A stretch of DNA of 64,000 bases from positions 186,001 through 250,000 of the forward strand of contig JAOZIH010000001.1 of NCBI GenBank assembly GCA_026014545.1. The letters are read 5' to 3'. The stretch comes from Candidatus Bathyarchaeota archaeon (GTDB taxonomy: Archaea; Thermoproteota; Bathyarchaeia; Bathyarchaeales; Bathycorpusculaceae). The translations under genes were made by a program, and so were the position numbers. The first letter of the stretch is position 1. Every line of letters starts with the position of its first letter. Positions 1-64,000 of the stretch are shown one piece after another. The notes beneath the pieces were generated by a model that worked only from the letters and a program-made list of their open reading frames with translations, was not told the DNA's origin and ran no database searches.

Positions 1-1
1 C

Positions 2-355
2 GAAAAGAGGGTTATGACCATAGCCATAAACGTTCCGAGTAAGCGGTTTAAGGTAAAGGATATTGTGAAAATTGAGGGACGAGCGCTGAACACTGAGGAG
101 GTTAACAAAATTGCGTTAGTGGCGCCTCATGCAACTATTAACATTATTAGGGATTATTGTGTTGTGGAAAAGTTGGAGGTTAAATTGCCTAAAGTGATCG
201 AGGGCATATTAAAGTGTGTAAATCCGGCGTGTATAAGCAACAGTAATGAGCCTGCTGTTTCTAAATTCTATGTGCAGAGTGAGGAGCCGCTGTTGTTGAA
301 GTGTCATTATTGTGGATACCTTTTGGAAAGGGCGGATGTGCTACAGAATCTCTAA
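2..355 (+). CDS. pyrI: Aspartate carbamoyltransferase regulatory subunit, 5'-truncated by window edge
   Basis: Regulatory chain of aspartate transcarbamoylase, the first committed step of pyrimidine synthesis. The reading frame is open to the window edge, so the true start lies upstream. What is visible is the end of the nucleotide-binding domain (NVPSK, then KDIVKIEGR) and the complete C-terminal zinc domain with four cysteines in two pairs (CVNPAC and CHYC), which bind the structural Zn that holds the chain to PyrB. The family is about 150 residues, so roughly 35-40 are missing. pyrB is expected just upstream. Identification rests on these motifs and is firm. Confidence 0.93.
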   Translation, partial: EKRVMTIAINVPSKRFKVKDIVKIEGRALNTEEVNKIALVAPHATINIIRDYCVVEKLEVKLPKVIEGILKCVNPACISNSNEPAVSKFYVQSEEPLLLKCHYCGYLLERADVLQNL

Positions 356-408
356 TATGTATCTGCTATTATTCGGAAGGTATAGTAAAGTTTATATCTT
401 AAGATGTA

Positions 409-450
409 ATATTGTAGAATCAACAATATGTCTGTAAATAGACATATTGT
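409..450. promoter_or_regulatory. Perfect 10-bp inverted repeat plus a third half-copy, between pyrI and the next gene
   Basis: ACAATATGTC (423-432) and GACATATTGT (441-450) are perfect reverse complements around an 8-nt AT-rich centre. A further half-site ATATTGT sits at 409-415, so the 7-mer occurs three times in alternating orientation. It lies about 25 bp before the Shine-Dalgarno of the following gene. It could be an operator for a dimeric regulator or a hairpin ending the pyrI transcript. The sequence alone does not decide. Confidence 0.5.
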
Positions 451-486
451 ACACCTGTAGAACAAAAATACAAAAAGGTGAAAAAC

Positions 487-801
487 ATGATAATGATAAT
501 AGCCCTATCCGCAACATGGATCTCCTTCACAGGCTATCTAATATGGTATGTAGCAGTAGCCAAACACAATGTACCAATCACTCATGAAGAAGCAAAAACA
601 TTATGGAAAATCCACAAAAAAACCACACACTGCAACGGCCACAAATGGCGCCCCATCCCGCTTCGAAACGGCAAAATAGCCGGTTTCGAATGCGAATGCG
701 GCTACAAATACAGACAAACTCGACCAATAGTATCAAGCACCAGAAAAGATATTTATGCCACCTACAGGAACCAAGCAGGATTTCCGGTCACAACCTATTA
801 A
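487..801 (+). CDS. Small membrane-anchored protein with Cys/His cluster, function unknown
   Basis: I do not recognise this family. An N-terminal hydrophobic segment of about 25 residues (MIMIIALSATWISFTG onward) would anchor it in the membrane. The soluble tail is basic and carries a possible zinc site: a Cys and two His around THCNGHKW, then CECG about 20 residues on. I start it at the ATG at 487 rather than the GTG at 478, because that GTG is part of AGGTGA (476-481), a good ribosome binding site 5 nt before the ATG. The protein is 104 residues. It stands alone between pyrI and the convergent YkgJ-type gene. Confidence 0.6.
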   Translation: MIMIIALSATWISFTGYLIWYVAVAKHNVPITHEEAKTLWKIHKKTTHCNGHKWRPIPLRNGKIAGFECECGYKYRQTRPIVSSTRKDIYATYRNQAGFPVTTY

Positions 802-827
802 GTAAACCATCTTTCACTCAAGGACGG

Positions 828-1256
828 TTACTGCTGCTTCCCCATTCTTAGACGCGCCAACCTAAACAACTTCTTGAAATAGTTTTTACTCAAAACAGCC
901 CCTTTATTTATTCCCTTACATTCAGATGGGTAAAGAAACGTGTACCTTCCATCAGCGACGCATTTAAGTTCAAATGGATAAAACCTACAGATCAAGGGCC
1001 TTACCGAATAAATTCGGCAGCCGCAGTTTTCGAAAAAGACGCATTTCCCCTCTTTCTTTTTCATTTCGTAACTGTAAGGCTCTTTACCCTCAACTTTTAC
1101 GGCAAACTTCACAATCGATTGTGCAGTAGCCACGCCGATTTGCTCAGCTTCTTCGCTTAAAAGAAGAATGTGCCGTGTCTTCTTTTCAGTGTCACCGCAG
1201 CATACTCCGCATCTTATGCAGCGAAAACGCACCCCATCGGGGTAATCAAAGCTCAT
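828..1256 (-). CDS. YkgJ-type zinc/iron-chelating Cys-cluster protein
   Basis: The cysteine pattern of the YkgJ / UPF0153 family is complete: FRCIRCGVCCGD near the N terminus, then CVFFENCGCRIYSVRPLICRFYPF in the middle. These proteins bind a metal ion or iron-sulfur cluster, and the biochemical role of most members is unknown. I place the start at the ATG at 1256, preceded by GAGATG; the alternative is a TTG five codons further upstream. The length of about 142 residues is normal for the family. It is transcribed convergently with the membrane protein on its left. Confidence 0.8.
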   Translation of the reverse strand: MSFDYPDGVRFRCIRCGVCCGDTEKKTRHILLLSEEAEQIGVATAQSIVKFAVKVEGKEPYSYEMKKKEGKCVFFENCGCRIYSVRPLICRFYPFELKCVADGRYTFLYPSECKGINKGAVLSKNYFKKLFRLARLRMGKQQ

Positions 1257-1411
1257 TCGACATCTCAGCAAACCTACAAATTGCTAAGCAGCAATAAAAA
1301 CTTAATAGCCACTGATGCCACGAAAGTATATATTGCAAAATTCGGAATAACGTGTTATTAGCTCTTGCACATAGCTATCTCAATGGGGAGAAAGCGAGAA
1401 GGCAGTTAAAC

Positions 1412-1516
1412 ATGAAATGTCCAGTTTGCAGTAACAAAGTAGATGTTGACATAAAACAGAAGGTAGCGCGATGCCACACATGCGGATGGCACAAGAGTTT
1501 CCTCAAAACAATCTAA
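1412..1516 (+). CDS. 34-residue zinc-ribbon miniprotein
   Basis: A short reading frame encodes MKCPVCSNKVDVDIKQK followed by ARCHTCGWHKSFLKTI. Two CxxC knuckles (CPVC and CHTC) 14 residues apart make a compact single zinc ribbon, and there is little room for anything else. No good Shine-Dalgarno lies at the usual distance (GGGGAG is 20-odd nt upstream), so start and expression are uncertain. Its stop overlaps the stop of the convergent MazG gene by 4 bases. Miniature zinc ribbons of this kind are common in archaea as nucleic-acid or protein-binding accessory factors. No specific function can be assigned. Confidence 0.6.
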   Translation: MKCPVCSNKVDVDIKQKVARCHTCGWHKSFLKTI

Positions 1517-1833
1517 CCATTCAGAAACTTTACTCTGTGTCCCTCACCGTACTGATATGGTCTGCTACGATTTTTGTCAAGCTTCTTCTTGAACATATCG
1601 TCCATGTTCACTGTTGGACACGCCAGTCGACTTGCATCTAAAATGTAAAATATGGTGTCAATGAGTTCCTCTGCTATTTTCTCTTCTGACTCGCCTTTTT
1701 TCCAAGCATCACTTGCTTCACCTAACTCAATGAAAGCAAAAAGGAGTTTTTTGGGAATGTCCTCTGGCTTGTTATAGAAGCCCTTTTCTATAACGAGCGA
1801 TTCTATTTCTTTTTTCATTTCTTCCAAATGCAT
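1513..1833 (-). CDS. MazG-like nucleotide pyrophosphohydrolase
   Basis: Single-domain MazG/all-alpha NTP pyrophosphohydrolase, which hydrolyses (d)NTPs to NMP and PPi as housecleaning. The paired acidic helices that bind Mg2+ are visible as ELGEASDAWKKG and EELIDTIFYILD, the ExxE and ExxD signatures. I take the ATG at 1833 (MHLEEMKKEIESL), preceded by AAGGGG; a TTG at 1860 and an ATG at 1854 are alternatives. The length of about 106 residues fits the short single-domain class. The gene appears monocistronic, and the substrate cannot be read from sequence. Confidence 0.82.
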   Translation of the reverse strand: MHLEEMKKEIESLVIEKGFYNKPEDIPKKLLFAFIELGEASDAWKKGESEEKIAEELIDTIFYILDASRLACPTVNMDDMFKKKLDKNRSRPYQYGEGHRVKFLNG

Positions 1834-2166
1834 TTCAAACTTTCCCCTTAACATGATCAAATGATGTTTAGTGTTTTTATATACTTTTTAGCAATTTTCA
1901 TAGATCAAGTTTATCCACGGCATTCTGCAATAAGCCTCTAAGGCTAAAAATGGCGAATTTTACGGATTTCTCTGCCTTACATGGCTTAATGCAAATGCCT
2001 AAATTTTGTTTAGATGATTATTCTGTCTATTATTTCGAGTATGGGTGATTAAATGTCCTTATTTTATTTTCTTAAACGTTTTATGCGAGTTAAGGATAAA
2101 ATAATTGTAAATAGTAGGTATTTGTGTCCAATATCTGCGAAGCATCCCGAAATGACAGCCAAAAAT

Positions 2167-2260
2167 AAGTTTGGGTCGGGCGGGCGAAGTTGACAGGCGG
2201 AGATGGGCAGTCCTCCTCCAGAGTTCACTCATGATTCCGCTGTCAACTCGCCTAAACTTT
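2167..2260 (+). ncRNA. Candidate structured RNA: long hairpin in the 500-bp spacer before galT
   Basis: The spacer 1861-2388 has no gene. Within it AGTTGACAG pairs with CTGTCAACT (9 bp), flanked inside by CGGA/TCCG and outside by GGCG/CGCC and AAGTTT/AAACTT. The helix is interrupted only by single-base bulges and one 5'-side internal loop. The apical 30-odd nt are pyrimidine-rich. The region is far more GC-rich than its flanks, which is typical of stable RNAs in an AT-rich archaeal genome. Strand is not known. I see no clear C/D, H/ACA, SRP or RNase P signature. Confidence 0.4.
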
Positions 2261-2388
2261 TAATTTTCATAAGTATGGCTAATAGCCGTTTAATTTACGC
2301 TTTTAGGGCACACCATTAAGTATGTGGGTGTTTTCGGAAACGCTAAAATGCCGCTAGTGTATCTCTAATTCGACGGGTGCTTACCTTA

Positions 2389-3432
2389 ATGGCTTATAAT
2401 GAGTTAAGAAAAGATTATTTGCTAAACCGCTGGGTCGTGATTGCCACCGAACGTAGCAGAAGACCCACAGACTTCGCTAAACAAAAAACTGAGGCAGCGC
2501 AAGGCAGCATCTGCCCTTTATGTGTAGGCAATGAGCATATGACGCCGCCAGCAGTTTTGCTTTACTTGAAACAGCAGAACGGCGAAATAAAAAAAGGCAA
2601 AGATGGTGATGGCACGCGCCCTAAGAATTGGCTTATTCGTGTTATCCCAAACCTATATCCCGCGTTTATTCCCCCAAAAGAAACGCAGAACAGGTCTCTA
2701 AGGATATTAGAGGGGGAGAATTTCGGTTACGCCATTGGGCATCACGAGGTTTTGGTGGAATCACCGAATCATGATGAGCAACCAGCGGATGCCAGCTTGC
2801 CACAGCTAAAGCACTTAATCAACGCGTACATTGACAGGCTACGAGAGTTAGCAGCGAAACCCTACGTAAAGTATGTTTCGATTTTCCGCAATTATGGAAA
2901 GGAAGCAGGTGCCTCACTTTCGCATGCACACAGCCAAATAATCACTACACCCATCATTCCAAGAATTGTGGAGGAAGAGATGGAAGCAAGCAAAAACTTT
3001 TATGAACAACACAAAAAATGTGCTTTTTGCGACATAATAAAAAAAGAAGCAAAAGGCCCACGGCTGATTCTTGAGAACACACACTTTCTGGTTTTCGCGC
3101 CTTACGCCAGCACACATCCGCTAGAATTCTGGATACTTCCCAGGAAGCACGATATAAACATGCTTAACCTAACAGATGCTGAAGTAACCGCATTCGCTGA
3201 AACTTTAAAAATAACCCTAAAAGCGTTAAAAGATGTTGTGAATGATCCACCCTACAATTATGGCTTCCATTTGGCGCTTGACAACGCCGCAAAGAGCTAT
3301 TATCATTGGCATTTGGAAGTTTACCCGAAACTAGCTATCTGGGCAGGGTTCGAAAAAAACACTGGAGTATACATAAACACTGTAAAACCCGAGACCACCG
3401 CAGTAGAGCTTAGAAAAGCAATAACAGTTTAG
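2389..3432 (+). CDS. galT: Galactose-1-phosphate uridylyltransferase
   Basis: Leloir-pathway enzyme exchanging UMP between UDP-glucose and galactose-1-phosphate through a uridylylated histidine. The HIT-fold active site HAHSQ lies near residues 179-183, the second half carries HWHLEVYP near residue 306, and CPLC near residue 42 fits the zinc site. The N terminus NELRKDYLLNRWVVIA is typical for archaeal members. I prefer the ATG at 2389 over a GTG at 2377, since family members begin just before NELR. The stop overlaps the convergent debranching-enzyme stop by 4 bases. Length 347 residues is normal. Related nucleotidyltransferases acting on other sugar phosphates cannot be excluded. Confidence 0.9.
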   Translation: MAYNELRKDYLLNRWVVIATERSRRPTDFAKQKTEAAQGSICPLCVGNEHMTPPAVLLYLKQQNGEIKKGKDGDGTRPKNWLIRVIPNLYPAFIPPKETQNRSLRILEGENFGYAIGHHEVLVESPNHDEQPADASLPQLKHLINAYIDRLRELAAKPYVKYVSIFRNYGKEAGASLSHAHSQIITTPIIPRIVEEEMEASKNFYEQHKKCAFCDIIKKEAKGPRLILENTHFLVFAPYASTHPLEFWILPRKHDINMLNLTDAEVTAFAETLKITLKALKDVVNDPPYNYGFHLALDNAAKSYYHWHLEVYPKLAIWAGFEKNTGVYINTVKPETTAVELRKAITV

Positions 3433-5483
3433 AATTGCAGCAACTCTTTCTCGTATCTCGGCCCAATCTGCAGCACATCTTCCAAGTAAGCCCGCAATGG
3501 TTCAGCGACGCTCCAAGCTTGCGCGATACAACCGCGTGGCGTATGCGGCGGGTCACCGTCAAAAATTTCGCTTAAAGTGCCAAGTCCTGCTTGAGTGAGC
3601 TGTTGAGTAAATAAAGGCATTAGAAGATTCTGCAACTCTTGCGCGCTGCTACTTTTTGTCTTATGAACTGACGTTACATAGGGACCAAGTAGCCAAGGCC
3701 AAACAGTACCGTTATGATATGCTTGATCTCTGCTTCGCCTATCACCCACGTACATACTCTTATACTTTGGGTCTCCTCGCGCTAGAGTTCGTAAACCAAA
3801 AGGTGTTAAAAGCTCTCGACGAACCACATCGACAATACGCTTGCATTTCTCAGCCTCTGGCATAGCGAAATCCAGCGCTACCGCGATTATTTGATTAGGC
3901 CTAAGTGATGCATCGCAACCTGATTCGTTGATTACATCAAACAAAAAACCACCTTCACTATTCCAAAATTTTTCATTGAAACTCTTTCGTGCAGCAAGCG
4001 CCATTTCAGCGTATTTTTCGGCCAAACTTTTTTCCTCAAACTTTTCAGATAGTTGCTGCATCGTCATCAGCGCGTTATACCATAATGCTTGTATTTCTAC
4101 CGCCTTTCCAGTCCGAGGAGTAATCGCTTTACCATCCACTTCCGCATCCATCCATGTAAGCCGCGACCCATGAGCAAGTAAACCGTCGCTGTCTAAATGT
4201 ATTCCGAAATCAGTGCCGCGCTCATAATATTCGACAATTCTTTTCAGTCCTTCCCAAAGCTGTTTCTGAACAAAATTGAAGTCGCCTGTGTACTTCAAAA
4301 ACTGCAAAACAGCATTAACGTACCATAACGTAGCATCAACCGTATTATAGAAGGCTTCACCACACCTATCCTCTACGCAGTTAGGGATTAATCCTCGCTT
4401 AGAGTACGCCATAAAATTTAGGAGAATATCCCGCGCATCTTCAAATCGGCCCGTCACCAGCAATAAGCCAGGGAGAGAAACGAATGTATCCCGACCCCAC
4501 GTTTCAAACCAGAAGTAACCAGCTAAAACTGAAGGTCTGCTATCAGAACCTTTGACAACGAAGGTATCTGCGGCTAAAAGAAGCCAATTCAGCCAATCGC
4601 TTGCTACCACATTACTATGCTTATCGTAAAACTTAGCTAATAAGCTCGCGCGCCACGCAATCTCGGATGCCGACTGTGCCTTAACGCTGCTTATTGAATT
4701 TCCAAGTGTTTCCAGCACTGTAGCGCATTCTTGGCTATTTTCGCTTGCCGCTGAAATTATAGCAAACTCGGTCAGCCCATGCGGCAATTCCAGTTCAAAG
4801 TATCCTGGCTGATAGCAATCATCCAAGTGACTTTCGCCTCGATTGGCTTCTTCACGATAGTATAAGCGCTCTATCCAAACAGGCTTCTCAACGAAATTGC
4901 CGAGGGTAGTTTGGGCAGAAATAGTAGCCTTTGGCGCATCAAAGCTTACTGTTACTTTGTTGCTCTCCTGCTGCTGACTGAAACTCATAGAGGCTCTCTG
5001 TCTAACGGAGTGAAAGTGTCTACATGTGAGTAATGGAAAAATTCTAAATGTTACAGCCTCATTGTTGTTGTTTAATACTTGGTAGATTACCGCTACAGCG
5101 TTTTTCTTTTTAGGCATAAAAATTGTCTTTTTGACTTCGACAGCGTGCACAACGTAATTATATTCGGGAAAAGGGGATACTGAAAACTGGTTCAGGAACA
5201 GGTGGCCTTTTGGATGAATCGCGTCATGGAACTCGTTAACGCCAAGTTGCTGAACAGTGTTACCGACTTGAATAGTTTCGTCCAATTTTGCGAGACAGAC
5301 TGTGCGGTCTCCAGGTGGATGCAAAGAAGCGACTAGTAGGCCATGATATTTTCTTGTGTTTAAGCCTAAAACAGTGCTGGCTGCATAGCCGCCTAACCCG
5401 TTTGTGATAAGCCACTCTTTCTGGACGGCATAATCAAAATTCACAAGCTCTTCTCTAGCGAGGCGTATGATGGGCAATTCCAT
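3429..5483 (-). CDS. Archaeal glycogen debranching enzyme (amylo-alpha-1,6-glucosidase type)
   Basis: An N-terminal GDE_N-like domain (EWLITNGLGGYAASTVLGLNTRKYHG and on) is followed by a C-terminal six-hairpin glucosidase domain. The latter is recognisable by AGYFWFETWGRDTFVSLPGLLL, TWMDAEVDG, YHNGTVWPWLLGPY and GTLSEIFDGDPP, which hold the acidic catalytic residues. At 684 residues it matches the single-polypeptide archaeal enzymes. It probably removes branches from glycogen in the cytoplasm. It is the last gene of a tight three-gene set (tpiA, DUF89, GDE) with only 1 base to the gene before it, which ties it to central sugar metabolism. Confidence 0.9.
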   Translation of the reverse strand: MELPIIRLAREELVNFDYAVQKEWLITNGLGGYAASTVLGLNTRKYHGLLVASLHPPGDRTVCLAKLDETIQVGNTVQQLGVNEFHDAIHPKGHLFLNQFSVSPFPEYNYVVHAVEVKKTIFMPKKKNAVAVIYQVLNNNNEAVTFRIFPLLTCRHFHSVRQRASMSFSQQQESNKVTVSFDAPKATISAQTTLGNFVEKPVWIERLYYREEANRGESHLDDCYQPGYFELELPHGLTEFAIISAASENSQECATVLETLGNSISSVKAQSASEIAWRASLLAKFYDKHSNVVASDWLNWLLLAADTFVVKGSDSRPSVLAGYFWFETWGRDTFVSLPGLLLVTGRFEDARDILLNFMAYSKRGLIPNCVEDRCGEAFYNTVDATLWYVNAVLQFLKYTGDFNFVQKQLWEGLKRIVEYYERGTDFGIHLDSDGLLAHGSRLTWMDAEVDGKAITPRTGKAVEIQALWYNALMTMQQLSEKFEEKSLAEKYAEMALAARKSFNEKFWNSEGGFLFDVINESGCDASLRPNQIIAVALDFAMPEAEKCKRIVDVVRRELLTPFGLRTLARGDPKYKSMYVGDRRSRDQAYHNGTVWPWLLGPYVTSVHKTKSSSAQELQNLLMPLFTQQLTQAGLGTLSEIFDGDPPHTPRGCIAQAWSVAEPLRAYLEDVLQIGPRYEKELLQF

Positions 5484-5484
5484 T

Positions 5485-6366
5485 TTAGGGCATCAGCTTC
5501 GCGATGTTCTTATCGCGTGGCGCACAGAAATAGTTTGCTACAGGATTACATTTAGTCCTAAACAGAAGCAAATGAGGCTTAGTAAGCTTATACTCAGTCA
5601 AAGTCTCAGCATAACCCATACCCTTTGCGAAAACAAGCTCGGCGGCATCATAAACTTTCAGGAATTCTGGGGAAACCTCGCTTTTCAGCAAACCCACAGC
5701 GTCGGTGCCTGTGGTTAATATGTTATCCGCCAGCTTATCCATACCTGAAAATTCCACATCTTCCAATGTGGCATCGTTAATTACTGGCCCGCCCTTAACA
5801 ATGTATGTCACTTTCAGCCCCATGTTTTTCAGCTGCTCCACCAGCAACGTATCAAAAACAATCTCACCAGCGTTATCAGCTAAATACAAAACGCTGTTTG
5901 CCTTTTTCGCCAATTCATAAGCCTTGTCAATATCGTCTACTACCAAGTCTTTTGCTGCATCCCGAAAAGTCTTAGTCAGAGTTTTGAAGGAAAACTTGTG
6001 GCCGGGAATATCGAATTCCATTATGTTGCCCACTATGGCGCATAGGCAGGCTTTCTTAAACCGTTCCTGCTGCGTGTAACCTGCTTCCACAATTTTACGC
6101 GCATACGGCAGCATTTTCATGGCTTTCTCATTGCTCATTTTCTTGCTTCGCTTGTACGGATCATTATTGCCTGTCAACCGCTTTATCAAGCGGTCTCGTT
6201 TCGTGCCTATATCCGCTGGAATAACTGTCGGCCTGAATTCCCTGTTTAATAATTTTATAACTTCGTGTATTGCTCTGAAGCGGAGCGCAGGATTTGTTGT
6301 GGCTTCGTAAACTTCCACTGTTGCCCGCGCGAGTAAACAAGAGGCGCATTCTGCTTCAACTTTCAC
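5485..6366 (-). CDS. DUF89 / ARMT1-like damage-control phosphatase
   Basis: Metal-dependent phosphatase family acting on damaged or excess sugar phosphates. Hallmarks are a cysteine pair at the N terminus (CASC), the motif YLADNAGEIVFD for the metal and phosphate site, VKGGPVINDAT and KGMGYAET. The length of 293 residues is typical of the archaeal stand-alone form. The start is a GTG. It sits between triosephosphate isomerase (22 bp upstream) and the debranching enzyme (1 bp downstream), a context that fits repair or control of glycolytic intermediates. The actual substrate is not known from sequence. Confidence 0.85.
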   Translation of the reverse strand: MKVEAECASCLLARATVEVYEATTNPALRFRAIHEVIKLLNREFRPTVIPADIGTKRDRLIKRLTGNNDPYKRSKKMSNEKAMKMLPYARKIVEAGYTQQERFKKACLCAIVGNIMEFDIPGHKFSFKTLTKTFRDAAKDLVVDDIDKAYELAKKANSVLYLADNAGEIVFDTLLVEQLKNMGLKVTYIVKGGPVINDATLEDVEFSGMDKLADNILTTGTDAVGLLKSEVSPEFLKVYDAAELVFAKGMGYAETLTEYKLTKPHLLLFRTKCNPVANYFCAPRDKNIAKLMP

Positions 6367-6388
6367 GGCTGCTCACACATGACTATTG

Positions 6389-7078
<690 letters not shown>

Positions 7079-7186
7079 TCACCTGGGCTAGTGGTTAGTG
7101 TAAAATGTTAATATTATTTGCCATTTCCTAACACTAAATTCAATGGCAACAAACGTTTTAATTCAGAAAACACCAATGCCTACCCC

Positions 7187-7621
7187 CTAAAGAACTTGGT
7201 TCCCAGCGTTTCTTCGACACTTGGCAAGATAATCTTTAATCATCTGTGCATGCTCAAAAGCCAATATTTCAGGTAGCTCGCTTACGCTAAAAAGTTTGAT
7301 TTCGTCAATTTCGCTTTCCTGCCTTCTGATTTCTCCTCCAACAACATTCACCAGAAAACACGCGGGATAATAATCGTACTCCACGCCATCCTGCACTCCC
7401 TGCTCATGATACTCACCTATCTTGCGCACTATTTTCACATCTAAACCAGTTTCCTCTTTCACTTCGCGGACTATAGTTTGCTCAACTGTTTCGCCAGGGT
7501 CAACTCTTCCGCCGGGCAAAGCCCAAAATCCGCAGAAGGGCACAGTTCGCCGCTTGATTAGTAAAATTTTGTTTGGCGAGAAAGGGATTATGGCGGTTGT
7601 GGTTCTTCCTGCAAACTTCAT
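7187..7621 (-). CDS. Nudix hydrolase
   Basis: The Nudix box is complete as GGRVDPGE, seven residues, then REVKEETGL, matching GX5EX7REUXEEXGU. The N terminus (TTTAIIPFSPNKILLIKRR) and FWALPGG resemble MutT/ADP-ribose pyrophosphatase-like members that act on nucleoside diphosphate derivatives. The length of 144 residues is a single domain. The gene is alone, reading towards tpiA with a roughly 120-bp spacer. The substrate is undetermined. Confidence 0.9.
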   Translation of the reverse strand: MKFAGRTTTAIIPFSPNKILLIKRRTVPFCGFWALPGGRVDPGETVEQTIVREVKEETGLDVKIVRKIGEYHEQGVQDGVEYDYYPACFLVNVVGGEIRRQESEIDEIKLFSVSELPEILAFEHAQMIKDYLAKCRRNAGNQVL

Positions 7622-7734
7622 TGCGCGCGCCCCTTTGTTAAGCGGTTATTTTCATTCTTCAAGTTATTAGTATTGCAACAAAGAAGGCGTATCCTAAGAG
7701 AGAGATATGAAAAAAGAGAGCGGCAATGCGAATT

Positions 7735-8316
7735 TTAGGCTTTCTTTCCCTTCTCCAAAAGCTTGTGATTCTTCGCTGGCACAAAAACAGCCGCGGCAAC
7801 AGTGGTTGTCCACAAGCCATTTTTGTCGCCTGTAGCTGACTGCGTTATGTTGGTTGTCTTGATTATCAACCCGCTGGTTTTGAACAGTTTTTTTCTTTCA
7901 TCCCATGCTGTTTCAGGGTCAAAGGCAATGCCCATTGTGGTGGCAAGCATCGTTGCAGCCAAATCTTCCGCGTAATCGCCAGCTACCTCGTCCGTTTGCC
8001 CAAACGAGTGATGCTCAGATAGGTAGCCGTACTGGTTTTTGCCTGAAGGAATTGCCACGCCAATGGATGCGGCAACCAGCCTGTGCGGTTCGTTGGTGGC
8101 GTTTCTGGCTAAAACCACAAAGGTGATTTCGCCAGGCTGGACCATTTTCAAGCCTTGTTCGCGTGAAATCATTTCACATCCAGGAGGAACAATGCTGGAA
8201 ACGTTAACAAGATTGCAGTGATGTATACCAGCGTTTCTTAAGGCTAATTCGAAACTTTGAAGTTGCTCTTTGTGTTTGCCCACGCCCTTCGTTAGGAAGA
8301 AGTATTTAGGTATCAT
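7735..8316 (-). CDS. pdaD: Pyruvoyl-dependent arginine decarboxylase
   Basis: Makes agmatine from arginine for polyamines and, in archaea, for the agmatidine modification of tRNA-Ile2. The proenzyme self-cleaves between the two serines of NVSSIVPPG near residue 40, giving a beta chain and a pyruvoyl-capped alpha chain. That motif and the downstream GVAIPS and [18 protein letters not shown] segments are intact. The length of 193 residues is slightly longer than the 165-residue Methanocaldococcus enzyme. It is divergent from orc1/cdc6 with a 124-bp spacer between. Confidence 0.93.
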
Positions 8317-8440
8317 TTTTTATATCGCAATTACGAATTGCAGTATGCATTTATTAGCCTTTTGCTTCAAAAATAATGATTAATCAGCAAATGAAAAGAA
8401 TAAGCCAAGTGTAAATATAATTAATTGAGGTTTAAATGTC

Positions 8441-9625
8441 GTGGCTCCTCCTCTGAGCGTGTTCAAAGACGAGGCAAAGCTTGATATTAACTACATTCCT
8501 CGCCGTCTGCCCCACAGAGAAAAAGAACACCGTTTGCTAATGGAATTCTTCAATTTCCTGCTGCAATCTCCAGGAAAAATGAGCCAGCGAGTTATCGTAA
8601 CAGGCGAGGTTGGTACTGGAAAAACTGCGCTTGCCCAGCGCTTTGGAGCAGACATAACCTCCGAGACAGCCAAAAAAGGGGTAAACTTTCGCTATGTACA
8701 TGTTAACTGTCGAGAGTACCGCGGCAAATTCTTTCTCATAATGCAGCATGCGCTTGCTACTTTCCGCCCGACTTTTCCAAAGAGAGGTTACTCTGCAGAA
8801 GAGCTTCTAAAAACCTTAATGCAGGTTCTAGACGAAGAAAACGCGTACATCATTCTAACCTTAGATGAAGCTGATGCCCTCATTGAGCGCGAAGGCTCAG
8901 AAACCGTTTACAAGCTAACGCGGCTGCAAGAAATAAGAACAGGCGAACCTCAGAGAATGTCGCTTATTTTCATTATGCGCGACTTGAAGGCGATAGAGAA
9001 GTTAGACGCAAGCTCAAGAAGCACAATGCAACAGAACGTAATCAGGCTGGAGAAATACCAAAAAAGTCAGCTTATAGATATTTTAACCGAAAGGGTTTCC
9101 ATGGCTTTTGCGCCGTCAACAGTCGCGGAAGACGTTGTCAGCCTTATAGCTGAGTTGGGAGTTACTGAAAATGGAAATGCCCGCTTCGCCATTGAGCTTT
9201 TATGGCGTGCTGGAAAATACGCTGACGCGGAAAACCTTGGTTCAGTTACGCCGGAATGCGTTCGGAAAGCGGTTTCCAGCATAATTCCAACTCTCAGAAA
9301 AAGCGATTTGGCTTCGCTTGGGCTTCATGAGAAACTGTTTCTGCTTGGCGCCGCCAGATTTTTCAAGGAGAACCAAAACGCCTACGCTTCATTGTCCGAG
9401 GTGGAGCAGATTTACGCCGTGGTTTGCGAGGAATTCGGTGAACAGCCGCACAGTCACACTCAACTCTGGAAGTATGTTCAATTTTTCTCTGCACTGGGCA
9501 TATTGAAAACTGAAGTTACAGCAACAAGCACACGAGGCAGAGCAACAAGGATTTCTTTGCCGTCAATATCAGCTTACGAGCTGGAGAAAGAATTAAGTGC
9601 CACTTTAGAAAAAAGGCGAAAGTGA
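8441..9625 (+). CDS. Orc1/Cdc6-family replication initiator AAA+ ATPase
   Basis: Archaeal origin-binding and helicase-loading protein. AAA+ motifs are clear: Walker A GEVGTGKTAL near residue 54, Walker B ILTLDEADALI near residue 148, and sensor-1/arginine-finger segments after. The C-terminal 120 residues form the winged-helix DNA-binding domain, ending near RGRATRISLP. The start is a GTG set by GAGGT about 8 nt upstream; the overlapping ATG at 8436 leads to a stop after six codons. Such genes often sit beside an origin. The 124-bp upstream spacer has one GCAATT/AATTGC repeat (8327-8341) but no origin-box array I can recognise. Confidence 0.9.
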   Translation: MAPPLSVFKDEAKLDINYIPRRLPHREKEHRLLMEFFNFLLQSPGKMSQRVIVTGEVGTGKTALAQRFGADITSETAKKGVNFRYVHVNCREYRGKFFLIMQHALATFRPTFPKRGYSAEELLKTLMQVLDEENAYIILTLDEADALIEREGSETVYKLTRLQEIRTGEPQRMSLIFIMRDLKAIEKLDASSRSTMQQNVIRLEKYQKSQLIDILTERVSMAFAPSTVAEDVVSLIAELGVTENGNARFAIELLWRAGKYADAENLGSVTPECVRKAVSSIIPTLRKSDLASLGLHEKLFLLGAARFFKENQNAYASLSEVEQIYAVVCEEFGEQPHSHTQLWKYVQFFSALGILKTEVTATSTRGRATRISLPSISAYELEKELSATLEKRRK

Positions 9626-9631
9626 GGCGTC

Positions 9632-9898
9632 ATGGAAATAGAGGAAGTTTTTTCTTCAAAACCGAGACTGAAAATCATCAAACTTGTTGCGCAGCTAGGC
9701 TCGCTTAATGTTTCTGACATTGCTCGCAGAATTAACTTAAATTATTCTGCAACAAGTAAGCATTTAAAGCTGCTGGAGGCGGAGGGGATACTAACACAAA
9801 GGGTTTACGGGAGAATTCGCATGTACAAATTCAATGAAAACTCGCTTAGGGCTAAGGCTGTGCAAAATCTAATAGACGCGTGGGAACAGAATAAATAG
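9632..9898 (+). CDS. ArsR-type winged-helix transcription regulator
   Basis: An 88-residue single-domain protein. The helix-turn-helix reads as SLNVSDIARRINLNYSATS followed by KHLKLLEAEGILTQ, then the beta-wing RVYGRIRMYKFN. There are no cysteine pairs of the metal-sensing ArsR kind, so the ligand is unknown. It begins 6 bp after orc1/cdc6 and runs towards moaC, so it may be co-transcribed with either. Regulation of the downstream molybdopterin genes is possible but is only inference. Confidence 0.85.
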   Translation: MEIEEVFSSKPRLKIIKLVAQLGSLNVSDIARRINLNYSATSKHLKLLEAEGILTQRVYGRIRMYKFNENSLRAKAVQNLIDAWEQNK

Positions 9899-9935
9899 GA
9901 AGCAAAGCGTATTCCACTCTCTGGAGGAAAACAAT

Positions 9936-10373
9936 GTGACCATGGTTGATGTGTCCGGCAAGGCGGAAATACTGCGAGAAGCCACTGCGAAAGGGACAAT
10001 TAGGCTGAAGCCTGAGACCGTGAATTTGATAAAAGAAGGAAAAACAGCTAAGGGCGACCCCCTTTATACGGCGAAAATTGCGGGGATTCTTGCGGCTAAA
10101 AAAACGAGTGAGCTAGTGCCGCTCTGCCATCCGTTGCCTTTGACAAACGTGGAAGTTGAAGCTAAAATCATGGATAAAACCACTGTAGAAGTTACAGCAA
10201 CCGTGAAAACTAAAGCCCAGACAGGCGTGGAGATGGAAGCGCTTACCGCGGTTTCTGCGGCGTTGCTGACAATTTGGGATATGGTAAAGCAGTATGAAAA
10301 GGACGCTGCTGGACAGTACCCAGCGACGGCGATAGAAGATATTCATGTTGTAAAAAAGTTGAAGCAGGTGTAG
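9936..10373 (+). CDS. moaC: Cyclic pyranopterin monophosphate synthase MoaC
   Basis: Second enzyme of molybdopterin/tungstopterin synthesis, converting 3',8-cyclo-GTP to cPMP. It has the N-terminal MVDVSGKAEILREA, the active-site SELVPLCHPLPLT and the GVEMEALTAVSAALLTIWD segment with the catalytic acidic residues and lysine that follow. The start is GTG at 9936, decided by GGAGG at 9923-9927 eight nt upstream; ATG at 9942 is less well spaced. It opens a moaC-moaB-moaA operon with 2-5 bp gaps. In such archaea the cofactor most often serves tungsten or molybdenum oxidoreductases. Confidence 0.95.
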   Translation: MTMVDVSGKAEILREATAKGTIRLKPETVNLIKEGKTAKGDPLYTAKIAGILAAKKTSELVPLCHPLPLTNVEVEAKIMDKTTVEVTATVKTKAQTGVEMEALTAVSAALLTIWDMVKQYEKDAAGQYPATAIEDIHVVKKLKQV

Positions 10374-10377
10374 CCGC

Positions 10378-10908
10378 ATGAGCGAGAGCACAAAGCAGCA
10401 TAAGGCCTCAGCGCCTAGACAGCTGAATTTTGCAGTTTTTGTTTGCAGCACCTCACGTTATCAGCAGTTGCAGAGGGGCGAGAAAATAACTGACGCGTCA
10501 GGCGACACGATAGTGGCTTTGCTTATGAACGCAGGGCATAAAGTTCTGCTTAAAAAGATAATTGCAGATGACGTGCAAATGATTAAAGAAGCAGCTGAAG
10601 GCTTTTTGTGCTCTGCAGAACTGGATGCAGTCATATTTTGTGGTGGCACAGGAATCGCTCCGAAAGACGTTACCATCGAGACGGTTTCGCCCTTTTTTGA
10701 GAAGACGCTGCCTGGCTTCGGCGAAATTTTTCGGCGCTTAAGCTACGAGAAGATGGGTTCAGCAGCGGTTATGTCCCGCGCAACTGCTGGCGTTGCTAAG
10801 GGCAAGGTGCTGTTTTGTATCCCTGGTTCTCCTGACGCCGTGCAAATTTCAGTCGAAAAGCTTATTTTGCCCGAAGCGCCTCACATCGTTAGGCACGCTC
10901 GGGAATAA
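10378..10908 (+). CDS. moaB: Molybdenum cofactor biosynthesis protein MoaB
   Basis: MPT adenylyltransferase of the MoaB/MogA fold, which activates molybdopterin before metal insertion; archaeal MoaB replaces MogA. Signature stretches are the GDTIVALLMNAGHKV start of the fold, FCGGTGIAPKDVTIE as the MPT/ATP-binding loop, and FCIPGSPDAVQ near the C terminus. At 176 residues it is normal. The N terminus carries an extra charged stretch of about 15 residues. It lies between moaC and moaA, 4 and 2 bp away, so translation is probably coupled. Confidence 0.93.
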   Translation: MSESTKQHKASAPRQLNFAVFVCSTSRYQQLQRGEKITDASGDTIVALLMNAGHKVLLKKIIADDVQMIKEAAEGFLCSAELDAVIFCGGTGIAPKDVTIETVSPFFEKTLPGFGEIFRRLSYEKMGSAAVMSRATAGVAKGKVLFCIPGSPDAVQISVEKLILPEAPHIVRHARE

Positions 10909-10910
10909 CG

Positions 10911-11843
10911 ATGACCTTGATAGACAAATATGGCAGACCTCTGCTCAACCTTAGAATAGCCGTCACGCCGAGATGCAATCTCCGCTGCGATTACTGCCAC
11001 AGAGAAGGCGAAGAATGCAGCCTAAACAAAGCTACTGAAGAGATGACTGTCGAAGAAATCGTTCGAATCGCCAGAATCGCTGTTGAGCTAGGCATCAACC
11101 GAATTAAGCTGACAGGTGGCGAGCCGCTCATGCGGAAGGACCTCTGCGAAGTAGTCAAGGGCATCGCTGCAATACCCGGCTTGAAGGACCTTTCGATGAC
11201 AACTAATGGCAGCATGCTTGCCGCTCGAGCGCAAGAACTCTTTGCATGCGGCTTAAGACGCGTGAACATCAGTTTGCCAACTTTGAACAGCGAAGTTTAC
11301 CGTAAACTTACTGAAGGGCAAATTGAACGAGTGTTAGACGGCGTTAAAGCCGCAGTTAAGGCTGGCTTCCAGCCAGTCAAGCTTAACATGGTTGTTCTAA
11401 ACGGCGTTAACGTTGACGATGTGCATGACATGATGGATTTTGCGCGGCAAACAGGCACAATACTGCAGCTCATCGAGCTTGACCCAGTTAACATTGACGA
11501 CGCATACTTCTCGGTTTATCACAACTTCCTAGATAAACACGAGGAAATGCTACGCCAGAAAGCCGTGAAAGTAGAGACCAGACGTTTCATGAATAACCGC
11601 CACATTTACTATTTGCCCGACGTAACAGTCGAAGTTGTGCATCCGACTGAGAACGGCGAGTTCTGCGCTCACTGCACAAGGCTACGGGTTACAAGCGACG
11701 GCAAACTGAAAACCTGTCTCATGCGAAATGACAATTTAGTTGACATTTTGACGCCTATGCGCCGCGGCGCAAGCGACGAAGAACTGAAAGAGCTTTTTGT
11801 ACGCGCGAACCAGTTAAGAGAGCCCTATAATAAAACCTTGTAA
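10911..11843 (+). CDS. moaA: GTP 3',8-cyclase MoaA (radical SAM)
   Basis: First enzyme of molybdopterin synthesis. The N-terminal radical-SAM cluster CNLRCDYC near residues 26-33, the TGGEPLMRKD SAM-binding motif, and the second cluster CAHC plus a later Cys (KTCLMR) near residues 250-270 that binds GTP are all visible. The protein is 310 residues, the usual archaeal length. It lacks the bacterial C-terminal GG tail, as archaeal members commonly do. It is the last gene of the moaCBA operon. Confidence 0.94.
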   Translation: MTLIDKYGRPLLNLRIAVTPRCNLRCDYCHREGEECSLNKATEEMTVEEIVRIARIAVELGINRIKLTGGEPLMRKDLCEVVKGIAAIPGLKDLSMTTNGSMLAARAQELFACGLRRVNISLPTLNSEVYRKLTEGQIERVLDGVKAAVKAGFQPVKLNMVVLNGVNVDDVHDMMDFARQTGTILQLIELDPVNIDDAYFSVYHNFLDKHEEMLRQKAVKVETRRFMNNRHIYYLPDVTVEVVHPTENGEFCAHCTRLRVTSDGKLKTCLMRNDNLVDILTPMRRGASDEELKELFVRANQLREPYNKTL

Positions 11844-11914
11844 AGGCGGTTTGCCGCTTTCAGCTACGCATTAGACTTATAAAAAAAGAAAGGGGAAGAC
11901 AGTAGTCTTTTTGC

Positions 11915-12466
11915 TTAGTGGGTTCCAGCTTGGAACAGTGTATCTGCGAGTGTTGGGTTCACAAGGATGTTGGTTATCTTGAACGTATTCCCATTGGCGG
12001 TGTATTCATAATCACCTATTCCTGACCAGCCTTCAAGGCTGCTTTGATAACCGTCAAAAGCAGATTTCCATTGATCCCAGTACATAGAGAATTATCAGAC
12101 AAATCTGTCCATTCGCCATTATAGTAAACCCACACTTTTTGTTCAGCAGCATTAATTATGTACTTGAAGACGTTGCCCTGTGCGTCTTCCTGGTCTACTC
12201 GTAGCATTAGATTTGAGGTGCCTATGTTTTTCGCCATAAACGTGTATTTTTCTTGAACGCCCTCGATGGTGGCGATTACATCAAACTGCAGGCTGGTTGC
12301 GCCTGCAACGCTTGGCGTTGTTTCGCCGCCTGTTTCCTCACCGCCAGTTTGTTCGCCTGTTCCAGCAGGGGTTAGCTAACATCCAATAGGCTACCACGCC
12401 AACTACGACTACAGCAACAATCACTACGCCTAAAATCAGAAGCTTTGATACTGCTTTTTTGTTCAT
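11915..12466 (-). pseudogene. Membrane-anchored extracytoplasmic protein broken by two compensating frameshifts
   Basis: The ATG at 12466 opens a signal anchor (MNKKAVSKLL, then a Val/Ile-rich segment and YWMLANP). At the GGGG run 12368-12371 the frame must shift to continue into a Thr/Gly/Glu linker (PAGTGEQTGGEETGGETTPS) and a domain with KYTFMAKNIGTSNLML and VWVYYNGEW. Near 12080-12090 it must shift back to read YWDQWKSAFDGY and end at a TAA at 11915. First and last segments share one frame, so the total length (552 bp) is still a multiple of three. This is either a decayed gene or two single-base sequence errors; the C run makes the first suspicious. The family is not recognised. Confidence 0.7.
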
Positions 12467-12721
12467 CAGTAATCCCTTTTTCGGGTAAATCATATGTCAG
12501 TGCTGACAGCATTTAACTTTTTTGCATATACTGCCTTGAAAAGTTAAAATTTAGTTAGGGCTAGATACGCATTTTCTATGCAAAAATATCAATTGCATGT
12601 CCACTTCGAAGTAAGCACCATACAAAAAATAACCCTACACATGGCACCTACAAAATTGGAGCGGCAACATATTTATTCAGTAAGAGTTATCTTCAACAAC
12701 TGCCAAATTTGGCTCGCAAGC

Positions 12722-12806
12722 GCGGGGGTCGCCGAGCCTGGCCAAAGGCGTAGGCTTCAGGAGCCTATCCCGCAGGGGTTCGTGGGTTCAAATCCCACCC
12801 CCCGCA
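12722..12806 (+). tRNA. tRNA-Leu(CAG)
   Basis: Type II tRNA of 85 nt. The acceptor GCGGGGG (12722-12728) pairs perfectly with CCCCCGC (12799-12805), discriminator A. The D-arm has GCC/GGC, the anticodon arm TAGGC/GCCTA encloses loop TTCAGGA (anticodon CAG), followed by a long variable arm CCC-GCA-GGG and T-arm GTGGG-TTCAAAT-CCCAC. No intron, and no CCA encoded. Its 3' end and about 100 bp of downstream sequence recur at 13759-13870. Confidence 0.96.
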
Positions 12807-12906
12807 CTAAAAATAGAGCCTTATACAGGCTTATTTTAGCGAAAAAAGCTTAATTTTTGGATTTGTTGGTGGGGGCTGAGATTTCAGCATAAAATTACCG
12901 GTAAAA
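12791..12906 (+). repeat. Direct repeat copy A: tRNA-Leu 3' end plus downstream flank
   Basis: Begins in the T-loop of tRNA-Leu(CAG) at AAATCCCACC and runs through ACTAAAAATAG, GCTTAAT and ATTTCAGCAT to the palindrome TTACCGGTAA (12895-12904). Its diverged partner is 13759-13870. The boundary at a tRNA 3' end is typical of attachment sites of integrated elements. Confidence 0.75.
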
Positions 12907-13074
12907 GTTTTATAGGAGTAGTAAATTGCATAGAAATGTGTTTTTCTATCATGTTATGATTACAGTCATTTTTGTCCATAAACTTAAGTTAACTTAACAA
13001 TCCTAGTCTGCTTAAGATATAAAAGCTATAAACATAAAATAGAAACGCAGTGATCAAGATCGGATGTATCGAGT

Positions 13075-13553
13075 TTGGTTCGAGTTTATTTGGAGCTTTC
13101 CGTTTTAATAGCCCTAGCTAACCCGTTTGACCTATTTCATAACCAAACAAGGGAGTTTTTAGATATTGTAAAGCGCTTCGGCTTTGAGTTGGTATCATGT
13201 AAACAAGCTGTTGAAATGGATTTAGCCATAGGTGTCGCTAAGAGACCGTTGAGAGTTACTGACGCGCTTAGAATATTGGAAGTCATAGAAGTCTGCGGTA
13301 TTAAACTTCTGAGTCCGCATTCGAGAACCCTTCTTTTGTTAGTTAACGAGTATTTGGAGGGAACATCCCTAAAGATTGGCGACTTACTGCACTATGCTGG
13401 GCAACCCTTTTGAATGCAGATTACCTTGCTTCATGGAACAAAGACGACTTTAACCCACGCTACGAGAAAATTATAAACAAAGTTAACAAAAAGAAAAACT
13501 TAAAAACTATAAAAGTAGGCACGCCTAATATGATTTTAGAGTGGTTAAAATGA
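13075..13553 (+). pseudogene. PIN-domain (VapC-like) ribonuclease, frameshifted
   Basis: The first part reads VRVYLELSVLIALANPF, a PIN N terminus in which the first catalytic Asp is replaced by Glu. It continues through a helical middle to LKIGDLLHYA, the Asp/His helix of PIN domains. There the frame is lost at about 13400-13410: the annotated frame stops after a few residues, while the next frame continues as LLNADYLASWNKDDFNPRY, exactly the expected PIN C terminus with its NADxxxxWNxxDF signature, ending at TGA 13551-13553. The start is a weak TTG. A one-base loss (or two-base gain) restores the gene. Its stop overlaps the next gene's start as ATGA. Confidence 0.75.
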
Positions 13554-13714
13554 GCAGCGCTGAAATAGCCAAACAAATACATGAAGATGTAGACCAAATA
13601 TTGAAAGGCTTAAGTATAAAAGACCAAGAAATAGTGCTCAAAGAAGCTCACAACATCGTTGAAAGCCTAAAAAGGATAGAGCAGATAACAAGCAAAGTTA
13701 AAGCCCAAGCTTGA
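13550..13714 (+). CDS. 54-residue helical protein coupled to the PIN gene; possible antitoxin
   Basis: The ATG overlaps the PIN stop codon (ATGA), the usual sign of translational coupling in toxin-antitoxin pairs. The product, MSSAEIAKQIHEDVDQILKG followed by a stretch rich in Glu, Lys and Ile, should be entirely alpha-helical and charged, with heptad-like spacing and no DNA-binding motif that I can see. An antitoxin or partner role is inferred from position only. Antitoxins usually precede PIN toxins, so this order is reversed. Confidence 0.6.
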   Translation: MSSAEIAKQIHEDVDQILKGLSIKDQEIVLKEAHNIVESLKRIEQITSKVKAQA

Positions 13715-13737
13715 ACTGTTCCATATCAAAAAGAAAA

Positions 13738-13870
13738 TTTACTGGCAAATTTGTGCGTAAATCCCACCCCCGCACTAAAAATAGGCTTTTTAATTGCCTA
13801 ATTTGTGAAAATAGGCTTAATTTGAGTTGATTCTGGGGGTTGAAATTTCAGCATTAATTTACTAGTAAAA
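13738..13870 (+). repeat. Direct repeat copy B: duplicated tRNA-Leu 3' end and flank, with palindromes
   Basis: From 13759 the sequence repeats the tRNA-Leu(CAG) 3' end (AAATCCCACCCCCGCAC) and then its downstream flank (ACTAAAAATAG, GCTTAAT, GGGGxTGAxATTTCAGCAT), ending at the perfect 12-bp palindrome TTTACTAGTAAA (13858-13869). A related palindrome TTTACTGGCAAA (13738-13749) precedes it. Identity with copy A is clear with several indels. It lies 968 bp from copy A, and the PIN/small-protein pair sits between. No complete second tRNA exists here; only the 3' end was copied. Confidence 0.75.
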
Positions 13871-13924
13871 CCGCATAAACCATGCCGTTTTTGGGTTATT
13901 CTTAAATCCTATAATAACGCTCGG

Positions 13925-14170
13925 TTTGCTTGTTTTATGCGGCTTGTTACATTGGAATAGCGTTGCAATAGCCACTAGGTCCAGAAAGCAAGCCTGTTGT
14001 TAACTGGGCTGGGTTTTTCAGAAAATGGGTGGCGGCGGGGTAACACGGGGTTTGCTTGGGCTTAGGGCGTTTTAAAGGAGAAGAGAAAGATGACAGCTTG
14101 CTGCTGCAATTCCAGCGTAAGCCCAGAGCCCTTTCAGCACATGCCTTCCGCCTTTGCATGAACTGCAATT
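13925..14170. other. GC-rich gene-free stretch with an 8-bp stem; possible structured RNA
   Basis: Between copy B and the PQQ-type gene the base composition rises sharply. TGGGCTTA (14057-14064) pairs with TAAGCCCA (14118-14125), and several smaller complementarities surround it. A 23-codon frame from the ATG at 14090 follows GGAG but has no coding character. It could be a stable RNA or the remains of one. I cannot assign a family or strand. Confidence 0.3.
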
Positions 14171-14216
14171 AAGCTGAAAAATAAGGGGGAGGTGGTGTGT
14201 GTTTTCTGTTTTGCCG

Positions 14217-16676
14217 CTATCTCTTTCTGAGCAACAGAGCAACGGCTACTGCGATTGCGGCGATTATGAGTATGGTGGATACTGCAAAGTATGCTCCCAC
14301 GGGTTCCTGAGGCGTAGGCGTGGCTTCCGGCGTGGGTGGCGGCGCCTCCTCAACGAAAACAGCAGTTTCAGCGTATGAACCATAATAGGACTTTGAGCCA
14401 GGAAATCTAGCAATTATGGTGTATTCGCCTGGGACAGGGGGCTCAAACGTCAGTCGATAGAACCCCGCGCTATCAGTTGTGGCTCGTCCTACCTCGTAAT
14501 AATTGCGGTTGGGATCGAATACTTCCACGATCACTTCTACGCCTTTAACGTCTGTTGGGCGTGGATATTGCATGTAGACGTATTCCATCCACTCAGTCAT
14601 GCTTTCGTCGGCTACTGCGGGCACGCCGTTCGGGAAGCGTGCTGTCAAAGCGTACTCTTTCGTGCCCGGCGATATGTCGGTGACCATGCCCTCCACAAGC
14701 ACTTTGTTGCCATGCACAGAAATCTTTGGTGATGCTGAAACGGTTGTGGCGCTTGGGCCCTTGCCAAAAGCGTATAGGCGGTTGTCGTATGCGTTCATGC
14801 CTACCATTATGCTGTCGCCGATGATTACGTGGCCTCCCCACCAATTGTTGAACCAGCTTATTTCCCAAATCTTCTCGCCAGTCGTAGCGTCAAGGCAGAC
14901 CATGGGTGCGCCTCGGCCCGTGGGGTTGATGGGCGAGTGCTCACCGTAGGATAGGTAGAGTTTACCGTCGGCGAGGAAGTGGAACTCAATCGGGAAGTTC
15001 ATGCTCCATAGAATTTCAGCGTACTTGTCGCTTACATTGTAGGTCCACAGCTTCTTGCCTGTTTTAATATCGTAGCATGTTACTATGCCTGTCATGCGGC
15101 CGGTGTAGAATTTGCCGTAGCCATAAGCGGGCCCATACCATTTGTCATAGAAGGCGAGGTAGTGCTCTGGCTCGGTTTCCCATAGGAAGTCGCCCGTGTC
15201 TAGGCTGAAGCCGTAGTATCTGAGCGATTCCTTGCAGGATATGATGAATACGCGGTCTTCGAAGGACACGTCGGTCCATGCCCAGTTGCCGTCTGCGTAT
15301 TCAGCGGGCACAGTCCATGTTTTATTGAAGATTAAGCGGCCTTCGTCACCTATCTTAGTGCTAATCGCCCACGACGTAATTGTCGGCCCGGTAGCTGCCG
15401 GAAATGCATAGGATGTAGAACCGAAAATACAATCATTAAACGAATAATGTGCAACAGCTCCTGGTAAGCCACGCGGGATTGTTTTGTTCCATTCAATACC
15501 TGTTGTAGCATCGTATACGTTTCCATGCGGTCTCCAGCTTCCATCAGCAGGCCCACCTGTGTTCTCTGGTTGAACTACTCTGCTTGAGTTCCACAGAGTC
15601 ATCCAGCCTTGCGCTAAGTTAACAGTGTATATGTAGATTTGACCCTTTGGTCCAAAGACAGGATAACCCGAAGGCATGTTTCTCATGCTATACACCCAGC
15701 GGCCAGAGAGAGGATCAAATGCATGCCATATGTTGACGCCTGCAACTGTTTCACTTGTCCACAAGTATCCGAAAACACCGTGATAATTGAATGAGTCAAA
15801 GAAGAACTCTTGGGCAAGCGTTAACCTAGTGTTGTTAAAGTTTTTAACCCACAATTCATCGCCAGTATGCAGATCTATAGCCACAACATCTTGTTGAATA
15901 TTAGAGCTTCCGCGTGCTTCAAATCTGTTATAATAAAGTTTGCCATTGAGTATAACTGCGCCTAAGAATTTGCCCTCATAAGCATCGCCCATTTCGTATT
16001 GGACTTCGCCAAGCTCGCCGCCGGCAAGCCCGCCTAGCGCGTATGTTTTTGTCCAGAGTATGTGCGCTGTTTCTGGCGCGTCCTCGTTGTACGGATGATA
16101 CTTTGGTATCGGTGGCATTGTGTAGCTTCCAGCTGGCCTTAACCAACTTCCCGCTATTGGTGCCCATTCATGGAATTGTGCGTTTATCGGTCGTGTCCAG
16201 TACTCAGATGGCAAGGGAAATCCTGGGAAGTAAGGTATCGGGTCAGCTTGCACCACAAGTTCCGTGACTGGGCTGTCGCTAGCTAACCATGTTATGTTTT
16301 GGCCAAAGCCTGCATAGACCTGCGTCGGAAAATGAGTCTGGAATTTGTATATGCCTACCATGGTGGGTATGTAGTTTGTGCCTGTTCCACCTGTTGAATC
16401 CGTTTTGAATGGCCCTAAAGTTTCAGTAGATCCATCAGGTTTAGTAACAGTAACAGTTAATCCCGTCCAGCTGTGATAGGTATTTGCTAATTGCTGGGAA
16501 ATTCCAAGATGTATAAGTACTTGTTGACCTACACCTACAGGATTAGGTGTAACGCCGCAAAATGCATAGGTTTTCCTTGTTACTTGTGCATTACTAGTAG
16601 GTGCAGACATCATTATAAAAGCAAAAGATACCACCAGAAGCAAAGCAACTGCTATCGATAATTTTTTCAGAGCCAT
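14217..16676 (-). CDS. Secreted, membrane-anchored PQQ-like beta-propeller surface protein
   Basis: The start at ATG 16676 follows GGAG and gives a Sec signal peptide (MALKKLSIAVALLLVVSF, cut after SNAQ). An N-terminal Ig-like segment is followed by a long propeller built of PQQ-type blades: VVAIDLHTGDELWVKNF, DATTGIEWNKTIP, SLDTGDFLWETEP, CYDIKTGKKLWTYN and CLDATTGEKIWEIS. A carboxypeptidase-regulatory/Ig-like domain, a Pro/Thr-rich stalk (PTPEATPTPQEP) and a C-terminal transmembrane helix ending RKR complete it. At about 819 residues it would stand on the cell surface. It may bind ligands or other surface proteins; no catalytic residues for a quinoprotein enzyme were identified. Monocistronic. 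Confidence 0.85.
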   Translation of the reverse strand: MALKKLSIAVALLLVVSFAFIMMSAPTSNAQVTRKTYAFCGVTPNPVGVGQQVLIHLGISQQLANTYHSWTGLTVTVTKPDGSTETLGPFKTDSTGGTGTNYIPTMVGIYKFQTHFPTQVYAGFGQNITWLASDSPVTELVVQADPIPYFPGFPLPSEYWTRPINAQFHEWAPIAGSWLRPAGSYTMPPIPKYHPYNEDAPETAHILWTKTYALGGLAGGELGEVQYEMGDAYEGKFLGAVILNGKLYYNRFEARGSSNIQQDVVAIDLHTGDELWVKNFNNTRLTLAQEFFFDSFNYHGVFGYLWTSETVAGVNIWHAFDPLSGRWVYSMRNMPSGYPVFGPKGQIYIYTVNLAQGWMTLWNSSRVVQPENTGGPADGSWRPHGNVYDATTGIEWNKTIPRGLPGAVAHYSFNDCIFGSTSYAFPAATGPTITSWAISTKIGDEGRLIFNKTWTVPAEYADGNWAWTDVSFEDRVFIISCKESLRYYGFSLDTGDFLWETEPEHYLAFYDKWYGPAYGYGKFYTGRMTGIVTCYDIKTGKKLWTYNVSDKYAEILWSMNFPIEFHFLADGKLYLSYGEHSPINPTGRGAPMVCLDATTGEKIWEISWFNNWWGGHVIIGDSIMVGMNAYDNRLYAFGKGPSATTVSASPKISVHGNKVLVEGMVTDISPGTKEYALTARFPNGVPAVADESMTEWMEYVYMQYPRPTDVKGVEVIVEVFDPNRNYYEVGRATTDSAGFYRLTFEPPVPGEYTIIARFPGSKSYYGSYAETAVFVEEAPPPTPEATPTPQEPVGAYFAVSTILIIAAIAVAVALLLRKR

Positions 16677-16992
16677 TTCTCCCACTCCTTTTTTATTGCG
16701 CACAACTGCGCAAATCACTTTTTTATGAAATTTCTTAAAATATTTTAGTTTATAGTATCGCTAACAAAAATTGCAGATAATTCAAATTCCATTGCTAACA
16801 TTTTGTAGATGAAATATATAACAAAATTCAAAACTACAAGTTCTAATAGATTAGGCATAATTAAAAGCAGGCCAAAGCATATTCGGTGCTTGTTGAGGGG
16901 CAATTGAAGGGGATCTCTGAAATAGCAAAAATTCTTTAGGTTACTAGGCCAGACGTATAATGCAAATAAGCAGCTTTAATATTAGCGAAAAT

Positions 16993-17045
16993 TTTGCTAG
17001 TAAATTAAGGCGGAGGTCCCACCCTCGCACGAATTTACCAGCAAA
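16993..17045. repeat. Third tRNA-Leu-like 3' fragment between two palindromes
   Basis: TCCCACCCTCGCAC (17017-17030) resembles the tRNA-Leu(CAG) 3' end with one substitution and one deletion. It is bracketed by TTTGCTAGTAAA (16993-17004) and TTTACCAGCAAA (17034-17045), which are near reverse complements of each other, so the whole unit can also fold as a hairpin. The same palindrome type borders copies A and B. The rest of the 460-bp spacer 16677-17138 is AT-rich without a gene. Confidence 0.5.
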
Positions 17046-17138
17046 TAAGAGGGCTTATCGCGTGTGCTTCTGAGGTTTTATTAGCGCAACAAATTCTGCA
17101 AGGTGGGCATAGTTGGCAAATTTGGTGACTTGAAATGT

Positions 17139-17906
17139 TTATTCTAGCATAAGCAACAGTGCCATCACGATTATTCCTATGAGTATGGCTATCATTTGTA
17201 TTGTGGCCTTTTTTGGGGCACATGCGTCTTTGCGAAGTTCAGGAATTAAATCTGAACCGGCGATGTAGATGAAGTTGCCTGCTGCAAAAGGAATTAACAG
17301 GGGAATAAAGCCCTCTAGAACTGCGTTTAAGACGATTGCTATGACGGCGCCAGCTATTGCGGTTATTGCAGTTAGTAGATTCAGCTTGATGGCGTGTTTT
17401 TTGCTGAAGCCTCCGTAAATTAGAACTCCGAAGTCTCCGATTTCTTGTGGGATTTCATGGAAGAGCACGGCGAGTGCTGAGGCTACGCCGATGGGGATGC
17501 TTACCATGTAGCTTCCAGCGATTATCATGCCGTCGATTAAGTTATGGATTGCGTCTCCGAAGAGGTTCATGTATGCGAATGGATGCGGATGCTCATTTGA
17601 TGTTGGTATGTGGCAGTGGCGCCACTGAAGGAGGCGTTCTACAGCAAAAGAGGTGAGTATACCGAATATGATGAGTATCGACGCTAGAACGGTTGGGTTG
17701 GTGTTTTCCATTGCTTCTGGGATGAGATGGATGAAAGCGTCTCCGAAGAGACTCCCAGCTGCGAAGCTGACTAAATAGAGGAGTATTTTTGCAAGGTGCT
17801 TATCATTTAACATTAGCGATAATGCTCCAACTAGAGAAATCAAGCTTATGATGAGAACGCTGAGTAAACCAAGCAGTTCTGCCAACATGAGGGCTACCGT
17901 AAACAT
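17139..17906 (-). CDS. ZIP-family divalent metal transporter
   Basis: An integral membrane protein with eight predicted helices. The two signature helices that carry the metal path are present: GDAIHNLIDGMIIAGS in TM4 and LFHEIPQEIGDFGVL in TM5, plus a histidine-rich cytoplasmic loop (WRHCHIPTSNEHPHPF). ZIP proteins import Zn, Fe, Mn or Ni. It is divergent from a NikR-type regulator with only 83 bp between, so it is probably the regulated target. The length of 255 residues is typical. Confidence 0.92.
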   Translation of the reverse strand: MFTVALMLAELLGLLSVLIISLISLVGALSLMLNDKHLAKILLYLVSFAAGSLFGDAFIHLIPEAMENTNPTVLASILIIFGILTSFAVERLLQWRHCHIPTSNEHPHPFAYMNLFGDAIHNLIDGMIIAGSYMVSIPIGVASALAVLFHEIPQEIGDFGVLIYGGFSKKHAIKLNLLTAITAIAGAVIAIVLNAVLEGFIPLLIPFAAGNFIYIAGSDLIPELRKDACAPKKATIQMIAILIGIIVMALLLMLE

Positions 17907-17953
17907 TTGAGGCCATGAGAATTTATTAATTTTTTCCCATTTTTTAATAAAAT

Positions 17954-17984
17954 CTTATATATTTGCCAGCTTATTCTTAATAAG
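17954..17984 (+). promoter_or_regulatory. nikR promoter with inverted-repeat operator
   Basis: A TATA-like CTTATATAT (17954-17962) lies about 28-36 bp before the nikR ATG, which fits a leaderless transcript starting at or next to the start codon. CTTATT-CTT-AATAAG (17970-17984) is a perfect 6-bp inverted repeat between the TATA element and the start, where a bound repressor would block initiation. Autoregulation and control of the divergent ZIP gene are inferred. Confidence 0.55.
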
Positions 17985-17989
17985 TTTGT

Positions 17990-18376
17990 ATGAGCATCAT
18001 AAGTTTATCTTTACCGAAAACGCTACTAGACAAAGTTGACGAGTACATCCAACAGCAAGGTTTCGCAAACCGCTCCGAAGTTGTAAGGCAAGCATTACGG
18101 GCTTACATGTCGGAAAGCAGGATCCTCGATGAACTTCAAGGAAGAGTCACAGCCGTCATTACACTCATTTACAAAAGAGAAGCAAAAAGAAACCAAATAA
18201 CAGACCTACAGCATAATTATAGCAACACGGTCTTGACATTTCTCCACACCCATGTCGAAGCTGATTCCTGCATAGAAATAATTGTGGCAAGAGGAGACGC
18301 ACAAGTGCTAAAGTCGCTTATCCAAGCTTTGAAGGCGAACAAGCAAATATCCGAAGTAAAAGTAACAATACTCTAA
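17990..18376 (+). CDS. nikR: NikR-type nickel-responsive ribbon-helix-helix regulator
   Basis: N-terminal ribbon-helix-helix DNA-binding domain (SIISLSLPKTLLDKVDEYIQ, then NRSEVVRQALRAYM) and C-terminal ACT-like metal domain. The metal ligands of NikR keep exact spacing: His in LQHNY, then +11 His and +13 His in FLHTH, then +19 Cys in DSC, equivalent to E. coli H76, H87, H89 and C95. The protein is 128 residues, as expected. A high-affinity nickel sensor is therefore likely, although the neighbour is a ZIP transporter rather than a Nik ABC system. Probably leaderless. Confidence 0.93.
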   Translation: MSIISLSLPKTLLDKVDEYIQQQGFANRSEVVRQALRAYMSESRILDELQGRVTAVITLIYKREAKRNQITDLQHNYSNTVLTFLHTHVEADSCIEIIVARGDAQVLKSLIQALKANKQISEVKVTIL

Positions 18377-18492
18377 ATGTAACTAAGAGCTGTAGAATTC
18401 GCTTCTTATTTTGTGTGCCCCAAATACGCTTTCGGATGTATTTACTTTGAAAATTAAGTATAAAAAATAGAAAAAAGAGGCACTAACGCCAT

Positions 18493-18897
18493 CTAATGTT
18501 CAACTTTTTTGGGGAGTTTCTTTGCTTGCTCAATCCAATCTTTGACTTCACTTAACGTTGGGAGCCGGCGAACAAGTTTCGCCTTTGCATTTACCTCAGC
18601 CATCTTGGCATGCAGGTTCTCAGGAACCCTGTTTGCAAGCTCAACTACTGTATCTACTCCTGCCTCTTCGAGGAGGTCTGAGTATTCCTCGCCAACGCCT
18701 TTAATCCGCAACAGATCAGCTAGGTTAACCCATTCAAGAATCATTTTCTCTGAGATTCCGGTTTTCGCGGCGAGTTTTTCCCTTCCTGCAGGGGTTGCAC
18801 CAGCCTCGAGAAGGTCATCGGTTGTTTTAATTCCAGCCGCAGTAAGCTTTTGCGCATAAGTTTTACCTATTCCTTCGATATCTTCAATTTTAACCAT
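18493..18897 (-). CDS. Helix-hairpin-helix protein of the DUF4332 type
   Basis: 134 residues containing repeated helix-hairpin-helix units: IEGIGKTYAQKLTAAGIKT near the N terminus and IKGVGEEYSDLLEEAGVDT in the middle, each with the GIG/GVG hairpin used for non-specific DNA contact. The C terminus is lysine-rich. Related proteins occur widely in bacteria and archaea with no settled role. DNA binding is inferred. The gene is alone. Confidence 0.85.
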   Translation of the reverse strand: MVKIEDIEGIGKTYAQKLTAAGIKTTDDLLEAGATPAGREKLAAKTGISEKMILEWVNLADLLRIKGVGEEYSDLLEEAGVDTVVELANRVPENLHAKMAEVNAKAKLVRRLPTLSEVKDWIEQAKKLPKKVEH

Positions 18898-19059
18898 TTA
18901 AAACTACCAACAGTTACATTATTTCCATTTAATATATAAACATACCTATCAAACTTAAAAGAAAAATGTAATTTTAAAAATTTATTCCATATAAAGTTGG
19001 ATTCTCAATTGAATTTAATGCACGATTAATGACTTCGACTTGAACATTCTCTAATTTAC

Positions 19060-19251
19060 TTACAGCTTGAGTTTTTCTTTACTCAGCGCCTCTATAAAGC
19101 AGTCTTTGTGGTAAATTTTTCCATAACTTTCAGGGGCAACATAATAGCTGCCTTCTGACCATTTCCACATTTGCCCTCGTGTAGGGTACTTTCCAACTAA
19201 AATGAAGTCTTCATATGCTTTTACGGGTTTACCGCAACATTCGCAAGGCAT
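19060..19251 (-). CDS. 63-residue Cys/His protein, unknown
   Basis: Begins MPCECCGKPVKAYEDFILV and ends near IYHKDCFIEALSKEK. Four cysteines and a histidine arranged as CxCC and HxxC suggest a single small zinc site resembling a LIM or treble-clef knuckle. No family is recognised. The composition (Tyr, Trp and Lys rich) and the sharp start look coding. It precedes the small membrane-protein gene on the same strand side but with over 100 bp between. Confidence 0.6.
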   Translation of the reverse strand: MPCECCGKPVKAYEDFILVGKYPTRGQMWKWSEGSYYVAPESYGKIYHKDCFIEALSKEKLKL

Positions 19252-19375
19252 ATCTCAACACCATTGTCTGGTGTTGGTGTCAAGTTTTAAGATAAAAGTT
19301 TTGTCTATACCTAACTGAAAACAGGAACAATAAGCACCCAAAAAACAGGCAGTAGGGTACTGAGCCCAAGCCTTT

Positions 19376-19588
19376 TTAATTCTCGCGTAGCGCCTGTTTC
19401 CGTTTCTGATGTTCAGCCCAGCGATTAAGAAAAATAGCTGGAAGCGCAAAGCACACCAAAAACAAAAGGCGCTCAAAAGTTAACGTTGGATAGAATATTA
19501 ACATCAAAAAGTAGCCAATTAAACCGGAAAGCGCCAAAAGCAACGCCAAGTAGGTTAAGTTCATGTTTCTCAGCTTGTTGTCAGACAC
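19376..19588 (-). CDS. Small two-helix membrane protein, unknown
   Basis: 70 residues with two hydrophobic segments (LTYLALLLALSGLIGYFLML and LLFLVCFALPAIFL) and a basic C-terminal tail (NRWAEHQKRKQALREN), so both ends are probably cytoplasmic. No family is recognised and there are no polar residues in the helices that suggest transport. The spacer 19589-19729 has no gene. Confidence 0.6.
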   Translation of the reverse strand: MSDNKLRNMNLTYLALLLALSGLIGYFLMLIFYPTLTFERLLFLVCFALPAIFLNRWAEHQKRKQALREN

Positions 19589-19729
19589 GAGATTGCTTAT
19601 AATCCTTATTGTTGCTTTGCTTCGGCTCGTTTATTCTGCAAAGCTCTTGAAGCTGGAAGAATGCGATGCAGATTGTTCATGAAGCGGAATATTAAAGTTA
19701 TAAAGTAAATTGGTCCTAAGAGAAAGAGA

Positions 19730-20077
19730 GTGAGAAATGTGGCATACTTACGAAAAGAAAAGGAAACAATTGAAATGGATTACCCCTTAGGCAAAGTTTG
19801 GCCAGCTATCTCCAAGGCTCTAGCCAGCCTAGAATGGACAATCGAAGAAACAAATGATGGAAAATACAATATTAAAGCCAGAACAAAAGCAAGTTTCTTT
19901 GCATACGCTTCCGTGCTTCTCATAAGCGCTGCAGCAGTTGACGAGAAAACGTCGAGAGTGACCGTTACCGCTGAAACACCTGTCACCACAATCACCGCAA
20001 TTGTGGATTTTGGAAGAACCCGCGGTCGCATTGAACAATTTTTTAGGGCACTGGCTAAGCAATTAACAAGCCAGTGA
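19730..20077 (+). CDS. Uncharacterised 115-residue protein
   Basis: No family is recognised with certainty. Sequence such as MDYPLGKVWPAISKALASLEW, a central hydrophobic strand region (SFFAYASVLLISAAAV) and a C-terminal helix with FFRALAKQL suggest a compact alpha/beta domain, possibly of the SRPBCC/START kind, in which an N-terminal strand is followed by 'VWxAI' helices. The start is a GTG. It is convergent with the ABC permease, 21 bp away. Confidence 0.6.
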   Translation: MRNVAYLRKEKETIEMDYPLGKVWPAISKALASLEWTIEETNDGKYNIKARTKASFFAYASVLLISAAAVDEKTSRVTVTAETPVTTITAIVDFGRTRGRIEQFFRALAKQLTSQ

Positions 20078-20098
20078 AAAGCCCAAATAAACTGGGAG

Positions 20099-21070
20099 CT
20101 ATTCGAGTATTTGTGCCCGTTTAAACGCGTACCAAGCGATAAAGAGAAACACGAAAGTGTACACAAGTGCCACTGCTATGGATCTGGCTACGACAAGGCT
20201 GATTGGCTCCGTGTAAAGATGCCTTATCTGTGGCGGCTGCCCCGGCTTGGCTGAGAATACGTCCATTCTTGTAACATTCACTGTCGCGGAAGGATAAAGT
20301 GCATAATTAACCAGATTAGCGCCTATGCTGTCTGTGCCGGTGGATATGGAATTTGATGACAAGGTTATGTTCTGTATCGTGATGTTTGCGCCTCTCGGCG
20401 GCACATTCAGTGTGCCTGTTACTCCGCTTCCGGGTATGTAATTCAGGAGTTCAGGCTGGTTTGAGAAGGTTGAAACGATTGCTGTTGCGAAGCCGAATGC
20501 AATGAATAAGCTGAAGGCGCTAAGCGCTGCGATTAAGGAGTTTTTTGAGATTGCGCCTGCGGCTAAAACTATTGCAATCCAGAGAAATGTGCTGAGGACG
20601 TTGCCTAAAAGCGCAAGCGGCACCAAATGGAGGTTTTCCTGTGGCCCGTACACGATTATTCCGCCAACTGTGGAGTACGTGAAAAGCACCGTGTAAGTTA
20701 CCATGAGAACAATGAATGCAGCGAGGAGTTTGCCGAGGAACACCATTGTTCTTGAAACAGGTTTCGTCAGCAACGGGACAATTGTGCCGCTTTCAAACTC
20801 GCCTGATATGCTGTTCATGGCGGTTACGATAGCGAAAAGAAAGAATAAAAGGTTCCCAGCGCTAAATGTCACTGCAAAATCAGGGTTCTGGTCGACGCCG
20901 AAAGCGGCTGGTAGCGCCAACTGCACAGTAACTAACGCGAAAGCGGCTATGACTAAGCCTATGAATTTTTTCTTTCGGATATTCCAAAGCATCTCGTATT
21001 TTACAACTGCCCAGAATCGCGTAAGCCAGCTTGGTCGCTGCGCATTTGCTACATGTGCAGTTGCAGCCAT
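20099..21070 (-). CDS. ABC-2 type transporter permease
   Basis: 323 residues with six hydrophobic segments and one long extracytoplasmic loop after TM5 that contains several NxT/NxS sequons (NITLSSNS, NVT). The N-terminal cytoplasmic WAVVKYEMLWNIRKKKFIG and FESGTIVPLLTKPVSRTMVFLGK are the standard ABC-2 membrane-domain landmarks. It directly follows its ATPase gene without a gap, so the two form a two-gene exporter. Substrate unknown. Confidence 0.9.
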   Translation of the reverse strand: MAATAHVANAQRPSWLTRFWAVVKYEMLWNIRKKKFIGLVIAAFALVTVQLALPAAFGVDQNPDFAVTFSAGNLLFFLFAIVTAMNSISGEFESGTIVPLLTKPVSRTMVFLGKLLAAFIVLMVTYTVLFTYSTVGGIIVYGPQENLHLVPLALLGNVLSTFLWIAIVLAAGAISKNSLIAALSAFSLFIAFGFATAIVSTFSNQPELLNYIPGSGVTGTLNVPPRGANITIQNITLSSNSISTGTDSIGANLVNYALYPSATVNVTRMDVFSAKPGQPPQIRHLYTEPISLVVARSIAVALVYTFVFLFIAWYAFKRAQILE

Positions 21071-22015
21071 CTATGTTTCGCCTCCTTGTTGCTTATTGAT
21101 AAGAGTCATAAAGGCGCTTTCAAGATTTTGCCGCTGTATGCTCATGGAAACTATGATTCCTCCTGCTTTTGTTATGGCTTGAGAAACTTGCGGTCTTACG
21201 TCGTCATGCGTCGTTAAATTGATGTTTAGAAAGTTGCCGGTTTGGGTTACATCAGCAACAAAGGGCAAATTCTGCACAGCCGTGACGATTGCGTCAGATA
21301 GTGCGGTTACTTCCACATGCAGGGTGGCTGGTCCTGAAAGCTTGCTTAGTACGTTCTGTAGCGTATCAGAGATTAAGGCTTTTCCGAGATTGATTATGGT
21401 AACATGCGTGCAGACTTGTTCAATCTCGAATAGCAGATGGGAAGAGATGAAAACGGTTCGGTCTTCTTTAGCGATGGCTTTCACGAGTTCTCTTACTTCC
21501 ACCATGCCTACTGGGTCTAAGCCTAGGCTTGGTTCGTCTAAGATGACAATTTCTGGATTATTTAGCAGTGCTTGGGCTATGCCAATGCGCTGCTGCATTC
21601 CTTTGCTATATTTTCCAATAGGGTCGTTTTCTCTTCCTTTAAGCCCAACTAGCTCGACTAGTTTGGGTATTTGCTCTCTGCGTTCCTGTTTGGTCATGCC
21701 GTACATTTGGCCGTAAATGTCTAGGAGTTCTGATCCCTTCAGGTGCTTGGGGAATTTGGGTAACTCGGGCATGTAACCGATGCTTAATCGCGTATCTGCT
21801 TGATCGCCTTGCACTTCTTTTCCGAGAATTTTAACTGTGCCTTCGTTTGGTTTTAGTAGTCCTACGAGAATTTTTATTGTTGTGGTTTTTCCTGCGCCGT
21901 TTGGGCCTAGGAAACCGTGAATTGTGTTTCGCTTAACCTTCAGATTTAACTTGTTTACTGCTGTTAGCGAGCCATACTTTTTGGTTAAGTCTACTGTTTC
22001 GATGGCAAGGTCCAT
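21071..22015 (-). CDS. ABC transporter ATP-binding protein
   Basis: DrrA/CcmA-like ATPase. Walker A is GPNGAGKTTT near residue 40, the signature YSKGMQQRIG near residue 137, Walker B VILDEPSLGLDP just after, and the H-loop FISSHLLFE. A C-terminal accessory domain of about 90 residues follows, as in ABC-2 exporters. Adjacent and upstream of its permease. An upstream spacer of over 500 bp (22016-22548) separates it from the next recognised gene. Confidence 0.95.
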   Translation of the reverse strand: MDLAIETVDLTKKYGSLTAVNKLNLKVKRNTIHGFLGPNGAGKTTTIKILVGLLKPNEGTVKILGKEVQGDQADTRLSIGYMPELPKFPKHLKGSELLDIYGQMYGMTKQERREQIPKLVELVGLKGRENDPIGKYSKGMQQRIGIAQALLNNPEIVILDEPSLGLDPVGMVEVRELVKAIAKEDRTVFISSHLLFEIEQVCTHVTIINLGKALISDTLQNVLSKLSGPATLHVEVTALSDAIVTAVQNLPFVADVTQTGNFLNINLTTHDDVRPQVSQAITKAGGIIVSMSIQRQNLESAFMTLINKQQGGET

Positions 22016-22165
22016 CTACGGTTTTCCTCATCATATGTATTCATTTCTGAGGGCATATAAGTGTTTGATTGCTTTTGTATGAGAACACTGGCGTAGCCTT
22101 CACGTGTCAATTATAGGGTTGAAAGGTGCTTGTTAAATAAGTGAGAGGTTGTGAGAATCTAATGT

Positions 22166-22312
22166 TTAGTCATATTTTTTTAGCCTAATCATTTTTTTGT
22201 AGTTTTTTAAGTCTTTTGAGACGTGTTGGAGTAGGTATAGGTCTTCCATTGTTTTTTCAAATTTTATTAGTGCTTCGGTGAATTCGTGTTGTAGGGTTTT
22301 TTCTTTAGCCAT
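22166..22312 (-). CDS. Possible 48-residue helical miniprotein
   Basis: The otherwise empty spacer 22016-22548 holds a frame starting MAKEKTLQHEFTEALIKFEK and ending in a lysine-rich tail. It is strongly helical and charged, as real small archaeal proteins often are. No good ribosome binding site precedes it. A second open frame upstream (to about 22440) overlaps its start and encodes a Pro/Asn-rich tail, raising the possibility of one longer frameshifted gene. Weakly supported. Confidence 0.35.
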   Translation of the reverse strand: MAKEKTLQHEFTEALIKFEKTMEDLYLLQHVSKDLKNYKKMIRLKKYD

Positions 22313-22548
22313 TGGTTTTCAGCCTTTTTGTTTGATGGTGTTGGAGGGCGTTCGTCATTGTTTGTTGGCTGTCCAACTGCCATTCCGTCATCGAGGAGAA
22401 AGGAGAAGGCTTCGAGAACGGAAAAAATTCTTTTGGCTGGTTGGGTTAGCCTTCAACCTCGATTAGCCCTCCAAATTACATCATAAGACTTAAGATATTA
22501 TACGCTTATAAAAGCATTATGCATCACAAATAAACTACAGGCAAATGC

Positions 22549-23109
22549 CTACCCTATAGCCAAAACGCCTTCCAAAATCCTCTGCTCAGAAACATCCAAC
22601 TGCTTAGACAGCCACATCTTCAAAAGCGACGCAAACTTGGGAAGTTCACCACTATACGTGATAATCTGATTACCCTTAAGCGCATCAACCTGAAAAGTTT
22701 TCTCCGCCTCCTTAACCATAAAAGACAAAGTTTGCGCCTGACAAGCCAAAGTCTGAAAATCCTCCCACTGCTTGCACCTCAAAATCACAGGTGGACCATG
22801 CATTACAGGCGCTTGCACTTGCGGCGCTGCAGCTTTTTGCGTTACAGATGGCACGGCAGGAGCAGAGGCTTCGCGAGGTGAAGTTGACAAGTAATTGATT
22901 AAATTATTTATCTCGTTTTGTAAGCCGTTTATTCTATCTTCTATCTTCTCAACCTTTGAGCTTAATTCGCCAGTTTCACCCAAAGATGCCGCAACCGTGC
23001 CCAGCTCATTTATCAGCTTATCTAGGTCCTTCTCGTGCTCCTTGAGAACGTTAACTATGAAATCTAAGGCTTCTAATGCTTCGTCTTTGGATTGCGGCTT
23101 CTTGGACAT
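22549..23109 (-). CDS. Coiled-coil protein with Ala/Pro linker, unknown
   Basis: 186 residues. Residues 1-80 form a coiled coil (ALDFIVNVLKEHEKDLDKLI, then VEKIEDRINGLQNEINNLIN), residues 85-110 a flexible Ala/Pro/Val linker, and the last 75 a compact domain with one internal cysteine pair (ILRCKQ, TLACQAQ). No enzyme motif. The architecture suggests an oligomeric scaffold or a partner of a larger complex. It is monocistronic, flanked by empty AT-rich spacers. Confidence 0.65.
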   Translation of the reverse strand: MSKKPQSKDEALEALDFIVNVLKEHEKDLDKLINELGTVAASLGETGELSSKVEKIEDRINGLQNEINNLINYLSTSPREASAPAVPSVTQKAAAPQVQAPVMHGPPVILRCKQWEDFQTLACQAQTLSFMVKEAEKTFQVDALKGNQIITYSGELPKFASLLKMWLSKQLDVSEQRILEGVLAIG

Positions 23110-23549
23110 CGGTTGGTCCCCTTCTTTACTTTCAGTTTAACTGATATGAGCTTAGCTTAAATAAATGTAGCGAATCCTCAAAACATATCCAAGTGAAGCC
23201 ATAACTATACGTATTCCCAATATGCACAACGCTTCTACTACACCAACTATACATCAGAAAACAAATTGGCAACAAAAAATCACGAAAAATTACGCCGCTA
23301 CTCTTGCATGTGGCACGTAACTATTATGCAATTTATCCATGACACTGCAAATAATTATAGTGCAGCATAATTGGCGAACTCTTTTGCGGGTGGTTTCGTC
23401 ATGTTGCTTGAGGAGTAAATCCAACTCCGCACCGTATAAACAAAATGTGAGTAGACTTACTTTGGAATGATGCTCTAGTTTAAAATTGCGCCTTATTTTC
23501 GCGTTAAGCTTAATAGACGCCATATACATAAATGTTTATGGTGATGTCT

Positions 23550-23744
23550 ATGGTAAAGAAAACAACGATAATTTTACGAGACGATGTCTACCAAACATTA
23601 AAAGAGAAAGCAGGCTCCAGAAACATTTCAAATCAAATAAACAAAATCCTTATCGAGCATTTCGCAAAAACAGAAAGCATGTTCGGCACAATGAAACAGA
23701 CAGACTTGAAAGACTTGAGAAATCACAGGGATCGCTACCCATGA
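23550..23744 (+). CDS. VapB-type antitoxin
   Basis: A short protein starting MVKKTTIILRDDVYQTLKEK, the beta-strand plus helix of a ribbon-helix-helix or AbrB-like antitoxin, with an acidic/basic C-terminal tail for toxin binding. Several ATGs lie in frame upstream; I choose 23550 because GGTGAT (23540-23545) lies 4 nt before it. Its stop overlaps the toxin start as ATGA. It neutralises and autoregulates with the following PIN toxin. Confidence 0.85.
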   Translation: MVKKTTIILRDDVYQTLKEKAGSRNISNQINKILIEHFAKTESMFGTMKQTDLKDLRNHRDRYP

Positions 23745-24130
23745 AATACCTTATAGACTCCTACGCGTGGATTGAATATTTTATGGGAACAAAGGCGGGT
23801 GAGAAAGCCAAACCCATTATCGAAAGTTCTGAAGAAAAAATAACACCAACAATATGTTTGGCTGAAGTCTATGCGAAAACTCTTAAATTAGAAAGTTTAG
23901 AACTTGCCGAAAAACAAAGAGCATTCATCAAAGAAAAAAGCGCTTTAGCCCCACTTGATGAATTAATCGCTCTTGAATCAGCCAAAGTGCAAACTAAGAT
24001 GAAAAAAGAGATTAAAGGATGGGGACTCGCTGACTCCATCGTCTACGCCACTGCGTTGCTAAAAAAAGCCGAAATAGTCACTGGAGACGAGCACTTCAAG
24101 AACTTGAAAAATGTATGTTTCATAAAATAA
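23741..24130 (+). CDS. VapC-type PIN-domain toxin
   Basis: Complete PIN ribonuclease of 129 residues. The acidic active site is visible as the first Asp in MKYLIDSYAWIEYF, Glu in ICLAEVYAKT, and Asp in WGLADSIVYATAL and VTGDEHF. It probably cleaves a tRNA or rRNA under stress. It is translationally coupled to the antitoxin by a 4-base overlap. It is clearly related to the broken PIN gene at the right window edge (shared KGWxLADSI and VTGDEHF). Confidence 0.92.
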   Translation: MKYLIDSYAWIEYFMGTKAGEKAKPIIESSEEKITPTICLAEVYAKTLKLESLELAEKQRAFIKEKSALAPLDELIALESAKVQTKMKKEIKGWGLADSIVYATALLKKAEIVTGDEHFKNLKNVCFIK

Positions 24131-24326
24131 GCTCACAATAGTCTTCATGGTGAACAAAGACAAACCAAAAGAAAGTTACAAGTTTAGGCAGATGAGCAGA
24201 ACTTTAGAACTACGCCACTAACAAAGCTTAGACGTGAGTAAGGGATCTACGTTAATTGTGTTTCGACTATCATCAATCAGCAATTGCCATTAAGCTGATT
24301 TTCTGTAACTTTGAAACATTCACCTT

Positions 24327-24851
24327 TTAGGTGCCAGATTTTGCTTCTATTTTGTAGCCTGCGGCCTTGAGCCCCTTTATTATGTCCGCTCTTATCTCTT
24401 CCAATGACTCCTTGAAGCTTAAATATACAATGCCTTGCATGTCTGAAGGCTGCTAAACTGGTTTTTTCAACAAGCAACAAACTCTGCTGCGGCCCAGCTT
24501 TTCAAAGAAATATCCAAATTCAAGAATCACGTTTTGCCGAGGGCGAGGATAAGCGGTTTTCAAGAACTTTCTGAGTCTTTGAGGTCTTGACCATTTGCTG
24601 CCCATCTCAACGAAACCGCTCAAATCGTCTGGCGTCAGAATAACAAACGCGTAACCAACATCCGAGTAAGCCTCAAGCTTCTCCATCACCGTTTTGCCCC
24701 CGCTCGGTTGTTCGCTGAGGATAACTGGCGTCAGCCCGAATTCAATAAGCATAGCTTTCAATTCGTTCAAAGGCTTCGTGTCTTTTCCATGTGAAATAAA
24801 AATTTCTTTCTTCGGGATTAATGATTTCTTTGGTTCGAGGGCGGTTCCCAT
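24327..24851 (-). pseudogene. TIR-like nucleotide-binding protein interrupted by an in-frame UAG
   Basis: The protein resembles the TIR-like family found alone or with CD-NTases (PF10137-type). KEIFISHGKDTKPLNELKAM is the first strand and helix, QPSGGKTVMEKLE holds the loop, AFVILTPDD follows, and RPRQNVILEFGYFFEKLGR contains the conserved Asn/Glu near the active site. After LLKKPV a TAG (24453-24455) interrupts, yet the same frame continues as QPSDMQGIVYLSFKESLEEI to a TAA at 24327, which is the normal end of this family. GAG to TAG would explain it. The family cleaves NAD+ or senses nucleotides in defence. Confidence 0.75.
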
Positions 24852-24912
24852 TCTGACTCAATCCAAATTTACTCTTGAGTATATTAATTCTAAATTTAAG
24901 TCATCATACCTT

Positions 24913-25200
24913 TTAACGGGGATTCCAAACGCACTTAATCGCATTTTGCGTGCAGGCTAATACGCACGGTGCCTTTCCGCTCTCAGGCTTGCATGGAGAA
25001 CATGTATACTTTATCTTTCTCCGATGCTGCTCTGTCACCGCCGCCACAGTCTTATCATCCAGGTCAATCAGCATGGTTACCAGTTCAAGGGCTGACTGTG
25101 GGCACGCCTTCACGCATTCTCCGCAGCCGCTACACTTGTCAGAGTCGATGACAATGTAGTATTCGCCTGAGCCGTCGCTGTAGCCATAATGCGTGATAAC
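24913..25200 (-). CDS. 2[4Fe-4S] ferredoxin-type protein of the reductase operon; no standard start codon
   Basis: The frame encodes VITHYGYSDGSGEYYIVIDS, then DKCSGCGECVKACP, a textbook [4Fe-4S] motif, and later a second set CSPC-x7-CVLAC. The frame is open back to a stop at 25207-25209, but no ATG, GTG or TTG occurs before the first cluster; the only one, GTG at 25113, would remove three cluster cysteines. A strong Shine-Dalgarno GAGGTGA (25207-25213) sits 6 nt before a GTT codon at 25200, so translation probably begins there or a base is wrong. It would carry electrons to the activator ATPases encoded just upstream. Confidence 0.75.
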   Translation of the reverse strand, partial: VITHYGYSDGSGEYYIVIDSDKCSGCGECVKACPQSALELVTMLIDLDDKTVAAVTEQHRRKIKYTCSPCKPESGKAPCVLACTQNAIKCVWNPR

Positions 25201-25211
25201 AGCTTGTCACC

Positions 25212-26120
25212 TCAGCCTTTCTGCTCTTTTTCGTAAAGCGCTTTAGCGAACAAAGCAGCGCCGATTGCCCCTGCGACCATGGGATCTAAACCGTTTTCCC
25301 GCCAATTAGGCATTGGAAGGCATTTGACGCCGAGTATCTTCTCTATTCTCGAGACGATGCCGATGTTTTTCGATTGCCCGCCTGTGATGACGAACTCTCT
25401 TTCAAGGCCGACTCGCTTGACGAGGTTGCTCATTCTTATAGCCATCGCATGCGTATAAGCGGCTAAAACTTTCTCTTTTGACCAGCCCTTGCGGAGTAGG
25501 CTCATGGCTTCGGTTTTCGCAAAAGCCACGCATGTGCAACTGACAGGCGGCGGCTCCTCCTCCACATTCAATGAGACCTCGCCGATTTTCTCAATTGGAA
25601 TTTTCAGTAGATCGGCGAAAACTTCCATGCCTCTGCCGGTGCCAGCAGCGCACTTGTCATTCATCAAAAAAGAAACTACGCGACCTGTTTCATCGCAGCG
25701 GATGGCTTTTATATCCTGGCCGCCCACATCCAGCACTGTTCTTACGCTTGGACCCCAAATGTAGTTCGCACCTTTTGCGTGGCAAGCAATTTCCGTGATA
25801 GCCTTATTAGCCATGGGAACGTTAACCCGGCCGTATCCTGTTCCTACTATGTATTTAATGTCCTCAAGCCGTAACCCAGTGCCTTCCATAGCCCAGTTAA
25901 GCACTTTTTTGGCGCTGTCAGGGCTGTTTGAACCGGTGCGCATGACGCCCCACGCGTAAACTTCGCCGTCGATCATTATAGCCGCTTTAGAGCCGACGGA
26001 GCCCACGTCGATGCCGGCGGTGATCACATCCTTATTGTGCCATTTCTTTTCTGAAAAAACGCGGCGGTACTCCTGCCAACGCCAATATTCTACATCATCC
26101 TTTCTAGGCGGTTCCTCCAT
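25212..26120 (-). CDS. 2-hydroxyacyl-CoA dehydratase/benzoyl-CoA reductase activator-type ATPase (BcrA-like)
   Basis: ASKHA-fold ATPase with an iron-sulfur cluster at the dimer interface. GIDVGSVGSKAAIM is the phosphate-1 loop, VLDVGGQDIKAIR follows, and the two cluster cysteines lie in MNDKCAAGTGRGMEVF and SCTCVAFAKTEAMSLL; FVITGGQSKN is the adenosine motif. It couples ATP hydrolysis to pushing an electron to very low potential for the reductase component. The length of 302 residues includes an N-terminal extension (MEEPPRKDDVEYWRWQEYRR). It lies 3 bp after its paralogue and before the ferredoxin. Confidence 0.88.
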   Translation of the reverse strand: MEEPPRKDDVEYWRWQEYRRVFSEKKWHNKDVITAGIDVGSVGSKAAIMIDGEVYAWGVMRTGSNSPDSAKKVLNWAMEGTGLRLEDIKYIVGTGYGRVNVPMANKAITEIACHAKGANYIWGPSVRTVLDVGGQDIKAIRCDETGRVVSFLMNDKCAAGTGRGMEVFADLLKIPIEKIGEVSLNVEEEPPPVSCTCVAFAKTEAMSLLRKGWSKEKVLAAYTHAMAIRMSNLVKRVGLEREFVITGGQSKNIGIVSRIEKILGVKCLPMPNWRENGLDPMVAGAIGAALFAKALYEKEQKG

Positions 26121-26123
26121 ATC

Positions 26124-26903
26124 TTACACCTTTTTGACTCGGTTGACGGCGACAAGTGCAGCGCCCAAAGCGCCAGCATACTCGGGGTATTCCGGTATTA
26201 GTAATTCAATGCCAAGCTTCCTTTTTAATGATGCGACAAAGCCAACGTCTTTTGCTACGCCGCCTACCAGCACAACGTCAGGAGTTATCCCAAGCCGGTG
26301 CATCATGGGGGAAATGCGGTCAGCCATGGCGTCGAATATGGCTCTTGCAATTTCAGGCTTCGGTTCTTGGCGATGAATTAAGCTGACCACATCTGACTCG
26401 CCGAATATAACGCATGAAGCATTAATTGAACTTGCACGTTCAGCCTTAAGCGAAAGCGGACCCATCTCTTCTAGCTTAACCTCTAAAGCGCGAGCCATAG
26501 CCTCTATAAATGTGCCTGCGCCTGCTGCACATCGCTCGTTGACAACGAAGTCCACCATAACACCTTTATCGTCACATTTCACCGCTCGCGCTTCTTCAGC
26601 GCCCACATCAACCACTGTACGCGCAGTTGGAAACAGGTAAACTCCTGCTTTCGCATCAGCGCTCATCATACTCACAGTGCTGTTGGCGTTAGAAGCCAAG
26701 TCCATGCCTGAACCAGTAGCGGTAACGTGAAGCACATCACTGCTTGAAATGCCAGCTTGCCTTAGCGCTTGGCCAAAGGCCTGCTCAGCAGCCCTTGCAG
26801 GGTCAAATCCCGAAAAGGCTTTGCTACGCGCAAGCACTTGCCCATGTTTCAAAATGACTACTTTCACGCTTTGAGTGCCTAAATCTACCCCAGCCGTTAT
26901 CAT
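26124..26903 (-). CDS. Second activator-type ATPase (BcrD/HgdC-like)
   Basis: Paralogue of the following gene. TAGVDLGTQSVKVVIL is the phosphate loop, VVDVGAEEARAVKC follows, and cluster cysteines lie in VNERCAAGAGTFIEAM and NASCVIFGESDVV. VVLVGGVAKDVGFV and YAGALGAALVA close the fold. At 259 residues it is the compact HgdC/BcrD size. Two different ATPases side by side are the pattern of class I benzoyl-CoA reductases (BcrA and BcrD, BzdP and BzdQ) rather than of hydroxyacyl-CoA dehydratases, which use one. Confidence 0.88.
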   Translation of the reverse strand: MITAGVDLGTQSVKVVILKHGQVLARSKAFSGFDPARAAEQAFGQALRQAGISSSDVLHVTATGSGMDLASNANSTVSMMSADAKAGVYLFPTARTVVDVGAEEARAVKCDDKGVMVDFVVNERCAAGAGTFIEAMARALEVKLEEMGPLSLKAERASSINASCVIFGESDVVSLIHRQEPKPEIARAIFDAMADRISPMMHRLGITPDVVLVGGVAKDVGFVASLKRKLGIELLIPEYPEYAGALGAALVAVNRVKKV

Positions 26904-26915
26904 AGCCTTCCACCT

Positions 26916-28244
26916 CTATATGTCCACTCTCGCGGTAAGCATCTCCAGAAAAGCTTCAACCCTCGTCTTCAATGGGCCAACATCCTCACGCGTGTATTCT
27001 GTGTCCAAGTAATACACGGGAACGCTCATGCGGTCTAAAACTTTTTTGACCCGCATATACTCCATCGCATAGAGCATGCATCCGCGGACTACATAGTAGA
27101 TTACACCGTTGACTTTCCATTCCTTGACTTTGTTAAGTATCCAGTTGACTCGGTCTTTGTTTCCATCCTCGGATGTGAAGCAGGGGCAGGTGGACGCCAT
27201 CAAGTATCGCTCGGCTATGGCGTTAAGCATGTCATCCATTGTCCACTCATCCACGCCCACTGGATCGTAGAGAAGCCTTTCGCTTGAGCAGAGTTCATCA
27301 GCGACAAGGAGACCCTGCGGATTAGCTTCCTCTATAATTGAGGGTACTTTCCAGTTGTCAGGCCATATCATCGGCGTGCCAGTAACCATAACCCGCGGCG
27401 TGTCCGGCGAGCACGCCCAGCTCTTTTGTCGAGCACGCTCTTCAAGCGCTTCGCAGAGCGCTTCGGTCTTCTCGGTCCAACGTTTTATGTCATCCCACAT
27501 GTATGCTTGATTAACCAGCATGGCATCACGGCCCATAATAACTGGATTACCCTTCCTTATCTCCTGCAGCCTGCGGAAAGCTTTTGTTGCCCGCTGAGTA
27601 AGCTCTATAGCAGATTTCAACTTGCTCCGTGTTATCTTGTTTCCAGTTAGCGCTTCAATCTGCTTCATTAAAGTTTTCATTTCTTCTCGCCAGAAGCTCA
27701 AAGATTGCGTGGAATCCTTAAGCCGCGGAACCGCCATAGCCCAAACAGGCTTGTAATCGCTAAGGATTTCACTTAATTTCGTCATGCCATCGCATGTTAA
27801 GCCGCTTATTAAAGCGTCGCTTAATTCAAGGTAAGGCGATAAACCTATCATTTTCGCGCCTATGGTTGACCTCACCATGGGGCAGACTTCAACGGGCACC
27901 ACGCGGTCGCCAAGCTTCGAAGCGTCGTACCAGCCTGAGTTGACGCGCACAGGAATAGCATCGGCGGCTAAAATCAGCTCTATAGGAGCGAACAAGCACA
28001 TGTAGCCAATGACTTTTTTGCCGCTTTCTTTGGCTGCAAGAAGCTCTTTCTCGCGCTTCTCAAAGTCCGCTATCTCATCGAAGTATCGCATGGCTTCCGG
28101 CCGGTTCTTATCTGCCTTCCGCATCCGCTCGATATATTCAGCAGTCATCTTTTTGGAAGTAGCGCGGATAGTGGTTCGTAATTCTTCGATTTCTTTCTGG
28201 GAGATGTCAAGCATGTATTTTTTCTCTTCACTTGGGTTTTTCAT
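26916..28244 (-). CDS. 2-hydroxyacyl-CoA dehydratase / BcrB-BcrC family catalytic subunit
   Basis: HgdB-like subunit of about 442 residues holding an iron-sulfur cluster. Cysteines conserved in or near the cluster region can be seen in IGYMCLFAPIELILAADAIP, VEVCPMVRS, LTCDGMTK, ADELCSSERL, STCPCFTSE and VVRGCMLYAMEY. I take the ATG at 28244, preceded by GAGTGAG and 7 bases after the polyferredoxin stop, instead of a start at 28310 inside that gene. Only one such subunit occurs, whereas benzoyl-CoA reductases and dehydratases use two. That also fits the single-subunit double-cubane proteins. Substrate unknown. Confidence 0.85.
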   Translation of the reverse strand: MKNPSEEKKYMLDISQKEIEELRTTIRATSKKMTAEYIERMRKADKNRPEAMRYFDEIADFEKREKELLAAKESGKKVIGYMCLFAPIELILAADAIPVRVNSGWYDASKLGDRVVPVEVCPMVRSTIGAKMIGLSPYLELSDALISGLTCDGMTKLSEILSDYKPVWAMAVPRLKDSTQSLSFWREEMKTLMKQIEALTGNKITRSKLKSAIELTQRATKAFRRLQEIRKGNPVIMGRDAMLVNQAYMWDDIKRWTEKTEALCEALEERARQKSWACSPDTPRVMVTGTPMIWPDNWKVPSIIEEANPQGLLVADELCSSERLLYDPVGVDEWTMDDMLNAIAERYLMASTCPCFTSEDGNKDRVNWILNKVKEWKVNGVIYYVVRGCMLYAMEYMRVKKVLDRMSVPVYYLDTEYTREDVGPLKTRVEAFLEMLTARVDI

Positions 28245-28251
28245 AGCCTTC

Positions 28252-29286
28252 TCACTCAACTTTTGCTGGTTCAAGCCAATTTCGCGATTTAAACACGGTT
28301 TTTCCGCCAAAGTTAACTTTTAAGCAATCTTCATAAGGACACATCTCAACACACCGCATGCACAGCATGCACATGGAAGTCGTAATTTTCCCGCCCGCTT
28401 GCTCGTAAACATCCGTGACTTGGACGGGGCAGACGCGCTTGCAAATTCCACATTTAGTGCACTTTACCTCATCCTTATAGATATGAAGCAGAGGCGCCCA
28501 CTTAAACCCTCTGAACCTATTCACGATGGCAATGGAGGAGCCTGTGGGGCAGAAGCGGCACCAGACGCGTCGCAGAAAGAATGAGCCAACAATCGTTAGA
28601 GCCACAAAGACCCAAGCCATTATAGTGGTGAAAACTTCTATGGACAAGAGTTTGGAATAGTATATTACTTCTTGAACATAAGGATAGCTGAAATATATTT
28701 TGCTGATTTCTAAAGGTCCCTTCCAAGGCACAATAAGCGGAATCACAGGCCCCAGCAGAATGCGCCAGGCATCGAAAGGCCCGGCGAGAACCAGCGCCAT
28801 AAGCGTAAGAGACTCTGCAGGCGGCGGATCAATCACGTTAAGAATGAAGGGCACAACCAAAAAGAAGAGCAATAGGACATATCGGAATTTATGTAGAAAC
28901 TTGTTCAGTTTGTCTGGAAGATTTCGGTAGCGCACTTTGAAACCTTTACGGATTAGAGTAATCGCATCCATGTATAAACCAAAGGGACAGAGCCAACCGC
29001 AGAAGAACCGCCCCAAAACGAGAGGCAACAATAGAATGACTATTAGCACGATAAACTGCCACACGGGATAGGTGAACAGGTAGAAAACTGAGACCATGGC
29101 GGCTACTTGGATGAGGAATCTGAGGTATGTTACGCGCGTTGCCAAATTCTTTTTCCATATGAGGATAACCAGGATTCCAGCTACGGTTAATCCTGCAAGA
29201 ACTGTCAGCTTCAATAATTCGCCAATAAAATCCATGATCATGCGTACTTCGCCTTGGCAGCATTTTGGAGGCCCATAAAGGTGCAA
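28252..29286 (-). CDS. NapH/MauN-like membrane polyferredoxin
   Basis: Four to five transmembrane helices with cytoplasmic cysteine motifs CGWLCPFG and RVWCRFCPTG of the NapH/CcoG type, then two [4Fe-4S] ferredoxin motifs CTKCGICKRVCP and CMLCMRCVEMCP near the C terminus. It should move electrons from the membrane (quinol or an ion-driven system) to soluble ferredoxin. It is the first gene of the reductase operon, so it is the likely electron source. The start may be the ATG near 29241 rather than 29286; neither has a clear ribosome binding site. Confidence 0.87.
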   Translation of the reverse strand: MHLYGPPKCCQGEVRMIMDFIGELLKLTVLAGLTVAGILVILIWKKNLATRVTYLRFLIQVAAMVSVFYLFTYPVWQFIVLIVILLLPLVLGRFFCGWLCPFGLYMDAITLIRKGFKVRYRNLPDKLNKFLHKFRYVLLLFFLVVPFILNVIDPPPAESLTLMALVLAGPFDAWRILLGPVIPLIVPWKGPLEISKIYFSYPYVQEVIYYSKLLSIEVFTTIMAWVFVALTIVGSFFLRRVWCRFCPTGSSIAIVNRFRGFKWAPLLHIYKDEVKCTKCGICKRVCPVQVTDVYEQAGGKITTSMCMLCMRCVEMCPYEDCLKVNFGGKTVFKSRNWLEPAKVE

Positions 29287-29442
29287 AACAGTGGACAGTA
29301 TAAAAAGTTATCAGCAAACAGGGCGAGATATTGTTTTGGAAACGCAATCACCAATGAATAGTTGAAGTTAAATTTTGAAGATAAGAATAAAGAGCTGTAA
29401 CATTTAAAGGTTACACAAATAACACGAGCAGCAGAGCATGGG

Positions 29443-29697
29443 CTAAGAAACGGTGTCAACAACCTCTATTACTTTCATCGCAGAACTTATCCATCGTAAG
29501 TAAGCATTTAACGCCGCACGCAACGCGACAGTATCTTTCGCTTCAACCGATAAAACTAGAAAGTTGCCATCGCGCGCTAAAACGACCCTTGCCCGAGAAG
29601 TAGCGGGTTTATTAGCTTCTGGAGCTAAAGCATCAAGAAGCGTAGTCAAGTGCTTTTCTGAATTTAAGCTCAAGCGAACAGTTGCTTTTGCCTTCAC
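29443..29697 (-). CDS. pcc1: KEOPS complex subunit Pcc1
   Basis: 84 residues with the two-strand, two-helix Pcc1 fold. The most typical stretch is DTVALRAALNAYLRWISSAMKVIEVVD near the C terminus. KEOPS makes the t6A modification of ANN-decoding tRNAs, and Pcc1 dimerises the complex and contacts tRNA. It stands 93 bp after rpl37ae on the same strand, at the end of the exosome/proteasome cluster, a location often seen in archaea. cgi121, another KEOPS gene, lies at 34601. Confidence 0.8.
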   Translation of the reverse strand: MKAKATVRLSLNSEKHLTTLLDALAPEANKPATSRARVVLARDGNFLVLSVEAKDTVALRAALNAYLRWISSAMKVIEVVDTVS

Positions 29698-29790
29698 AAG
29701 ATAAACCTTCTTAATTAAATTGGAGCAAATGCCCTATTAAAGACATTCCGAGTCAAACAGGGCTTAGGAAAAAGCTGAAAAAAAGGGAGG

Positions 29791-30120
29791 CTATTCGCTT
29801 TTTTCCTCTGCTTCTTCTGCTTCTGCTGTAGCTTTTATGATTTCCTCTACAGGCGCACCTTTAGCTGCGCGCTTGGCTACGGCACCAAGTTTTGTGACAG
29901 GCGCGTATGCTCCACCCGTGAAGGTATAACTGCATTTTCGACATTTCCAGACGCCTACACTTTCACGCTTAACCCTTACAAAGCCGCATTGAGGGCATCG
30001 GTGAGGCTTCTTCAGCTCGGTGACAATTTTTACATAGCGTTTCCTAACAGTGGCGCCGTATCGTGTGCCTAAACCGCGCGTGGGACCTACTTTCTTTGTT
30101 TTCGGCAATTCGTTCACCAA
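29791..30120 (-). CDS. rpl37ae: Large-subunit ribosomal protein L37Ae
   Basis: A zinc-ribbon ribosomal protein. RGLGTRYGATVRKRYVKIV is the usual N terminus, CPQC and CRKC form the zinc site, and YTFTGGAYAP is the conserved segment after it. A Glu/Ala-rich tail of about 20 residues extends the C terminus. Its start overlaps the rrp42 stop by 7 bases, as expected in this archaeal cluster. Confidence 0.95.
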   Translation of the reverse strand: MVNELPKTKKVGPTRGLGTRYGATVRKRYVKIVTELKKPHRCPQCGFVRVKRESVGVWKCRKCSYTFTGGAYAPVTKLGAVAKRAAKGAPVEEIIKATAEAEEAEEKSE

Positions 30121-30905
30121 TCCAATTTCTTACGTAGCGCAGTAGCTTTTTCTTTAGCAATTCTTGCGGCTTCTAAAATCTGTTGCGGTGTGAAATAGCC
30201 TACTCCGCCCTTTTGTATAGCGCAGATGTTGCCTTCATCGTTAATTGCCAGTGAAATACGTGAATCTATAGCTTCTTCCTCTTCCAGCCATGGGTCAACG
30301 ATTAGCTTGCCGTTTATCTTTCCAAGCGTCACAGTGATGGGATACGCTCTCATTGGAAGCTGAGTGTATCCTTGCTTGATTTTTACCTCGCCATTTTCAA
30401 TTTCATAGTTAGGCATCTTTGTGTTGCGCAAAGCAGCTACTGCAGCTAAAGCGGCAGCGTCTATCAAGTTTCCATCATGGTTAAGCACGTAAATGTCAAC
30501 GAAAACAACGAACACCTTCTTTCCAGGCTCAATCACCAATTTCTCAGCATCAATGGCCTTTGATTCTCTTATCCCCCGGTCAACTACTCTCGCCAACTCG
30601 ATGGAATTTTCATCTGGAGGACCAGCCTCAAAGCTTGGTGAGGCCAGCGGCACAAGCTCCGCGTTTACTGTCAATACACCCTCGTTAGGCGTGTCAGGAA
30701 ACGGCTCGCCAGTTTCAATTTTCACACCAACGAGAACTTCGGTTTTTCCAAGCAGCACCCTAGCGGAGCCTTCTGCTTTCTCTATGATGCCTTGCTCAAT
30801 TTTGATTTCCCTGTAATCACCCAAGCCTCTTCCGTCAAGGCGTTTTCCTTTCTCAATCAAATTCTCTATCTGTTTTAGTCTAACACGTGTTATAAGCGAT
30901 GACAT
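30114..30905 (-). CDS. rrp42: Exosome subunit Rrp42
   Basis: RNase PH-fold subunit that forms the hexameric ring with Rrp41; it is catalytically inactive but completes the RNA path and phosphate site. LDGRGLGDYREIKIEQGIIE near residue 22, GSARVLLGKTEVLVGVK and YVLNHDGNLIDAAALAAVAAL are typical. The length of 263 residues is normal. Its ATG begins in the Rrp41 stop region (1-base overlap). Confidence 0.95.
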   Translation of the reverse strand: MSSLITRVRLKQIENLIEKGKRLDGRGLGDYREIKIEQGIIEKAEGSARVLLGKTEVLVGVKIETGEPFPDTPNEGVLTVNAELVPLASPSFEAGPPDENSIELARVVDRGIRESKAIDAEKLVIEPGKKVFVVFVDIYVLNHDGNLIDAAALAAVAALRNTKMPNYEIENGEVKIKQGYTQLPMRAYPITVTLGKINGKLIVDPWLEEEEAIDSRISLAINDEGNICAIQKGGVGYFTPQQILEAARIAKEKATALRKKLDW

Positions 30906-31648
30906 TACTCTTCAACCTCCTCCTCTTGCTTAACCGCCATATACCTAGCCTTTAACGCTTCCTTCTGCACGGCATAAATTTTCTTGCAGCCCTCAATGGC
31001 CAAGTCAACTGCCCTCTCGAACTCTTCAAAGGTTAAGATGCCATCCATCTGCAAGAGCGTAACAGCGTTCAAGTTGGGCATAATAGCCACGGGAACATCC
31101 GCAGAGCCAACCTTGTCTTCAGTGTCCATCAGGTCCAGCACAACTGTGTCGCCAACTTTGCCCGCCGCGCACGCCGCCACCAGATCACGCATTGGAATGC
31201 CCGCATCTGCCAAAGCTAAAGCAGCTGCAGTAATACTTGCACATCTCGTTCCACCGTCCGCTTGCAAGACTTCAATGAAAATGTCTACGCCTGTACGGGG
31301 GTAATACTCCACGAACACAGCGGGCTCAAGCGCTTCTCGAATCACCTTTGAAAGCTCAATTTCCCTTCTTGAAGGCGCAGGTGACTTGCGCTCCTGCACT
31401 GAGAAAGGCGCCATGTGGTAGCGGCAGCGTAGCACCATGCGGTCTGGCAGTGTAAGGTGCTTCGGGTGCATTTCTCTTGGGCCGAATGCTGCGGCTAAAA
31501 TCTTGTTCTTTCCATGCTCGATGTATGCGGAACCGTCAGCGTTTGATAAAACGCCTACTTCAATTTTTATAGGCCTTAACTCGTCAGGTTTTCTACCATC
31601 CAGTCTTAGACCTTTTTTATCAATTAATTTCTCAGGTTTTTCACTCAT
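30905..31648 (-). CDS. rrp41: Exosome subunit Rrp41
   Basis: Catalytic RNase PH subunit degrading RNA with phosphate, and adding tails in reverse. [20 protein letters not shown] begins the fold, [20 protein letters not shown] contains the phosphate-binding arginines, and [11 protein letters not shown] holds the catalytic Asp near residue 180. The length of 247 residues is normal. Overlaps Rrp4 by 8 bases, consistent with coupled translation. Confidence 0.96.
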
Positions 31649-32351
31649 TCTTGTTTTCCTCCCGTTTTGCTTTTTCTTCCTTAAGGAATTGCGTTATGCG
31701 GTCTGTTAGGCCGCTTGTGTGGGATTCCTCCTCAATTTTTTGAATCGCCATCATGGCGAGTTCCTCGTCCTCCGGTTTCTTTCCAGTGACTAAAATGACA
31801 CCGTTAATTCCCAGAATTATCTGGCAGCCGGTTTCTTGCTTTATGAGAGAAATCATTGAGCCTTTCCTACCGATTACGCGTGGAATCTTCGTCGGAGTTA
31901 CTTTCATTATTTGCCCGCGAGTTATTTTCCCCAAGCCTGGCTCGCTGACTGTAAGCTGCGGGTCATGTGCTCTGTCAAAAGAGGCTATTTTAGCAACAAT
32001 TAAATCGCCGGTGTTAAGGAAATGGGATAAGTCATCATTCTGCGGTTTAAACGGTCTGCTTAGGACATCTGATGCCCTAAGAAGCGCGGTATAAGGTGCC
32101 TTGACATCTACGGTCCACCCGTTGAAGCCGACTTCGAGAACTGTGCCTATTACAATGTCGCCTACTTTGGGGTAATAGAACGCTCTTAAGGCGACAACGT
32201 TCACTTTTTTGTTTTCGCAGTTAGCAAGCCCAATTCTTGCAGCGTAAATTTTCTTATTTTCTTCGTATGTGTTTTCGCCAGCTATGTAGTCGCCTTCTGC
32301 CAGCAGTTCTCCTGGTGTAACAATCTGCTTTTTTTCAAAAAATGTGGGCAT
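31641..32351 (-). CDS. rrp4: Exosome RNA-binding cap subunit Rrp4
   Basis: Three domains in order: an N-terminal domain ([20 protein letters not shown]), an S1 domain around residues 60-130 ([20 protein letters not shown]), and a KH domain near 145-210 ([20 protein letters not shown]). It binds substrate RNA at the entrance of the Rrp41/Rrp42 ring. The acidic/lysine tail is typical. It starts 30 bp after SBDS. Confidence 0.95.
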
Positions 32352-32381
32352 ATTTCACTAACCTCAAATTGAGTTAATTTT

Positions 32382-33071
32382 TTAGGTGATTACTTTTGCT
32401 TCTCCACTTCCTTTAGTTACTTCTCCAAGCTTGTTAAGGAACGGGACATAAGCGCCGGCAGGCATTTCAATTACGCCATGCCATGAGCCGTCAGCGCGCC
32501 ATTCCTCCTGCTTTATGGCGCCGAAACCTTTTATGGCCCCATATGCTCTTGTCGAGTACTCAGCTGGGATACGAACACTAAGGGTAATCTGCTCTATTTT
32601 CAAAGGCAGAATCGGCCGCAGGAGCTTCACGATTTCGCGCGCCTGCTCCTCCACGGATTTATGTGGATCTATTGGATAGCGAATCTGCTCCATGGCATTT
32701 TCTATTCGCATAGGCGGATGCGGCAAGTTTGTTTTCGGGTCAACCGCCTGCCGTGCAATGAAGTCAATTATTTGTTTCCGCTTGTCCTCTATCATTTTGC
32801 GTCTTTGTTCGGTTGTAAGCTGAAGCACACCCTTCTTCAAGATTATATCCGCGATTTTCAGTGGATCCGTTGTTTCGAAGGCCTTGCGCATCTGCTCCTC
32901 TGAAACTTTTGTGCCTTTATTTGCGTCAGAGAAAATTGTTTCAGTCACTAATACATCAGTTATTTTGGAAATTTTTCCTGTGCGGTAATCTAGCGCCTTC
33001 TCTGGTTTAACAAGAATCTCAAAGTGGTCTTTATCTTTTGTTAAACGCGCAACAGTGTACTTTTCACTCAT
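32382..33071 (-). CDS. SBDS/Sdo1 ribosome maturation protein
   Basis: Archaeal Shwachman-Bodian-Diamond protein: the FYSH N-terminal domain (YTVARLTKDKDHFEILVKPEKA), the helical middle domain (QRRKMIEDKRKQIIDFIARQ) and the ferredoxin-like C-terminal domain (ILPLKIEQITLSVRIPAEYS) are all intact in 229 residues. Involved in releasing aIF6 from the large subunit in late ribosome assembly. The order psmA-SBDS-rrp4-rrp41-rrp42 is strongly conserved in archaea. Confidence 0.95.
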   Translation of the reverse strand: MSEKYTVARLTKDKDHFEILVKPEKALDYRTGKISKITDVLVTETIFSDANKGTKVSEEQMRKAFETTDPLKIADIILKKGVLQLTTEQRRKMIEDKRKQIIDFIARQAVDPKTNLPHPPMRIENAMEQIRYPIDPHKSVEEQAREIVKLLRPILPLKIEQITLSVRIPAEYSTRAYGAIKGFGAIKQEEWRADGSWHGVIEMPAGAYVPFLNKLGEVTKGSGEAKVIT

Positions 33072-33078
33072 TAAATTG

Positions 33079-33807
33079 TCACTTGCTCAAACCCAGCTCT
33101 TTAAGGTAGCCTTCCACTGCCTCATCGGTTAACATTTCCATTTTCTTCGTTTTCGTAGGAACAACTGCGATTTTTATTCTGGGCGGCAATTGTCTAGCTT
33201 CGAGGGCTTTATGCAAGCATTTTACTGCGAGTTTTATGGTGTTTTCTAAACTCATGTCTTCACGGTATTCTTCCTTCAACATCGCTAGCACTACTTCTCT
33301 GCCTGCGCCAAGCGCTGTGGCCTTGTAACCACGGTAGGTTCCGCTGGGATGAGTCCCGAAAACATGCGTTCCAGTCTTGTCAACACCGCCGAAGATCAAC
33401 GAGACACCAAAAGGTCTCACGCCAGCATGCTGCGTGTACATCTGCTGTATATCACATATTCTTTTAGTTACAACCTCTACGTCTATGGGTTCATCATAAG
33501 TTAACTTGTTGCTCTGCGCGTATATGCGCGCTTGATCAATGAGCACTCTGGCGTCGGAACTTAAGCCCACTATAGCTACGCCCACATGCTCATCAATCTT
33601 GAAGAGTTTCCATGAATATCCGGCGTCTTCAAGGGGCTCTATGTTTTCTTCTGAACCTAAAACCACGCCCTCTGCGCATTGGATCCCCAGAATTGTTGCG
33701 CCACGATTAACTAGCTCCATGGCGTATTCAACTTGAAATAGCCGCCCGTCTGGAGAGAAAACGGTTATGGCACGGTCGTATGCTCCTGGTGCTGCGAATA
33801 CGGACAT
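33079..33807 (-). CDS. psmA: Proteasome alpha subunit
   Basis: Forms the outer rings of the 20S proteasome. The gating N terminus with YDRAITVFSPDGRLFQVEYA is diagnostic, followed by RGATILGIQCAEGVVLGSE and GVRPFGVSLIFGG. At 242 residues it is normal. There is no C-terminal HbYX, which belongs to the ATPases. First gene of a five-gene cluster ending at rpl37ae. A GAGGT element lies 6-10 nt before the ATG. Confidence 0.96.
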   Translation of the reverse strand: MSVFAAPGAYDRAITVFSPDGRLFQVEYAMELVNRGATILGIQCAEGVVLGSEENIEPLEDAGYSWKLFKIDEHVGVAIVGLSSDARVLIDQARIYAQSNKLTYDEPIDVEVVTKRICDIQQMYTQHAGVRPFGVSLIFGGVDKTGTHVFGTHPSGTYRGYKATALGAGREVVLAMLKEEYREDMSLENTIKLAVKCLHKALEARQLPPRIKIAVVPTKTKKMEMLTDEAVEGYLKELGLSK

Positions 33808-33847
33808 AATGTTAACCTCACTTTACTCTATACACTTTTGCACAGTT

Positions 33848-33890
33848 TCATATAATAACTAAACTAAAAACTTTTCCTATAAAAAGCGTC
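33848..33890 (-). promoter_or_regulatory. Likely promoter of the psmA-exosome cluster
   Basis: Read on the minus strand, two TATA-like stretches occur upstream of psmA: TTTTTATAGG near 33877-33886 and TTATTATATG near 33850-33859. The second is about 43-52 bp before the ATG, giving a short leader that contains TGAGGTTA. No confirming BRE is obvious. Confidence 0.4.
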
Positions 33891-33989
33891 AGTTAATAAG
33901 AGAACCACGTGCAAAACTCCATGTAAGCATTCGAAAAGGCGGCTGTTGCAACCTAAACTTATAAGAGTTTTCCAGCAGTTCTAATTCTG

Positions 33990-34607
33990 TTGGAAAAGGG
34001 GCTGCATGTGGAAAACAGCGCAGAATTTGAAGTAGTAACGTGGGAAAGAGCCTATGACATGTTGCTTAGGCAAGCGGAGAAAATCCGCCAAAGCAACTTT
34101 AAACCAGAAGTTATTGTAGGCATAGCGAAAGGCGGCTGGATTCCCGCGCGGGTTCTATCGGATCTCCTTGAGATTTCTGTGCTCGCCACGGTTCAAGTGG
34201 AATTCTATGTGGGCATAGCTAAATCCCGCGCGGAGCCAGTTTTGAAGCAGAAAGTTGCCGCAATGTTGACGGGCAAAAAGGTGCTTTTGGTTGATGACGT
34301 CGCGGACACGGGAAAAAGCCTGCAGTTTGCCAGAGCGCATGTCCTGCAGCGGGGCGCAGCAGAAGTCAGAATTGCGACCTTATACAAAAAGCCTGAAAGT
34401 GCAGTTAAGCCAGATTATTATGAGGCGGAGACCAGCCGCTGGGTAGTTTTTCCATGGGAAGTAAAGGAAACTATTAGAAAAATCGTTGAGAAACATCGAG
34501 AAAAAGGCGTGATTAACGCGGAAATCGCGAAATTGGTAAAAGCAGATTTGCCTAAGAAAATTGCGGAAAGGTTTCTTAAAGAAATACTTGAGGAGAGAAA
34601 GTGCTAA
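33990..34607 (+). CDS. Purine-type phosphoribosyltransferase
   Basis: Type I PRTase fold. The PRPP loop VLLVDDVADTGKSL near residue 103 and the PPi-loop region IVGIAKGGWIPARVLSD near residue 42 are intact. An extra C-terminal helical stretch (residues 165-205) is rich in Lys and Glu. Purine specificity (hypoxanthine, xanthine or guanine) is inferred from overall similarity. The start is a TTG at 33990 or, better spaced behind AGGGG, a GTG at 34008. Its stop overlaps the GTG of cgi121. Confidence 0.85.
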   Translation: MEKGLHVENSAEFEVVTWERAYDMLLRQAEKIRQSNFKPEVIVGIAKGGWIPARVLSDLLEISVLATVQVEFYVGIAKSRAEPVLKQKVAAMLTGKKVLLVDDVADTGKSLQFARAHVLQRGAAEVRIATLYKKPESAVKPDYYEAETSRWVVFPWEVKETIRKIVEKHREKGVINAEIAKLVKADLPKKIAERFLKEILEERKC

Positions 34608-35167
34608 AGTATATTGAAGAAGCAGGAAAGTACGTGGAAATCACGGCGTTCAGAAACGTGGGAGCAGCAAAAGTAGAGAAATTACTTAAAGCAATTGCTA
34701 GAAAGGAGCAGTTGCACGTTTGGATTCAGTTTTTTAATGCTGAATTGGTAGCTACTTGGCAGCACTTGTACTTTGCAGTTTTAAATGCTCTGGTCGCCTT
34801 TAAAAACGAGCTGAACATTTCAAAAAGCTTGGCGATGGAGGTTATGCTTTACGCTTCTGCACAGCGCCAGATCAGAAAAGCCATTGAGTTAATGGGTGTA
34901 AAAGAGGGAACTGAAAACGTTGCAACGGTCATAATAGGCGATAAACCTGACCAAATTAAAGCCGCGCTCTCAGCGGTTTCTGAAACCATCGGCGCCATGC
35001 CTGATGAGCGCGCCCTTGAGCTGTCCGAGGAAAAAGCACGGAGAATCCGCGAAGCCTTCTTAATTTCAGATGAAGAGCTTAAAGCAGTCAAGGGCAAAGA
35101 AGATACGGAGCAAGCGCTGGTTAAACTGGTACTTGAGCGGGTGGCTTTGCTTGCCACGCGCCTTTAG
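34601..35167 (+). CDS. cgi121: KEOPS complex subunit Cgi121
   Basis: Binds the tRNA CCA end and Bud32 within KEOPS, which makes t6A37. Recognisable stretches are VWIQFFNAELVATWQHLYFA near residue 41, SLAMEVMLYASAQRQIRKAI near residue 76 with the Arg/Gln core, and a VATVIIG strand. At 188 residues it is slightly longer than usual owing to a helical tail. Its GTG lies inside the previous stop region, behind GAGGAGAG. The end overlaps the convergent THUMP gene by 4 bases. Confidence 0.85.
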   Translation: MLKYIEEAGKYVEITAFRNVGAAKVEKLLKAIARKEQLHVWIQFFNAELVATWQHLYFAVLNALVAFKNELNISKSLAMEVMLYASAQRQIRKAIELMGVKEGTENVATVIIGDKPDQIKAALSAVSETIGAMPDERALELSEEKARRIREAFLISDEELKAVKGKEDTEQALVKLVLERVALLATRL

Positions 35168-35691
35168 AGCATTTTCTCTTTTACAACAGTTAAAATGTCG
35201 CTTGGTTTAATAAGAGACAAGCCCGTGAACCCGCCGACAACTTCGATTAGCAAAATTTTGTCTGGCTTTTCTAAGTCAACTCGCCTGGTTATGCCTTCGG
35301 CAGCAGCTTTGATGAAGTCGCTGGCGTGGATGCTTGTGAAACGCTTCTCCACCGTAACTCTGAAGGTCTCATCGGCGTCGATGCGCAGTGAGAGCTCCGC
35401 GGCGACGCGTTTCACCTCGTCTAAATCAGTGCGTACAACTTTTTCAACGGGAATAACGCGTAGAGTATAGCGAAACTTGTACGGCTGCTCCTGCAGAATA
35501 GCACGCAATTTCTCTATAGCCACAGATGGGTTGAATACGGTTTTCGCTGCAATTAAGCCGCTGATTCCAGTTTTGCCGACAACAGCCTCAGAATCCCCCA
35601 GATCATCCTTGAGCAAGTAAAGTAGCTCATAACATGCGGGTTTCTCGTTTCCACGTGAAGTGGTAGCTAAAAGATTGAAGTTCTCAAGCAA
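35164..35691 (-). CDS. THUMP-domain RNA-binding protein
   Basis: Single THUMP domain protein of 175 residues, like Tan1, the tRNA-binding partner that helps cytidine acetylation. FNLLATTSRGNEKPACYELL opens it and RFTSIHASDFIKAAAEGITR followed by LEKPDKILLIEVVGGFTGLS is the RNA-binding core. No catalytic domain. An adaptor role for tRNA modification is likely but the enzyme partner is not next door. Confidence 0.87.
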   Translation of the reverse strand: MLENFNLLATTSRGNEKPACYELLYLLKDDLGDSEAVVGKTGISGLIAAKTVFNPSVAIEKLRAILQEQPYKFRYTLRVIPVEKVVRTDLDEVKRVAAELSLRIDADETFRVTVEKRFTSIHASDFIKAAAEGITRRVDLEKPDKILLIEVVGGFTGLSLIKPSDILTVVKEKML

Positions 35692-35894
35692 TGTTTTCCG
35701 CTCATCAGCAGTCGCTTTTAATGGTCAGTGCAGGTCTGTGGCTTTTCTCACAGCTTAACGCTCGAAGCCGTCGCCTCACATCATTCCACTATGTGAAGTG
35801 GGAAACCGCGGATTTATCCGTTTTGATAACTTACAATGCATTATGCTTAAATGTAGACTCTTTTCCCTTCTCTATTCAAAAAGGGCGAGGCAAA

Positions 35895-36857
35895 ATGCGA
35901 AAAGCTTGCAAGCCTGTTATTGCTGTTCACGGCGGCGCGGGCACTTGGGACCCTGAACGTAGCCAAGCAGCATTGAAAAGCGTCAAAGAAGCCGCTGAAA
36001 CAGGCTTTAAAACGATGCGCGGGGGCGGCTCAGCAGTTGACGCTGTTGTTGAAGCAGTTGCGTTCATGGAGGACTCAGGCAACTTTAACGCTGGCGCAGG
36101 TTCAGCGCTGAATATTGAGAAGCGCGTAGAGATGGAAGCTTCCGTGATGGATGGGGCTACGCTACAGGCGGGCGCCGCGGCGCTCTTGAGCGACGTGCGG
36201 AATCCTGTGCGTTTGGCGCGGCTTGTGATGGAGAAAACGGATCATGTTTTCGTTGTAGGCAAGGGCGCTGACGATTTAGCGCGCATGTTTGGTTTAGAAA
36301 GGCGGCAATCCGTCACGGCGGCTCAGCTTGAGCGTTACCAGGCACAGTTGAAGAGTCTTCTCGCAGGCAGCGGCTATCTGCCGCGGCTGGCAGACTTGAT
36401 TAAGGCGCATCCTGAGGTTTTTCAGCTTGAAACGGTAGGCGCTGTGGCATTGGACTGCGCTGGCAATGTGGCTGCCGCGACATCCACAGGCGGGTTCCCG
36501 CTGAAGTTGGCGGGCAGAATAGGTGATTCGCCTTCGATTGGATGCGGCACCTACGCGGATAACCGTTCAGGCGCTTGCTCTGCATCAGGCGTCGGCGAGA
36601 TAGCAATCAGGCTTGTGCTGGCTAAAACCGTCTGCGACTACATGGGGAATGGGAGAGCACCGCAGGAAGCTGCCGAAGACGCCATAGCGCTCATAAAAGA
36701 GCGCATTCCAAACTCATATAATGTCATGGGCTTGATTGCGGTTGATGTTAATGGGAGAATAGGCGCTGCTCATAGCACGTCTAATCTCTGCTGGGCTTAC
36801 ATGACCGCGGCGCTTGAGGAGCCTGTGGCTTCGCTGAAAGCCAAACTTGTAAAGTAA
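35895..36857 (+). CDS. Isoaspartyl peptidase/L-asparaginase (Ntn hydrolase)
   Basis: Plant-type asparaginase made as a precursor that self-cleaves before the Thr of TVGAVALD near residue 180 of the precursor, freeing the nucleophile. PVIAVHGGAGTWDPE near the start, GNFNAGAGSALN and IGCGTYADNRSGACSASGVGE are conserved. I start it at the ATG at 35895, which has GAGG 4 nt upstream and begins the family sequence, though the frame is open to 35691. At 320 residues it has normal length. Hydrolyses isoaspartyl dipeptides or asparagine. Confidence 0.93.
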   Translation: MRKACKPVIAVHGGAGTWDPERSQAALKSVKEAAETGFKTMRGGGSAVDAVVEAVAFMEDSGNFNAGAGSALNIEKRVEMEASVMDGATLQAGAAALLSDVRNPVRLARLVMEKTDHVFVVGKGADDLARMFGLERRQSVTAAQLERYQAQLKSLLAGSGYLPRLADLIKAHPEVFQLETVGAVALDCAGNVAAATSTGGFPLKLAGRIGDSPSIGCGTYADNRSGACSASGVGEIAIRLVLAKTVCDYMGNGRAPQEAAEDAIALIKERIPNSYNVMGLIAVDVNGRIGAAHSTSNLCWAYMTAALEEPVASLKAKLVK

Positions 36858-36947
36858 AATGATGCCACCAGAGAGAATACTGGGGCGGAAAACAGCGATT
36901 TTGTCTGCGTTTCTGCAGAAGACTACGACAGTTGACGAATGAAAATG

Positions 36948-36976
36948 TTTAAAGCGCGCCAGTGTAAAGCTACACT
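36948..36976 (+). promoter_or_regulatory. Promoter and inverted repeat of the micropeptide gene
   Basis: TTTAAA (36948-36953) is a reasonable TATA core. AGTGTA-AAGC-TACACT (36961-36976) is a perfect 6-bp inverted repeat with a 4-nt centre, lying between that element and the Shine-Dalgarno. It could be an operator or a small hairpin in the leader. Confidence 0.45.
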
Positions 36977-37008
36977 ACTACCCGAACTCCTATTGGAGGT
37001 GAAAAAGG

Positions 37009-37077
37009 ATGGTGTTCGAAGAAGACGAGGAATGGGAAGAAATCGAAGACGAAGAATGGGAAGAAGAAGAATGGTAA
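37009..37077 (+). CDS. 22-residue hyperacidic micropeptide with WEEEEW ending
   Basis: MVFEEDEEWEEIEDEE followed by WEEEEW: 14 Glu/Asp, three Trp in a four-to-eight spacing, no basic residue. GGAGGTGA (36995-37002), a perfect match to the archaeal anti-SD, lies 6 nt before the ATG, which strongly supports translation. A TATA-like element and an inverted repeat precede it and a T-rich stretch follows. Too short for family assignment. The sequence suggests an intrinsically disordered, charge-based binder (basic protein, RNA-binding protein or metal). Confidence 0.6.
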   Translation: MVFEEDEEWEEIEDEEWEEEEW

Positions 37078-37262
37078 CCAGCATTGTGGAAAACACCTTT
37101 TTCACATCTTTCTTTCGTATGCTTTGATATTTTAAGCCTTATTTTTCCATGCGGGATTGACCGAGTTTAGCAAGCGAAGCTGGCATTTTTTAATTTTTCT
37201 TCTTTTCCAGCGAGGTTACTGTTTATAACTAAGCTGACTTCATTATTGAGGTTGAGTTTGCC

Positions 37263-39056
37263 ATGACCCGAGTTGCTGTAATAGACGCGGACAAATGCAA
37301 AGTGAAAAAGTGTAATCAGCTTTGCGTGAGTTTCTGTCCCATGGTGCGAAGCCGCGTGGAAGCCATACGCATAGAAGGCAACAAGGCGATAATTTCGGAA
37401 AGGTTGTGCAGCGGCTGCGGCATCTGCGTAAAAAAATGCCCTTTTCAAGCTATTAGCATCGTTAATCTTCCAGATGAGTTGGAAAAGGACTGCAGCCACC
37501 GCTTCGCCGCGAACAGCTTCAAACTTTTTAGGCTGCCGACGCCTTCGCCGGGCATGGTTTTGGGCTTGCTGGGGCAAAATGGCATAGGCAAAACCACTAC
37601 TTTGAAGGTGCTTTCAGGCGAGTTAAAACCTAACCTGGGCAGATACGATAATCCGCCTGAGTGGGACGAGATAATTCAGTACTATCGTGGTTCGACGCTG
37701 CAGGAATATTTCCAGCGGATGAGTCAGAACAATCTCAAAGTGGCGCATAAGCCGCAGTATGTGGATAAGATTCCAAAAGTGGTTTCAGGCAAAGTTGGCG
37801 AGTTGCTTGAGAAAGTGGATGAGAGAAAAATCTTGGATAGACTTGCCGCTGATCTGGAGCTCACGAAGATTTGGGACCGCCCCTTGAATGTACTCAGTGG
37901 CGGTGAGCTGCAACGTGTCGCTGTGGCAGCAGCCCTAAGCCGCGAAGCAGATGTTTACCTCTTTGATGAGCCTTCCAGCTATTTGGATGTGAAGCAGCGG
38001 TTGCAGGTAGCCAAAGCCATTAGAAGCCTTAAGCTGCAGGAGAAAACCATAATCGTGGCTGAGCATGACCTAGCCATAATTGATTACTTGTCTGATCAGA
38101 TCTGCATCTTTTACGGTCAGCCAGGCGTCTACGGCGTGGTTTCCCACGTACATGGCGTACGCACAGGCATAAACATCTACCTACAAGGCTACATTCCCGA
38201 CGAGAACATGCTGTTCAGGAGAGAAGCCATAATCTTTCATGAGAAGCCGCCTGCAACGGGCACAAGCGGCGGCGAACCCTTGCTGCGGTGGGGGCGCATA
38301 GAGAAAACGTTTGAAGGTTTCAAGCTTGTTGCTGAACCAGGCGAAATAAGGCGCGGCGAAATCATCGGCATCATGGGGCCAAACGGTATTGGAAAGACCA
38401 CTTTCGTTAAGATTCTAGCGGGGCTTGAGGAGACAGATGACAAGCAGAAGCTGGGCACGTTGACGGTAAGCTACAAGCCGCAGTACATCGCCGCTGATTA
38501 TAATGGCACGGTTCAAGAGCTTCTTATGGGGGTTGCTAAGGAAAATTTCACGGCGAGCTGGTATAAAACCGAGATTCTTCAGCCCTTAAAGATTAATCTG
38601 CTCTTGGATAGGAACGTGATGGAGCTCAGCGGCGGAGAACTGCAGAAAGTCGCCATCGCCGCCTGCTTGTCGCGCAAGGCGGATCTGCTTCTGCTGGATG
38701 AGCCAAGCGCCTACTTGGACGTGGAGGAAAGGCTGAATATGGCGCGCACGCTACGGCGTGTTGTCGAAGCGCATAATGTGCCAGCCTTTGTCGTGGAGCA
38801 TGACGTGGTCGCGCAGGACTTCCTTGCAGATAGGCTCATGGTGTTCAGCGGAGAACCAGGCGTGAAAGGCTTTGCGAATTCGCCTACAAGCCTGCGAAGC
38901 GGAATGAACGCCTTCTTAAAAGAGATGAACATCACCTTCCGCCGAGACCCAACCACGAGGCGGCCAAGGGTTAACAAGGAAGGCTCAAAACTTGATGTTT
39001 ACCAGAAGCAAATTGGCGAATATTATTATACACGTTTGCGGCAAAAAGAAGAGTAG
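37263..39056 (+). CDS. Ribosome recycling ATPase ABCE1/Rli1
   Basis: N-terminal [4Fe-4S] domain of about 75 residues with the eight cysteines of ABCE1 (CKVKKCNQLCVSFCP and CSGCGICVKKCP), then two ABC domains: Walker A GQNGIGKTTT and GPNGIGKTTF, signatures LSGGELQRVAV and LSGGELQKVAI, and Walker B LFDEPSSYLDV and LLDEPSAYLDV. It splits ribosomes after termination. The length of 597 residues is as expected. GAGGTTGA precedes the ATG. Confidence 0.98.
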   Translation: MTRVAVIDADKCKVKKCNQLCVSFCPMVRSRVEAIRIEGNKAIISERLCSGCGICVKKCPFQAISIVNLPDELEKDCSHRFAANSFKLFRLPTPSPGMVLGLLGQNGIGKTTTLKVLSGELKPNLGRYDNPPEWDEIIQYYRGSTLQEYFQRMSQNNLKVAHKPQYVDKIPKVVSGKVGELLEKVDERKILDRLAADLELTKIWDRPLNVLSGGELQRVAVAAALSREADVYLFDEPSSYLDVKQRLQVAKAIRSLKLQEKTIIVAEHDLAIIDYLSDQICIFYGQPGVYGVVSHVHGVRTGINIYLQGYIPDENMLFRREAIIFHEKPPATGTSGGEPLLRWGRIEKTFEGFKLVAEPGEIRRGEIIGIMGPNGIGKTTFVKILAGLEETDDKQKLGTLTVSYKPQYIAADYNGTVQELLMGVAKENFTASWYKTEILQPLKINLLLDRNVMELSGGELQKVAIAACLSRKADLLLLDEPSAYLDVEERLNMARTLRRVVEAHNVPAFVVEHDVVAQDFLADRLMVFSGEPGVKGFANSPTSLRSGMNAFLKEMNITFRRDPTTRRPRVNKEGSKLDVYQKQIGEYYYTRLRQKEE

Positions 39057-39170
39057 ACCAAGCTTGCGTCGAATTTTTTCCCTGAAAGCTGCAGTTAACT
39101 TAAAGAGTAAGCATGAATATATCCATAAGAAATTAATCATGAGAAAGGAAAATATTGGTGGAGGCTAGAA

Positions 39171-40694
39171 GTGGCGCAAGCAACCTTTGAGGAAATCAGC
39201 GCATCCGACTTTTTCTACCGCAACCGCGACATTGCAGGCTTCACTAACCCGTCTAGAGCAATATTCGCGGCGATACGCGAGCTCGTGGAGAACTCACTGG
39301 ATGCTGCTGAAAGCCAAAAGATACCTCCGGACATTTATGTACGCCTCTCTTTTGAGGGCGAAGCCAGCAAAGACACGCAAATTTACAAGCTGAGAGTCGA
39401 AGACAACGGCTGCGGAATTCACCCGCGGTATATTCCCTCAGCTTTTGGACAGGTGCTTTATGGCTCAAAGTATAAGCTGAAACAGATGCGGGGCACCTTC
39501 GGCTTAGGCGGCAAAATGGCGGTACTCTACGGGCAGATTACGACTCATCAGCCAGCCTACATCACCTCAAGCACTGGCCTGCCTAAGATTTACTCGTTTA
39601 AGCTGATGATTGACATTCAGCGGAACCGCCCCATAATTCTCGACCGCAAAGTGCTCATCAACAAGGAGCAGTGGCACGGCACGATTGTTGAGTTTACGCT
39701 TGAAGGCGATTACCTCCGTGCCAGATCCAAGATTCTGGAGTATTTTAAGCAGACAGCAATGGTGAACCCTTACGCGAATTTGACGTTTGTCGATCCAAAA
39801 GGTAGGCTTTACAAGTTTACTAGAGCAACCACGGACATGCCTAACCCGCCCCAGGAGACGGAGCCCCACCCCTACGGCGTTGACGTGGAGCTTCTCCAGA
39901 GGCTTATCCAAGTCACGCCGCATAAGAACATGCTGGATTTTCTGAAACATCACTTCCACAGAGTCGGCGACGTCACGGCGCAGAAGTTCCTAGAATTCAG
40001 CGGCTTAAACCCCTCAAAGAATCCCAAGAAACTTTCGCATGAGGAAATTGTGCGGTTAATGCATAATTTGAAGAAGTTTAAGGATTTTCTGCCGCCTGAC
40101 GCCAGCTGTTTATCGCCCTTGGGTGAAGAGTTGTTGAAGGCGGGAATCTCGAAGGAACTTAAGCCCGAGTATCTTGTTGTTCATCAGCGTAAGCCAGCAA
40201 CTTACGCTGGGCACCCATTCATCGTGGAGCTGGGCATTGCCTATGGTGGAGAAGTCCCAAGTAAGGGTAGCTTTACAATTTACCGTTTCGCTAACAGGAT
40301 TCCGCTGCTTTATGACGAGGCAAGTGATGTTTCGTTTAGAGTTATAAGCAACATGAACTGGCGCAGGTACAAGGTTTCGCTTGACATGCCCATCGCGATT
40401 GTGGTGCACATCTGCAGCACCAAAGTGCCCTACAAGACGGTTGGTAAAGAATTCATTGCAGACCGCCCTGAGGTTAGAAGGGAAATAGCGAACGCCCTGC
40501 GCGAAGCAGCCCGTCAACTTCAACATTTCCTATCTAAGCGTGAGCATGTGGATAAAGAGCGCAAGCGGCTCGGCATATTCGCTAAGTACCTGCCGAAAAT
40601 TGCCCAGTTTTCCGCGGCGCTTGCTGGAAAGGAGAAACTTCCGGATATAGAAAGATTGTTAAAGAGTGTGCAGAAGTATGGAGACGAAGCGTAA
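39171..40694 (+). CDS. top6B: DNA topoisomerase VI subunit B
   Basis: GHKL-type ATPase subunit of the type IIB topoisomerase. ELVENSLDAAE holds the catalytic Glu and Mg-binding Asn, VEDNGCGIH is the G1 loop, and GTFGLGGKMAV the ATP lid. A helix-2-turn-helix insert and a transducer domain follow (LVVHQRKPATYAGHPF and on). At 507 residues it is close to normal. GTG start behind GGAGG. Overlaps the subunit A start by 17 bases. Confidence 0.97.
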   Translation: MAQATFEEISASDFFYRNRDIAGFTNPSRAIFAAIRELVENSLDAAESQKIPPDIYVRLSFEGEASKDTQIYKLRVEDNGCGIHPRYIPSAFGQVLYGSKYKLKQMRGTFGLGGKMAVLYGQITTHQPAYITSSTGLPKIYSFKLMIDIQRNRPIILDRKVLINKEQWHGTIVEFTLEGDYLRARSKILEYFKQTAMVNPYANLTFVDPKGRLYKFTRATTDMPNPPQETEPHPYGVDVELLQRLIQVTPHKNMLDFLKHHFHRVGDVTAQKFLEFSGLNPSKNPKKLSHEEIVRLMHNLKKFKDFLPPDASCLSPLGEELLKAGISKELKPEYLVVHQRKPATYAGHPFIVELGIAYGGEVPSKGSFTIYRFANRIPLLYDEASDVSFRVISNMNWRRYKVSLDMPIAIVVHICSTKVPYKTVGKEFIADRPEVRREIANALREAARQLQHFLSKREHVDKERKRLGIFAKYLPKIAQFSAALAGKEKLPDIERLLKSVQKYGDEA

Positions 40695-41769
40695 ATATAG
40701 TGTAACTGAAAAGAAAAGTGAAGTTATAAGTAGCTTGAAGGATTTTGGCTCAAAAATTTATGAGCAAATGGAGAAGGGAGATTTCCCCTCTATCACCATG
40801 CCCAGTCGCTCTACACAGAACATCTATTACGACATGAATCTCCGCCAGTTCATTTTAGGCGACAAAAGCGTGCGCAGAAGCGCCCGGAACATTCGCCATG
40901 TTAAGCCGTTCACGCAGCTTGTGTGGGTTGCACGATTCTCGCATGAGCTTACTACGCAGCGCAAGACATCCACTTTAAGAGACGTTTACTATTCCGCCCA
41001 AGCATACGAAATGACATTCAAGGATCAGCAGGAATCAGACAACATCATCACCGACTTGGAAACCGTTCTCGGCCTTTCACGAGAAGACTTCAACATCTTC
41101 CCAGAGGAACGCTCCGCAGTCTTCGGCGACCTCACCATAGAATACACGGTTCCAGGCTACGAAGGCAAAACGTTGAACTTAACCACGCATCCAGACGGTG
41201 TCTTAATCGGCCCAGCGTTAACTTCCGCCGAGTTCGTAAACACTACAGCCGACAAAATTATAGCCATAGAGAAAGGCGGCTTGTTCACGCGGTTCATCGA
41301 AGAAAACGTGCACAAAAAGTTTAACGCTTTGCTGGTGCTAACCGCGGGGCAAGCGCCGCGGGCGACGAGGCACTTCATTAGGCGGCTGCACACTGAACTG
41401 AACCTGCCAGTGTACATCTTCACAGACGGCGACCCATGGGGAATGCACATAGCCATGGTCATCATAAGCGGCTCCGCAAACGCGGCGCATCTGCGCGAGT
41501 TGAACACGCCTGACGCAAAATGGAGCGGCGTCTGGGCAACTGACATCGTCAACTATAAGCTGCCCACGGATCCACTGGACGAAGTGGACATTAAACGACT
41601 TTATGAACTGCAGAAGGACCCGCGATATAAGGAAGATCCACTGTGGCAGAGGGAAATCAAGACGTTTCTGAAAATCAGGCGGAAGGCTGAGCAAGAGGCA
41701 TTCAGCCGCTACGGCCTAACCTACATTGTGGATGAATACTTGCCTGCAAAACTCGAAGAAACAAAGTAG
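40678..41769 (+). CDS. top6A: DNA topoisomerase VI subunit A (Spo11-like)
   Basis: DNA-cleaving subunit. The active-site Tyr lies in the winged-helix segment TLRDVYYSAQAY near residue 105. The Toprim acidic residues are in IIAIEKGGLFTR and the D-x-D of VYIFTDGDPWGMH. The start at ATG 40678 inside the end of the B gene gives 363 residues. Typical archaeal arrangement, B before A. Confidence 0.97.
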   Translation: METKRKYSVTEKKSEVISSLKDFGSKIYEQMEKGDFPSITMPSRSTQNIYYDMNLRQFILGDKSVRRSARNIRHVKPFTQLVWVARFSHELTTQRKTSTLRDVYYSAQAYEMTFKDQQESDNIITDLETVLGLSREDFNIFPEERSAVFGDLTIEYTVPGYEGKTLNLTTHPDGVLIGPALTSAEFVNTTADKIIAIEKGGLFTRFIEENVHKKFNALLVLTAGQAPRATRHFIRRLHTELNLPVYIFTDGDPWGMHIAMVIISGSANAAHLRELNTPDAKWSGVWATDIVNYKLPTDPLDEVDIKRLYELQKDPRYKEDPLWQREIKTFLKIRRKAEQEAFSRYGLTYIVDEYLPAKLEETK

Positions 41770-41930
41770 CCGCACCAATCAAATAAATTCACACGCAGAC
41801 AAACCACTTCTTAGCATTCATTAGCAAGCGTGAAAACACGTGAATTATTCGGTTGAATGCGAAAGTGTAAAATAACCCCTACTGTTTATTGTAAAAAAGC
41901 ATCGGAACAAAATAAGGGAATGAACAAGAC

Positions 41931-42131
41931 ATGAGCGAAGAAGACACATTCTGGCTATCACTAGCCGAAAAATTCCTCGGCGTCCTCCTCACAATAATAG
42001 GCGCATTATTCCTATACTTCACAGCCACAAGCACCGGCGCGCTAGGCGCCTTCAGCGGGCTCTTCGGCTTCTTAGGCATCGCTGTTTTAGTAGTTGGCGT
42101 TTTCCTGCTTTTGGTTAGGCCGCCGGAATAG
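41931..42131 (+). CDS. Two-helix membrane miniprotein, unknown
   Basis: 66 residues starting MSEEDTFWLSLAEKFLGVLL, with two Gly/Ala/Phe-rich membrane helices and a short C-terminal tail RPPE. Its N terminus is acidic and probably cytoplasmic. No family is certain. It is convergent with the zinc-ribbon/DUF4342 gene, 2 bp away. This juxtaposition with a membrane-associated protein suggests a loose functional link but no more. Confidence 0.65.
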   Translation: MSEEDTFWLSLAEKFLGVLLTIIGALFLYFTATSTGALGAFSGLFGFLGIAVLVVGVFLLLVRPPE

Positions 42132-42133
42132 GC

Positions 42134-42451
42134 TTATTCTCTCCGCTCAACTACTATTCTGCAGTTTGTAGCCAACGCGGCGATGACGCCTAGGGCTGCC
42201 AGCCAAGGCGCTAATACGGTGCCGATGACGCCGACGGTGACGGGAATTTCAAGCAGAGCTTTTCCCTTCTCGTCTTTCACGATTATGCGGGTTACATTTC
42301 CTTCATGCAGTAGCTCTTTAACGCGGTCAACAAGGTTGCTGGCTGAGACGCTGAATTCTTCTCGCGAGACTTTGGGGGCTGCGGCGCCGCAGACGGGGCA
42401 GAATTTGTCATCCTCCTTAAGGGGCGCACCACATTTTGTGCAAAAAGGCAA
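42134..42451 (-). CDS. Zinc-ribbon plus DUF4342-like protein
   Basis: 105 residues. An N-terminal zinc ribbon (CTKCGAPLKEDDKFCPVCG) is followed by a DUF4342-type segment: a helix (SNLVDRVKELLHEGNVTRII), a strand hairpin (VKDEKGKALLEIPVTVGVIG) and a hydrophobic C-terminal part (APWLAALGVIAALA) that would associate with the membrane. Function of the family is unknown. Confidence 0.75.
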   Translation of the reverse strand: MPFCTKCGAPLKEDDKFCPVCGAAAPKVSREEFSVSASNLVDRVKELLHEGNVTRIIVKDEKGKALLEIPVTVGVIGTVLAPWLAALGVIAALATNCRIVVERRE

Positions 42452-42601
42452 GCGCGCTCACCTCACTGTGCAGAGGCGGAAGCACGCTTAAAAATATTGC
42501 TGAAATGGAGTTTATCCGCGTGCTGAGTGTTTATTAAGCAATGTCGCATTAGTTTCTGTCAGCTTTGCCTATGAATTATAATAGCAGAAGGATGCGTTCA
42601 A

Positions 42602-44383
42602 ATGCCTATCCGCCAACCAATAGTATGCGTACTCGGCCACGTGGATACAGGCAAGACTCTGCTTTTAGATAAAATCAGAAAGACAAGTGTGCAGGCAAGA
42701 GAAGCAGGCGGCATGACCCAGCATATAGGCGCAAGCTTCTTCCCTGTTGAAACGCTCAAGCAGCTTATGGGCCCGCTGCTTTCCGCACTCAAAGGTGAAA
42801 TACAGATTCCCGGCTTATTGATTATCGACACACCGGGGCATGAAGCTTTTACGAATTTGCGGCGGAGAGGCGGAAGTGTTGCGGACATAGCCATCCTTGT
42901 AATCGACATCCTAAAGGGCTTTGAAGCTCAAACTTACGAGTGCATAGAAATTTTGAGGTCGCGTAAAACGCCTTTTATAGTGGCGGTTAACAAAATTGAC
43001 CGTATTTCAGGCTGGAAGCCTCAGCCGGACACGCCTTTCTATAAGTCCTATGCAATGCAGGACGCGTATGTTAAAGAAAGTGTGGATAACAAGCTCTACG
43101 AGATAATGGGCACGTTTTCCCGTTTAGGTTTCCGCGCTAACCGCTTTGACCAAATCACAGATTTCACAACCACGATTGCGTTGGTTCCTACAAGCGCGAA
43201 AACAGGCGAGGGCCTACACGAGCTGCTCATGGTGCTCGTGGGCTTAACGCAGCAGTACTTGAAGAAGCAGCTACAGACCACGGAAGGCCCGGCGAAGGGG
43301 TCAGTTCTCGAAATTAAAGAGGAACCAGGCTTAGGCTTGACGCTGAACACCATAATTTATGATGGCGTGCTTAAGAAGGATGATTTAATCGTTATAGGCG
43401 GCAAAGAAAAGCCCATTATAACCAGTATAAGAGCGATTCTCGTGCCTAAGCCGCTGGATGAAATCCGAGACCCACGCGACAGATTCTCCTCAGTCGACTG
43501 CGTTTCAGCAGCTGCAGGTGTGAAGATAGTTGCTTCAGACTTGGAAGGTGCCCTTGCAGGCTCATCCTTATACGCTGTACCGCCAGGCGAAGACCCCACG
43601 AAGTACGCGCGGCTTGTCAGCGAGGAAATTGAGAAAATCAGAATCTCCACAGACACAGAAGGCATAATTCTGAAAGCGGACACGCTTGGGTCTCTGGAAG
43701 CCATCGCGGAAATTCTGAAGCAGAACAATGTGCAAGTCAGAATCGCTGATGTGGGCGACATATCAAAAAGAGACGTTATAGAAGCCTCGATAGTAAAGGA
43801 GCATGAGCCGCTTTACGGAGTTATCTTGGCGTTCAACGTCAAGGTTCTGCCAGACGCACAGGAAGAAGCAGAAGCCAGAAAAGTCCAGATATTCAGAGAA
43901 CAAATCATCTATCACCTGGTAGAGAACTATTTGAAGTGGCTTAAAGCTCAACGCGAATCCAAACTTGCACAGGAATTTGAGAACCTCATCAAGCCAGGGA
44001 AAATCCTCGTCTTGGAAGGCTACGTTTTCAGACGGGCAAAACCCGCAATCTTCGGTGTAGAAATCCTCGGCGGCCAATTGAAGCCCAAGTATCAGCTTAT
44101 AAGGGCTGATGACGGCGCAGACTTAGGCGAAGTTCAGCAGATACAGGACAAGGGCAAGGCCATCTCTGAAGCCAAGCAGGGCATGCAGGTGGCTATATCC
44201 ATGGACAAGCCAATAGTCGGCAGACATGTTTTCGAGAAGGATATACTCTACGTGAAAGTGCCCGAATCCGACGCGAAAGCGCTGTTGACTACGTACATGG
44301 ATAAGCTTACGGCAGACGAGCAAGAAGTCCTGAAAGAATACGCTGAAGCAATGCGCAAAAAGGCACCATTCTGGGGAGCATAA
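42602..44383 (+). CDS. infB: Translation initiation factor aIF5B (IF2 homologue)
   Basis: GTPase for subunit joining. G1 GHVDTGKTLLLDKI near residue 12, G3 DTPGHEAF, G4 NKID, and G5 around PTSAKTGEG. Switch 1 is GGMTQHIGAS. Domains II-IV follow and the C-terminal helical region ends at KKAPFWGA. The length of 593 residues matches archaeal aIF5B without the eukaryotic N-terminal extension. No intein, which some archaeal versions carry. Confidence 0.97.
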   Translation: MPIRQPIVCVLGHVDTGKTLLLDKIRKTSVQAREAGGMTQHIGASFFPVETLKQLMGPLLSALKGEIQIPGLLIIDTPGHEAFTNLRRRGGSVADIAILVIDILKGFEAQTYECIEILRSRKTPFIVAVNKIDRISGWKPQPDTPFYKSYAMQDAYVKESVDNKLYEIMGTFSRLGFRANRFDQITDFTTTIALVPTSAKTGEGLHELLMVLVGLTQQYLKKQLQTTEGPAKGSVLEIKEEPGLGLTLNTIIYDGVLKKDDLIVIGGKEKPIITSIRAILVPKPLDEIRDPRDRFSSVDCVSAAAGVKIVASDLEGALAGSSLYAVPPGEDPTKYARLVSEEIEKIRISTDTEGIILKADTLGSLEAIAEILKQNNVQVRIADVGDISKRDVIEASIVKEHEPLYGVILAFNVKVLPDAQEEAEARKVQIFREQIIYHLVENYLKWLKAQRESKLAQEFENLIKPGKILVLEGYVFRRAKPAIFGVEILGGQLKPKYQLIRADDGADLGEVQQIQDKGKAISEAKQGMQVAISMDKPIVGRHVFEKDILYVKVPESDAKALLTTYMDKLTADEQEVLKEYAEAMRKKAPFWGA

Positions 44384-44415
44384 CCCCTTAAAAATTGAGC
44401 GCGAGCTAAATATCC

Positions 44416-45528
44416 CTACGATAGTAGGTGAATGTTTCCTAATTTCACGTTGTTGAGATGCTTTTCTGCTGTCTTCTGGCATTCTAATGCTTGCTTTCGG
44501 CTTGTTGTCGGCAAATCGTTCATCACAAAGCATGGATAAAATGCCAGCAGCGTATATGGAATATCAGGGTCTATCTTGCCTATGAATCGGGCAATGTTTT
44601 CCACTTCCTCTGCGTCCACATAGCCAGGTATAAGTAGCGTGCTCGCCGCAAGCACGGGCAGTTCCCTTCGTTTCTTGAAGTATTTTTCGCCTAACAGTTT
44701 GAAGTTCGCGAATGAAAGCTTGCTGGAAACCCCGCATAAAGCTATGCTCAGCGCCTCATTCCAGACTTTGAGGTCGAATTTGATGTTGCCACCGCTTTCC
44801 AGCGCGTACTCGGCGGCTTTCTCCGCCAATCGGGGGTTCATGTAGCCGTTGGTCTCCCAGCAGACACGGAGAATGCGGTTCTCAGCCCTTGCCTTCGCCA
44901 TGGCTATGCGGCTTACCTCAAGCGAATGCGGCATCTGCGGAGACGGGTCGCCTCCAAAATAGCAGATACATGAAACATGCTTATCCGCTTTGGCTGCCAA
45001 CGCCTCAGCACTCATAGCGGGCTTTTGCCGCGTTGAAAATTTGCGGTAATGCCAGTTCTGGCAGAATAGGCAGTTGTAGCTACAGGCGCCGTAGAAAACT
45101 GCCAAATTAGCGTAGCCATGCTCAGCCGTAGGCTTATAGGCGTACTTCGGGTAGCCGCTTCCAGTGCAGCCGGGACAGAACCACCAGCTTACACAGTTGG
45201 TTGGCAACGGGTCATAATACCATTCTAATACGCCCTGCTCAGCTGTGCCGCCGAAACGGATTAAGCGCCCATTAATGTTTTTGACTAAGCCGCAGAAACC
45301 CGCGTTGCCCTCGCCGATAACACAGTTGTTAGCGCAAAAGCCGCAAGGCACGCCGCCAGCGTTCCGAGGCGGCTCAGGTGGCAACCCATAAGCTGCACGG
45401 TTCTCAGCATGCACTTGCCGCGTAACTACAAGGGCTTTATCAGGGCTATTGCGTATGCAGCTTAAGCAAACATGAAGCCCGTTGGAGATAGTCTTGGCTT
45501 CTGCGCCGCATATCAGACATTTGCCCAA
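44416..45528 (-). CDS. Radical SAM protein related to PFL-activating-type enzymes
   Basis: The radical-SAM cluster is CSYNCLFCQNWHY near residue 150. Before it lies a cysteine-rich N-terminal domain (CLICGAEA, CLSC, CGFCANNC, GFCGL, FCPGC) with several potential zinc or FeS sites. The rest of the partial TIM barrel includes CWETNGYMN and IKFDLKVWNE. It resembles AmmeMemoRadiSam/PFL-activase-like archaeal proteins, whose substrates are unknown. The gene upstream, 5 bp away, is a MoaD/ThiS-like protein. Confidence 0.85.
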   Translation of the reverse strand: MGKCLICGAEAKTISNGLHVCLSCIRNSPDKALVVTRQVHAENRAAYGLPPEPPRNAGGVPCGFCANNCVIGEGNAGFCGLVKNINGRLIRFGGTAEQGVLEWYYDPLPTNCVSWWFCPGCTGSGYPKYAYKPTAEHGYANLAVFYGACSYNCLFCQNWHYRKFSTRQKPAMSAEALAAKADKHVSCICYFGGDPSPQMPHSLEVSRIAMAKARAENRILRVCWETNGYMNPRLAEKAAEYALESGGNIKFDLKVWNEALSIALCGVSSKLSFANFKLLGEKYFKKRRELPVLAASTLLIPGYVDAEEVENIARFIGKIDPDIPYTLLAFYPCFVMNDLPTTSRKQALECQKTAEKHLNNVKLGNIHLLS

Positions 45529-45533
45529 GGTTG

Positions 45534-45833
45534 TCAGCCGCCGCTTACAGGAGGAAGAATCGCTAAGACGTCACCGTCTTTCAGCTCCGTCTCCAGCCCC
45601 TTCAACATCGCGGCGCTTTGACCGTTAACAAGAAACTGCAGAAAACCCTGAACTCCACCTGTCTTAGCGTCGTAAACATACTCGATAAAGGGTTTACCAT
45701 AAGATTGCGCCAAAGCCTTAAGCACTACGTCAATCGTGACTTTAGCGGAGTCTGGAAACTCTAATTTCTCCTCTCTCTTGCTAGTTATTTCCCTTAAGCG
45801 AGTGAAGAAACGAACCGAAACCCGCACACTCAA
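45534..45833 (-). CDS. MoaD/ThiS-like small ubiquitin-like protein
   Basis: 99 residues, beta-grasp fold, ending in the diglycine VSGG required for adenylation by an E1-like enzyme and thiocarboxylate or isopeptide formation. VRFFTRLREITSKREEKLEF and DGDVLAILPPVSGG are typical. It may act as sulfur carrier for molybdopterin (moaCBA lie at 9.9 kb) or as a SAMP-like protein modifier. It is immediately upstream of the radical SAM gene, so the two are co-transcribed. Confidence 0.87.
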   Translation of the reverse strand: MSVRVSVRFFTRLREITSKREEKLEFPDSAKVTIDVVLKALAQSYGKPFIEYVYDAKTGGVQGFLQFLVNGQSAAMLKGLETELKDGDVLAILPPVSGG

Positions 45834-45973
45834 ACACCAACAAACATTAGAAAGGGCAAAGGGCTAAATTAAACCATTACGCAGCAACCCGCTCCAAATT
45901 AGAAGCCAGATAGGTCTGCAGAAATAAGGAACCAAAAAATAGTAAGGCAAACAGGAAAATCGTAAAAAAACAC

Positions 45974-46036
45974 ACGGCGCCTTCATATTTGGCGCATATT
46001 AGTGGTTCATTGCAGAAACCTATAGAGGGGTCTATC
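45974..46036 (-). repeat. Dispersed 62-bp repeat, copy 1
   Basis: Read on the minus strand it begins GATAGACCCC, TCTATAGGTTTCTGCAAT and ends AAATATGAAGGCGCCGT. It matches 60675-60736 with one indel and one 4-5 base block of differences. The stretch can be read as a peptide PSIGFCNExLICAKYEGAV in both copies. It lies about 140 bp upstream of the MoaD-like gene on that gene's strand. The surrounding spacer 45834-46115 has no convincing gene. Confidence 0.75.
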
Positions 46037-46067
46037 CACACAGATTCCAGTGGCACAGCAGCAATGC

Positions 46068-46106
46068 CTTTTATAGGAGCAAAGTAGATAAGAAAGCCCA
46101 AAAGGT
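46068..46106 (+). promoter_or_regulatory. Promoter and ribosome binding site of ino1
   Basis: TTTTATAGG (about 46069-46077) is TATA-like, roughly 40 bp before the ATG at 46116. AGGTG follows at 46102-46106, 9 nt before the ATG. Positions fit a short leader. Confidence 0.4.
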
Positions 46107-46115
46107 GTTTGGTTA

Positions 46116-47177
46116 ATGGCGAAAATCAAAGTTGCCTTGGCAGGCGTGGGAAACTGCGCCTCAGCCTTCATTCAAGGCTTATGCTACTATAGCATCTTCA
46201 CAGAAAACCCTGTTGGGCTCAGGCACCCGGAGCTATGCGGCTACAAGCCCAGCGATATTCAAGTTGTCGCCGCCTTTGACGTGGACAACCGCAAAGTCGG
46301 CAAAGACCTTGCCGAAGCCATATTCGCTGCGCCGAACAATGCGCCTAGAGTTATAGATGTCCCGAAAACAGGCGTAACCGTGCAGAAGGGGCCGTTGCTT
46401 GACGGAGTAGGCGAAAACACTCGCAGAGTCATAGAGCCCAGCGGTCAGCCTGAGGTAAATGTGGCAGAGGCGCTACGCGAAGCTGGCGCCGAGATTCTGG
46501 TGAATCTGCTGCCGAGTGGAGCGAAAAGCGCATCCGAGTTTTATGCAGAGCATGCCTTAGCTGCAAACTGCGCATTTGTAAACGCTACACCAAATTTCAT
46601 CGCCAGCGATGCAGCATGGGCAAAAAGATTCGAAAACGCTGCGTTACCAGTAGCCGGCGACGACTTAATCGACCAAGTTGGCTCGACAACATTGCACAGG
46701 ACATTGCTGAAGCTGCTCTCTGACCGCGGCGTAAAAATCACGGAAACTTATCAGCTGGATGTCGGCGGCGGCGCAGAGTCGCTTGACACGATGGATCGCA
46801 CACGCGAAACAAAACGCGCCATAAAAACGCAGGCAGTAGCCAGCACGCTGCCGTATAAGGCGGAAGTCGTGGCGGGCTCAACGGATTACGTGGACTTTCT
46901 CCAGAACAACCGCGACAGCTACTTCTGGATTAGCGGCGTCTACTTCTGCAACGCGCCGATGAGGATAGACCTCAAATTCAGCACGGTTGACGCGCCAAAC
47001 GCAGGTTCAGTGCTCTTCGACACGGTAAGAGCCATGAAGATAGCGCTGAATAAGAAGCTTAAGGGCGCCATATTGCCCGTCTGCGCCTACGCGTTTAAGC
47101 GCCCGCCGCAGATGCTGCCGCTTGAAGAAGCAGAAGAAATGTTCAAAGCGTTCGTGAAAGAAAACGGTTCACCGTGA
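46116..47177 (+). CDS. ino1: Myo-inositol-1-phosphate synthase
   Basis: Cyclises glucose-6-phosphate to L-myo-inositol-1-phosphate with NAD+, feeding archaeal phosphatidylinositol lipids. The NAD motif is VALAGVGNCASAFIQG near residue 5; DVDNRKVGKDL and the catalytic region VAGDDLIDQVGSTTLHRTL with Lys further on are present. At 353 residues it is the archaeal/mycobacterial short form. It is convergent with PGI/PMI by 9 bases, so both use the same substrate pool. Confidence 0.95.
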   Translation: MAKIKVALAGVGNCASAFIQGLCYYSIFTENPVGLRHPELCGYKPSDIQVVAAFDVDNRKVGKDLAEAIFAAPNNAPRVIDVPKTGVTVQKGPLLDGVGENTRRVIEPSGQPEVNVAEALREAGAEILVNLLPSGAKSASEFYAEHALAANCAFVNATPNFIASDAAWAKRFENAALPVAGDDLIDQVGSTTLHRTLLKLLSDRGVKITETYQLDVGGGAESLDTMDRTRETKRAIKTQAVASTLPYKAEVVAGSTDYVDFLQNNRDSYFWISGVYFCNAPMRIDLKFSTVDAPNAGSVLFDTVRAMKIALNKKLKGAILPVCAYAFKRPPQMLPLEEAEEMFKAFVKENGSP

Positions 47178-48299
47178 AGCAGCCAGCTTCTCCAGCTCAC
47201 GGATTATTTTCTCTTTTATTCCGCTCTGCTTCATTTTCTCCTTCAACAATGCTATAGTCTCCACGGGTGTGGGGTCCACTTTGCGGAGAACAGCCAGATA
47301 AACGCTTGTGAGATCACCGATGCAGATGGTGGATAACATTCGGGCAAGCGTGCTTTCGCCTTGAGCCCACACTTCGAACAGCTTCGAGGCAGCGGGCATA
47401 AGCGTCTTGGTTATTTCGATTCTGCTCCGAATCTCAGCGGGCTCATTTTTATCTCGTAAGAATATGGCGGAGAAGCACCTCTCCAGTTTGCCAGCCCTCT
47501 CCCAGCCTACAATCTCGTTGTGATTGAGCTCAGGCAGGAACTCCCATTTCGAAGGAACCTTACTGTTCTCATTAAACTGCTGCTTAAAACGCTGCGCCAC
47601 ACCGCGGTAAAAGCCAAAACCATAAACCACAGGCACAGTTCCAGCGATTCCCAAAGCCAACTGCTTCGCAAAATTATCCTTCACGGGCTTATCGGACGCG
47701 TTTTCGCTGCAAATTCGCTCCAACAGCGGCAAAGCCTCCGCAAGCTCCTCACGCACGCCAGAAACAACACCTGCATTTTCCAGCAACATAAGCAAGGGCA
47801 CAAACAGATAAGGCAAAGCGGCGCGCGGCTGAAACCCGGCAGGCACACGCAGATACGGCACACCCAGCTTCTCAGCAAAAGCGAGCAGGCTACCGCCTGA
47901 GCTTACACAGAATATCATGCAACGCCGTTTCACAGCATCCAAAAATGCGCTTAGCGTTTCTTCTGTCTCGCCAGAATAGCTTGCCAGAACAACAAAACTT
48001 TTCTCGCCCACGTAAGCAGGTAAACTGTATGCTCTGCAAACATCTATAGGCACGTGCGCCTTTCCGCTTGCCCAATCCTTGAGCAATTCGCCGCCTATTG
48101 CCGAGCCGCCCATACCAGCCACAACAATATCCGTAAAATCCGCAGGGGGCACAGAAACACGCTCAGCAATTTTTGCGGCTTCACGGTAATGCGCCGCGGC
48201 TTCCACATAAAACGCAAGCATGTTGCTTCTATCGACTTTTCCCATTTTTTCTGTGCTATCCAGAATTGACGCCGCCGCTTTGCTCATAAGATTACCCAC
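47169..48299 (-). CDS. Bifunctional phosphoglucose/phosphomannose isomerase
   Basis: Two SIS domains. IVVAGMGGSAIGGELLKDW near residue 59 and VVLASYSGETEETLSA near residue 103 bind the phosphate; the catalytic His/Glu follow in FLPELNHNEIVGWE near residue 260. The length of 376 residues is somewhat longer than the archaeal enzymes (about 300-330), from an N-terminal helix. Supplies fructose-6-phosphate and mannose-6-phosphate for glycolysis and N-glycans. The start could be ATG at 48287. Confidence 0.92.
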   Translation of the reverse strand: MGNLMSKAAASILDSTEKMGKVDRSNMLAFYVEAAAHYREAAKIAERVSVPPADFTDIVVAGMGGSAIGGELLKDWASGKAHVPIDVCRAYSLPAYVGEKSFVVLASYSGETEETLSAFLDAVKRRCMIFCVSSGGSLLAFAEKLGVPYLRVPAGFQPRAALPYLFVPLLMLLENAGVVSGVREELAEALPLLERICSENASDKPVKDNFAKQLALGIAGTVPVVYGFGFYRGVAQRFKQQFNENSKVPSKWEFLPELNHNEIVGWERAGKLERCFSAIFLRDKNEPAEIRSRIEITKTLMPAASKLFEVWAQGESTLARMLSTICIGDLTSVYLAVLRKVDPTPVETIALLKEKMKQSGIKEKIIRELEKLAASR

Positions 48300-48375
48300 A
48301 GTTTTATATCCAGACTTTTACTTTTAAGCTGAACGCAGAAACACATGTTTCTCTGAGAAGGAGCCATGTTGAGAA

Positions 48376-49230
48376 ATGGGTAGGAAGAAGTTAGCAGTTG
48401 CCATTCCAGCCTCGGTTATCTCGGATACGCCGCATCTACGTGAAAAAACCGCGAAAATAGGCTTAATCGGCAGAGCCGCGGCAATCTTCAGAGTAGACGA
48501 AATTATAGTTTATCGTGACGAGCGCCAAGCAAATCAGCAGCAGCAAGCAGATTTAATAGCGACACTACTGCAGTATATGGAGATGCCGCAGTATCTCAGA
48601 AAAAGACTCTTCAAACTTGACCCGCGACTGAAGTACGCGGGGATAATACCTCCGCTACGAACACCACATCACCCATTAAACAAGAAAGCAGCAAACCTGA
48701 AAATCGGCGAGTACCGCGAGGGAGTAGTAACAGCCACCACACCGGATGGTGTGCTCGTTGATGTTGGCGTTGAAGCGCCAGCGTTATTGCGTGAAAAACA
48801 TTTAGCGGTTGGCAAACGCTTAACAGTAAAAATAGCACGCGTCGACGGGCAGGTTGAGGTGCAAACTGCAAACCGCGCAGAGATTCCATGCTACTGGGGA
48901 TACGAGGTTACGCAAGCCATGGAGAATAAGGCGCTGGCAGAACTTAGCGAGAAATTCAATTTGAAGATTGCTACGTCAAAAAAAGGCGCAAAGTTTACGT
49001 ATGTTGCCGAAAAAATAGCGCAAAGATGGAAAAAAGCAAACAGCATCCTCCTCTTGTTCGGTTCGCCTAAAAAGGGCTTATATGAATTAGCCAACGAATG
49101 GAAGATAAATCTCGGCGACCTCGCGGATTTTGTGGTGAACACTATACCTGAACAGGGAACGGAGACCGTGCGGACAGAAGAGGCGCTGCTCGCAACGCTG
49201 GCGGTCTTGAACGTGCAGTTTAGTGTTTAA
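48376..49230 (+). CDS. SPOUT-class RNA methyltransferase (DUF171 type)
   Basis: Begins KLAVAIPASVISDTPHLREK, the typical start of the SPOUT1/C9orf114 family, with the OB-fold insertion near residues 100-165 (KIGEYREGVVTATTPDGVLV) and the trefoil-knot C-terminal end (ILLLFGSPKKGLYELANEW, VVNTIPEQGTETVRTEEALL). The SAM site is the last 60 residues. Substrate RNA unknown; homologues are thought to methylate rRNA. 284 residues. Confidence 0.88.
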   Translation: MGRKKLAVAIPASVISDTPHLREKTAKIGLIGRAAAIFRVDEIIVYRDERQANQQQQADLIATLLQYMEMPQYLRKRLFKLDPRLKYAGIIPPLRTPHHPLNKKAANLKIGEYREGVVTATTPDGVLVDVGVEAPALLREKHLAVGKRLTVKIARVDGQVEVQTANRAEIPCYWGYEVTQAMENKALAELSEKFNLKIATSKKGAKFTYVAEKIAQRWKKANSILLLFGSPKKGLYELANEWKINLGDLADFVVNTIPEQGTETVRTEEALLATLAVLNVQFSV

Positions 49231-49262
49231 GCTTTAAATGCTTGTTTTAATTATGACTGTTC

Positions 49263-50261
49263 ATGCTTCCCTTTGACATCACTATGCCCGCAACGCTATT
49301 CTGTGTAACGCTACTGGCGGTGTTACTTAACAAGCGCGTTGAGGGCAAATTGAAAACGACTTTTGAAGAGAGAGAATTCCGCATTCGAGACGTCGTCCTA
49401 TTTGTAGCCCTGATCAGTGTGGCAATCTCGGTAATCATTTTTGTCCCACAAGAAGCTATAACAGTAGTTTTCCTATTCGCCTACTCGGCATTACTCTTCA
49501 CTTTCGCATATACTTTTTCAAACATGCCAAAAAGACGCGCACAGCTATTCTGTTTAGCTTTCGGCTTAACCGCCTTAGCTATTGGAACCATCGCTATTCT
49601 GGATCCGTTTACTGACAGCAGGCTATTTACTGGAGGCTTAGCAGCTTACGGCTTAGCCGCCCTCGCATTCTTTACCGCCTTATACGAGCAGCGGAGAAAA
49701 AGCACTGGAGAAAGATGGTACACAGCGGTTCTGCCGCCAGCCCTGTTCTTACTGCTTTACCTATTCTATCGGGGTACACCACTCTGGATTCCGTATTTCT
49801 TTAATATTTTTGCAATAACGTTTGCCATTCTGATAACGCTTTATTTGGCTTCTTTATTCACATGGAAAATCATATTCATCTTTGCTGGACTGCTAACCTT
49901 AATGGACATAATTTTAGTGTTCGGAACTGGAACTATGGGGCAAGCAGCGGTAACCCTTCTTGACCTGCGTCTTCCAATCGCAGTGGTGCTGCCCCGTATC
50001 CCAATACAAGGCGCGTTACGCTTCAGTGCACTGGGTTTAGGCGATTTCTTTTTCGCGGGGCTATTAGCCACGCAGACCAGCAAGAGATATAATGAAAAAA
50101 CAGCTTTGATTTCAGCACTATTTATGGCCTTTTCCCTAGGATTAACCTTCGTTATCCAAGCATACTTTGAAATAGAATTTTTCCCAGCCACATTGAGTAT
50201 TATTTGCGGCTGGCTACCGGTAGTAACATGGAAAACAATAACCAAGAAAAGAAGCGCCTAA
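49263..50261 (+). CDS. Presenilin-like intramembrane aspartyl protease
   Basis: About nine transmembrane helices. The two catalytic aspartates fit LTLMDIILVFGTGT (YD motif with Met in place of Tyr) near residue 219 and SALGLGDFFFAGLL (GxGD) near residue 263. The C-terminal proline-rich helix LSIICGWLPVVTW would correspond to the PAL helix, but in altered form. Archaeal presenilin homologues cleave membrane-bound peptides and remnants of signal sequences. Length 332 residues. The changed YD and PAL motifs make activity less certain. Confidence 0.8.
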   Translation: MLPFDITMPATLFCVTLLAVLLNKRVEGKLKTTFEEREFRIRDVVLFVALISVAISVIIFVPQEAITVVFLFAYSALLFTFAYTFSNMPKRRAQLFCLAFGLTALAIGTIAILDPFTDSRLFTGGLAAYGLAALAFFTALYEQRRKSTGERWYTAVLPPALFLLLYLFYRGTPLWIPYFFNIFAITFAILITLYLASLFTWKIIFIFAGLLTLMDIILVFGTGTMGQAAVTLLDLRLPIAVVLPRIPIQGALRFSALGLGDFFFAGLLATQTSKRYNEKTALISALFMAFSLGLTFVIQAYFEIEFFPATLSIICGWLPVVTWKTITKKRSA

Positions 50262-50301
50262 AAAATAGGATAGCAACTTGAAGAAATAAAAGTGGCTGTT
50301 T

Positions 50302-50625
50302 TTAGCCGAAGAGAGCACCTAAACCTTCGAGCGCTGCTTCTTCCTTCGCTTTCTCTTCTTCAGCTTTCTTCTTTTGCTCGTCTTCTTTCGGCTTTTGCTC
50401 TGCGGCAGGTGCTGCGGCTGCAGGTGCAGCTGGTGCGGCAGCCATCATTGTAGGCGCAGACTTTATTGCTTCGTCAATGTTGACTTCGCTTAAAGAGGCT
50501 ACAAGCGCTTTTACTCTAACAGCGTCAACGTTTATTCCTGCAGCTGACAAAACGTTCGAGATGCTTTCTTCGTTTATTTCCTTCCCGGCCTTGTGAAGTA
50601 GCATAGCAGCGTAAATGTATTCCAT
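50302..50625 (-). CDS. rpl12: Ribosomal stalk protein P1 (L12)
   Basis: 107 residues. N-terminal helical dimerisation domain ([20 protein letters not shown]), an Ala/Pro hinge and a Glu/Lys tail with the terminal LEGLGALFG that recruits translation factors. Preceded by GAGGTGA 6-7 nt from the ATG. In many archaea it follows rpl1 and rpl10; here it stands alone, because the upstream gene is divergent. Confidence 0.96.
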
Positions 50626-50872
50626 ACTTTTTCACCTCTTCATTCAACTATTTTAACTTTTTCTGGTTAATACCGCCTTTCCACCTAAAGGGTACGCGCT
50701 AACACTTAAAGATAGGCAGTACCGTTAGCGTTTTCTTGCCGTGTAGAAAAATGCCTAATGGCTTAAGAACCTTTCGTTTCACTTAGCACTCTCCAGCTGG
50801 ATACATCACAGTAATTGCATTTGCCCAAAATTTAGTAAAGTTTAATGAATACAATTGCGTAGAGGTTTCTTG

Positions 50873-51469
50873 ATGAGTATGAAGGTTCTGGGTATTTGCG
50901 GTAGCCCGCGTCAGCAAGCCACTGAGTATGTTCTCTCGGAAGCGCTTCGCATTCTGGAAGAAAAAGGCTTCGAGACCAAGTTTTGGACTGTTAGGGGAAA
51001 AGAAATTGGTTTCTGCACACACTGCGATTACTGCCTAGTGGAAAAGCAGTGCGTTATACAGGATGACATGCAAGAGCTTTATGTGCTGCTTACTGAAGCA
51101 AAGGGTATAATTTTGGCAACTCCCGTGTACAATGGCGGCGTAAGCGCTCAAATCAAGGCAATCATGGATAGAACACGCGCAGCAGTGGCTTCAGACGAAA
51201 ATATTTTCAAAGGAAAAATCGGCATGGGCATCGCCGCTGGCGGCGACCGCGCAGGCGGCCAAGAACTCGCGTTAATGCAAATTCACACGTTTTTCATTCT
51301 AAACGGCATTATACCCATCAGCGGCGGATACTTCGGCGCGAACTTGGGCGCCACATTCTGGACAAAAGATACGTTAGAAGGCGTAAAAAGTGATGAGGAA
51401 GGCTTCAGAAGCTTGAGGAAAACGGTGAAAAAGTTCGCGGACTTTCTCAAAAAACATGAAGAAAAATGA
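50873..51469 (+). CDS. Iron-sulfur flavoprotein-like NAD(P)H/ferredoxin:FMN oxidoreductase
   Basis: Flavodoxin-like fold with GICGSPRQQATEYVLSEAL as the FMN phosphate loop and LATPVYNGGVSAQIKAIMDR as the isoalloxazine loop. Between them the cysteine motif CTHCDYCLVEKQC fits CX2CX2CX5C of iron-sulfur flavoproteins, which hold a [4Fe-4S] cluster. The start at ATG 50873 is supported by GAGGT 6 nt before it (about 199 residues). It shares an operon with an AfpA-type flavoprotein 15 bp downstream. Likely moves electrons between ferredoxin and flavin partners. Confidence 0.87.
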   Translation: MSMKVLGICGSPRQQATEYVLSEALRILEEKGFETKFWTVRGKEIGFCTHCDYCLVEKQCVIQDDMQELYVLLTEAKGIILATPVYNGGVSAQIKAIMDRTRAAVASDENIFKGKIGMGIAAGGDRAGGQELALMQIHTFFILNGIIPISGGYFGANLGATFWTKDTLEGVKSDEEGFRSLRKTVKKFADFLKKHEEK

Positions 51470-51484
51470 AAAGGGTGCTGAGAA

Positions 51485-52060
51485 ATGGCGGAGCAAGATA
51501 AAGTCAGAAAAAGAAAAGTTGCATGGGGAATAACTGGCGCCGGCGACAAAATCGCCGAATTCATAGAGGCAATGAAAGAAATTCAAAGAGAATACGCGGA
51601 GACCGTGGAGATCCACGTTTTCCTGTCCAAAGCCGCGGAACTTGTGCTGAAATACTATAAGCTTGAAGAGGATTTGAGGCAAAGTTTCCAAAAAGTCTCT
51701 GTGGAAATCAATTCTAACGCGCCTTTTCTCGCAGCGTGGATGCAGATGCGCAAATACGAGTTTTTACTCATCGCGCCAGCTACGTCTAACACAGTTGCCA
51801 AAATCGCGAACAGTATAGGCGACACACTGCTGACAAATGCGGCGATAATGAGCTTGAAAGCGTTCGTGCCCGTTTACATCGCGCCAACAGATTATAAGGT
51901 AGGCACGGTATCCACGATACTTCCAAACGGAAAAGAAATGAAGCTCAGAGTTCGCCGAGAAGAAGTGGAGCAGGTGGAGAAACTGCGGCGAATGGAAGAT
52001 GTGCATGTACTCGACGGGTCAGAGCAGATTCGTGAGGTTTTCAGAAAACATTTCGGCTAA
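51485..52060 (+). CDS. Archaeoflavoprotein AfpA / dihydromethanopterin reductase-like flavoprotein
   Basis: 191 residues of the flavoprotein (phosphopantothenoylcysteine decarboxylase-like) fold. WGITGAGDKIAEFIEAMKEI and LLIAPATSNTVAKIANSIGD bind FMN. This family includes archaeoflavoprotein, which takes electrons from ferredoxin, and DmrX/DmrB, which reduces dihydromethanopterin. Pairing with an iron-sulfur flavoprotein is known in other archaea, and it would serve H4MPT-dependent one-carbon metabolism if the host has it. Confidence 0.85.
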   Translation: MAEQDKVRKRKVAWGITGAGDKIAEFIEAMKEIQREYAETVEIHVFLSKAAELVLKYYKLEEDLRQSFQKVSVEINSNAPFLAAWMQMRKYEFLLIAPATSNTVAKIANSIGDTLLTNAAIMSLKAFVPVYIAPTDYKVGTVSTILPNGKEMKLRVRREEVEQVEKLRRMEDVHVLDGSEQIREVFRKHFG

Positions 52061-52192
52061 ATTAGGCACGTCAAAAATAGCAAATTAAAAAATCAGAAAA
52101 AGCGCTCAGATGAAAAAATCGGCGGAAAGCTATCTTCGAAATTATTAAAAAAGGCAAAATTTAGGCGATGTGTATGCGGCTTAATTGCGGGT

Positions 52193-52630
52193 TTAAGTTA
52201 TGCTGACGTTCTGTATGTCAAAATACCTTTTTACTAAAAAGCGCAGGCGCTCCGCATTTTTGCCGTTTTTGCCGATGGCAACGCCTTTATCTTTCGGGTT
52301 AACAGTTACAACAGCCATCTTTTTGCCGTCCATCCTCTCGGTTATGCGCACTTCCTTGACCACTGCCGGCTTCAAAGCATTCTTAATGAACTGCACAACA
52401 TCATCGGAATATTCGATTATCTCATGCTTTTTCCCGGTCATTCTTTCCAGCGTATGAATGTTCCTTCCGCCTTTGCCGATGGCAACGCCAACTTGACCTT
52501 GATTCACAATGAATATAGCGCGTCCCTGCTCTTCATCAATTATGCAGTCTTTGACGGCGGCGCCGCTTATGCTTTCAAACAACGCGATGTAGCGCATCTC
52601 GTCGCATGTGAATTTAATGCCGCTTGTCAT
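52193..52630 (-). CDS. nusA: NusA-like KH-domain transcription factor
   Basis: Archaeal NusA has two KH domains only. GVAIGKGGRNIHTLERMTGK near residue 50 and GVAIGKNGKNAERLRFLVKR near residue 115 are their GXXG loops. 145 residues is normal. Its start overlaps the L30e stop by 4 bases. It is the last gene of the RNA polymerase operon here; rps12 and rps7, which often follow, are absent. Confidence 0.95.
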   Translation of the reverse strand: MTSGIKFTCDEMRYIALFESISGAAVKDCIIDEEQGRAIFIVNQGQVGVAIGKGGRNIHTLERMTGKKHEIIEYSDDVVQFIKNALKPAVVKEVRITERMDGKKMAVVTVNPKDKGVAIGKNGKNAERLRFLVKRYFDIQNVSIT

Positions 52631-52962
52631 TCACTTCCTCCACTGTACTCTTGCATCTCATTACTTTCAATAACTTTGAGAATCTCTGAGTCGCCTGCTT
52701 CTCTTATACTTAGCGCTGAAATAACGAACGGTTTATTGCAGACTTTTGCCAAATCCATTGCAGCACCCCGATATGTCATGACCGGAACCTTGGAGATTTT
52801 ACCATAGTATTCCACTTGCTCTTTTATGTCTTTTGGGCAATTAGCAGCTAAAATTATCATTTTAGCCTTCCCAGTCTTAGCGCTCTGCAAAGCCATATTT
52901 GCGCCGAAAGAGACCTTGCCAGTTTTGACCGCTAATGCTATTGCCTTGTCTATGTCTATCAT
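52627..52962 (-). CDS. rpl30e: Ribosomal protein L30e
   Basis: 111 residues of the L7Ae/L30e fold. IALAVKTGKVSFGANMALQS and AKMIILAANCPKDIKEQVEY are diagnostic. Overlaps rpoA by 4 bases (ATGA) and nusA by 4. Its position between RNA polymerase and NusA is standard in archaea. Confidence 0.95.
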   Translation of the reverse strand: MIDIDKAIALAVKTGKVSFGANMALQSAKTGKAKMIILAANCPKDIKEQVEYYGKISKVPVMTYRGAAMDLAKVCNKPFVISALSIREAGDSEILKVIESNEMQEYSGGSE

Positions 52963-55900
52963 GCTTCTGTCTTACCTCCTTCCTTTTTTTGTTTTTCAAA
53001 CGTAGTCATGTAAAGCTCAACTAAACCAGTGCCAATGGGAATTGATTGACCAACAATCACGTTCTCTGTTACACCCTCCAGCGGATCTGACTCGCCCTTT
53101 ATTGCAGCTTCAACAATGTTAGGAACAGTGATTTCAAATGCAGCCCTAGCCAGAACACTGGCTTTCTTGCCGCTGATGCCGTGCCTGCCGATCTGCTGCA
53201 CTTCACCTGTTACAGTCATCATGTCAGCAACAAGCATGACATGGCGCACATCCACATCTAAACCCTGTTCTTCCAACACGTTTGCAGCCTCTTTAATTAA
53301 AGCGTTTCTTGCCGCTTCAATTCCAAGAGTTTTAGCTATCTCATGGATGTTGTTGGTTGTCGTCCGCGAAGTGTCAACGCCGCTGATCTCCAAAACCTTT
53401 GATAGGTTTGAGCCGTCTGTGCGTATAACCCATTCACCATGCTCCTCCGTTACTAAAACACGCTTTATCTCTGGCACACCTTTAACGTGCAACGCGGGAA
53501 TCTTGCTTAGCATCTTCTTAAGCGCGTCAGCCTTCTTGGGTTTAATGTGAACAGCGTTTTCGTCCACTTTTACAGTGGCATTTTGCAACTGCAGTTTCTC
53601 CTCAAGCTCCGCTAAGGTTATCCCTCTGTCCTCCATCATAGTCTTATTCAACTCAATCACTATTTCCTCATTCACCGGGTCTTCGTAGATGGCAGACGCG
53701 ATGTTTTCCAGGCTTGTGTAGATTATTTTCCGCGCAATCTCAACTGCGCCTTCTTTGCTTTTACGATACTCCGGCGTCAAGTATATGGTCATAATTGGTG
53801 TTGAGGGTATGCGTCTTGCGTCAACTATCTCAATCAGCCGGGGCAAGCCTAAGGTTACGTTTTGCTCTTTGACACCTGCATAGTGGAATGTTCTAAGCGT
53901 CATCTGCGTGCCAGGTTCGCCTATTGACTGAGCCGCCACAATGCCTACAGCCTCTCCTGGCTCCATCAACGCCCGTTTGTACTGTTCAGCGGTCAACTTG
54001 ACGGCTTTTTCAACGCCCTTCCTGCTGAGCTTAGCTTTAGCTAGGTTCTGTCTAAGCTGCTCCACAAGCAGGGGTGTAAGCTGCTCCTTAACTTCTTCCA
54101 GCTGCTTTTCGATGTATTCCGCTGACGCTGGCGTTCCTTCTTCTTCTGCAATTTTTATCTGGTCAATAAGGCGGCTAACGTTCACGGCTTTACCATGGTC
54201 GCTCTTGGCAGGGTCGACGCCGTCTTCACCATACTTAAATTGGATTATGTCTCCCGCAGAATCTCTCACTGTTCCGTCGTATTCTAAGCGAATATGCTCC
54301 AAAGCGTTGATGAGCCTACGCTGCATATAACCGCTCTGCTGTGTTCTAACCGCAGTGTCTACTAGGCCTTCCCTGCCGCCCATTGCGTGGAAGAAGAATT
54401 CAATGGCGTCCAATCCCTTCTGATAGGAGGAATAGACGAAACCACGTGCCCTCGCGCTGGGGTCGCCTTCAGCAAAGTGTGGTAAAGCTCTTCCAACGTA
54501 TCCTCTGAGTATTCTTTTGCCTCGCACTGACTGCTGTCCGACACAGGCTGTCATTTGACCAATGTTAAGGCTTGAACCGCGGGCGCCTGTTCGTGTCATC
54601 ACTATTCCAGCGTTTTCCAGCGTAAAGTCTTCATCAGCGATTTTTCCTGCTTCATCCCTTGCGCGGGCTAGCTCGTGCATAACATAGATTTCAAATGACT
54701 CCTCAAGCGTTTGCCCGGGCAACCGTGGTAGGGTGCCGTTGCGGTAGTTTCTAATGTGCTCATCTATTTTCTTCTGGATTTTCTCCATTGTTTTCTCGAT
54801 TTTGCTTTCTGCTTTAGGCGAGAGAACAAGCTGATCATAAGAGTAGGTGAAGCCGCGCATTGTTATGAAAGTCTTCAGCATCCGCGTTACCTTGTTCAAG
54901 AATTCGCGTCCAGCTTGTGTGCCGTAATCCTTGATTATTCTGTGCAGCAAGCTTTCAGACTGCTCGGCGCCGATAGCGCGTCTGTCAATGATTCCTGAGA
55001 TAAGCTCGCCGTTTTTAACAACCACGTAGGCATCGTGCTTGCAGTTTTCTTCTTCGCACTTAGTGCAGCCTTGGCAGATGTTTGCCTTCAAAACATAGTT
55101 TAAGGTCTTCGGCAAGAAAAGACTGAAGATTTGTTTGCCAGACCACAGCGGTTGCGGCTCCTTGATCTTGGGTTCTGGCAATGGCCCGGTGTAACCTGTC
55201 GCCGTAAGGAGTCTACCAACTTCATCCTTAGTTAGGTAGTTTTCTTTTCTTGTGAAGTAATATGCGCCAGTTATGAAGTCTCGAATTGCGCCTATTATCG
55301 GCCCACCAAATCTCGGTGAGAGTATTTGATCTTGGACCTGCATGAGCAAAAGGGCTTCTGTTTGAGCTTCTTCGCTTTGAGGTACATGGAGGTTCATTTC
55401 GTCGCCGTCAAAGTCCGCGTTGTATGGTGGACAAACACAGAGGTGCAAGCGGAAAGTTTTGTAGGGCAAAACGCGCACATAATGCGCCATAATAGACATC
55501 CTGTGCAGCGAGGGTTGACGGTTGAATATAGCTATGTCGCCGTTTTTGAGGTGGCGTTCCACGATAAAGCCGGGTTCTATGGCTTCAGCAATTTTTGTTC
55601 TGTCCACCACGAATTCGAGTCTTATGCGTTTGCCGTCTGGCCTGATGATGTAGAGTGCGCCGGGATATGTGTCAGGACCGTTTATGACTAGCTTCTTCAA
55701 TTCCTCAATGTTCCATGTGGTTACTTTTTCAGGCACGGACAAGCGCATGGCTACGTCTTGTGGAACACCGACCTCGTTTATGTCAAGGTTTGGATCTGGA
55801 GAGATAACAGTTCTTGCGGAGAAGTCAACTCTTTTGCCTGAAAGGTTACTTCTGAAGCGGCCTTCTTTACCCTTTAGCCTCTGCGAGAGCGTTTTTAGCG

Positions 55901-56792
55901 CTCTTCCTGAACGATGCCTTGCAGGAGGAATACCTGAGGCTTCGTTGTTAAAGTAGGTTGTAACGTGATACTGCAGAAGCTCAGATAAGTCCTGAATTAT
56001 AAGGGTTGGAGCGCCTGCTTCCATGTTTTCTTTAAGCCGCTGGTTAATGCGAATGATGTCAACCAGCTTGTGCGTCAAGTCATCTTCTGAGCGGATACCT
56101 GATTCTAACGTTATAGATGGGCGAACGTAGACTGGAGGCACAGGTAAAACTTGCAGAACCATCCATTCAGGCCGTGCTACTTTGGGGTTGAACCCTAAAA
56201 TTTCTAGGTCTTCATCTGAAATGCGTTCAAGTCTTTCTCTAATCATGCTTGGCGTTAACGGTTCCGAACCCATCTCAGTTTGCTCTGTAAACTTTGTGGG
56301 CTTCTCAAAAGTTATTTTGTACTGTGGCGCTGCACAATGAGGACATTGTTTAGCCTTAATCTCTTGCATAATGCTCTTGTGCACTTCGTCAGGTATTGTG
56401 CCTAACAGTGATTTGTATTTCTCAATGCGACCTCGAACTTTCTTCGCTGACTCGTCTGACAAGAGTATGCGGCCGCAATTGCGGCATGTTGCTTTCAAAA
56501 GTTCATGAATTATCTTTGTAAATTCTATGTGAACTATAGGCACTGCCAGTTCAATGTGTCCAAAGTGGCCTGGGCAGCGGACTGCCGTGTTACCGCATGT
56601 TTTACATCGCTGTCGTGGCTCAAGCGTGCCTAATCGCCCATCCATTAAACCTGCGGTGATGGGGGCGCCGTCTTCATCGTAAGTGTCTGGCGTTTGAATT
56701 TCTACAACTGATTGCTTTCTTAGGTCTTGTGGGGAAATTAGGCCGAAGGAGATTTCGTCAACAACTTTATGGATAGGCTCTTCCGCAGACAT
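52959..56792 (-). CDS. rpoA: RNA polymerase subunit A, A' and A'' fused in one polypeptide
   Basis: 1277 residues, a single gene for what most archaea encode as rpoA1 and rpoA2. The N-terminal zinc clamp has CKTCGN...CPGHFGH near residue 61, a second zinc site CRNCG and CPHC follows, the active site NADFDGDEMNLH lies near residue 460, and the bridge helix region ends near GREGLVDTAVRT. The A'' part starts around residue 890 (VEQLRQNLAKAKLSRKG) with PGEAVGIVAAQSIGEPGTQM (trigger loop) soon after, without a stop or intein. It starts 1 base after the rpoB stop. Confidence 0.97.
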   Translation of the reverse strand: MSAEEPIHKVVDEISFGLISPQDLRKQSVVEIQTPDTYDEDGAPITAGLMDGRLGTLEPRQRCKTCGNTAVRCPGHFGHIELAVPIVHIEFTKIIHELLKATCRNCGRILLSDESAKKVRGRIEKYKSLLGTIPDEVHKSIMQEIKAKQCPHCAAPQYKITFEKPTKFTEQTEMGSEPLTPSMIRERLERISDEDLEILGFNPKVARPEWMVLQVLPVPPVYVRPSITLESGIRSEDDLTHKLVDIIRINQRLKENMEAGAPTLIIQDLSELLQYHVTTYFNNEASGIPPARHRSGRALKTLSQRLKGKEGRFRSNLSGKRVDFSARTVISPDPNLDINEVGVPQDVAMRLSVPEKVTTWNIEELKKLVINGPDTYPGALYIIRPDGKRIRLEFVVDRTKIAEAIEPGFIVERHLKNGDIAIFNRQPSLHRMSIMAHYVRVLPYKTFRLHLCVCPPYNADFDGDEMNLHVPQSEEAQTEALLLMQVQDQILSPRFGGPIIGAIRDFITGAYYFTRKENYLTKDEVGRLLTATGYTGPLPEPKIKEPQPLWSGKQIFSLFLPKTLNYVLKANICQGCTKCEEENCKHDAYVVVKNGELISGIIDRRAIGAEQSESLLHRIIKDYGTQAGREFLNKVTRMLKTFITMRGFTYSYDQLVLSPKAESKIEKTMEKIQKKIDEHIRNYRNGTLPRLPGQTLEESFEIYVMHELARARDEAGKIADEDFTLENAGIVMTRTGARGSSLNIGQMTACVGQQSVRGKRILRGYVGRALPHFAEGDPSARARGFVYSSYQKGLDAIEFFFHAMGGREGLVDTAVRTQQSGYMQRRLINALEHIRLEYDGTVRDSAGDIIQFKYGEDGVDPAKSDHGKAVNVSRLIDQIKIAEEEGTPASAEYIEKQLEEVKEQLTPLLVEQLRQNLAKAKLSRKGVEKAVKLTAEQYKRALMEPGEAVGIVAAQSIGEPGTQMTLRTFHYAGVKEQNVTLGLPRLIEIVDARRIPSTPIMTIYLTPEYRKSKEGAVEIARKIIYTSLENIASAIYEDPVNEEIVIELNKTMMEDRGITLAELEEKLQLQNATVKVDENAVHIKPKKADALKKMLSKIPALHVKGVPEIKRVLVTEEHGEWVIRTDGSNLSKVLEISGVDTSRTTTNNIHEIAKTLGIEAARNALIKEAANVLEEQGLDVDVRHVMLVADMMTVTGEVQQIGRHGISGKKASVLARAAFEITVPNIVEAAIKGESDPLEGVTENVIVGQSIPIGTGLVELYMTTFEKQKKEGGKTEA

Positions 56793-56793
56793 G

Positions 56794-59700
56794 TTAGGCT
56801 TTCTCCTTTAGTTTCAATTTTGGTGTGATACACAAACTTTGAAGTTCTTGAAGCAGGAGTTTAAATGCGTAAGAAACTACCACAGGCGAAACCTTGGCCT
56901 TTTCATCGCAGATTTTACATATGTATTTCCGCTGTTTCATGTCAAAGTAGGCAATTTGCCCGCAGGTTTCGCAAACATAAAGCGTGTATTTGTCAGATTC
57001 CTCTAGCAACCTATCTCTAAGTAGCATAGCAGCGCCATGGCCTATCAAGCAGTCGCGTTCCATTTCTCCGAATCTTAAACCACCGCCTCTTGCTCGACCT
57101 TCAGTAGGCTGCCGCGTCAACATTTGCACTTGTCCGCGTGCTCGGGCATGGATTTTGTCGGCGACCATGTGATGTAGCTTCTGGTAGTAAACGATGCCGA
57201 CGAAGATGTCAGCAACAAATTTTTCTCCTGTCATGCCATTATAGAATACTTCGGTGCCTGTGTGGCTGAAGCCAAGCTTTACAAGGTTCTTCCTAATTTC
57301 ATCAGGGCCTTCATTGGAGAATGGTGTGCCATCTGTAGGCCTTCCACGTGCAGCAGCCATCTTGCCCGCTAAAGATTCAATAAATTGGCCAATTGTCATT
57401 CTTGAGGGTATGGCGTGCGGGTTAATTATTATGTCTGGAACTATGCCTTCGTCTGTAAAGGGCATATCTTCCTGTGGCACTATCAAGCCTATAACGCCTT
57501 TTTGTCCATGGCGAGACGCAAACTTGTCGCCTAACTCTGGAACACGCTGATCTCGAACCCGGACTTTCACGAGTTTGCTTCCTTCTCCAGACTGCGTTAC
57601 AAATATGCCATCAACCACGCCTGTTTCTGAAGGCCGCATATCCACAGATGTATCCCGCATGGACGGCCCTTTAACTTCAAACTCCTTGTACTCTTCAAGG
57701 AACCTAGGCGGGCTTATTCTGCCGATGAGAACGTCGCCACCTACGACTGATGATTCCAAACTTACGATACCATCAGACTCGAGCAGCCGATAATACTGTT
57801 CGCCTCTGTATCCGCGGGTTCCTGGTTCAGGAATCATGAACTTGTCTTTCAAACCGCCAAGATACTGGCGGCACTCAGCCTCGTATATCCTATAGAAGGT
57901 GGAACGCGCTAAACCACGTTCTATCGAAGCCTTGTTAAAGATTAAGGCGTCTTCCATATTGTAGCCTTCAAAGCTTAGTACGGCGACAACACAGTTTTGT
58001 CCTGTAGGCCGCTGCTTGTATCCGATGACATCCATCAGTTCAGTCTCGACCAACGGCGCTTGCGGATAATGCAGTATATGCGATCTCGAATCTACGCGGT
58101 GATGGAAGTTTGTGCCATAAACGCCTAAGGCTTGCTTAGCCATTGCAGCTTGATAGGAGTTACGCGGTGACTGATTGTGCTCGGGATAGGGAATCGTTGA
58201 AGCGCAAATTCCCAGAATGGTGTATGTTGCAATTTCGGCATGAGTATGCTGAAGGGTAATGGCGCCCAATGATAAAGCGACATAAGCGTTTTCTTCTTCG
58301 TCAGCGTCCAAATATTCAATCAAGCCGTTTTTTACAAGGTCTTCCCAAGTCCATTCGCCGAGGCTTAGCTTTTCAAGATGCTCAGGCTGAAGCTTTGGAA
58401 CACCGTTTTCAACAATTATTAAGGGACGCCTTACTCGTCCTTCATCACAGTTTACATGCACTTCTTCGGTCTCGCTTTGCTGCCTATTGAAGTAGGTTAT
58501 GTTAACTTCAGTTGAGATTTCACCTTTCCTTCTTTTTTCTCTGAAGATTTTAACGAGTTCCGGCGCAGAAGTGCAGTATCCGATTATGTTTCCATCAACG
58601 AAAACTTTGGCTCCAGAAATTCGTAAGGCTGCGGGCGCTTCATAAGCGGGAACTACACCCATTTCAAAAAGTAACTGTTTAATTTTCTCCGGGTTTACTC
58701 CCACGGAGATTGAGGCGGACAAAGCGAGATTTTTCACGAGGCCACAGTTAGATCCTTCAGGCGTTTCATTTGGACATAAACGGCCCCAATGGGTTGGGTG
58801 GAGGTCTCGAGCTTCGAAGTTTGGTTGACTTCGGCTTAAGGGTGACTGAAGACGCCGCAGGTGGCTAAGCGTTGACACATAGTTTGTCCTATCTAAAAGT
58901 TGAGTTATGCCGACGCGGCCTCGTCCCCAGTTCCCAGTGGCAAGTGCATGCTGGAATCTTTCAGAGATTATTCCTGGCCTGACAGCTGTGGACACTGTTA
59001 TTACTGGGCCTTTTACGCCTATGCGCTCAAGCTGATATTTTATATCACGAATCAAGTTTTTGAAGGATACACGGAACAAGTCGGCGAGAAGCGGTCCTGC
59101 AAGGCGGAGACGCTTGTTCTTGAAGTGGTCTTTATCGTCAGGTTGCCTTCTGCCAAGCTTAAGCTGGATAACGCGGTAAGCCATTTCTCCAAGGAACAGC
59201 GCCTTGTCTTTGCGGTTGCTTTCGCTTCGGCCCAAATGCGGCAGGAAGTTCTTGTCTAAAGCGGTTTCAGCTTTCTGCAAGCGATACTCTTCAACTTGCC
59301 CGTGCGCAACGCGGTTTCCGATGAATAGCATTGCTTCCTTTTGTGTGTCTACGCCTATGGCTTTTTCGAATGAAGGACCTAACTCGCTTTGAATAGTCTT
59401 GTCCAATGAAACTGCTTCAGCGATGTCTTTGTCCTTTTCCAAACCTAAGGCACGCATTATCACCACAAAAGGCATTTCAGTGGGTACGCCGGGCATTGTG
59501 ACGTAGATGGCGCCGTCGGGCTTAAGCTTCAACTCTATTCTTGCCCTGAAGCCTACGGTTGTTGAGAATATCTTTGCTTGATAAACAGGCGCGGTTCCCT
59601 TATCGTCTACATCAACAATCACGCGGTTAGGCGCTAAATCTTCCATCGCCACTATAACACGTTCGGAACCGTTAACTATGAAGTAGCCGCCTGGATCATC

Positions 59701-60159
59701 AGGATCTTCGCCCGCGGCAATCAACTCTTCCCGCGAAAGCTGCGAAAGGAAGCATAACTTTGACTTCAACATTACAGGAATGCTTCCAATGTAAACCAGC
59801 TCAGTGTCTTGTTCTCTTCCGTCGATTATAGGCGTCATTTCAAGAGCTATAGGCGCCGCGTACGTGAGATTCCGAAGCCGTGCTTCCATCGGGTAAATCT
59901 CATGCTTAGTGCCATCTACTTCTGTAACGTACGGTCCAGTAATGCGTGATTGAGGATCAATAATCCAGATTTGTCCGAGTTTCACTTTGTATGGGCTTTC
60001 GGGAATTTCAATGTCAATCTCGCCGACCTCGTCTACTACTTCCTGCAACCCATGGTCTATGAATTCATTGTATGAGTCAAGGTGCTGGCGTACAAGGCCT
60101 TTCTCGTTGAAGAAGGCTTTCAATAAAAGACGCGCGTCTTCTTTTGATAGTTCAGTCAA
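56794..60159 (-). CDS. rpoB: RNA polymerase subunit B, unsplit
   Basis: 1121 residues, the full B subunit. GSERVIVAMEDLAPNR and RPTGQNCVVAVLSFEGYNM are typical, as are the catalytic neighbourhood DKFASRHGQKGVIG near residue 900 and the C-terminal zinc site CETCGQIAYF and CKICD. The start is a TTG at 60159 with AGGT 5 nt upstream; no in-frame ATG gives a better protein. rpoH, the usual neighbour upstream, is missing. A 10-codon frame (60152-60184) overlaps its start. Confidence 0.96.
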   Translation of the reverse strand: MTELSKEDARLLLKAFFNEKGLVRQHLDSYNEFIDHGLQEVVDEVGEIDIEIPESPYKVKLGQIWIIDPQSRITGPYVTEVDGTKHEIYPMEARLRNLTYAAPIALEMTPIIDGREQDTELVYIGSIPVMLKSKLCFLSQLSREELIAAGEDPDDPGGYFIVNGSERVIVAMEDLAPNRVIVDVDDKGTAPVYQAKIFSTTVGFRARIELKLKPDGAIYVTMPGVPTEMPFVVIMRALGLEKDKDIAEAVSLDKTIQSELGPSFEKAIGVDTQKEAMLFIGNRVAHGQVEEYRLQKAETALDKNFLPHLGRSESNRKDKALFLGEMAYRVIQLKLGRRQPDDKDHFKNKRLRLAGPLLADLFRVSFKNLIRDIKYQLERIGVKGPVITVSTAVRPGIISERFQHALATGNWGRGRVGITQLLDRTNYVSTLSHLRRLQSPLSRSQPNFEARDLHPTHWGRLCPNETPEGSNCGLVKNLALSASISVGVNPEKIKQLLFEMGVVPAYEAPAALRISGAKVFVDGNIIGYCTSAPELVKIFREKRRKGEISTEVNITYFNRQQSETEEVHVNCDEGRVRRPLIIVENGVPKLQPEHLEKLSLGEWTWEDLVKNGLIEYLDADEEENAYVALSLGAITLQHTHAEIATYTILGICASTIPYPEHNQSPRNSYQAAMAKQALGVYGTNFHHRVDSRSHILHYPQAPLVETELMDVIGYKQRPTGQNCVVAVLSFEGYNMEDALIFNKASIERGLARSTFYRIYEAECRQYLGGLKDKFMIPEPGTRGYRGEQYYRLLESDGIVSLESSVVGGDVLIGRISPPRFLEEYKEFEVKGPSMRDTSVDMRPSETGVVDGIFVTQSGEGSKLVKVRVRDQRVPELGDKFASRHGQKGVIGLIVPQEDMPFTDEGIVPDIIINPHAIPSRMTIGQFIESLAGKMAAARGRPTDGTPFSNEGPDEIRKNLVKLGFSHTGTEVFYNGMTGEKFVADIFVGIVYYQKLHHMVADKIHARARGQVQMLTRQPTEGRARGGGLRFGEMERDCLIGHGAAMLLRDRLLEESDKYTLYVCETCGQIAYFDMKQRKYICKICDEKAKVSPVVVSYAFKLLLQELQSLCITPKLKLKEKA

Positions 60160-60908
60160 CTTTACCTATCTCCCACAAATTCATTTCAAAATATGTAAAC
60201 ATGCTTTTTTGAAGCGATTCTTTCAAACTTATGATTTCCTCCATATTGGAGTGACCAACTTGAAAAAGGGTCTCCTATCTTTAGAGAGCACAAACACATG
60301 CTACACCGCTTACTAATAAACTTTTTTATGCCAACAATCATAAATGACGACTTTTTTAAACTTTTAGAGTAACTGCGCAAATAAAAAAGTTATTGAAGCG
60401 CACCGCGCCCGCGAGTTCCAAAGAGGACAACATTGCCCCAAACAAGCGAAGATAACTGACCAAAGAGCTTAATGCTGAACAACGAGGGGAATTTGCAAAT
60501 CTTTCCTTATTAGCGGCCTCAACAGCTAATCTCGCGCTTACGCCTTTGTAAATGGGCACCTCAAAATCGCCCCATCCAAATCTCAAAAGAGCATGCATTA
60601 AGTTAAACATGCCAAATTACAATCCGAACAGCGCACATGAAAAAGCAACAACGGCTTCTATGGGAATGATGCGGGATAGACCCTCTATAGGTTTCTGCAA
60701 TGAATTTCTAATATGCGCCAAATATGAAGGCGCCGTCTTTAGATCGGCATTGGCGTTGCTCCACGAGTTGATGCTGTATGGGAGGTTTTTGCTTTGCTTG
60801 AGGCCGCAGGGTGCATGGTTTAATTTGGATTTTGATTCTGAATTCAGAGACAGATTTCACAACAAATATTCTTATGCATAAACAAAAAGAAGCGGCAGTG
60901 ATCACGAC
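60160..60908. other. 750-bp spacer upstream of rpoB and the surface protein
   Basis: No firm gene. It contains the presumptive rpoB promoter (AGTTTATTAG read on the minus strand near 60317-60326) with a leader of more than 100 nt, an 84-codon open frame on the minus strand (60356-60610) lacking a ribosome binding site, and copy 2 of the dispersed repeat. The open frame contains Ala/Arg/Ser-rich sequence of odd composition and I do not accept it as a gene. Confidence 0.5.
60675..60736 (+). repeat. Dispersed 62-bp repeat, copy 2
   Basis: Begins GATAGACCC, TCTATAGGTTTCTGCAAT, then TAATATGCGCCAAATATG and ends AAGGCGCCGT. It matches 45974-46036 in reverse orientation. It lies about 172 bp before the surface-protein gene on the same strand, so both copies face the same way relative to the gene that follows them. 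Confidence 0.75.
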
Positions 60909-62528
60909 TTGAGAACTTTATCTACAGTAACTAGGCGAAGACCACTGGCGCTCATGGCGCTAAGCATGCTGCTAGTCTTTACTCAGTTTCTTAACGTTAC
61001 GGCGCAGACTACAATAGAGTATCAACGATATGTTCACACCTATCTCAATGCGCCAGGCAAGGGTAACTGGACTTACATCGAGAAGCCAATTTTTCCTCTC
61101 TACATTAACAATTCACAAATACCCATAGGCCAAAACTGGACCATAGTGTGCCCCTTGGAAGCAGGCCACAGCTATCATGTCTATTGCTACGGCGCTTGGG
61201 TGCACACAGGCTCAAAGCCCAAAACCGACTATGACATTTACGTCTATAACCCCCAAGGCACATTAGAGAGCACACACACCGAATCAGCAGGGCTTCCTGA
61301 GCACTTGGGCACTACAGTGGAGGATCCGTTTTTTGTACCAGCCAGCTCGGGCAATTACAGCTTTGTAATAGTGAATGACGCGCGAGAGAGCCGCGGCGCA
61401 GATCAAGCTACCTTCATGATAATCGAGAACATCGAATGCGACAAGTGGTACACTCATGATGTTAAGGGAAAAACAGCCAATTTGCCGACACTTCGAACAA
61501 GCTGGGCCTACGAGTTTATCACTGACAGCGAACGCATCGAAGTCTGGGTACGCGTTCCAGATACATTGGACATGTATGAAGCACGGCTCTACTTAATGAG
61601 CAACGCAAAATCCCTAATCGTAAACAATATTTCGCTACCTTGGGAGTCAGGTCTTTACGGTAACGTGAGCGATGTAGGCGGCTACAACCTTAACAGTGAA
61701 GGCTACCGCGGCGTAGCTTATGCAAGCTGCGAATACAATGGTCAAGACATGTATTTCAACTACACTAGCCCGTCTGCAGGCCAGAAGCTTTATCATCTGG
61801 TTTTGATTGGCGAAATTGGCGAGGGAACAATAGAATTTCTAGTCAAAACCAAATTCGACACGACCTTATTGCCTTTGACTTTCCCACATAAAGTTACGCC
61901 TGTAGACACAACAGAGATCGCTTATATGGCAAACACTACAGAGCTCGAGAACGCCACGCTCCGGTACACGGTTAACAATTGGAAAAACGCAAATACTATA
62001 GAAATGACCGTCAGCAACAGAACATGCAACGCCACCATCCCGCAACAGCCAGCAGGCAGCTTCGTAGAGTACATAGTCCAAGCAACAGACACCATAAAAA
62101 ACCAGCTTACAGCAGCGGGAAACTTTACAGTAAAAATCCCCACAGCGATAACGGACTTTAACGTAACCCGCATGAAAATAACTTTAGGCGAAAACATAAC
62201 AGCAACCGGCACGCTATCTGCCGAAGCCGCCGGCGCCCCAGTAACAGTCACCTTCACATCCATAAATGCCACAGAGAAAGTGCAGGGCAAAGCGCTGGAA
62301 AACGGCACCTTCACCGTAAGCTACCAGCCAACAACCACAGGAACATGGCTTGTCCAAGCCTCCTTCGCAGGAAACGCCACACTCTACGAATGCGAAAGCA
62401 CAACCATAATGGTAACAGTGCAAGAACCCTCATTCCTCTCCCTATACGGACTTTACATCGGCGGAGGCCTAGGCGGCGGACTAGGCGCAGCAGGCGCCAT
62501 AGTCTACATAAAGAAATACAGAGAATAA
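60909..62528 (+). CDS. Secreted, C-terminally anchored surface glycoprotein with Ig-like domains
   Basis: 539 residues. The N terminus RTLSTVTRRRPLALMALSML, then a hydrophobic core and cleavage after VTAQ, is a signal peptide. A prepeptidase-like region (YDIYVYNPQGTLESTHTE, SSGNYSFVIVNDARE), two Ig-like beta domains in the C-terminal 200 residues and a Gly-rich transmembrane anchor ending KKYRE follow. There are many NxS/T sequons (NNS, NWT, NIS, NVS, NTT, NAT), consistent with N-glycosylation. TTG start. Function unknown, perhaps S-layer or a sugar-binding envelope protein. Monocistronic. Confidence 0.8.
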   Translation: MRTLSTVTRRRPLALMALSMLLVFTQFLNVTAQTTIEYQRYVHTYLNAPGKGNWTYIEKPIFPLYINNSQIPIGQNWTIVCPLEAGHSYHVYCYGAWVHTGSKPKTDYDIYVYNPQGTLESTHTESAGLPEHLGTTVEDPFFVPASSGNYSFVIVNDARESRGADQATFMIIENIECDKWYTHDVKGKTANLPTLRTSWAYEFITDSERIEVWVRVPDTLDMYEARLYLMSNAKSLIVNNISLPWESGLYGNVSDVGGYNLNSEGYRGVAYASCEYNGQDMYFNYTSPSAGQKLYHLVLIGEIGEGTIEFLVKTKFDTTLLPLTFPHKVTPVDTTEIAYMANTTELENATLRYTVNNWKNANTIEMTVSNRTCNATIPQQPAGSFVEYIVQATDTIKNQLTAAGNFTVKIPTAITDFNVTRMKITLGENITATGTLSAEAAGAPVTVTFTSINATEKVQGKALENGTFTVSYQPTTTGTWLVQASFAGNATLYECESTTIMVTVQEPSFLSLYGLYIGGGLGGGLGAAGAIVYIKKYRE

Positions 62529-62590
62529 CCTATATGCGAGCAACGGGAAATAATTAATAAGAAAGTCATTGAATTCTTTTATTTTTGTGT

Positions 62591-62634
62591 GCAGCGGTAA
62601 CCAAGCCGGGTCAACGATCAAGGTAGAGTTTAGA
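62591..62634 (+). tRNA. 5' half of an interrupted type II tRNA, probably Leu
   Basis: GCAGCGG (62591-62597) is a 5' acceptor strand that pairs perfectly with CCGCTGC at 63677-63683. TA, ACC and AAGCCGGGTCAA follow as in archaeal tRNA-Leu D-arms. GGTAGAGTTTAGA then resembles an anticodon arm with loop TTTAGA and anticodon UAG (Leu). After this the tRNA sequence stops. The complementary CTCTA of the anticodon stem was not found, and the D-loop is about 6 nt too long, so the exact exon end and identity remain open. Confidence 0.6.
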
Positions 62635-62665
62635 TAATAATTTGCGATGATCTGGTAAGCAAATA

Positions 62666-63399
62666 ATGAGCCAATATAAAGGCATTATTTACCATGCACC
62701 AATGAAAAGTCTTAACGAGGATGTTGCGTTACTTCTTGGGCTTCATGCTGGTGATGGATGGCTTTCAGACAAATGGGGATTATGCTGTGAACAACAGGAC
62801 AGCAACATGTTTCTTCGCGTGATAGAACTTGTTAGAAACGTATAGGCGTTGAACCAATAAAACCTGTGAAATGCTCCTCTGGAAAGGCGGTTATGATTAG
62901 AAGTGGACAATCACAAGTGATAGCTTTTTTCAAGTTTTACGGGTTCCCTCAAGGGAGAAAAGCTGGAATAGTTAGTATTCCAAAACAAATTCTCGAATCA
63001 ACTGATGTGAATATACTGAAAGCATTCTTACTGGGGTTATTTAGTACAGATGGATGCTTCAGTTTTCAGGCTAACCGCGGACCAAGAGTTGAAATTCAAG
63101 TCAAAAGTAAAAAATTGAGAGATGATTTCGTCAGCCTTGCAAGCAGACTTGGCTTCTCATTTAGAGAATATACATATTTTCCACCCAATGGCAAAAATAA
63201 ATCACCATTACATGTTGCTTACACAACGCAGAGAAAACAAGTGATTAGATGGATGGTTGAAATAGGCTCAATCAAAGATTCAGATATCAAGCATTATCAA
63301 GAATGGAAAAAATTAATAGAATGGAATATAGTTTTTAGAGCAAAGGGCAGGGGTAGCAGAGCCTGGCCAAACCCGCACAAAAGCACAAAGGGGGCTTAA
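62666..63399 (+). pseudogene. LAGLIDADG homing endonuclease, frameshifted
   Basis: The first frame (ATG 62666) encodes VALLLGLHAGDGWLSDKWGL, the first LAGLIDADG helix, and ends at TAG 62843-62845. The next frame continues from about 62842 as IGVEPIKPVKCSSGKAVMIR, then FLLGLFSTDGCFSFQANRGP, the second LAGLIDADG motif. A one-base loss near 62840 separates them. Such enzymes cut intron-less copies of their host gene and are encoded in archaeal tRNA and rRNA introns. The ORF runs on into the following tRNA-Leu gene and ends in its intron-like insert. Confidence 0.8.
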
Positions 63400-63459
63400 T
63401 GCGCGGGACTCAAGATCCCGTCTCCTAGGAGTACGTGAGTTCAAATCTCACCCCCTGCA
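63347..63459 (+). tRNA. tRNA-Leu(CAA) with a 28-nt insert in the D-loop
   Basis: Acceptor GCAGGGG/CCCCTGC with discriminator A, D-stem GCA/TGC, anticodon stem CGGGA/TCCCG with loop CTCAAGA (anticodon CAA), variable arm TCTCCTAGGAGTAC and T-arm GTGAG/CTCAC. Removing 63372-63399 gives a standard 85-nt type II tRNA. The insert begins CCCGC, complementary to GCGGG at 63403-63407 in the next exon, and AAGC/GCTT within it forms an inner helix, similar to a bulge-helix-bulge. It therefore looks like a non-canonical intron. The homing endonuclease ORF stop lies inside it. Confidence 0.85.
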
Positions 63460-63644
63460 CCAATGAGTTTTAATATTTTTGGTACGTGTAGCAAAGAAAA
63501 TCGAGATAGCTCATTTCAAATCGATAAAAAGAATTTCAATGATAATGGTTTATTGAAATCAAAACGCATATCGCATAGTTTTGCAAAAATTCTATATCTA
63601 AATAAAAATGTGTTTTGAACTAGGACGCCGATATTGCTGTCGTT

Positions 63645-63684
63645 CATATTAGGTGGTTCGCAGGTTCAAATCCTGCCCGCTGCA
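63645..63684 (+). tRNA. 3' half of the interrupted tRNA
   Basis: CATATTAGGTGGTTC resembles a variable arm, then GCAGG-TTCAAAT-CCTGC (63660-63676) is a perfect T-arm, and CCGCTGC (63677-63683) plus A73 completes the acceptor stem of the 5' half at 62591. GTCGTT just before it (63639-63644) also pairs with AACGAT (62613-62618) in the 5' half. No tRNA body lies immediately upstream, so this is not an independent gene. Confidence 0.65.
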
Positions 63685-64000
63685 TCATAAAACTGTTCTT
63701 TGATGAAAATGGTTTCTTCTAAGCCTCGGAAATGCTCATCTCCAGTGACAACCTTGCCTTTTACGCTTCTGGCTGTGCACAGAATTATTGAGTCTGCCAA
63801 GCTCCAGCCCTTCACTTTCTTCTTCATTTCCACATCAATCTTGCCTGCTTCGGCGGCGGTCTCAAAGTCCAACTCAATTATTCGGCTTTTTGCCCTGATG
63901 AACTCTAGGCGCTTCATTCTTCCCTCCGGCGTTTCGTTGCCAATAGCGATTTCTTATAGCAATTTTCTGCTGATTTCCGCAACAACTATCGTTGGAGTTG
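63666..64000 (-). pseudogene. PIN-domain (VapC-like) gene with in-frame stop, running off the window
   Basis: The frame is open from the window edge as TPTIVVAEISRKLL, meets TAA at 63954-63956, then continues in the same frame as EIAIGNETPEGRMKRLEFIR and on to KGWSLADSIILCTARSVKGK and VTGDEHFRGLEETIFIKE, the C-terminal half of a PIN toxin like the complete VapC at 23741. The expected Arg codon has become a stop. The C-terminal FYDAAGRI reads antisense through the tRNA T-arm, so the original stop has been lost or replaced where the gene meets the tRNA 3' end. Confidence 0.75.

Follow-up and report, generated by a model that had tools for sequence, protein, structure and literature searches.

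Between a gene of the Asparaginase_2 family and the gene for the ribosome-recycling ATPase ABCE1 (RLI), the window (the whole stretch of archaeal DNA analysed, 64 kb) holds a 22-codon reading frame that spells little besides Glu, Asp and Trp, and the question raised by this locus is whether such a peptide is a genuine gene product and, if so, what it might do. The product, MVFEEDEEWEEIEDEEWEEEEW (13 Glu, 2 Asp and 3 Trp among its 22 residues), is encoded by an ORF led by the Shine-Dalgarno sequence GGAGGTGA; since the TGA within the latter is an in-frame stop, the frame can start no earlier than the ATG at 37009. The ORF is the only one of its kind in the window and none was found in 40 shuffled 64-kb windows, which places it beyond chance. 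Pattern searches located one copy in the organism's own genome. A sequence-only reading of this DNA had described a hyperacidic Trp/Glu micropeptide, a perfect Shine-Dalgarno sequence 6 nt before its ATG and a T-rich end, and all of these could be read directly (Table 1), with further T-rich sequence beyond 37118. ABCE1 starts 185 nt past the end of the micropeptide ORF and is followed at 39171-41769 by two ORFs that resemble those of DNA topoisomerase VI subunits B and A. The same genome has another Fer4_RLI match (G000:C33:9863-9949, L238), which lies in an open frame of 187 codons.

Table 1. Features at the micropeptide locus, in positions of the window.
Feature	Position	Strand	Basis and remarks
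Asparaginase_2 family gene, upstream neighbour	35871..36857	+	Asparaginase_2 match; start approximate, 35871-36854 searched
Promoter element CGACAnnTGnCGAA(t/c)(a/g)AAAA, partly palindromic, operator-like	36926..36945	+	Family consensus
TATA-like TTTAAA of the micropeptide gene	36948..36953	+	Reading and family alignment
6-bp inverted repeat AGTGTA-AAGC-TACACT	36961..36976		Reading; not conserved
Shine-Dalgarno sequence GGAGGTGA	36995..37002	+	Reading; six-base spacer 37003-37008 before the ATG
Hyperacidic Trp micropeptide CDS, 22 residues	37009..37077	+	Direct reading (ATG to TAA, stop included), third-position variation and relatives
T-rich stretch past the CDS, possible archaeal terminator	37097..37118	+	Reading; terminator role inferred
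Separate TATA-like TTTATAA of ABCE1	37222..37228	+	Reading and family loci
ABCE1 (RLI) ribosome-recycling ATPase gene, recurrent downstream neighbour	37263..39056	+	Fer4_RLI and ABC_tran matches

The earlier reading had looked to relatives at the ABCE1 locus to decide the matter, with absence there as one mark against a gene. ABCE1 was detected in all 60 genomes searched, and we retained 30 loci, including the one in the window. In 27 of the 30 (the window's own counted) a hyperacidic ORF precedes ABCE1, so that an equivalent peptide is present 5' of ABCE1 in 26 of the 27 same-family relatives with enough sequence; two loci were too short upstream (L023 and L030, with 284 and 46 bases). In the remaining one, L022, the micropeptide is truly absent, as more than 1 kb of upstream sequence is available and ABCE1 is kept. 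For a codon test we began with 56 family loci, of which 51 contained an ORF with the strict ending, and these gave 39 distinct 3' blocks. Among the 39, variation falls almost wholly at third codon positions, the mean entropy over the last eight codons being 0.02 bits at the first, 0.08 at the second, and 0.63 at the third codon position; the last codon is TGG in 39 of 39, as the search required. As far as comparison of sequences reaches, these data show conservation of the Glu/Trp frame as a protein, together with a promoter-like block and ribosome-binding site of its own, and we regard the micropeptide as almost certainly a real, conserved gene.

The flanking elements are consistent with this assignment. 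Using loose patterns, the Shine-Dalgarno core was found in 26 of 27 family loci and a TTTAAA-like box likewise in 26 of 27, and in the alignment a TCGACAnnTGnCGAAtaAAAAtgTTTAAA block and GGAGGTGA are common to the family loci upstream of the micropeptide. The promoter-like region claimed by the earlier reading is thus conserved in the family, as are the Shine-Dalgarno sequence and the position of the gene. A separate TATA-like box precedes ABCE1 in 26 of 29 family loci (loose pattern), L022 included, and the conserved promoter-like block of the micropeptide is, by sequence, distinct from that of ABCE1. The inverted repeat pointed out in the same reading is present in the window and has no conservation in the family alignment, which leaves nothing to support a role for it. 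Directly 5' of the TATA-like box, the CGACAnnTGnCGAA element is kept across the family and is a candidate dedicated operator of the micropeptide gene. We rejected it as a regulon element because, with up to one mismatch allowed, the organism's own genome has this one site and no second before any other gene.

Conservation reaches far beyond the close relatives that the sequence-only reading had in mind. Peptides of 20–65 residues that contain Glu runs, carry Trp at intervals of about five residues and end in Trp are found throughout Bathyarchaeota, Thermoprotei, Nezhaarchaeota, and Thermococcales, and in a Nanopusillus. A profile search with a 23-row peptide alignment (HMMER, over 151 and 300 genomes) returned no match, own genome included, and was therefore uninformative; exact DNA patterns were used for this reason, and the presence and absence counts that follow are lower bounds. 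An EEEEW-stop pattern occurs in 109 of 398 genomes of the phylum (reversed control, 8), and nearly all of the fetched loci have an ORF with a short hyperacidic, Trp-spaced end; four (L037, L079, L088, and L096) were discarded as chance pattern endings. A relaxed pattern was found in 56 of 151 near-complete genomes of the phylum (control, 1). A two-Trp pattern scanned over 84,980 species gave 86 stretches, and of the 80 matches listed 78 are archaeal, mostly from Bathyarchaeota, Thermoprotei, Desulfurococcales, Sulfolobales, Nezhaarchaeota, and Methanomethylicota, together with three contigs from Thermococcus, one from Nanopusillus, and a Euryarchaeota MAG; our lineage names for relatives rest on these listed matches. 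The two bacterial matches among them (L161 and L198) belong to the tails of other ORFs, and a virus origin was rejected as both matches in viral contigs fall at the C-terminus of a larger, different protein. Of 115 genomes in the Thermococcus phylum, 30 match the pattern (reversed control, six), and 18 of 20 new loci (L217-L236) encode peptides, mostly of the type MQPPKKKK...EEWEEEDWEEEEEW. In these Thermococcales versions the acidic Trp tail follows a basic head of the MQPPKKKK kind. As the profiles matched nothing, homology across these lineages rests on pattern, composition, and place, and acidic-Trp peptides in distant lineages may have had independent origins. We also considered the micropeptide as a marker of thermophily, using the 16S G+C content of 90 of the 122 genomes with a 16S match, with three f34 genomes set aside as ambiguous. 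This was rejected, since the mean is 62.6% with the peptide (n = 44) vs. 61.0% without (n = 43; p = 0.44; by family, p = 0.51).

What the peptide does is most readily approached from its place. The sequence upstream of ABCE1 was examined at 80 loci, of which 77 were selected irrespective of pattern, for hyperacidic ORFs containing two or more aromatic residues. Such an ORF is present on the ABCE1 strand in 26 of the 80 (23 of the 77 pattern-independent loci), with no match on that strand in the other 54, and on the other strand in 3; the ABCE1-adjacent peptide was found in 14 of the 29 families sampled. The sampled loci of families f17, f23, f24, f25, f27, f32, f36, and f38 have no such peptide upstream of ABCE1, and f24 and some f36 genomes have a micropeptide elsewhere, away from ABCE1. 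In the Nanopusillus copy (L192) the next gene is that of aIF1A, 32 nt downstream. With moderate confidence, we favor a separately transcribed gene of a widespread archaeal family whose product would be a trans-acting polyanion with Trp anchors, plausibly with a partner in small-subunit translation. Expressed from its own promoter, apart from ABCE1, the peptide would be disordered alone or helical on binding; its spaced Trp side chains would anchor it in hydrophobic pockets, and its Glu runs would contact a basic, RNA-binding surface of the partner. Placing the partner among the components of small-subunit translation (ABCE1, aIF1A or the 30S subunit) is a weaker, tentative part of this proposal, which we infer from ABCE1 being the commonest neighbor across distant lineages and from aIF1A being next in Nanopusillus. 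The link to ABCE1 may instead be ancient synteny without function, in view of the 54 loci with no match on the ABCE1 strand and of the Thermococcales, in which the micropeptide lies beside genes other than ABCE1. L022, without the micropeptide yet with ABCE1, also counts against the proposal.

The closest functional likeness that we found to the favored reading is eukaryotic. The N-terminal acidic motif (NTA) of eIF3j/Hcr1 is centered on a conserved Trp, Trp52, which a hydrophobic pocket of the eIF3b RRM accommodates, and eIF1A partly suppresses the leaky-scanning defect caused by its loss (PMC2824034); eIF3j is also said to assist ABCE1 in recycling (PMC7196836). The micropeptide likewise has Trp inside an acidic stretch, and its neighbors, ABCE1 and once aIF1A, parallel the assistance of ABCE1 by eIF3j/Hcr1 and its genetic link to eIF1A. 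Unlike eIF3j/Hcr1, a much longer eukaryotic protein, the micropeptide ends after 22 residues, with no later regions and no Pfam match, and the likeness is one of analogy without demonstrated homology. By that analogy the peptide could serve small-subunit recycling or initiation as a dedicated accessory and be the archaeal functional equivalent of the acidic Trp motif of eIF3j, with its spaced Trp residues docking on ABCE1, aIF1A or 30S and the polyanion shielding rRNA- or mRNA-binding surfaces; so specific a role is speculative and, in our estimate, unlikely. If true, an archaeal accessory family built almost only of Glu and Trp would span Thermoproteota, Thermococcales, and a nanoarchaeon. 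A word search found no mention of extra density in the available text of an archaeal ABCE1-30S paper (PMC7196836), and the new 30S proteins of S. solfataricus, aS33 and aS34, are described otherwise, one of them as binding zinc and having about 80 residues (PMC11698992). Because the micropeptide gene recurs next to ABCE1, an involvement in ribosome recycling or initiation can be tested directly.

The composition of the family would also suit a general polyanion, that is, a nucleic-acid mimic or a chaperone for basic DNA- or RNA-binding proteins whose mechanism has nothing to do with ABCE1. In 162 distinct acidic tails, mostly chosen by the Trp-ending pattern, we found 66% Glu, 6% Asp, and 15% Trp, with a median net charge of -19, and multiple and unlinked copies occur, for example three in G022. 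This explanation accounts neither for the recurrent adjacency to ABCE1 in nearly half of the sampled families nor for the defined C-terminus, which is Trp in 24 of the 26 pattern-independent peptides (one Phe and one Glu in the others), and we consider it rather unlikely, although it is the strongest competitor of the favored reading. Small acidic disordered proteins as such are already known. DSS1/Sem1, of about 70 residues with a C-terminal helix, has Trp and Phe spaced within Glu/Asp runs, as the micropeptide has its aromatic residues in acidic runs; the micropeptide differs in having no Pfam match (six peptides) and none in PDB sequence searches, or one match at E = 3. NCBIfam and PHROG gave no match for the peptides tried. 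All of these absences are weak negatives, as the HMMER filters disfavor sequences of such composition. A single-sequence AlphaFold model of a 53-residue Thermococcales-like relative (L204) is one long helix over residues 20-52 (mean pLDDT 72), from which we derive no fold. In open-licence PMC papers we recognized no paper on the micropeptide, and six sequence strings were absent from the full text. The micropeptide represents an undescribed gene family across many archaea, among them relatives of cultivable strains in Thermococcus and Sulfolobales, and its newness concerns the protein family. It appears to have been overlooked because its members are very short, masked as low complexity, invisible to profile searches, and poor subjects for tryptic proteomics, which sees a tail with no Lys or Arg badly. 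The family suggests that a nearly two-letter peptide can be selectively held over very long times.

A position before ABCE1 could alternatively mark a cis-acting leader, as in MgtL, the acidic leader that regulates a bacterial Mg2+ transporter: an early acidic run would destabilize or pause the ribosome, report recycling capacity, and so set ABCE1 expression. The window ORF is, like such leaders, very acidic, short, upstream of another gene and acidic within its first 30 codons. In bacteria, ribosomes pause on acidic residues within the first 30 positions, a pause relieved by the ABC protein EttA (PMC11282234), and a translation-aborting ORF has precedent (PMC8092293). We compared 181 distinct places, which were largely pattern-selected and in part redundant. 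In 89 of them ABCE1 lies on the same strand no more than 700 nt downstream, at distances down to 42 nt. In 36 others the next ORF of at least 100 codons is on the opposite strand, in 31 it is on the same strand and other than ABCE1, and 25 places were too short to tell. Some of the 36 opposite-strand neighbors may rest on a spurious ORF; the cleanest cases are the f9 loci L062-L065 and L093, L094, L146, L184, L276, L282, and L286, and in several (e.g., L093, L094, L184, L276, L282, and L286) the opposing ORF lies 5-8 nt past the micropeptide. At L254, L276, and L286 the hyperacidic ORF is itself on the strand opposite ABCE1. Placement in cis before one gene is thus not kept throughout the family, and these comparisons show that the gene persists where ABCE1 is not downstream. 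Because it is elsewhere unlinked or faces a convergent gene, the peptide is not generally a leader. In the window, moreover, a conserved TATA-like box belonging to ABCE1 itself stands between the ORF and the ABCE1 start, and a leader would have no need for kept Trp spacing or a C-terminal Trp. We therefore think a leader improbable and expect that the micropeptide very probably acts in trans.

A carrier or tag, in which the acidic tail presents its terminus for enzymatic modification as in LysW, is considerably less probable. LysW/ArgW share an acidic C-terminal tail with the micropeptide, and in family f34 two ORFs (L071 and L072, from G292 and G211) encode a different protein in which a LysW-like zinc ribbon bears a long acidic Trp/Leu tail ending in EEEEW. 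The ribbon match in f34 is 27.1 against a Pfam cut-off of 27, barely over, and 37.4 against an NCBIfam cut-off of 75 bits, the EDWGE motif of the LysW C-terminus is absent, and neighbor inspection saw no modifying enzyme recurring next to the micropeptide. Unlike in LysW/ArgW, a zinc ribbon is missing from the window micropeptide and seen only in the f34 ORFs; the micropeptide also differs in having Trp as its last residue. As G211 has no micropeptide upstream of ABCE1 (L247), the f34 tail may have been fused onto the ribbon.

That the locus is not a protein gene of this kind, being instead an RNA gene or a conserved poly-Arg frame for an eL41-like peptide, is scarcely credible: a poly-Arg ORF is present in another frame of the window (36939-37127), but stops break it in many of the 39 distinct family sequences, the changes among these fall at third positions of the Glu/Trp frame, and the Shine-Dalgarno sequence belongs to the Glu/Trp frame, which the sequence-only reading had rightly preferred.

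Some further observations concern individual copies. At L077 an RPB9/TFS-type zinc-ribbon protein (PF02150, above cut-off) lies between the peptide and ABCE1, and L092 has a corresponding ORF below cut-offs. Most f9 versions (L062-L066) start MSRRK or MSKRK. Unlinked copies at L062-L065, L102, L103, and L143 are beside an ORF of about 250 codons starting MVFYIAYKAS or similar, the L062 copy of which has no Pfam or NCBIfam match. In one f24 genome (L089, 1948-2322) the next gene on the same strand is that of S-adenosylmethionine decarboxylase (AdoMet_dc).

What the first reader, a model, noticed from the sequence alone, without database searches (positions are those of the whole stretch)
62591..63684. 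tRNA halves 1 kb apart enclosing a homing endonuclease and a second complete tRNA
Seen: GCAGCGG at 62591 and CCGCTGC-A at 63677 form a perfect 7-bp acceptor stem, each in the correct tRNA context (TA-D-arm; T-arm). Between them lie a two-motif LAGLIDADG gene and an intact tRNA-Leu(CAA). Established: archaeal tRNA introns can encode LAGLIDADG enzymes, but I know of no intron that carries another tRNA gene. Inference: either a giant nested tRNA intron, a trans-spliced/split tRNA, or a tRNA broken by integration next to its neighbour. A second 6-bp complementarity (AACGAT/GTCGTT) supports pairing of the halves, but the anticodon 3' strand is unresolved.
Basis: partly seen in the sequence, partly recalled or inferred. 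Interest (0 to 1): 0.85.

Follow-up and report, generated by a model that had tools for sequence, protein, structure and literature searches.

The report
Endonuclease gene carrying a replacement tRNA
In a bathyarchaeal genome an essential leucine tRNA gene has been broken in two by a small DNA-cutting selfish gene that brought its own spare, differently built copy of that same tRNA, and relatives show the same trick repeated on three or four different tRNAs and even stacked inside itself.

Summary
The halves are real, but they are neither a giant tRNA intron nor a split tRNA, and not Leu(UAG). They are the two ends (native nt 1-33 at 62591-62623; nt 52-88 at 63650-63687) of the lineage's own tRNA-Leu(CAA) gene. 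The middle, with the anticodon, is gone. Between them lie a two-motif LAGLIDADG homing-endonuclease (HE) gene, here with a 1-base frameshift, and a complete, foreign-type tRNA-Leu(CAA) with a 28-nt D-loop intron. It is the only Leu(CAA) I could find in this 98%-complete genome. Empty and occupied sites in relatives show an insertion into the anticodon arm; in one (G020) the insert is 2.6 kb and both native halves survive. The same HE plus same-type tRNA recurs in other genomes. In two, an HE/tRNA unit sits inside the previous rescue tRNA. Analogous units target tRNA-Phe (one HE-tRNA-Phe pair in this same genome) and tRNA-Val, possibly tRNA-Trp. Best reading: a natural 'home-and-rescue' element. 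The HE cuts an essential tRNA gene, and the element supplies a cleavage-resistant copy. Insertion and replacement are shown by comparison; cleavage, homing and resistance are inferred. Nearest precedents: fungal mitochondrial mobile ORFs, a Caldiarchaeum tRNA-Thr insertion, T4 intronless homing.

The parts
62545..62565 (+). Promoter-like motif GGGAAATAATTAATAAGAAAG of the original tRNA-Leu(CAA) gene
   Evidence: Same or nearly the same motif upstream of the native tRNA in many relatives; TATA-like AATTAATA ends 31 nt before the tRNA
62591..62623 (+). 5' remnant of the native tRNA-Leu(CAA), nt 1-33
   Evidence: Alignment; orthologues; left flank orthologous to G002 and G014
62666..63321 (+). 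LAGLIDADG homing-endonuclease gene, two motifs (LLGLHAGDGWLS, LLGLFSTDGCFS), split by a 1-base deletion near 62840 (62666-62845 and 62842-63399 in different frames)
   Evidence: Pfam LAGLIDADG_3 8.5e-10; alignment; frameshift; fold of the G020 orthologue
63304..63321 (+). HE C-terminal codons W-K-K-L-I-E (TGGAAAAAATTAATAGAA), which contain a TATA-like box 28 nt before the inner tRNA; probable promoter of the rescue tRNA
   Evidence: only this end of the HE survives in G025, and also upstream of tRNA#1 and tRNA-A in G159
63347..63459 (+). Inner complete tRNA-Leu(CAA), foreign type (rescue tRNA); CCA encoded at 63460-63462
   Evidence: ARAGORN after intron removal; only GGACTCAAGATC in the genome; exons 74% identical to native, 85% to an intact tRNA of another family
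63372..63399 (+). Putative D-loop intron of the inner tRNA (exact ends uncertain)
   Evidence: Length-variable insertion at the same place in the orthologues of G003, G020, G025, G076; tRNA recognised only without it
63650..63687 (+). 3' remnant of the native tRNA-Leu(CAA), nt 52-88 (T arm, acceptor; CCA mutated to TCA)
   Evidence: Alignment; matching halves downstream of the element in G020 and G159

Best explanation
A selfish 'home-and-rescue' element has inserted into the anticodon arm of the essential tRNA-Leu(CAA) gene. The unit is a LAGLIDADG homing-endonuclease gene plus, just downstream, a complete functional tRNA-Leu(CAA) with a differently built anticodon arm. The endonuclease cuts the resident tRNA gene, and repair copies in the unit. 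The resident gene is left as two useless halves, and the carried tRNA, which should not be cut, keeps the cell alive. The carried tRNA is probably transcribed from the broken gene's promoter and/or from a TATA box embedded in the last codons of the endonuclease gene. Once in place, the tRNA is essential while the endonuclease may decay, as has begun here. Shown by comparison: insertion into the tRNA, loss of the resident gene, sole-copy status of the carried tRNA, recurrence, and nesting. Inferred: cutting, homing, resistance of the carried copy, and expression.
For: Empty versus occupied sites: G034 (empty) and G003 (occupied), same genus, are about 89% identical up to nt 21 of the tRNA, where G003 turns into the element. 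G033 (empty) and G020 (occupied) are collinear to nt 54 of the tRNA; the 3' half (96%) resumes 2.6 kb later, with only the six bases CTCAAG missing. G025: native 5' half ending AAGGAC, HE tail, intact inner-type tRNA. Nesting: in G159 a native-type 5' half, tRNA#1 5' half, second HE, complete tRNA#2, tRNA#1 3' half and native-type 3' half lie in nested order; G016 shows the same order up to its contig end. Sole Leu(CAA) in the genome. Rescue and target anticodon arms differ at 5-6 of 24 positions and swap roles between elements 1 and 2. Phe version: 5' half, HE, then a tRNA-Phe with an anticodon-arm intron that intact genus relatives lack. Two intact HE pairs have dN 0.22-0.26 with saturated dS. 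Full LAGLIDADG fold.
Against: No biochemical proof that these enzymes cut the native site or spare the carried copy. The window's own HE is frameshifted, so this copy may be dead (or misassembled). The 5' break points vary between genomes (nt 21 to about 54), which requires later erosion. The right flank of the window is not orthologous to the relatives checked, so the window's own empty site was not reconstructed on that side. G174 has HE plus tRNA but no visible 5' half, and the own-genome Phe locus shows none either. Mobility between lineages is inferred from patchy distribution.
Confidence: 0.83

Rival explanations
1. Giant tRNA intron: the outer halves are exons of a functional tRNA whose roughly 1-kb intron encodes a HE and another tRNA.
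For: Perfect 7-bp acceptor stem between the halves; archaeal introns can encode LAGLIDADG enzymes (established knowledge).
Against: Native nt 34-51 with the anticodon are in neither half. Of 7125 joins ARAGORN called 343, with 19 conflicting identities mostly Asp and Ser, and no Leu(UAG). G020 lacks exactly the anticodon-loop bases. G003 and G025 show no 3' half nearby.
Confidence: 0.03
2. Split (trans-spliced) tRNA made from two separately transcribed halves.
For: The 5' half keeps its promoter; split tRNAs exist in Archaea (PMC3218864, found; not read in full).
Against: No anticodon in either half; 3' half lost or unseen in several relatives with the same 5' half; the complete Leu(CAA) beside it makes it unnecessary.
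Confidence: 0.02
3. Ordinary integration of a tyrosine-integrase plasmid or virus at a tRNA attachment site, with tRNA reconstitution; the HE is a passenger.
For: Such elements often target tRNA genes and leave repeats of one tRNA end. A Caldiarchaeum tRNA-Thr locus with a 5' fragment, a 1.87-kb insert and a complete intron-bearing tRNA was explained this way (PMC3293823).
Against: No integrase ORF is evident in the window insert or among the G020 insert's ORFs. The break is in the anticodon arm, the carried tRNA is complete and of another type, and no repeated attachment sequence was seen. The common part is always HE plus cognate tRNA.
Confidence: 0.08
4. Two neighbouring Leu(CAA) genes existed; one decayed after a HE landed beside it, without any rescue function.
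For: Needs only one insertion and decay.
Against: Genomes with the intact native gene show no inner-type copy beside it. HE or HE remnants adjoin nearly every inner-type tRNA found in this family. Nesting repeats the pattern in order.
Confidence: 0.04

Closest known systems
Fungal mitochondrial mobile ORFs with foreign gene ends (Allomyces atp6; Glomus atp6, atp9, cox2, nad3)
   Same: An endonuclease ORF (LAGLIDADG in most) inserts into an essential gene together with a divergent replacement of the disrupted part; displaced native sequence remains downstream (PMC3630166).
   Different: There the element replaces the 3' end of a protein gene in an organelle. Here a complete tRNA gene is carried, in an archaeal chromosome, for several tRNAs, with serial nesting.
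Caldiarchaeum subterraneum tRNA-Thr(GGU) locus
   Same: 5' tRNA fragment, about 1.9-kb insert with an 813-bp ORF, then a complete tRNA with an extra intron (PMC3293823).
   Different: Explained by integrase-mediated recombination; the ORF was called a recombinase by a statistical classifier, no HE was named, and no 3' half or nesting was described. It may be the same kind of element (untested).
Intronless homing by T4 free-standing endonucleases (SegB in the tRNA region, SegF, SegG)
   Same: A free-standing HE spreads together with adjoining DNA by cutting relatives that lack it; SegB acts on a tRNA region (PMC2988022).
   Different: The HE gene lies beside genes rather than interrupting its target, with cleavage hundreds to thousands of bp away. 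Here the insertion sits in the target tRNA and a whole replacement gene is carried.
Archaeal intron-encoded LAGLIDADG enzymes (I-DmoI, I-Tsp061I) and tRNA introns
   Same: Same enzyme fold; RNA gene as host.
   Different: The host RNA is not restored by splicing.
Synthetic home-and-rescue (HomeR) gene drives
   Same: Endonuclease targets an essential gene and carries a re-coded rescue, using the native promoter (PMC7968924).
   Different: Engineered, CRISPR-based, in flies. It is an analogy, not a relative.

Membership tests
LAGLIDADG homing endonuclease | Two LAGLIDADG motifs with catalytic acidic residues | tested here: met
   GLHAGDG-type and GLFSTDG-type motifs conserved in five relatives; Pfam LAGLIDADG_3
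LAGLIDADG homing endonuclease | LAGLIDADG fold | tested here: met
   AlphaFold model of the G020 orthologue, pLDDT 87; matches VMA-intein HEs 1.4e-11, I-Tsp061I 5e-9, I-DmoI 6e-7
LAGLIDADG homing endonuclease | Site-specific cleavage of the HE-free allele | not testable with these tools
   Needs enzyme assay; insertion point in the anticodon arm is the indirect evidence
Archaeal (BHB) intron encoding a HE | Flanking exons join to a functional RNA | tested here: not met
   Anticodon region absent from both halves; no coherent join
Split tRNA | Halves together hold all mature tRNA positions | tested here: not met
   nt 34-51 missing
Integrase-type tRNA-targeting element | Encodes a tyrosine integrase and has repeated attachment sites | tested here: not met
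   No integrase evident among ORFs of the window insert or the G020 insert; larger forms not excluded
Mobile HE ORF with replacement gene part (fungal mitochondrial type) | HE plus divergent replacement of the disrupted gene, native remnant left behind | tested here: met
   Inner tRNA 74% identical to native; remnants flank it; but a complete tRNA, not a 3' end
Home-and-rescue element (functional class) | Carried copy differs at the presumed cut site | tested here: met
   5-6 of 24 differences in Leu; 30-nt anticodon-arm insertion in Phe
Home-and-rescue element (functional class) | Carried copy is the only functional one | tested here: met
   One Leu(CAA) found in the own genome, completeness 98%; an unusual second gene cannot be fully excluded
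Home-and-rescue element (functional class) | Carried copy resists its own endonuclease | not testable with these tools
   Needs cleavage assay

The most novel reading that the evidence does not exclude
A previously undescribed class of natural home-and-rescue selfish elements in Archaea: homing endonucleases that target essential tRNA genes (Leu-CAA, Phe, Val, perhaps Trp), each carrying a complete cut-resistant tRNA. Rival elements displace one another by inserting into the previous rescue tRNA, thereby moving tRNA genes between lineages and favouring tRNA introns as immunity.
Probability: 0.65. Interest if true: 0.9.

Novelty: new variant of a known kind. Interest (0 to 1): 0.82.

Why it matters
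If right, nature evolved the home-and-rescue logic of modern gene drives in archaeal chromosomes, aimed at tRNA genes. It gives a concrete route by which an essential tRNA gene is replaced by one from another lineage, and comparative support for the idea that tRNA introns protect tRNA genes (here against endonucleases rather than integrases). It also explains tRNA fragments beside complete tRNAs, which might otherwise be read as split genes. The nested loci are a fossil record of successive invasions, and intact enzymes exist for direct tests.

Tried and rejected
Reading the outer tRNA as Leu(UAG): intact Leu(UAG) found. Leu(UAA): an intact intron-bearing candidate exists at C37. Nested intron and trans-splicing: rejected by alignment and by 7125 join tests. 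Strict bulge-helix-bulge for the D-loop intron: single-sequence fold unremarkable (z -0.89), so the ends stay uncertain. Viral relatives of the HE: none in IMG/VR. Wider spread: 398 genomes sampled across the phylum gave only the own genome and G003. A 5' remnant at the own-genome Phe locus: not above shuffles. Right flank of the window against relatives: no match. The chance estimate for HE-tRNA adjacency is rough and not relied on.

Full report
WHAT IS THERE. The window lies in a 508-kb contig of an archaeal MAG (1.86 Mb, 98% complete). A relative carrying the same kind of endonuclease is labelled Candidatus Bathyarchaeota. At the finding, in order on the + strand: a tRNA-type promoter motif (62545-62565); 33 nt closely matching the first 33 nt of the native tRNA-Leu(CAA) (62591-62623); a LAGLIDADG endonuclease (HE) gene with a one-base deletion (62666-63321); a complete tRNA-Leu(CAA) with a 28-nt D-loop intron (63347-63459, CCA encoded); 187 nt of spacer; and the last 37 nt of the native tRNA-Leu(CAA) (63650-63687). 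Native nt 34-51, which hold the anticodon, are missing.

IDENTITY OF THE OUTER tRNA. A search for the 5' motif in 121 related genomes found 39 with exactly one copy each. Of the 30 read, 27 are whole tRNA-Leu(CAA) genes, most behind an AT-rich promoter motif; the exceptions are this window, G003 and G020. The outer halves are therefore the lineage's own Leu(CAA) gene. Leu(UAG), Leu(CAG) and Leu(GAG) are intact elsewhere, and a Leu(UAA) candidate with an intron is at C37. The inner tRNA has the only GGACTCAAGATC in the genome, so it is very probably the only Leu(CAA).

INSERTION SHOWN BY COMPARISON. G034 (empty) and G003 (occupied), same genus, match through nt 21 of the tRNA; G003 then enters the element and rejoins the downstream flank after the inner tRNA, with the 3' half and about 1.2 kb of flank absent. 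G033 (empty) and G020 (occupied) match through nt 54 (...GGCGAAGGA). The 3' half (ATCCTTTCCC..., 96%) resumes 2.6 kb later and only CTCAAG, in the anticodon loop, is missing. The G020 insert holds a 56-aa ORF, an intact HE (228 aa), the inner-type tRNA, a 395-aa protein matching DUF6932 and a 97-aa ORF. The last two also follow the tRNA in G076, another family, where the HE is a pseudogene with 11 stops but the tRNA is intact. G025 keeps a 5' half ending AAGGAC, 27 codons of the HE tail, and the intact tRNA.

NESTING. In G016 the native 5' half is followed by a decayed HE#1, the 5' part of the inner-type tRNA#1 broken in its anticodon stem, an intact second HE (HE#2, opposite strand), and a complete native-type tRNA-Leu(CAA), where the contig ends. 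G159 holds the full doll: native-type 5' half, tRNA#1 5' half, HE#2, complete tRNA#2, tRNA#1 3' half (96%), native-type 3' half, plus a degenerate further tRNA with a HE tail and a further 3' half. I can explain this order only by successive insertions, each into the tRNA delivered by the previous one.

OTHER tRNAs. In this same genome an intact related HE gene sits beside tRNA-Phe, whose anticodon arm is interrupted by an intron. G101 and G039 have a tRNA-Phe 5' half, HE, and complete intron-bearing tRNA-Phe; their genus relatives G058 and G014 have intronless tRNA-Phe. In G101 about 55 nt of leader is duplicated with the tRNA. G020 has a tRNA-Val 5' half, HE, and complete tRNA-Val(CAC) with a D-loop intron. 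G202 has a HE, a tRNA-Trp and a tandem tRNA-Trp 3' end.

MECHANISM (inferred). The HE cuts the resident tRNA in the anticodon arm; recombination with an occupied copy inserts HE plus tRNA. The carried tRNA differs at the presumed site: 5-6 of 24 positions for Leu, with roles exchanged between elements 1 and 2, and a 30-nt intron for Phe. Intron-bearing tRNA-Phe also occurs in some relatives without a detected HE, so the intron alone does not prove a past element. The inner tRNA's exons are 74% identical to the native tRNA but 85% to the intact Leu(CAA) of G095, of another family. The last HE codons, W-K-K-L-I-E, spell TGGAAAAAATTAATAGAA, a TATA-like box 27-33 nt before the tRNA in most copies (40-44 nt in G003, G004 and G076, where the box reads AGATAATA); this tail is what survives when the HE is lost. 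Two pairs of intact HEs differ at dN 0.22-0.26 with saturated synonymous sites, consistent with purifying selection. The predicted fold is a complete two-motif LAGLIDADG enzyme.

LITERATURE. I found no report of HEs carrying a complete replacement tRNA (open-access papers only). Closest are fungal mitochondrial mobile ORFs that replace gene ends (PMC3630166), the Caldiarchaeum tRNA-Thr locus (PMC3293823), T4 intronless homing (PMC2988022) and the engineered home-and-rescue drive (PMC7968924).

LIMITS. No enzyme or RNA data. The window's HE copy is frameshifted. The right flank of the window is not matched in the relatives checked. Break points vary. Close relatives of this HE were found only in this order of Bathyarchaeia. 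Sole-copy status rests on an exact 12-base pattern, a 3-mismatch 5' search and an Rfam scan.

Noticed in passing
G000 contig C7:46050-46802 (L203), same genome, outside the window: Intact second LAGLIDADG gene directly upstream of the only tRNA-Phe found, which has an anticodon-arm intron; no tRNA remnant found upstream.
   Followed up: partly
L159 (G159), reverse-complement 6100-11000: At least five tRNA-Leu(CAA) copies or fragments in about 5 kb in nested order, including a degenerate complete copy and an unpaired outer 3' half.
   Followed up: partly
L100 (G020) 2520-3985 minus; L158 (G076) 1841-3287: Conserved cargo downstream of the rescue tRNA: a 395-aa protein with a nucleotidyltransferase-like motif (DUF6932) and a 97-aa ORF, 74% and 64% identical between families; role unknown.
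   Followed up: no
L160 (G202), about 4330-4500; L116 2170-2337: LAGLIDADG gene followed by tRNA-Trp(CCA) and immediately by a second tRNA-Trp 3' end, possibly a displaced native half.
   Followed up: no
L098, L100, L102: divergent from the HE: 56-aa ORF (83-85% identical between genera), transcribed away from the HE, separated from it by repeats of CTACTAT..AGTAG; possible regulator of the HE. Absent in the window.
   Followed up: no
window 63666-63917 minus: PIN-domain ORF, C-terminal part only, whose end overlaps the tRNA 3' remnant; possibly a truncated toxin gene.
   Followed up: no
window 62842-63399: HE reading frame runs through the start of the inner tRNA and stops at the end of its intron, so the last codons of the ORF are tRNA sequence.
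   Followed up: partly
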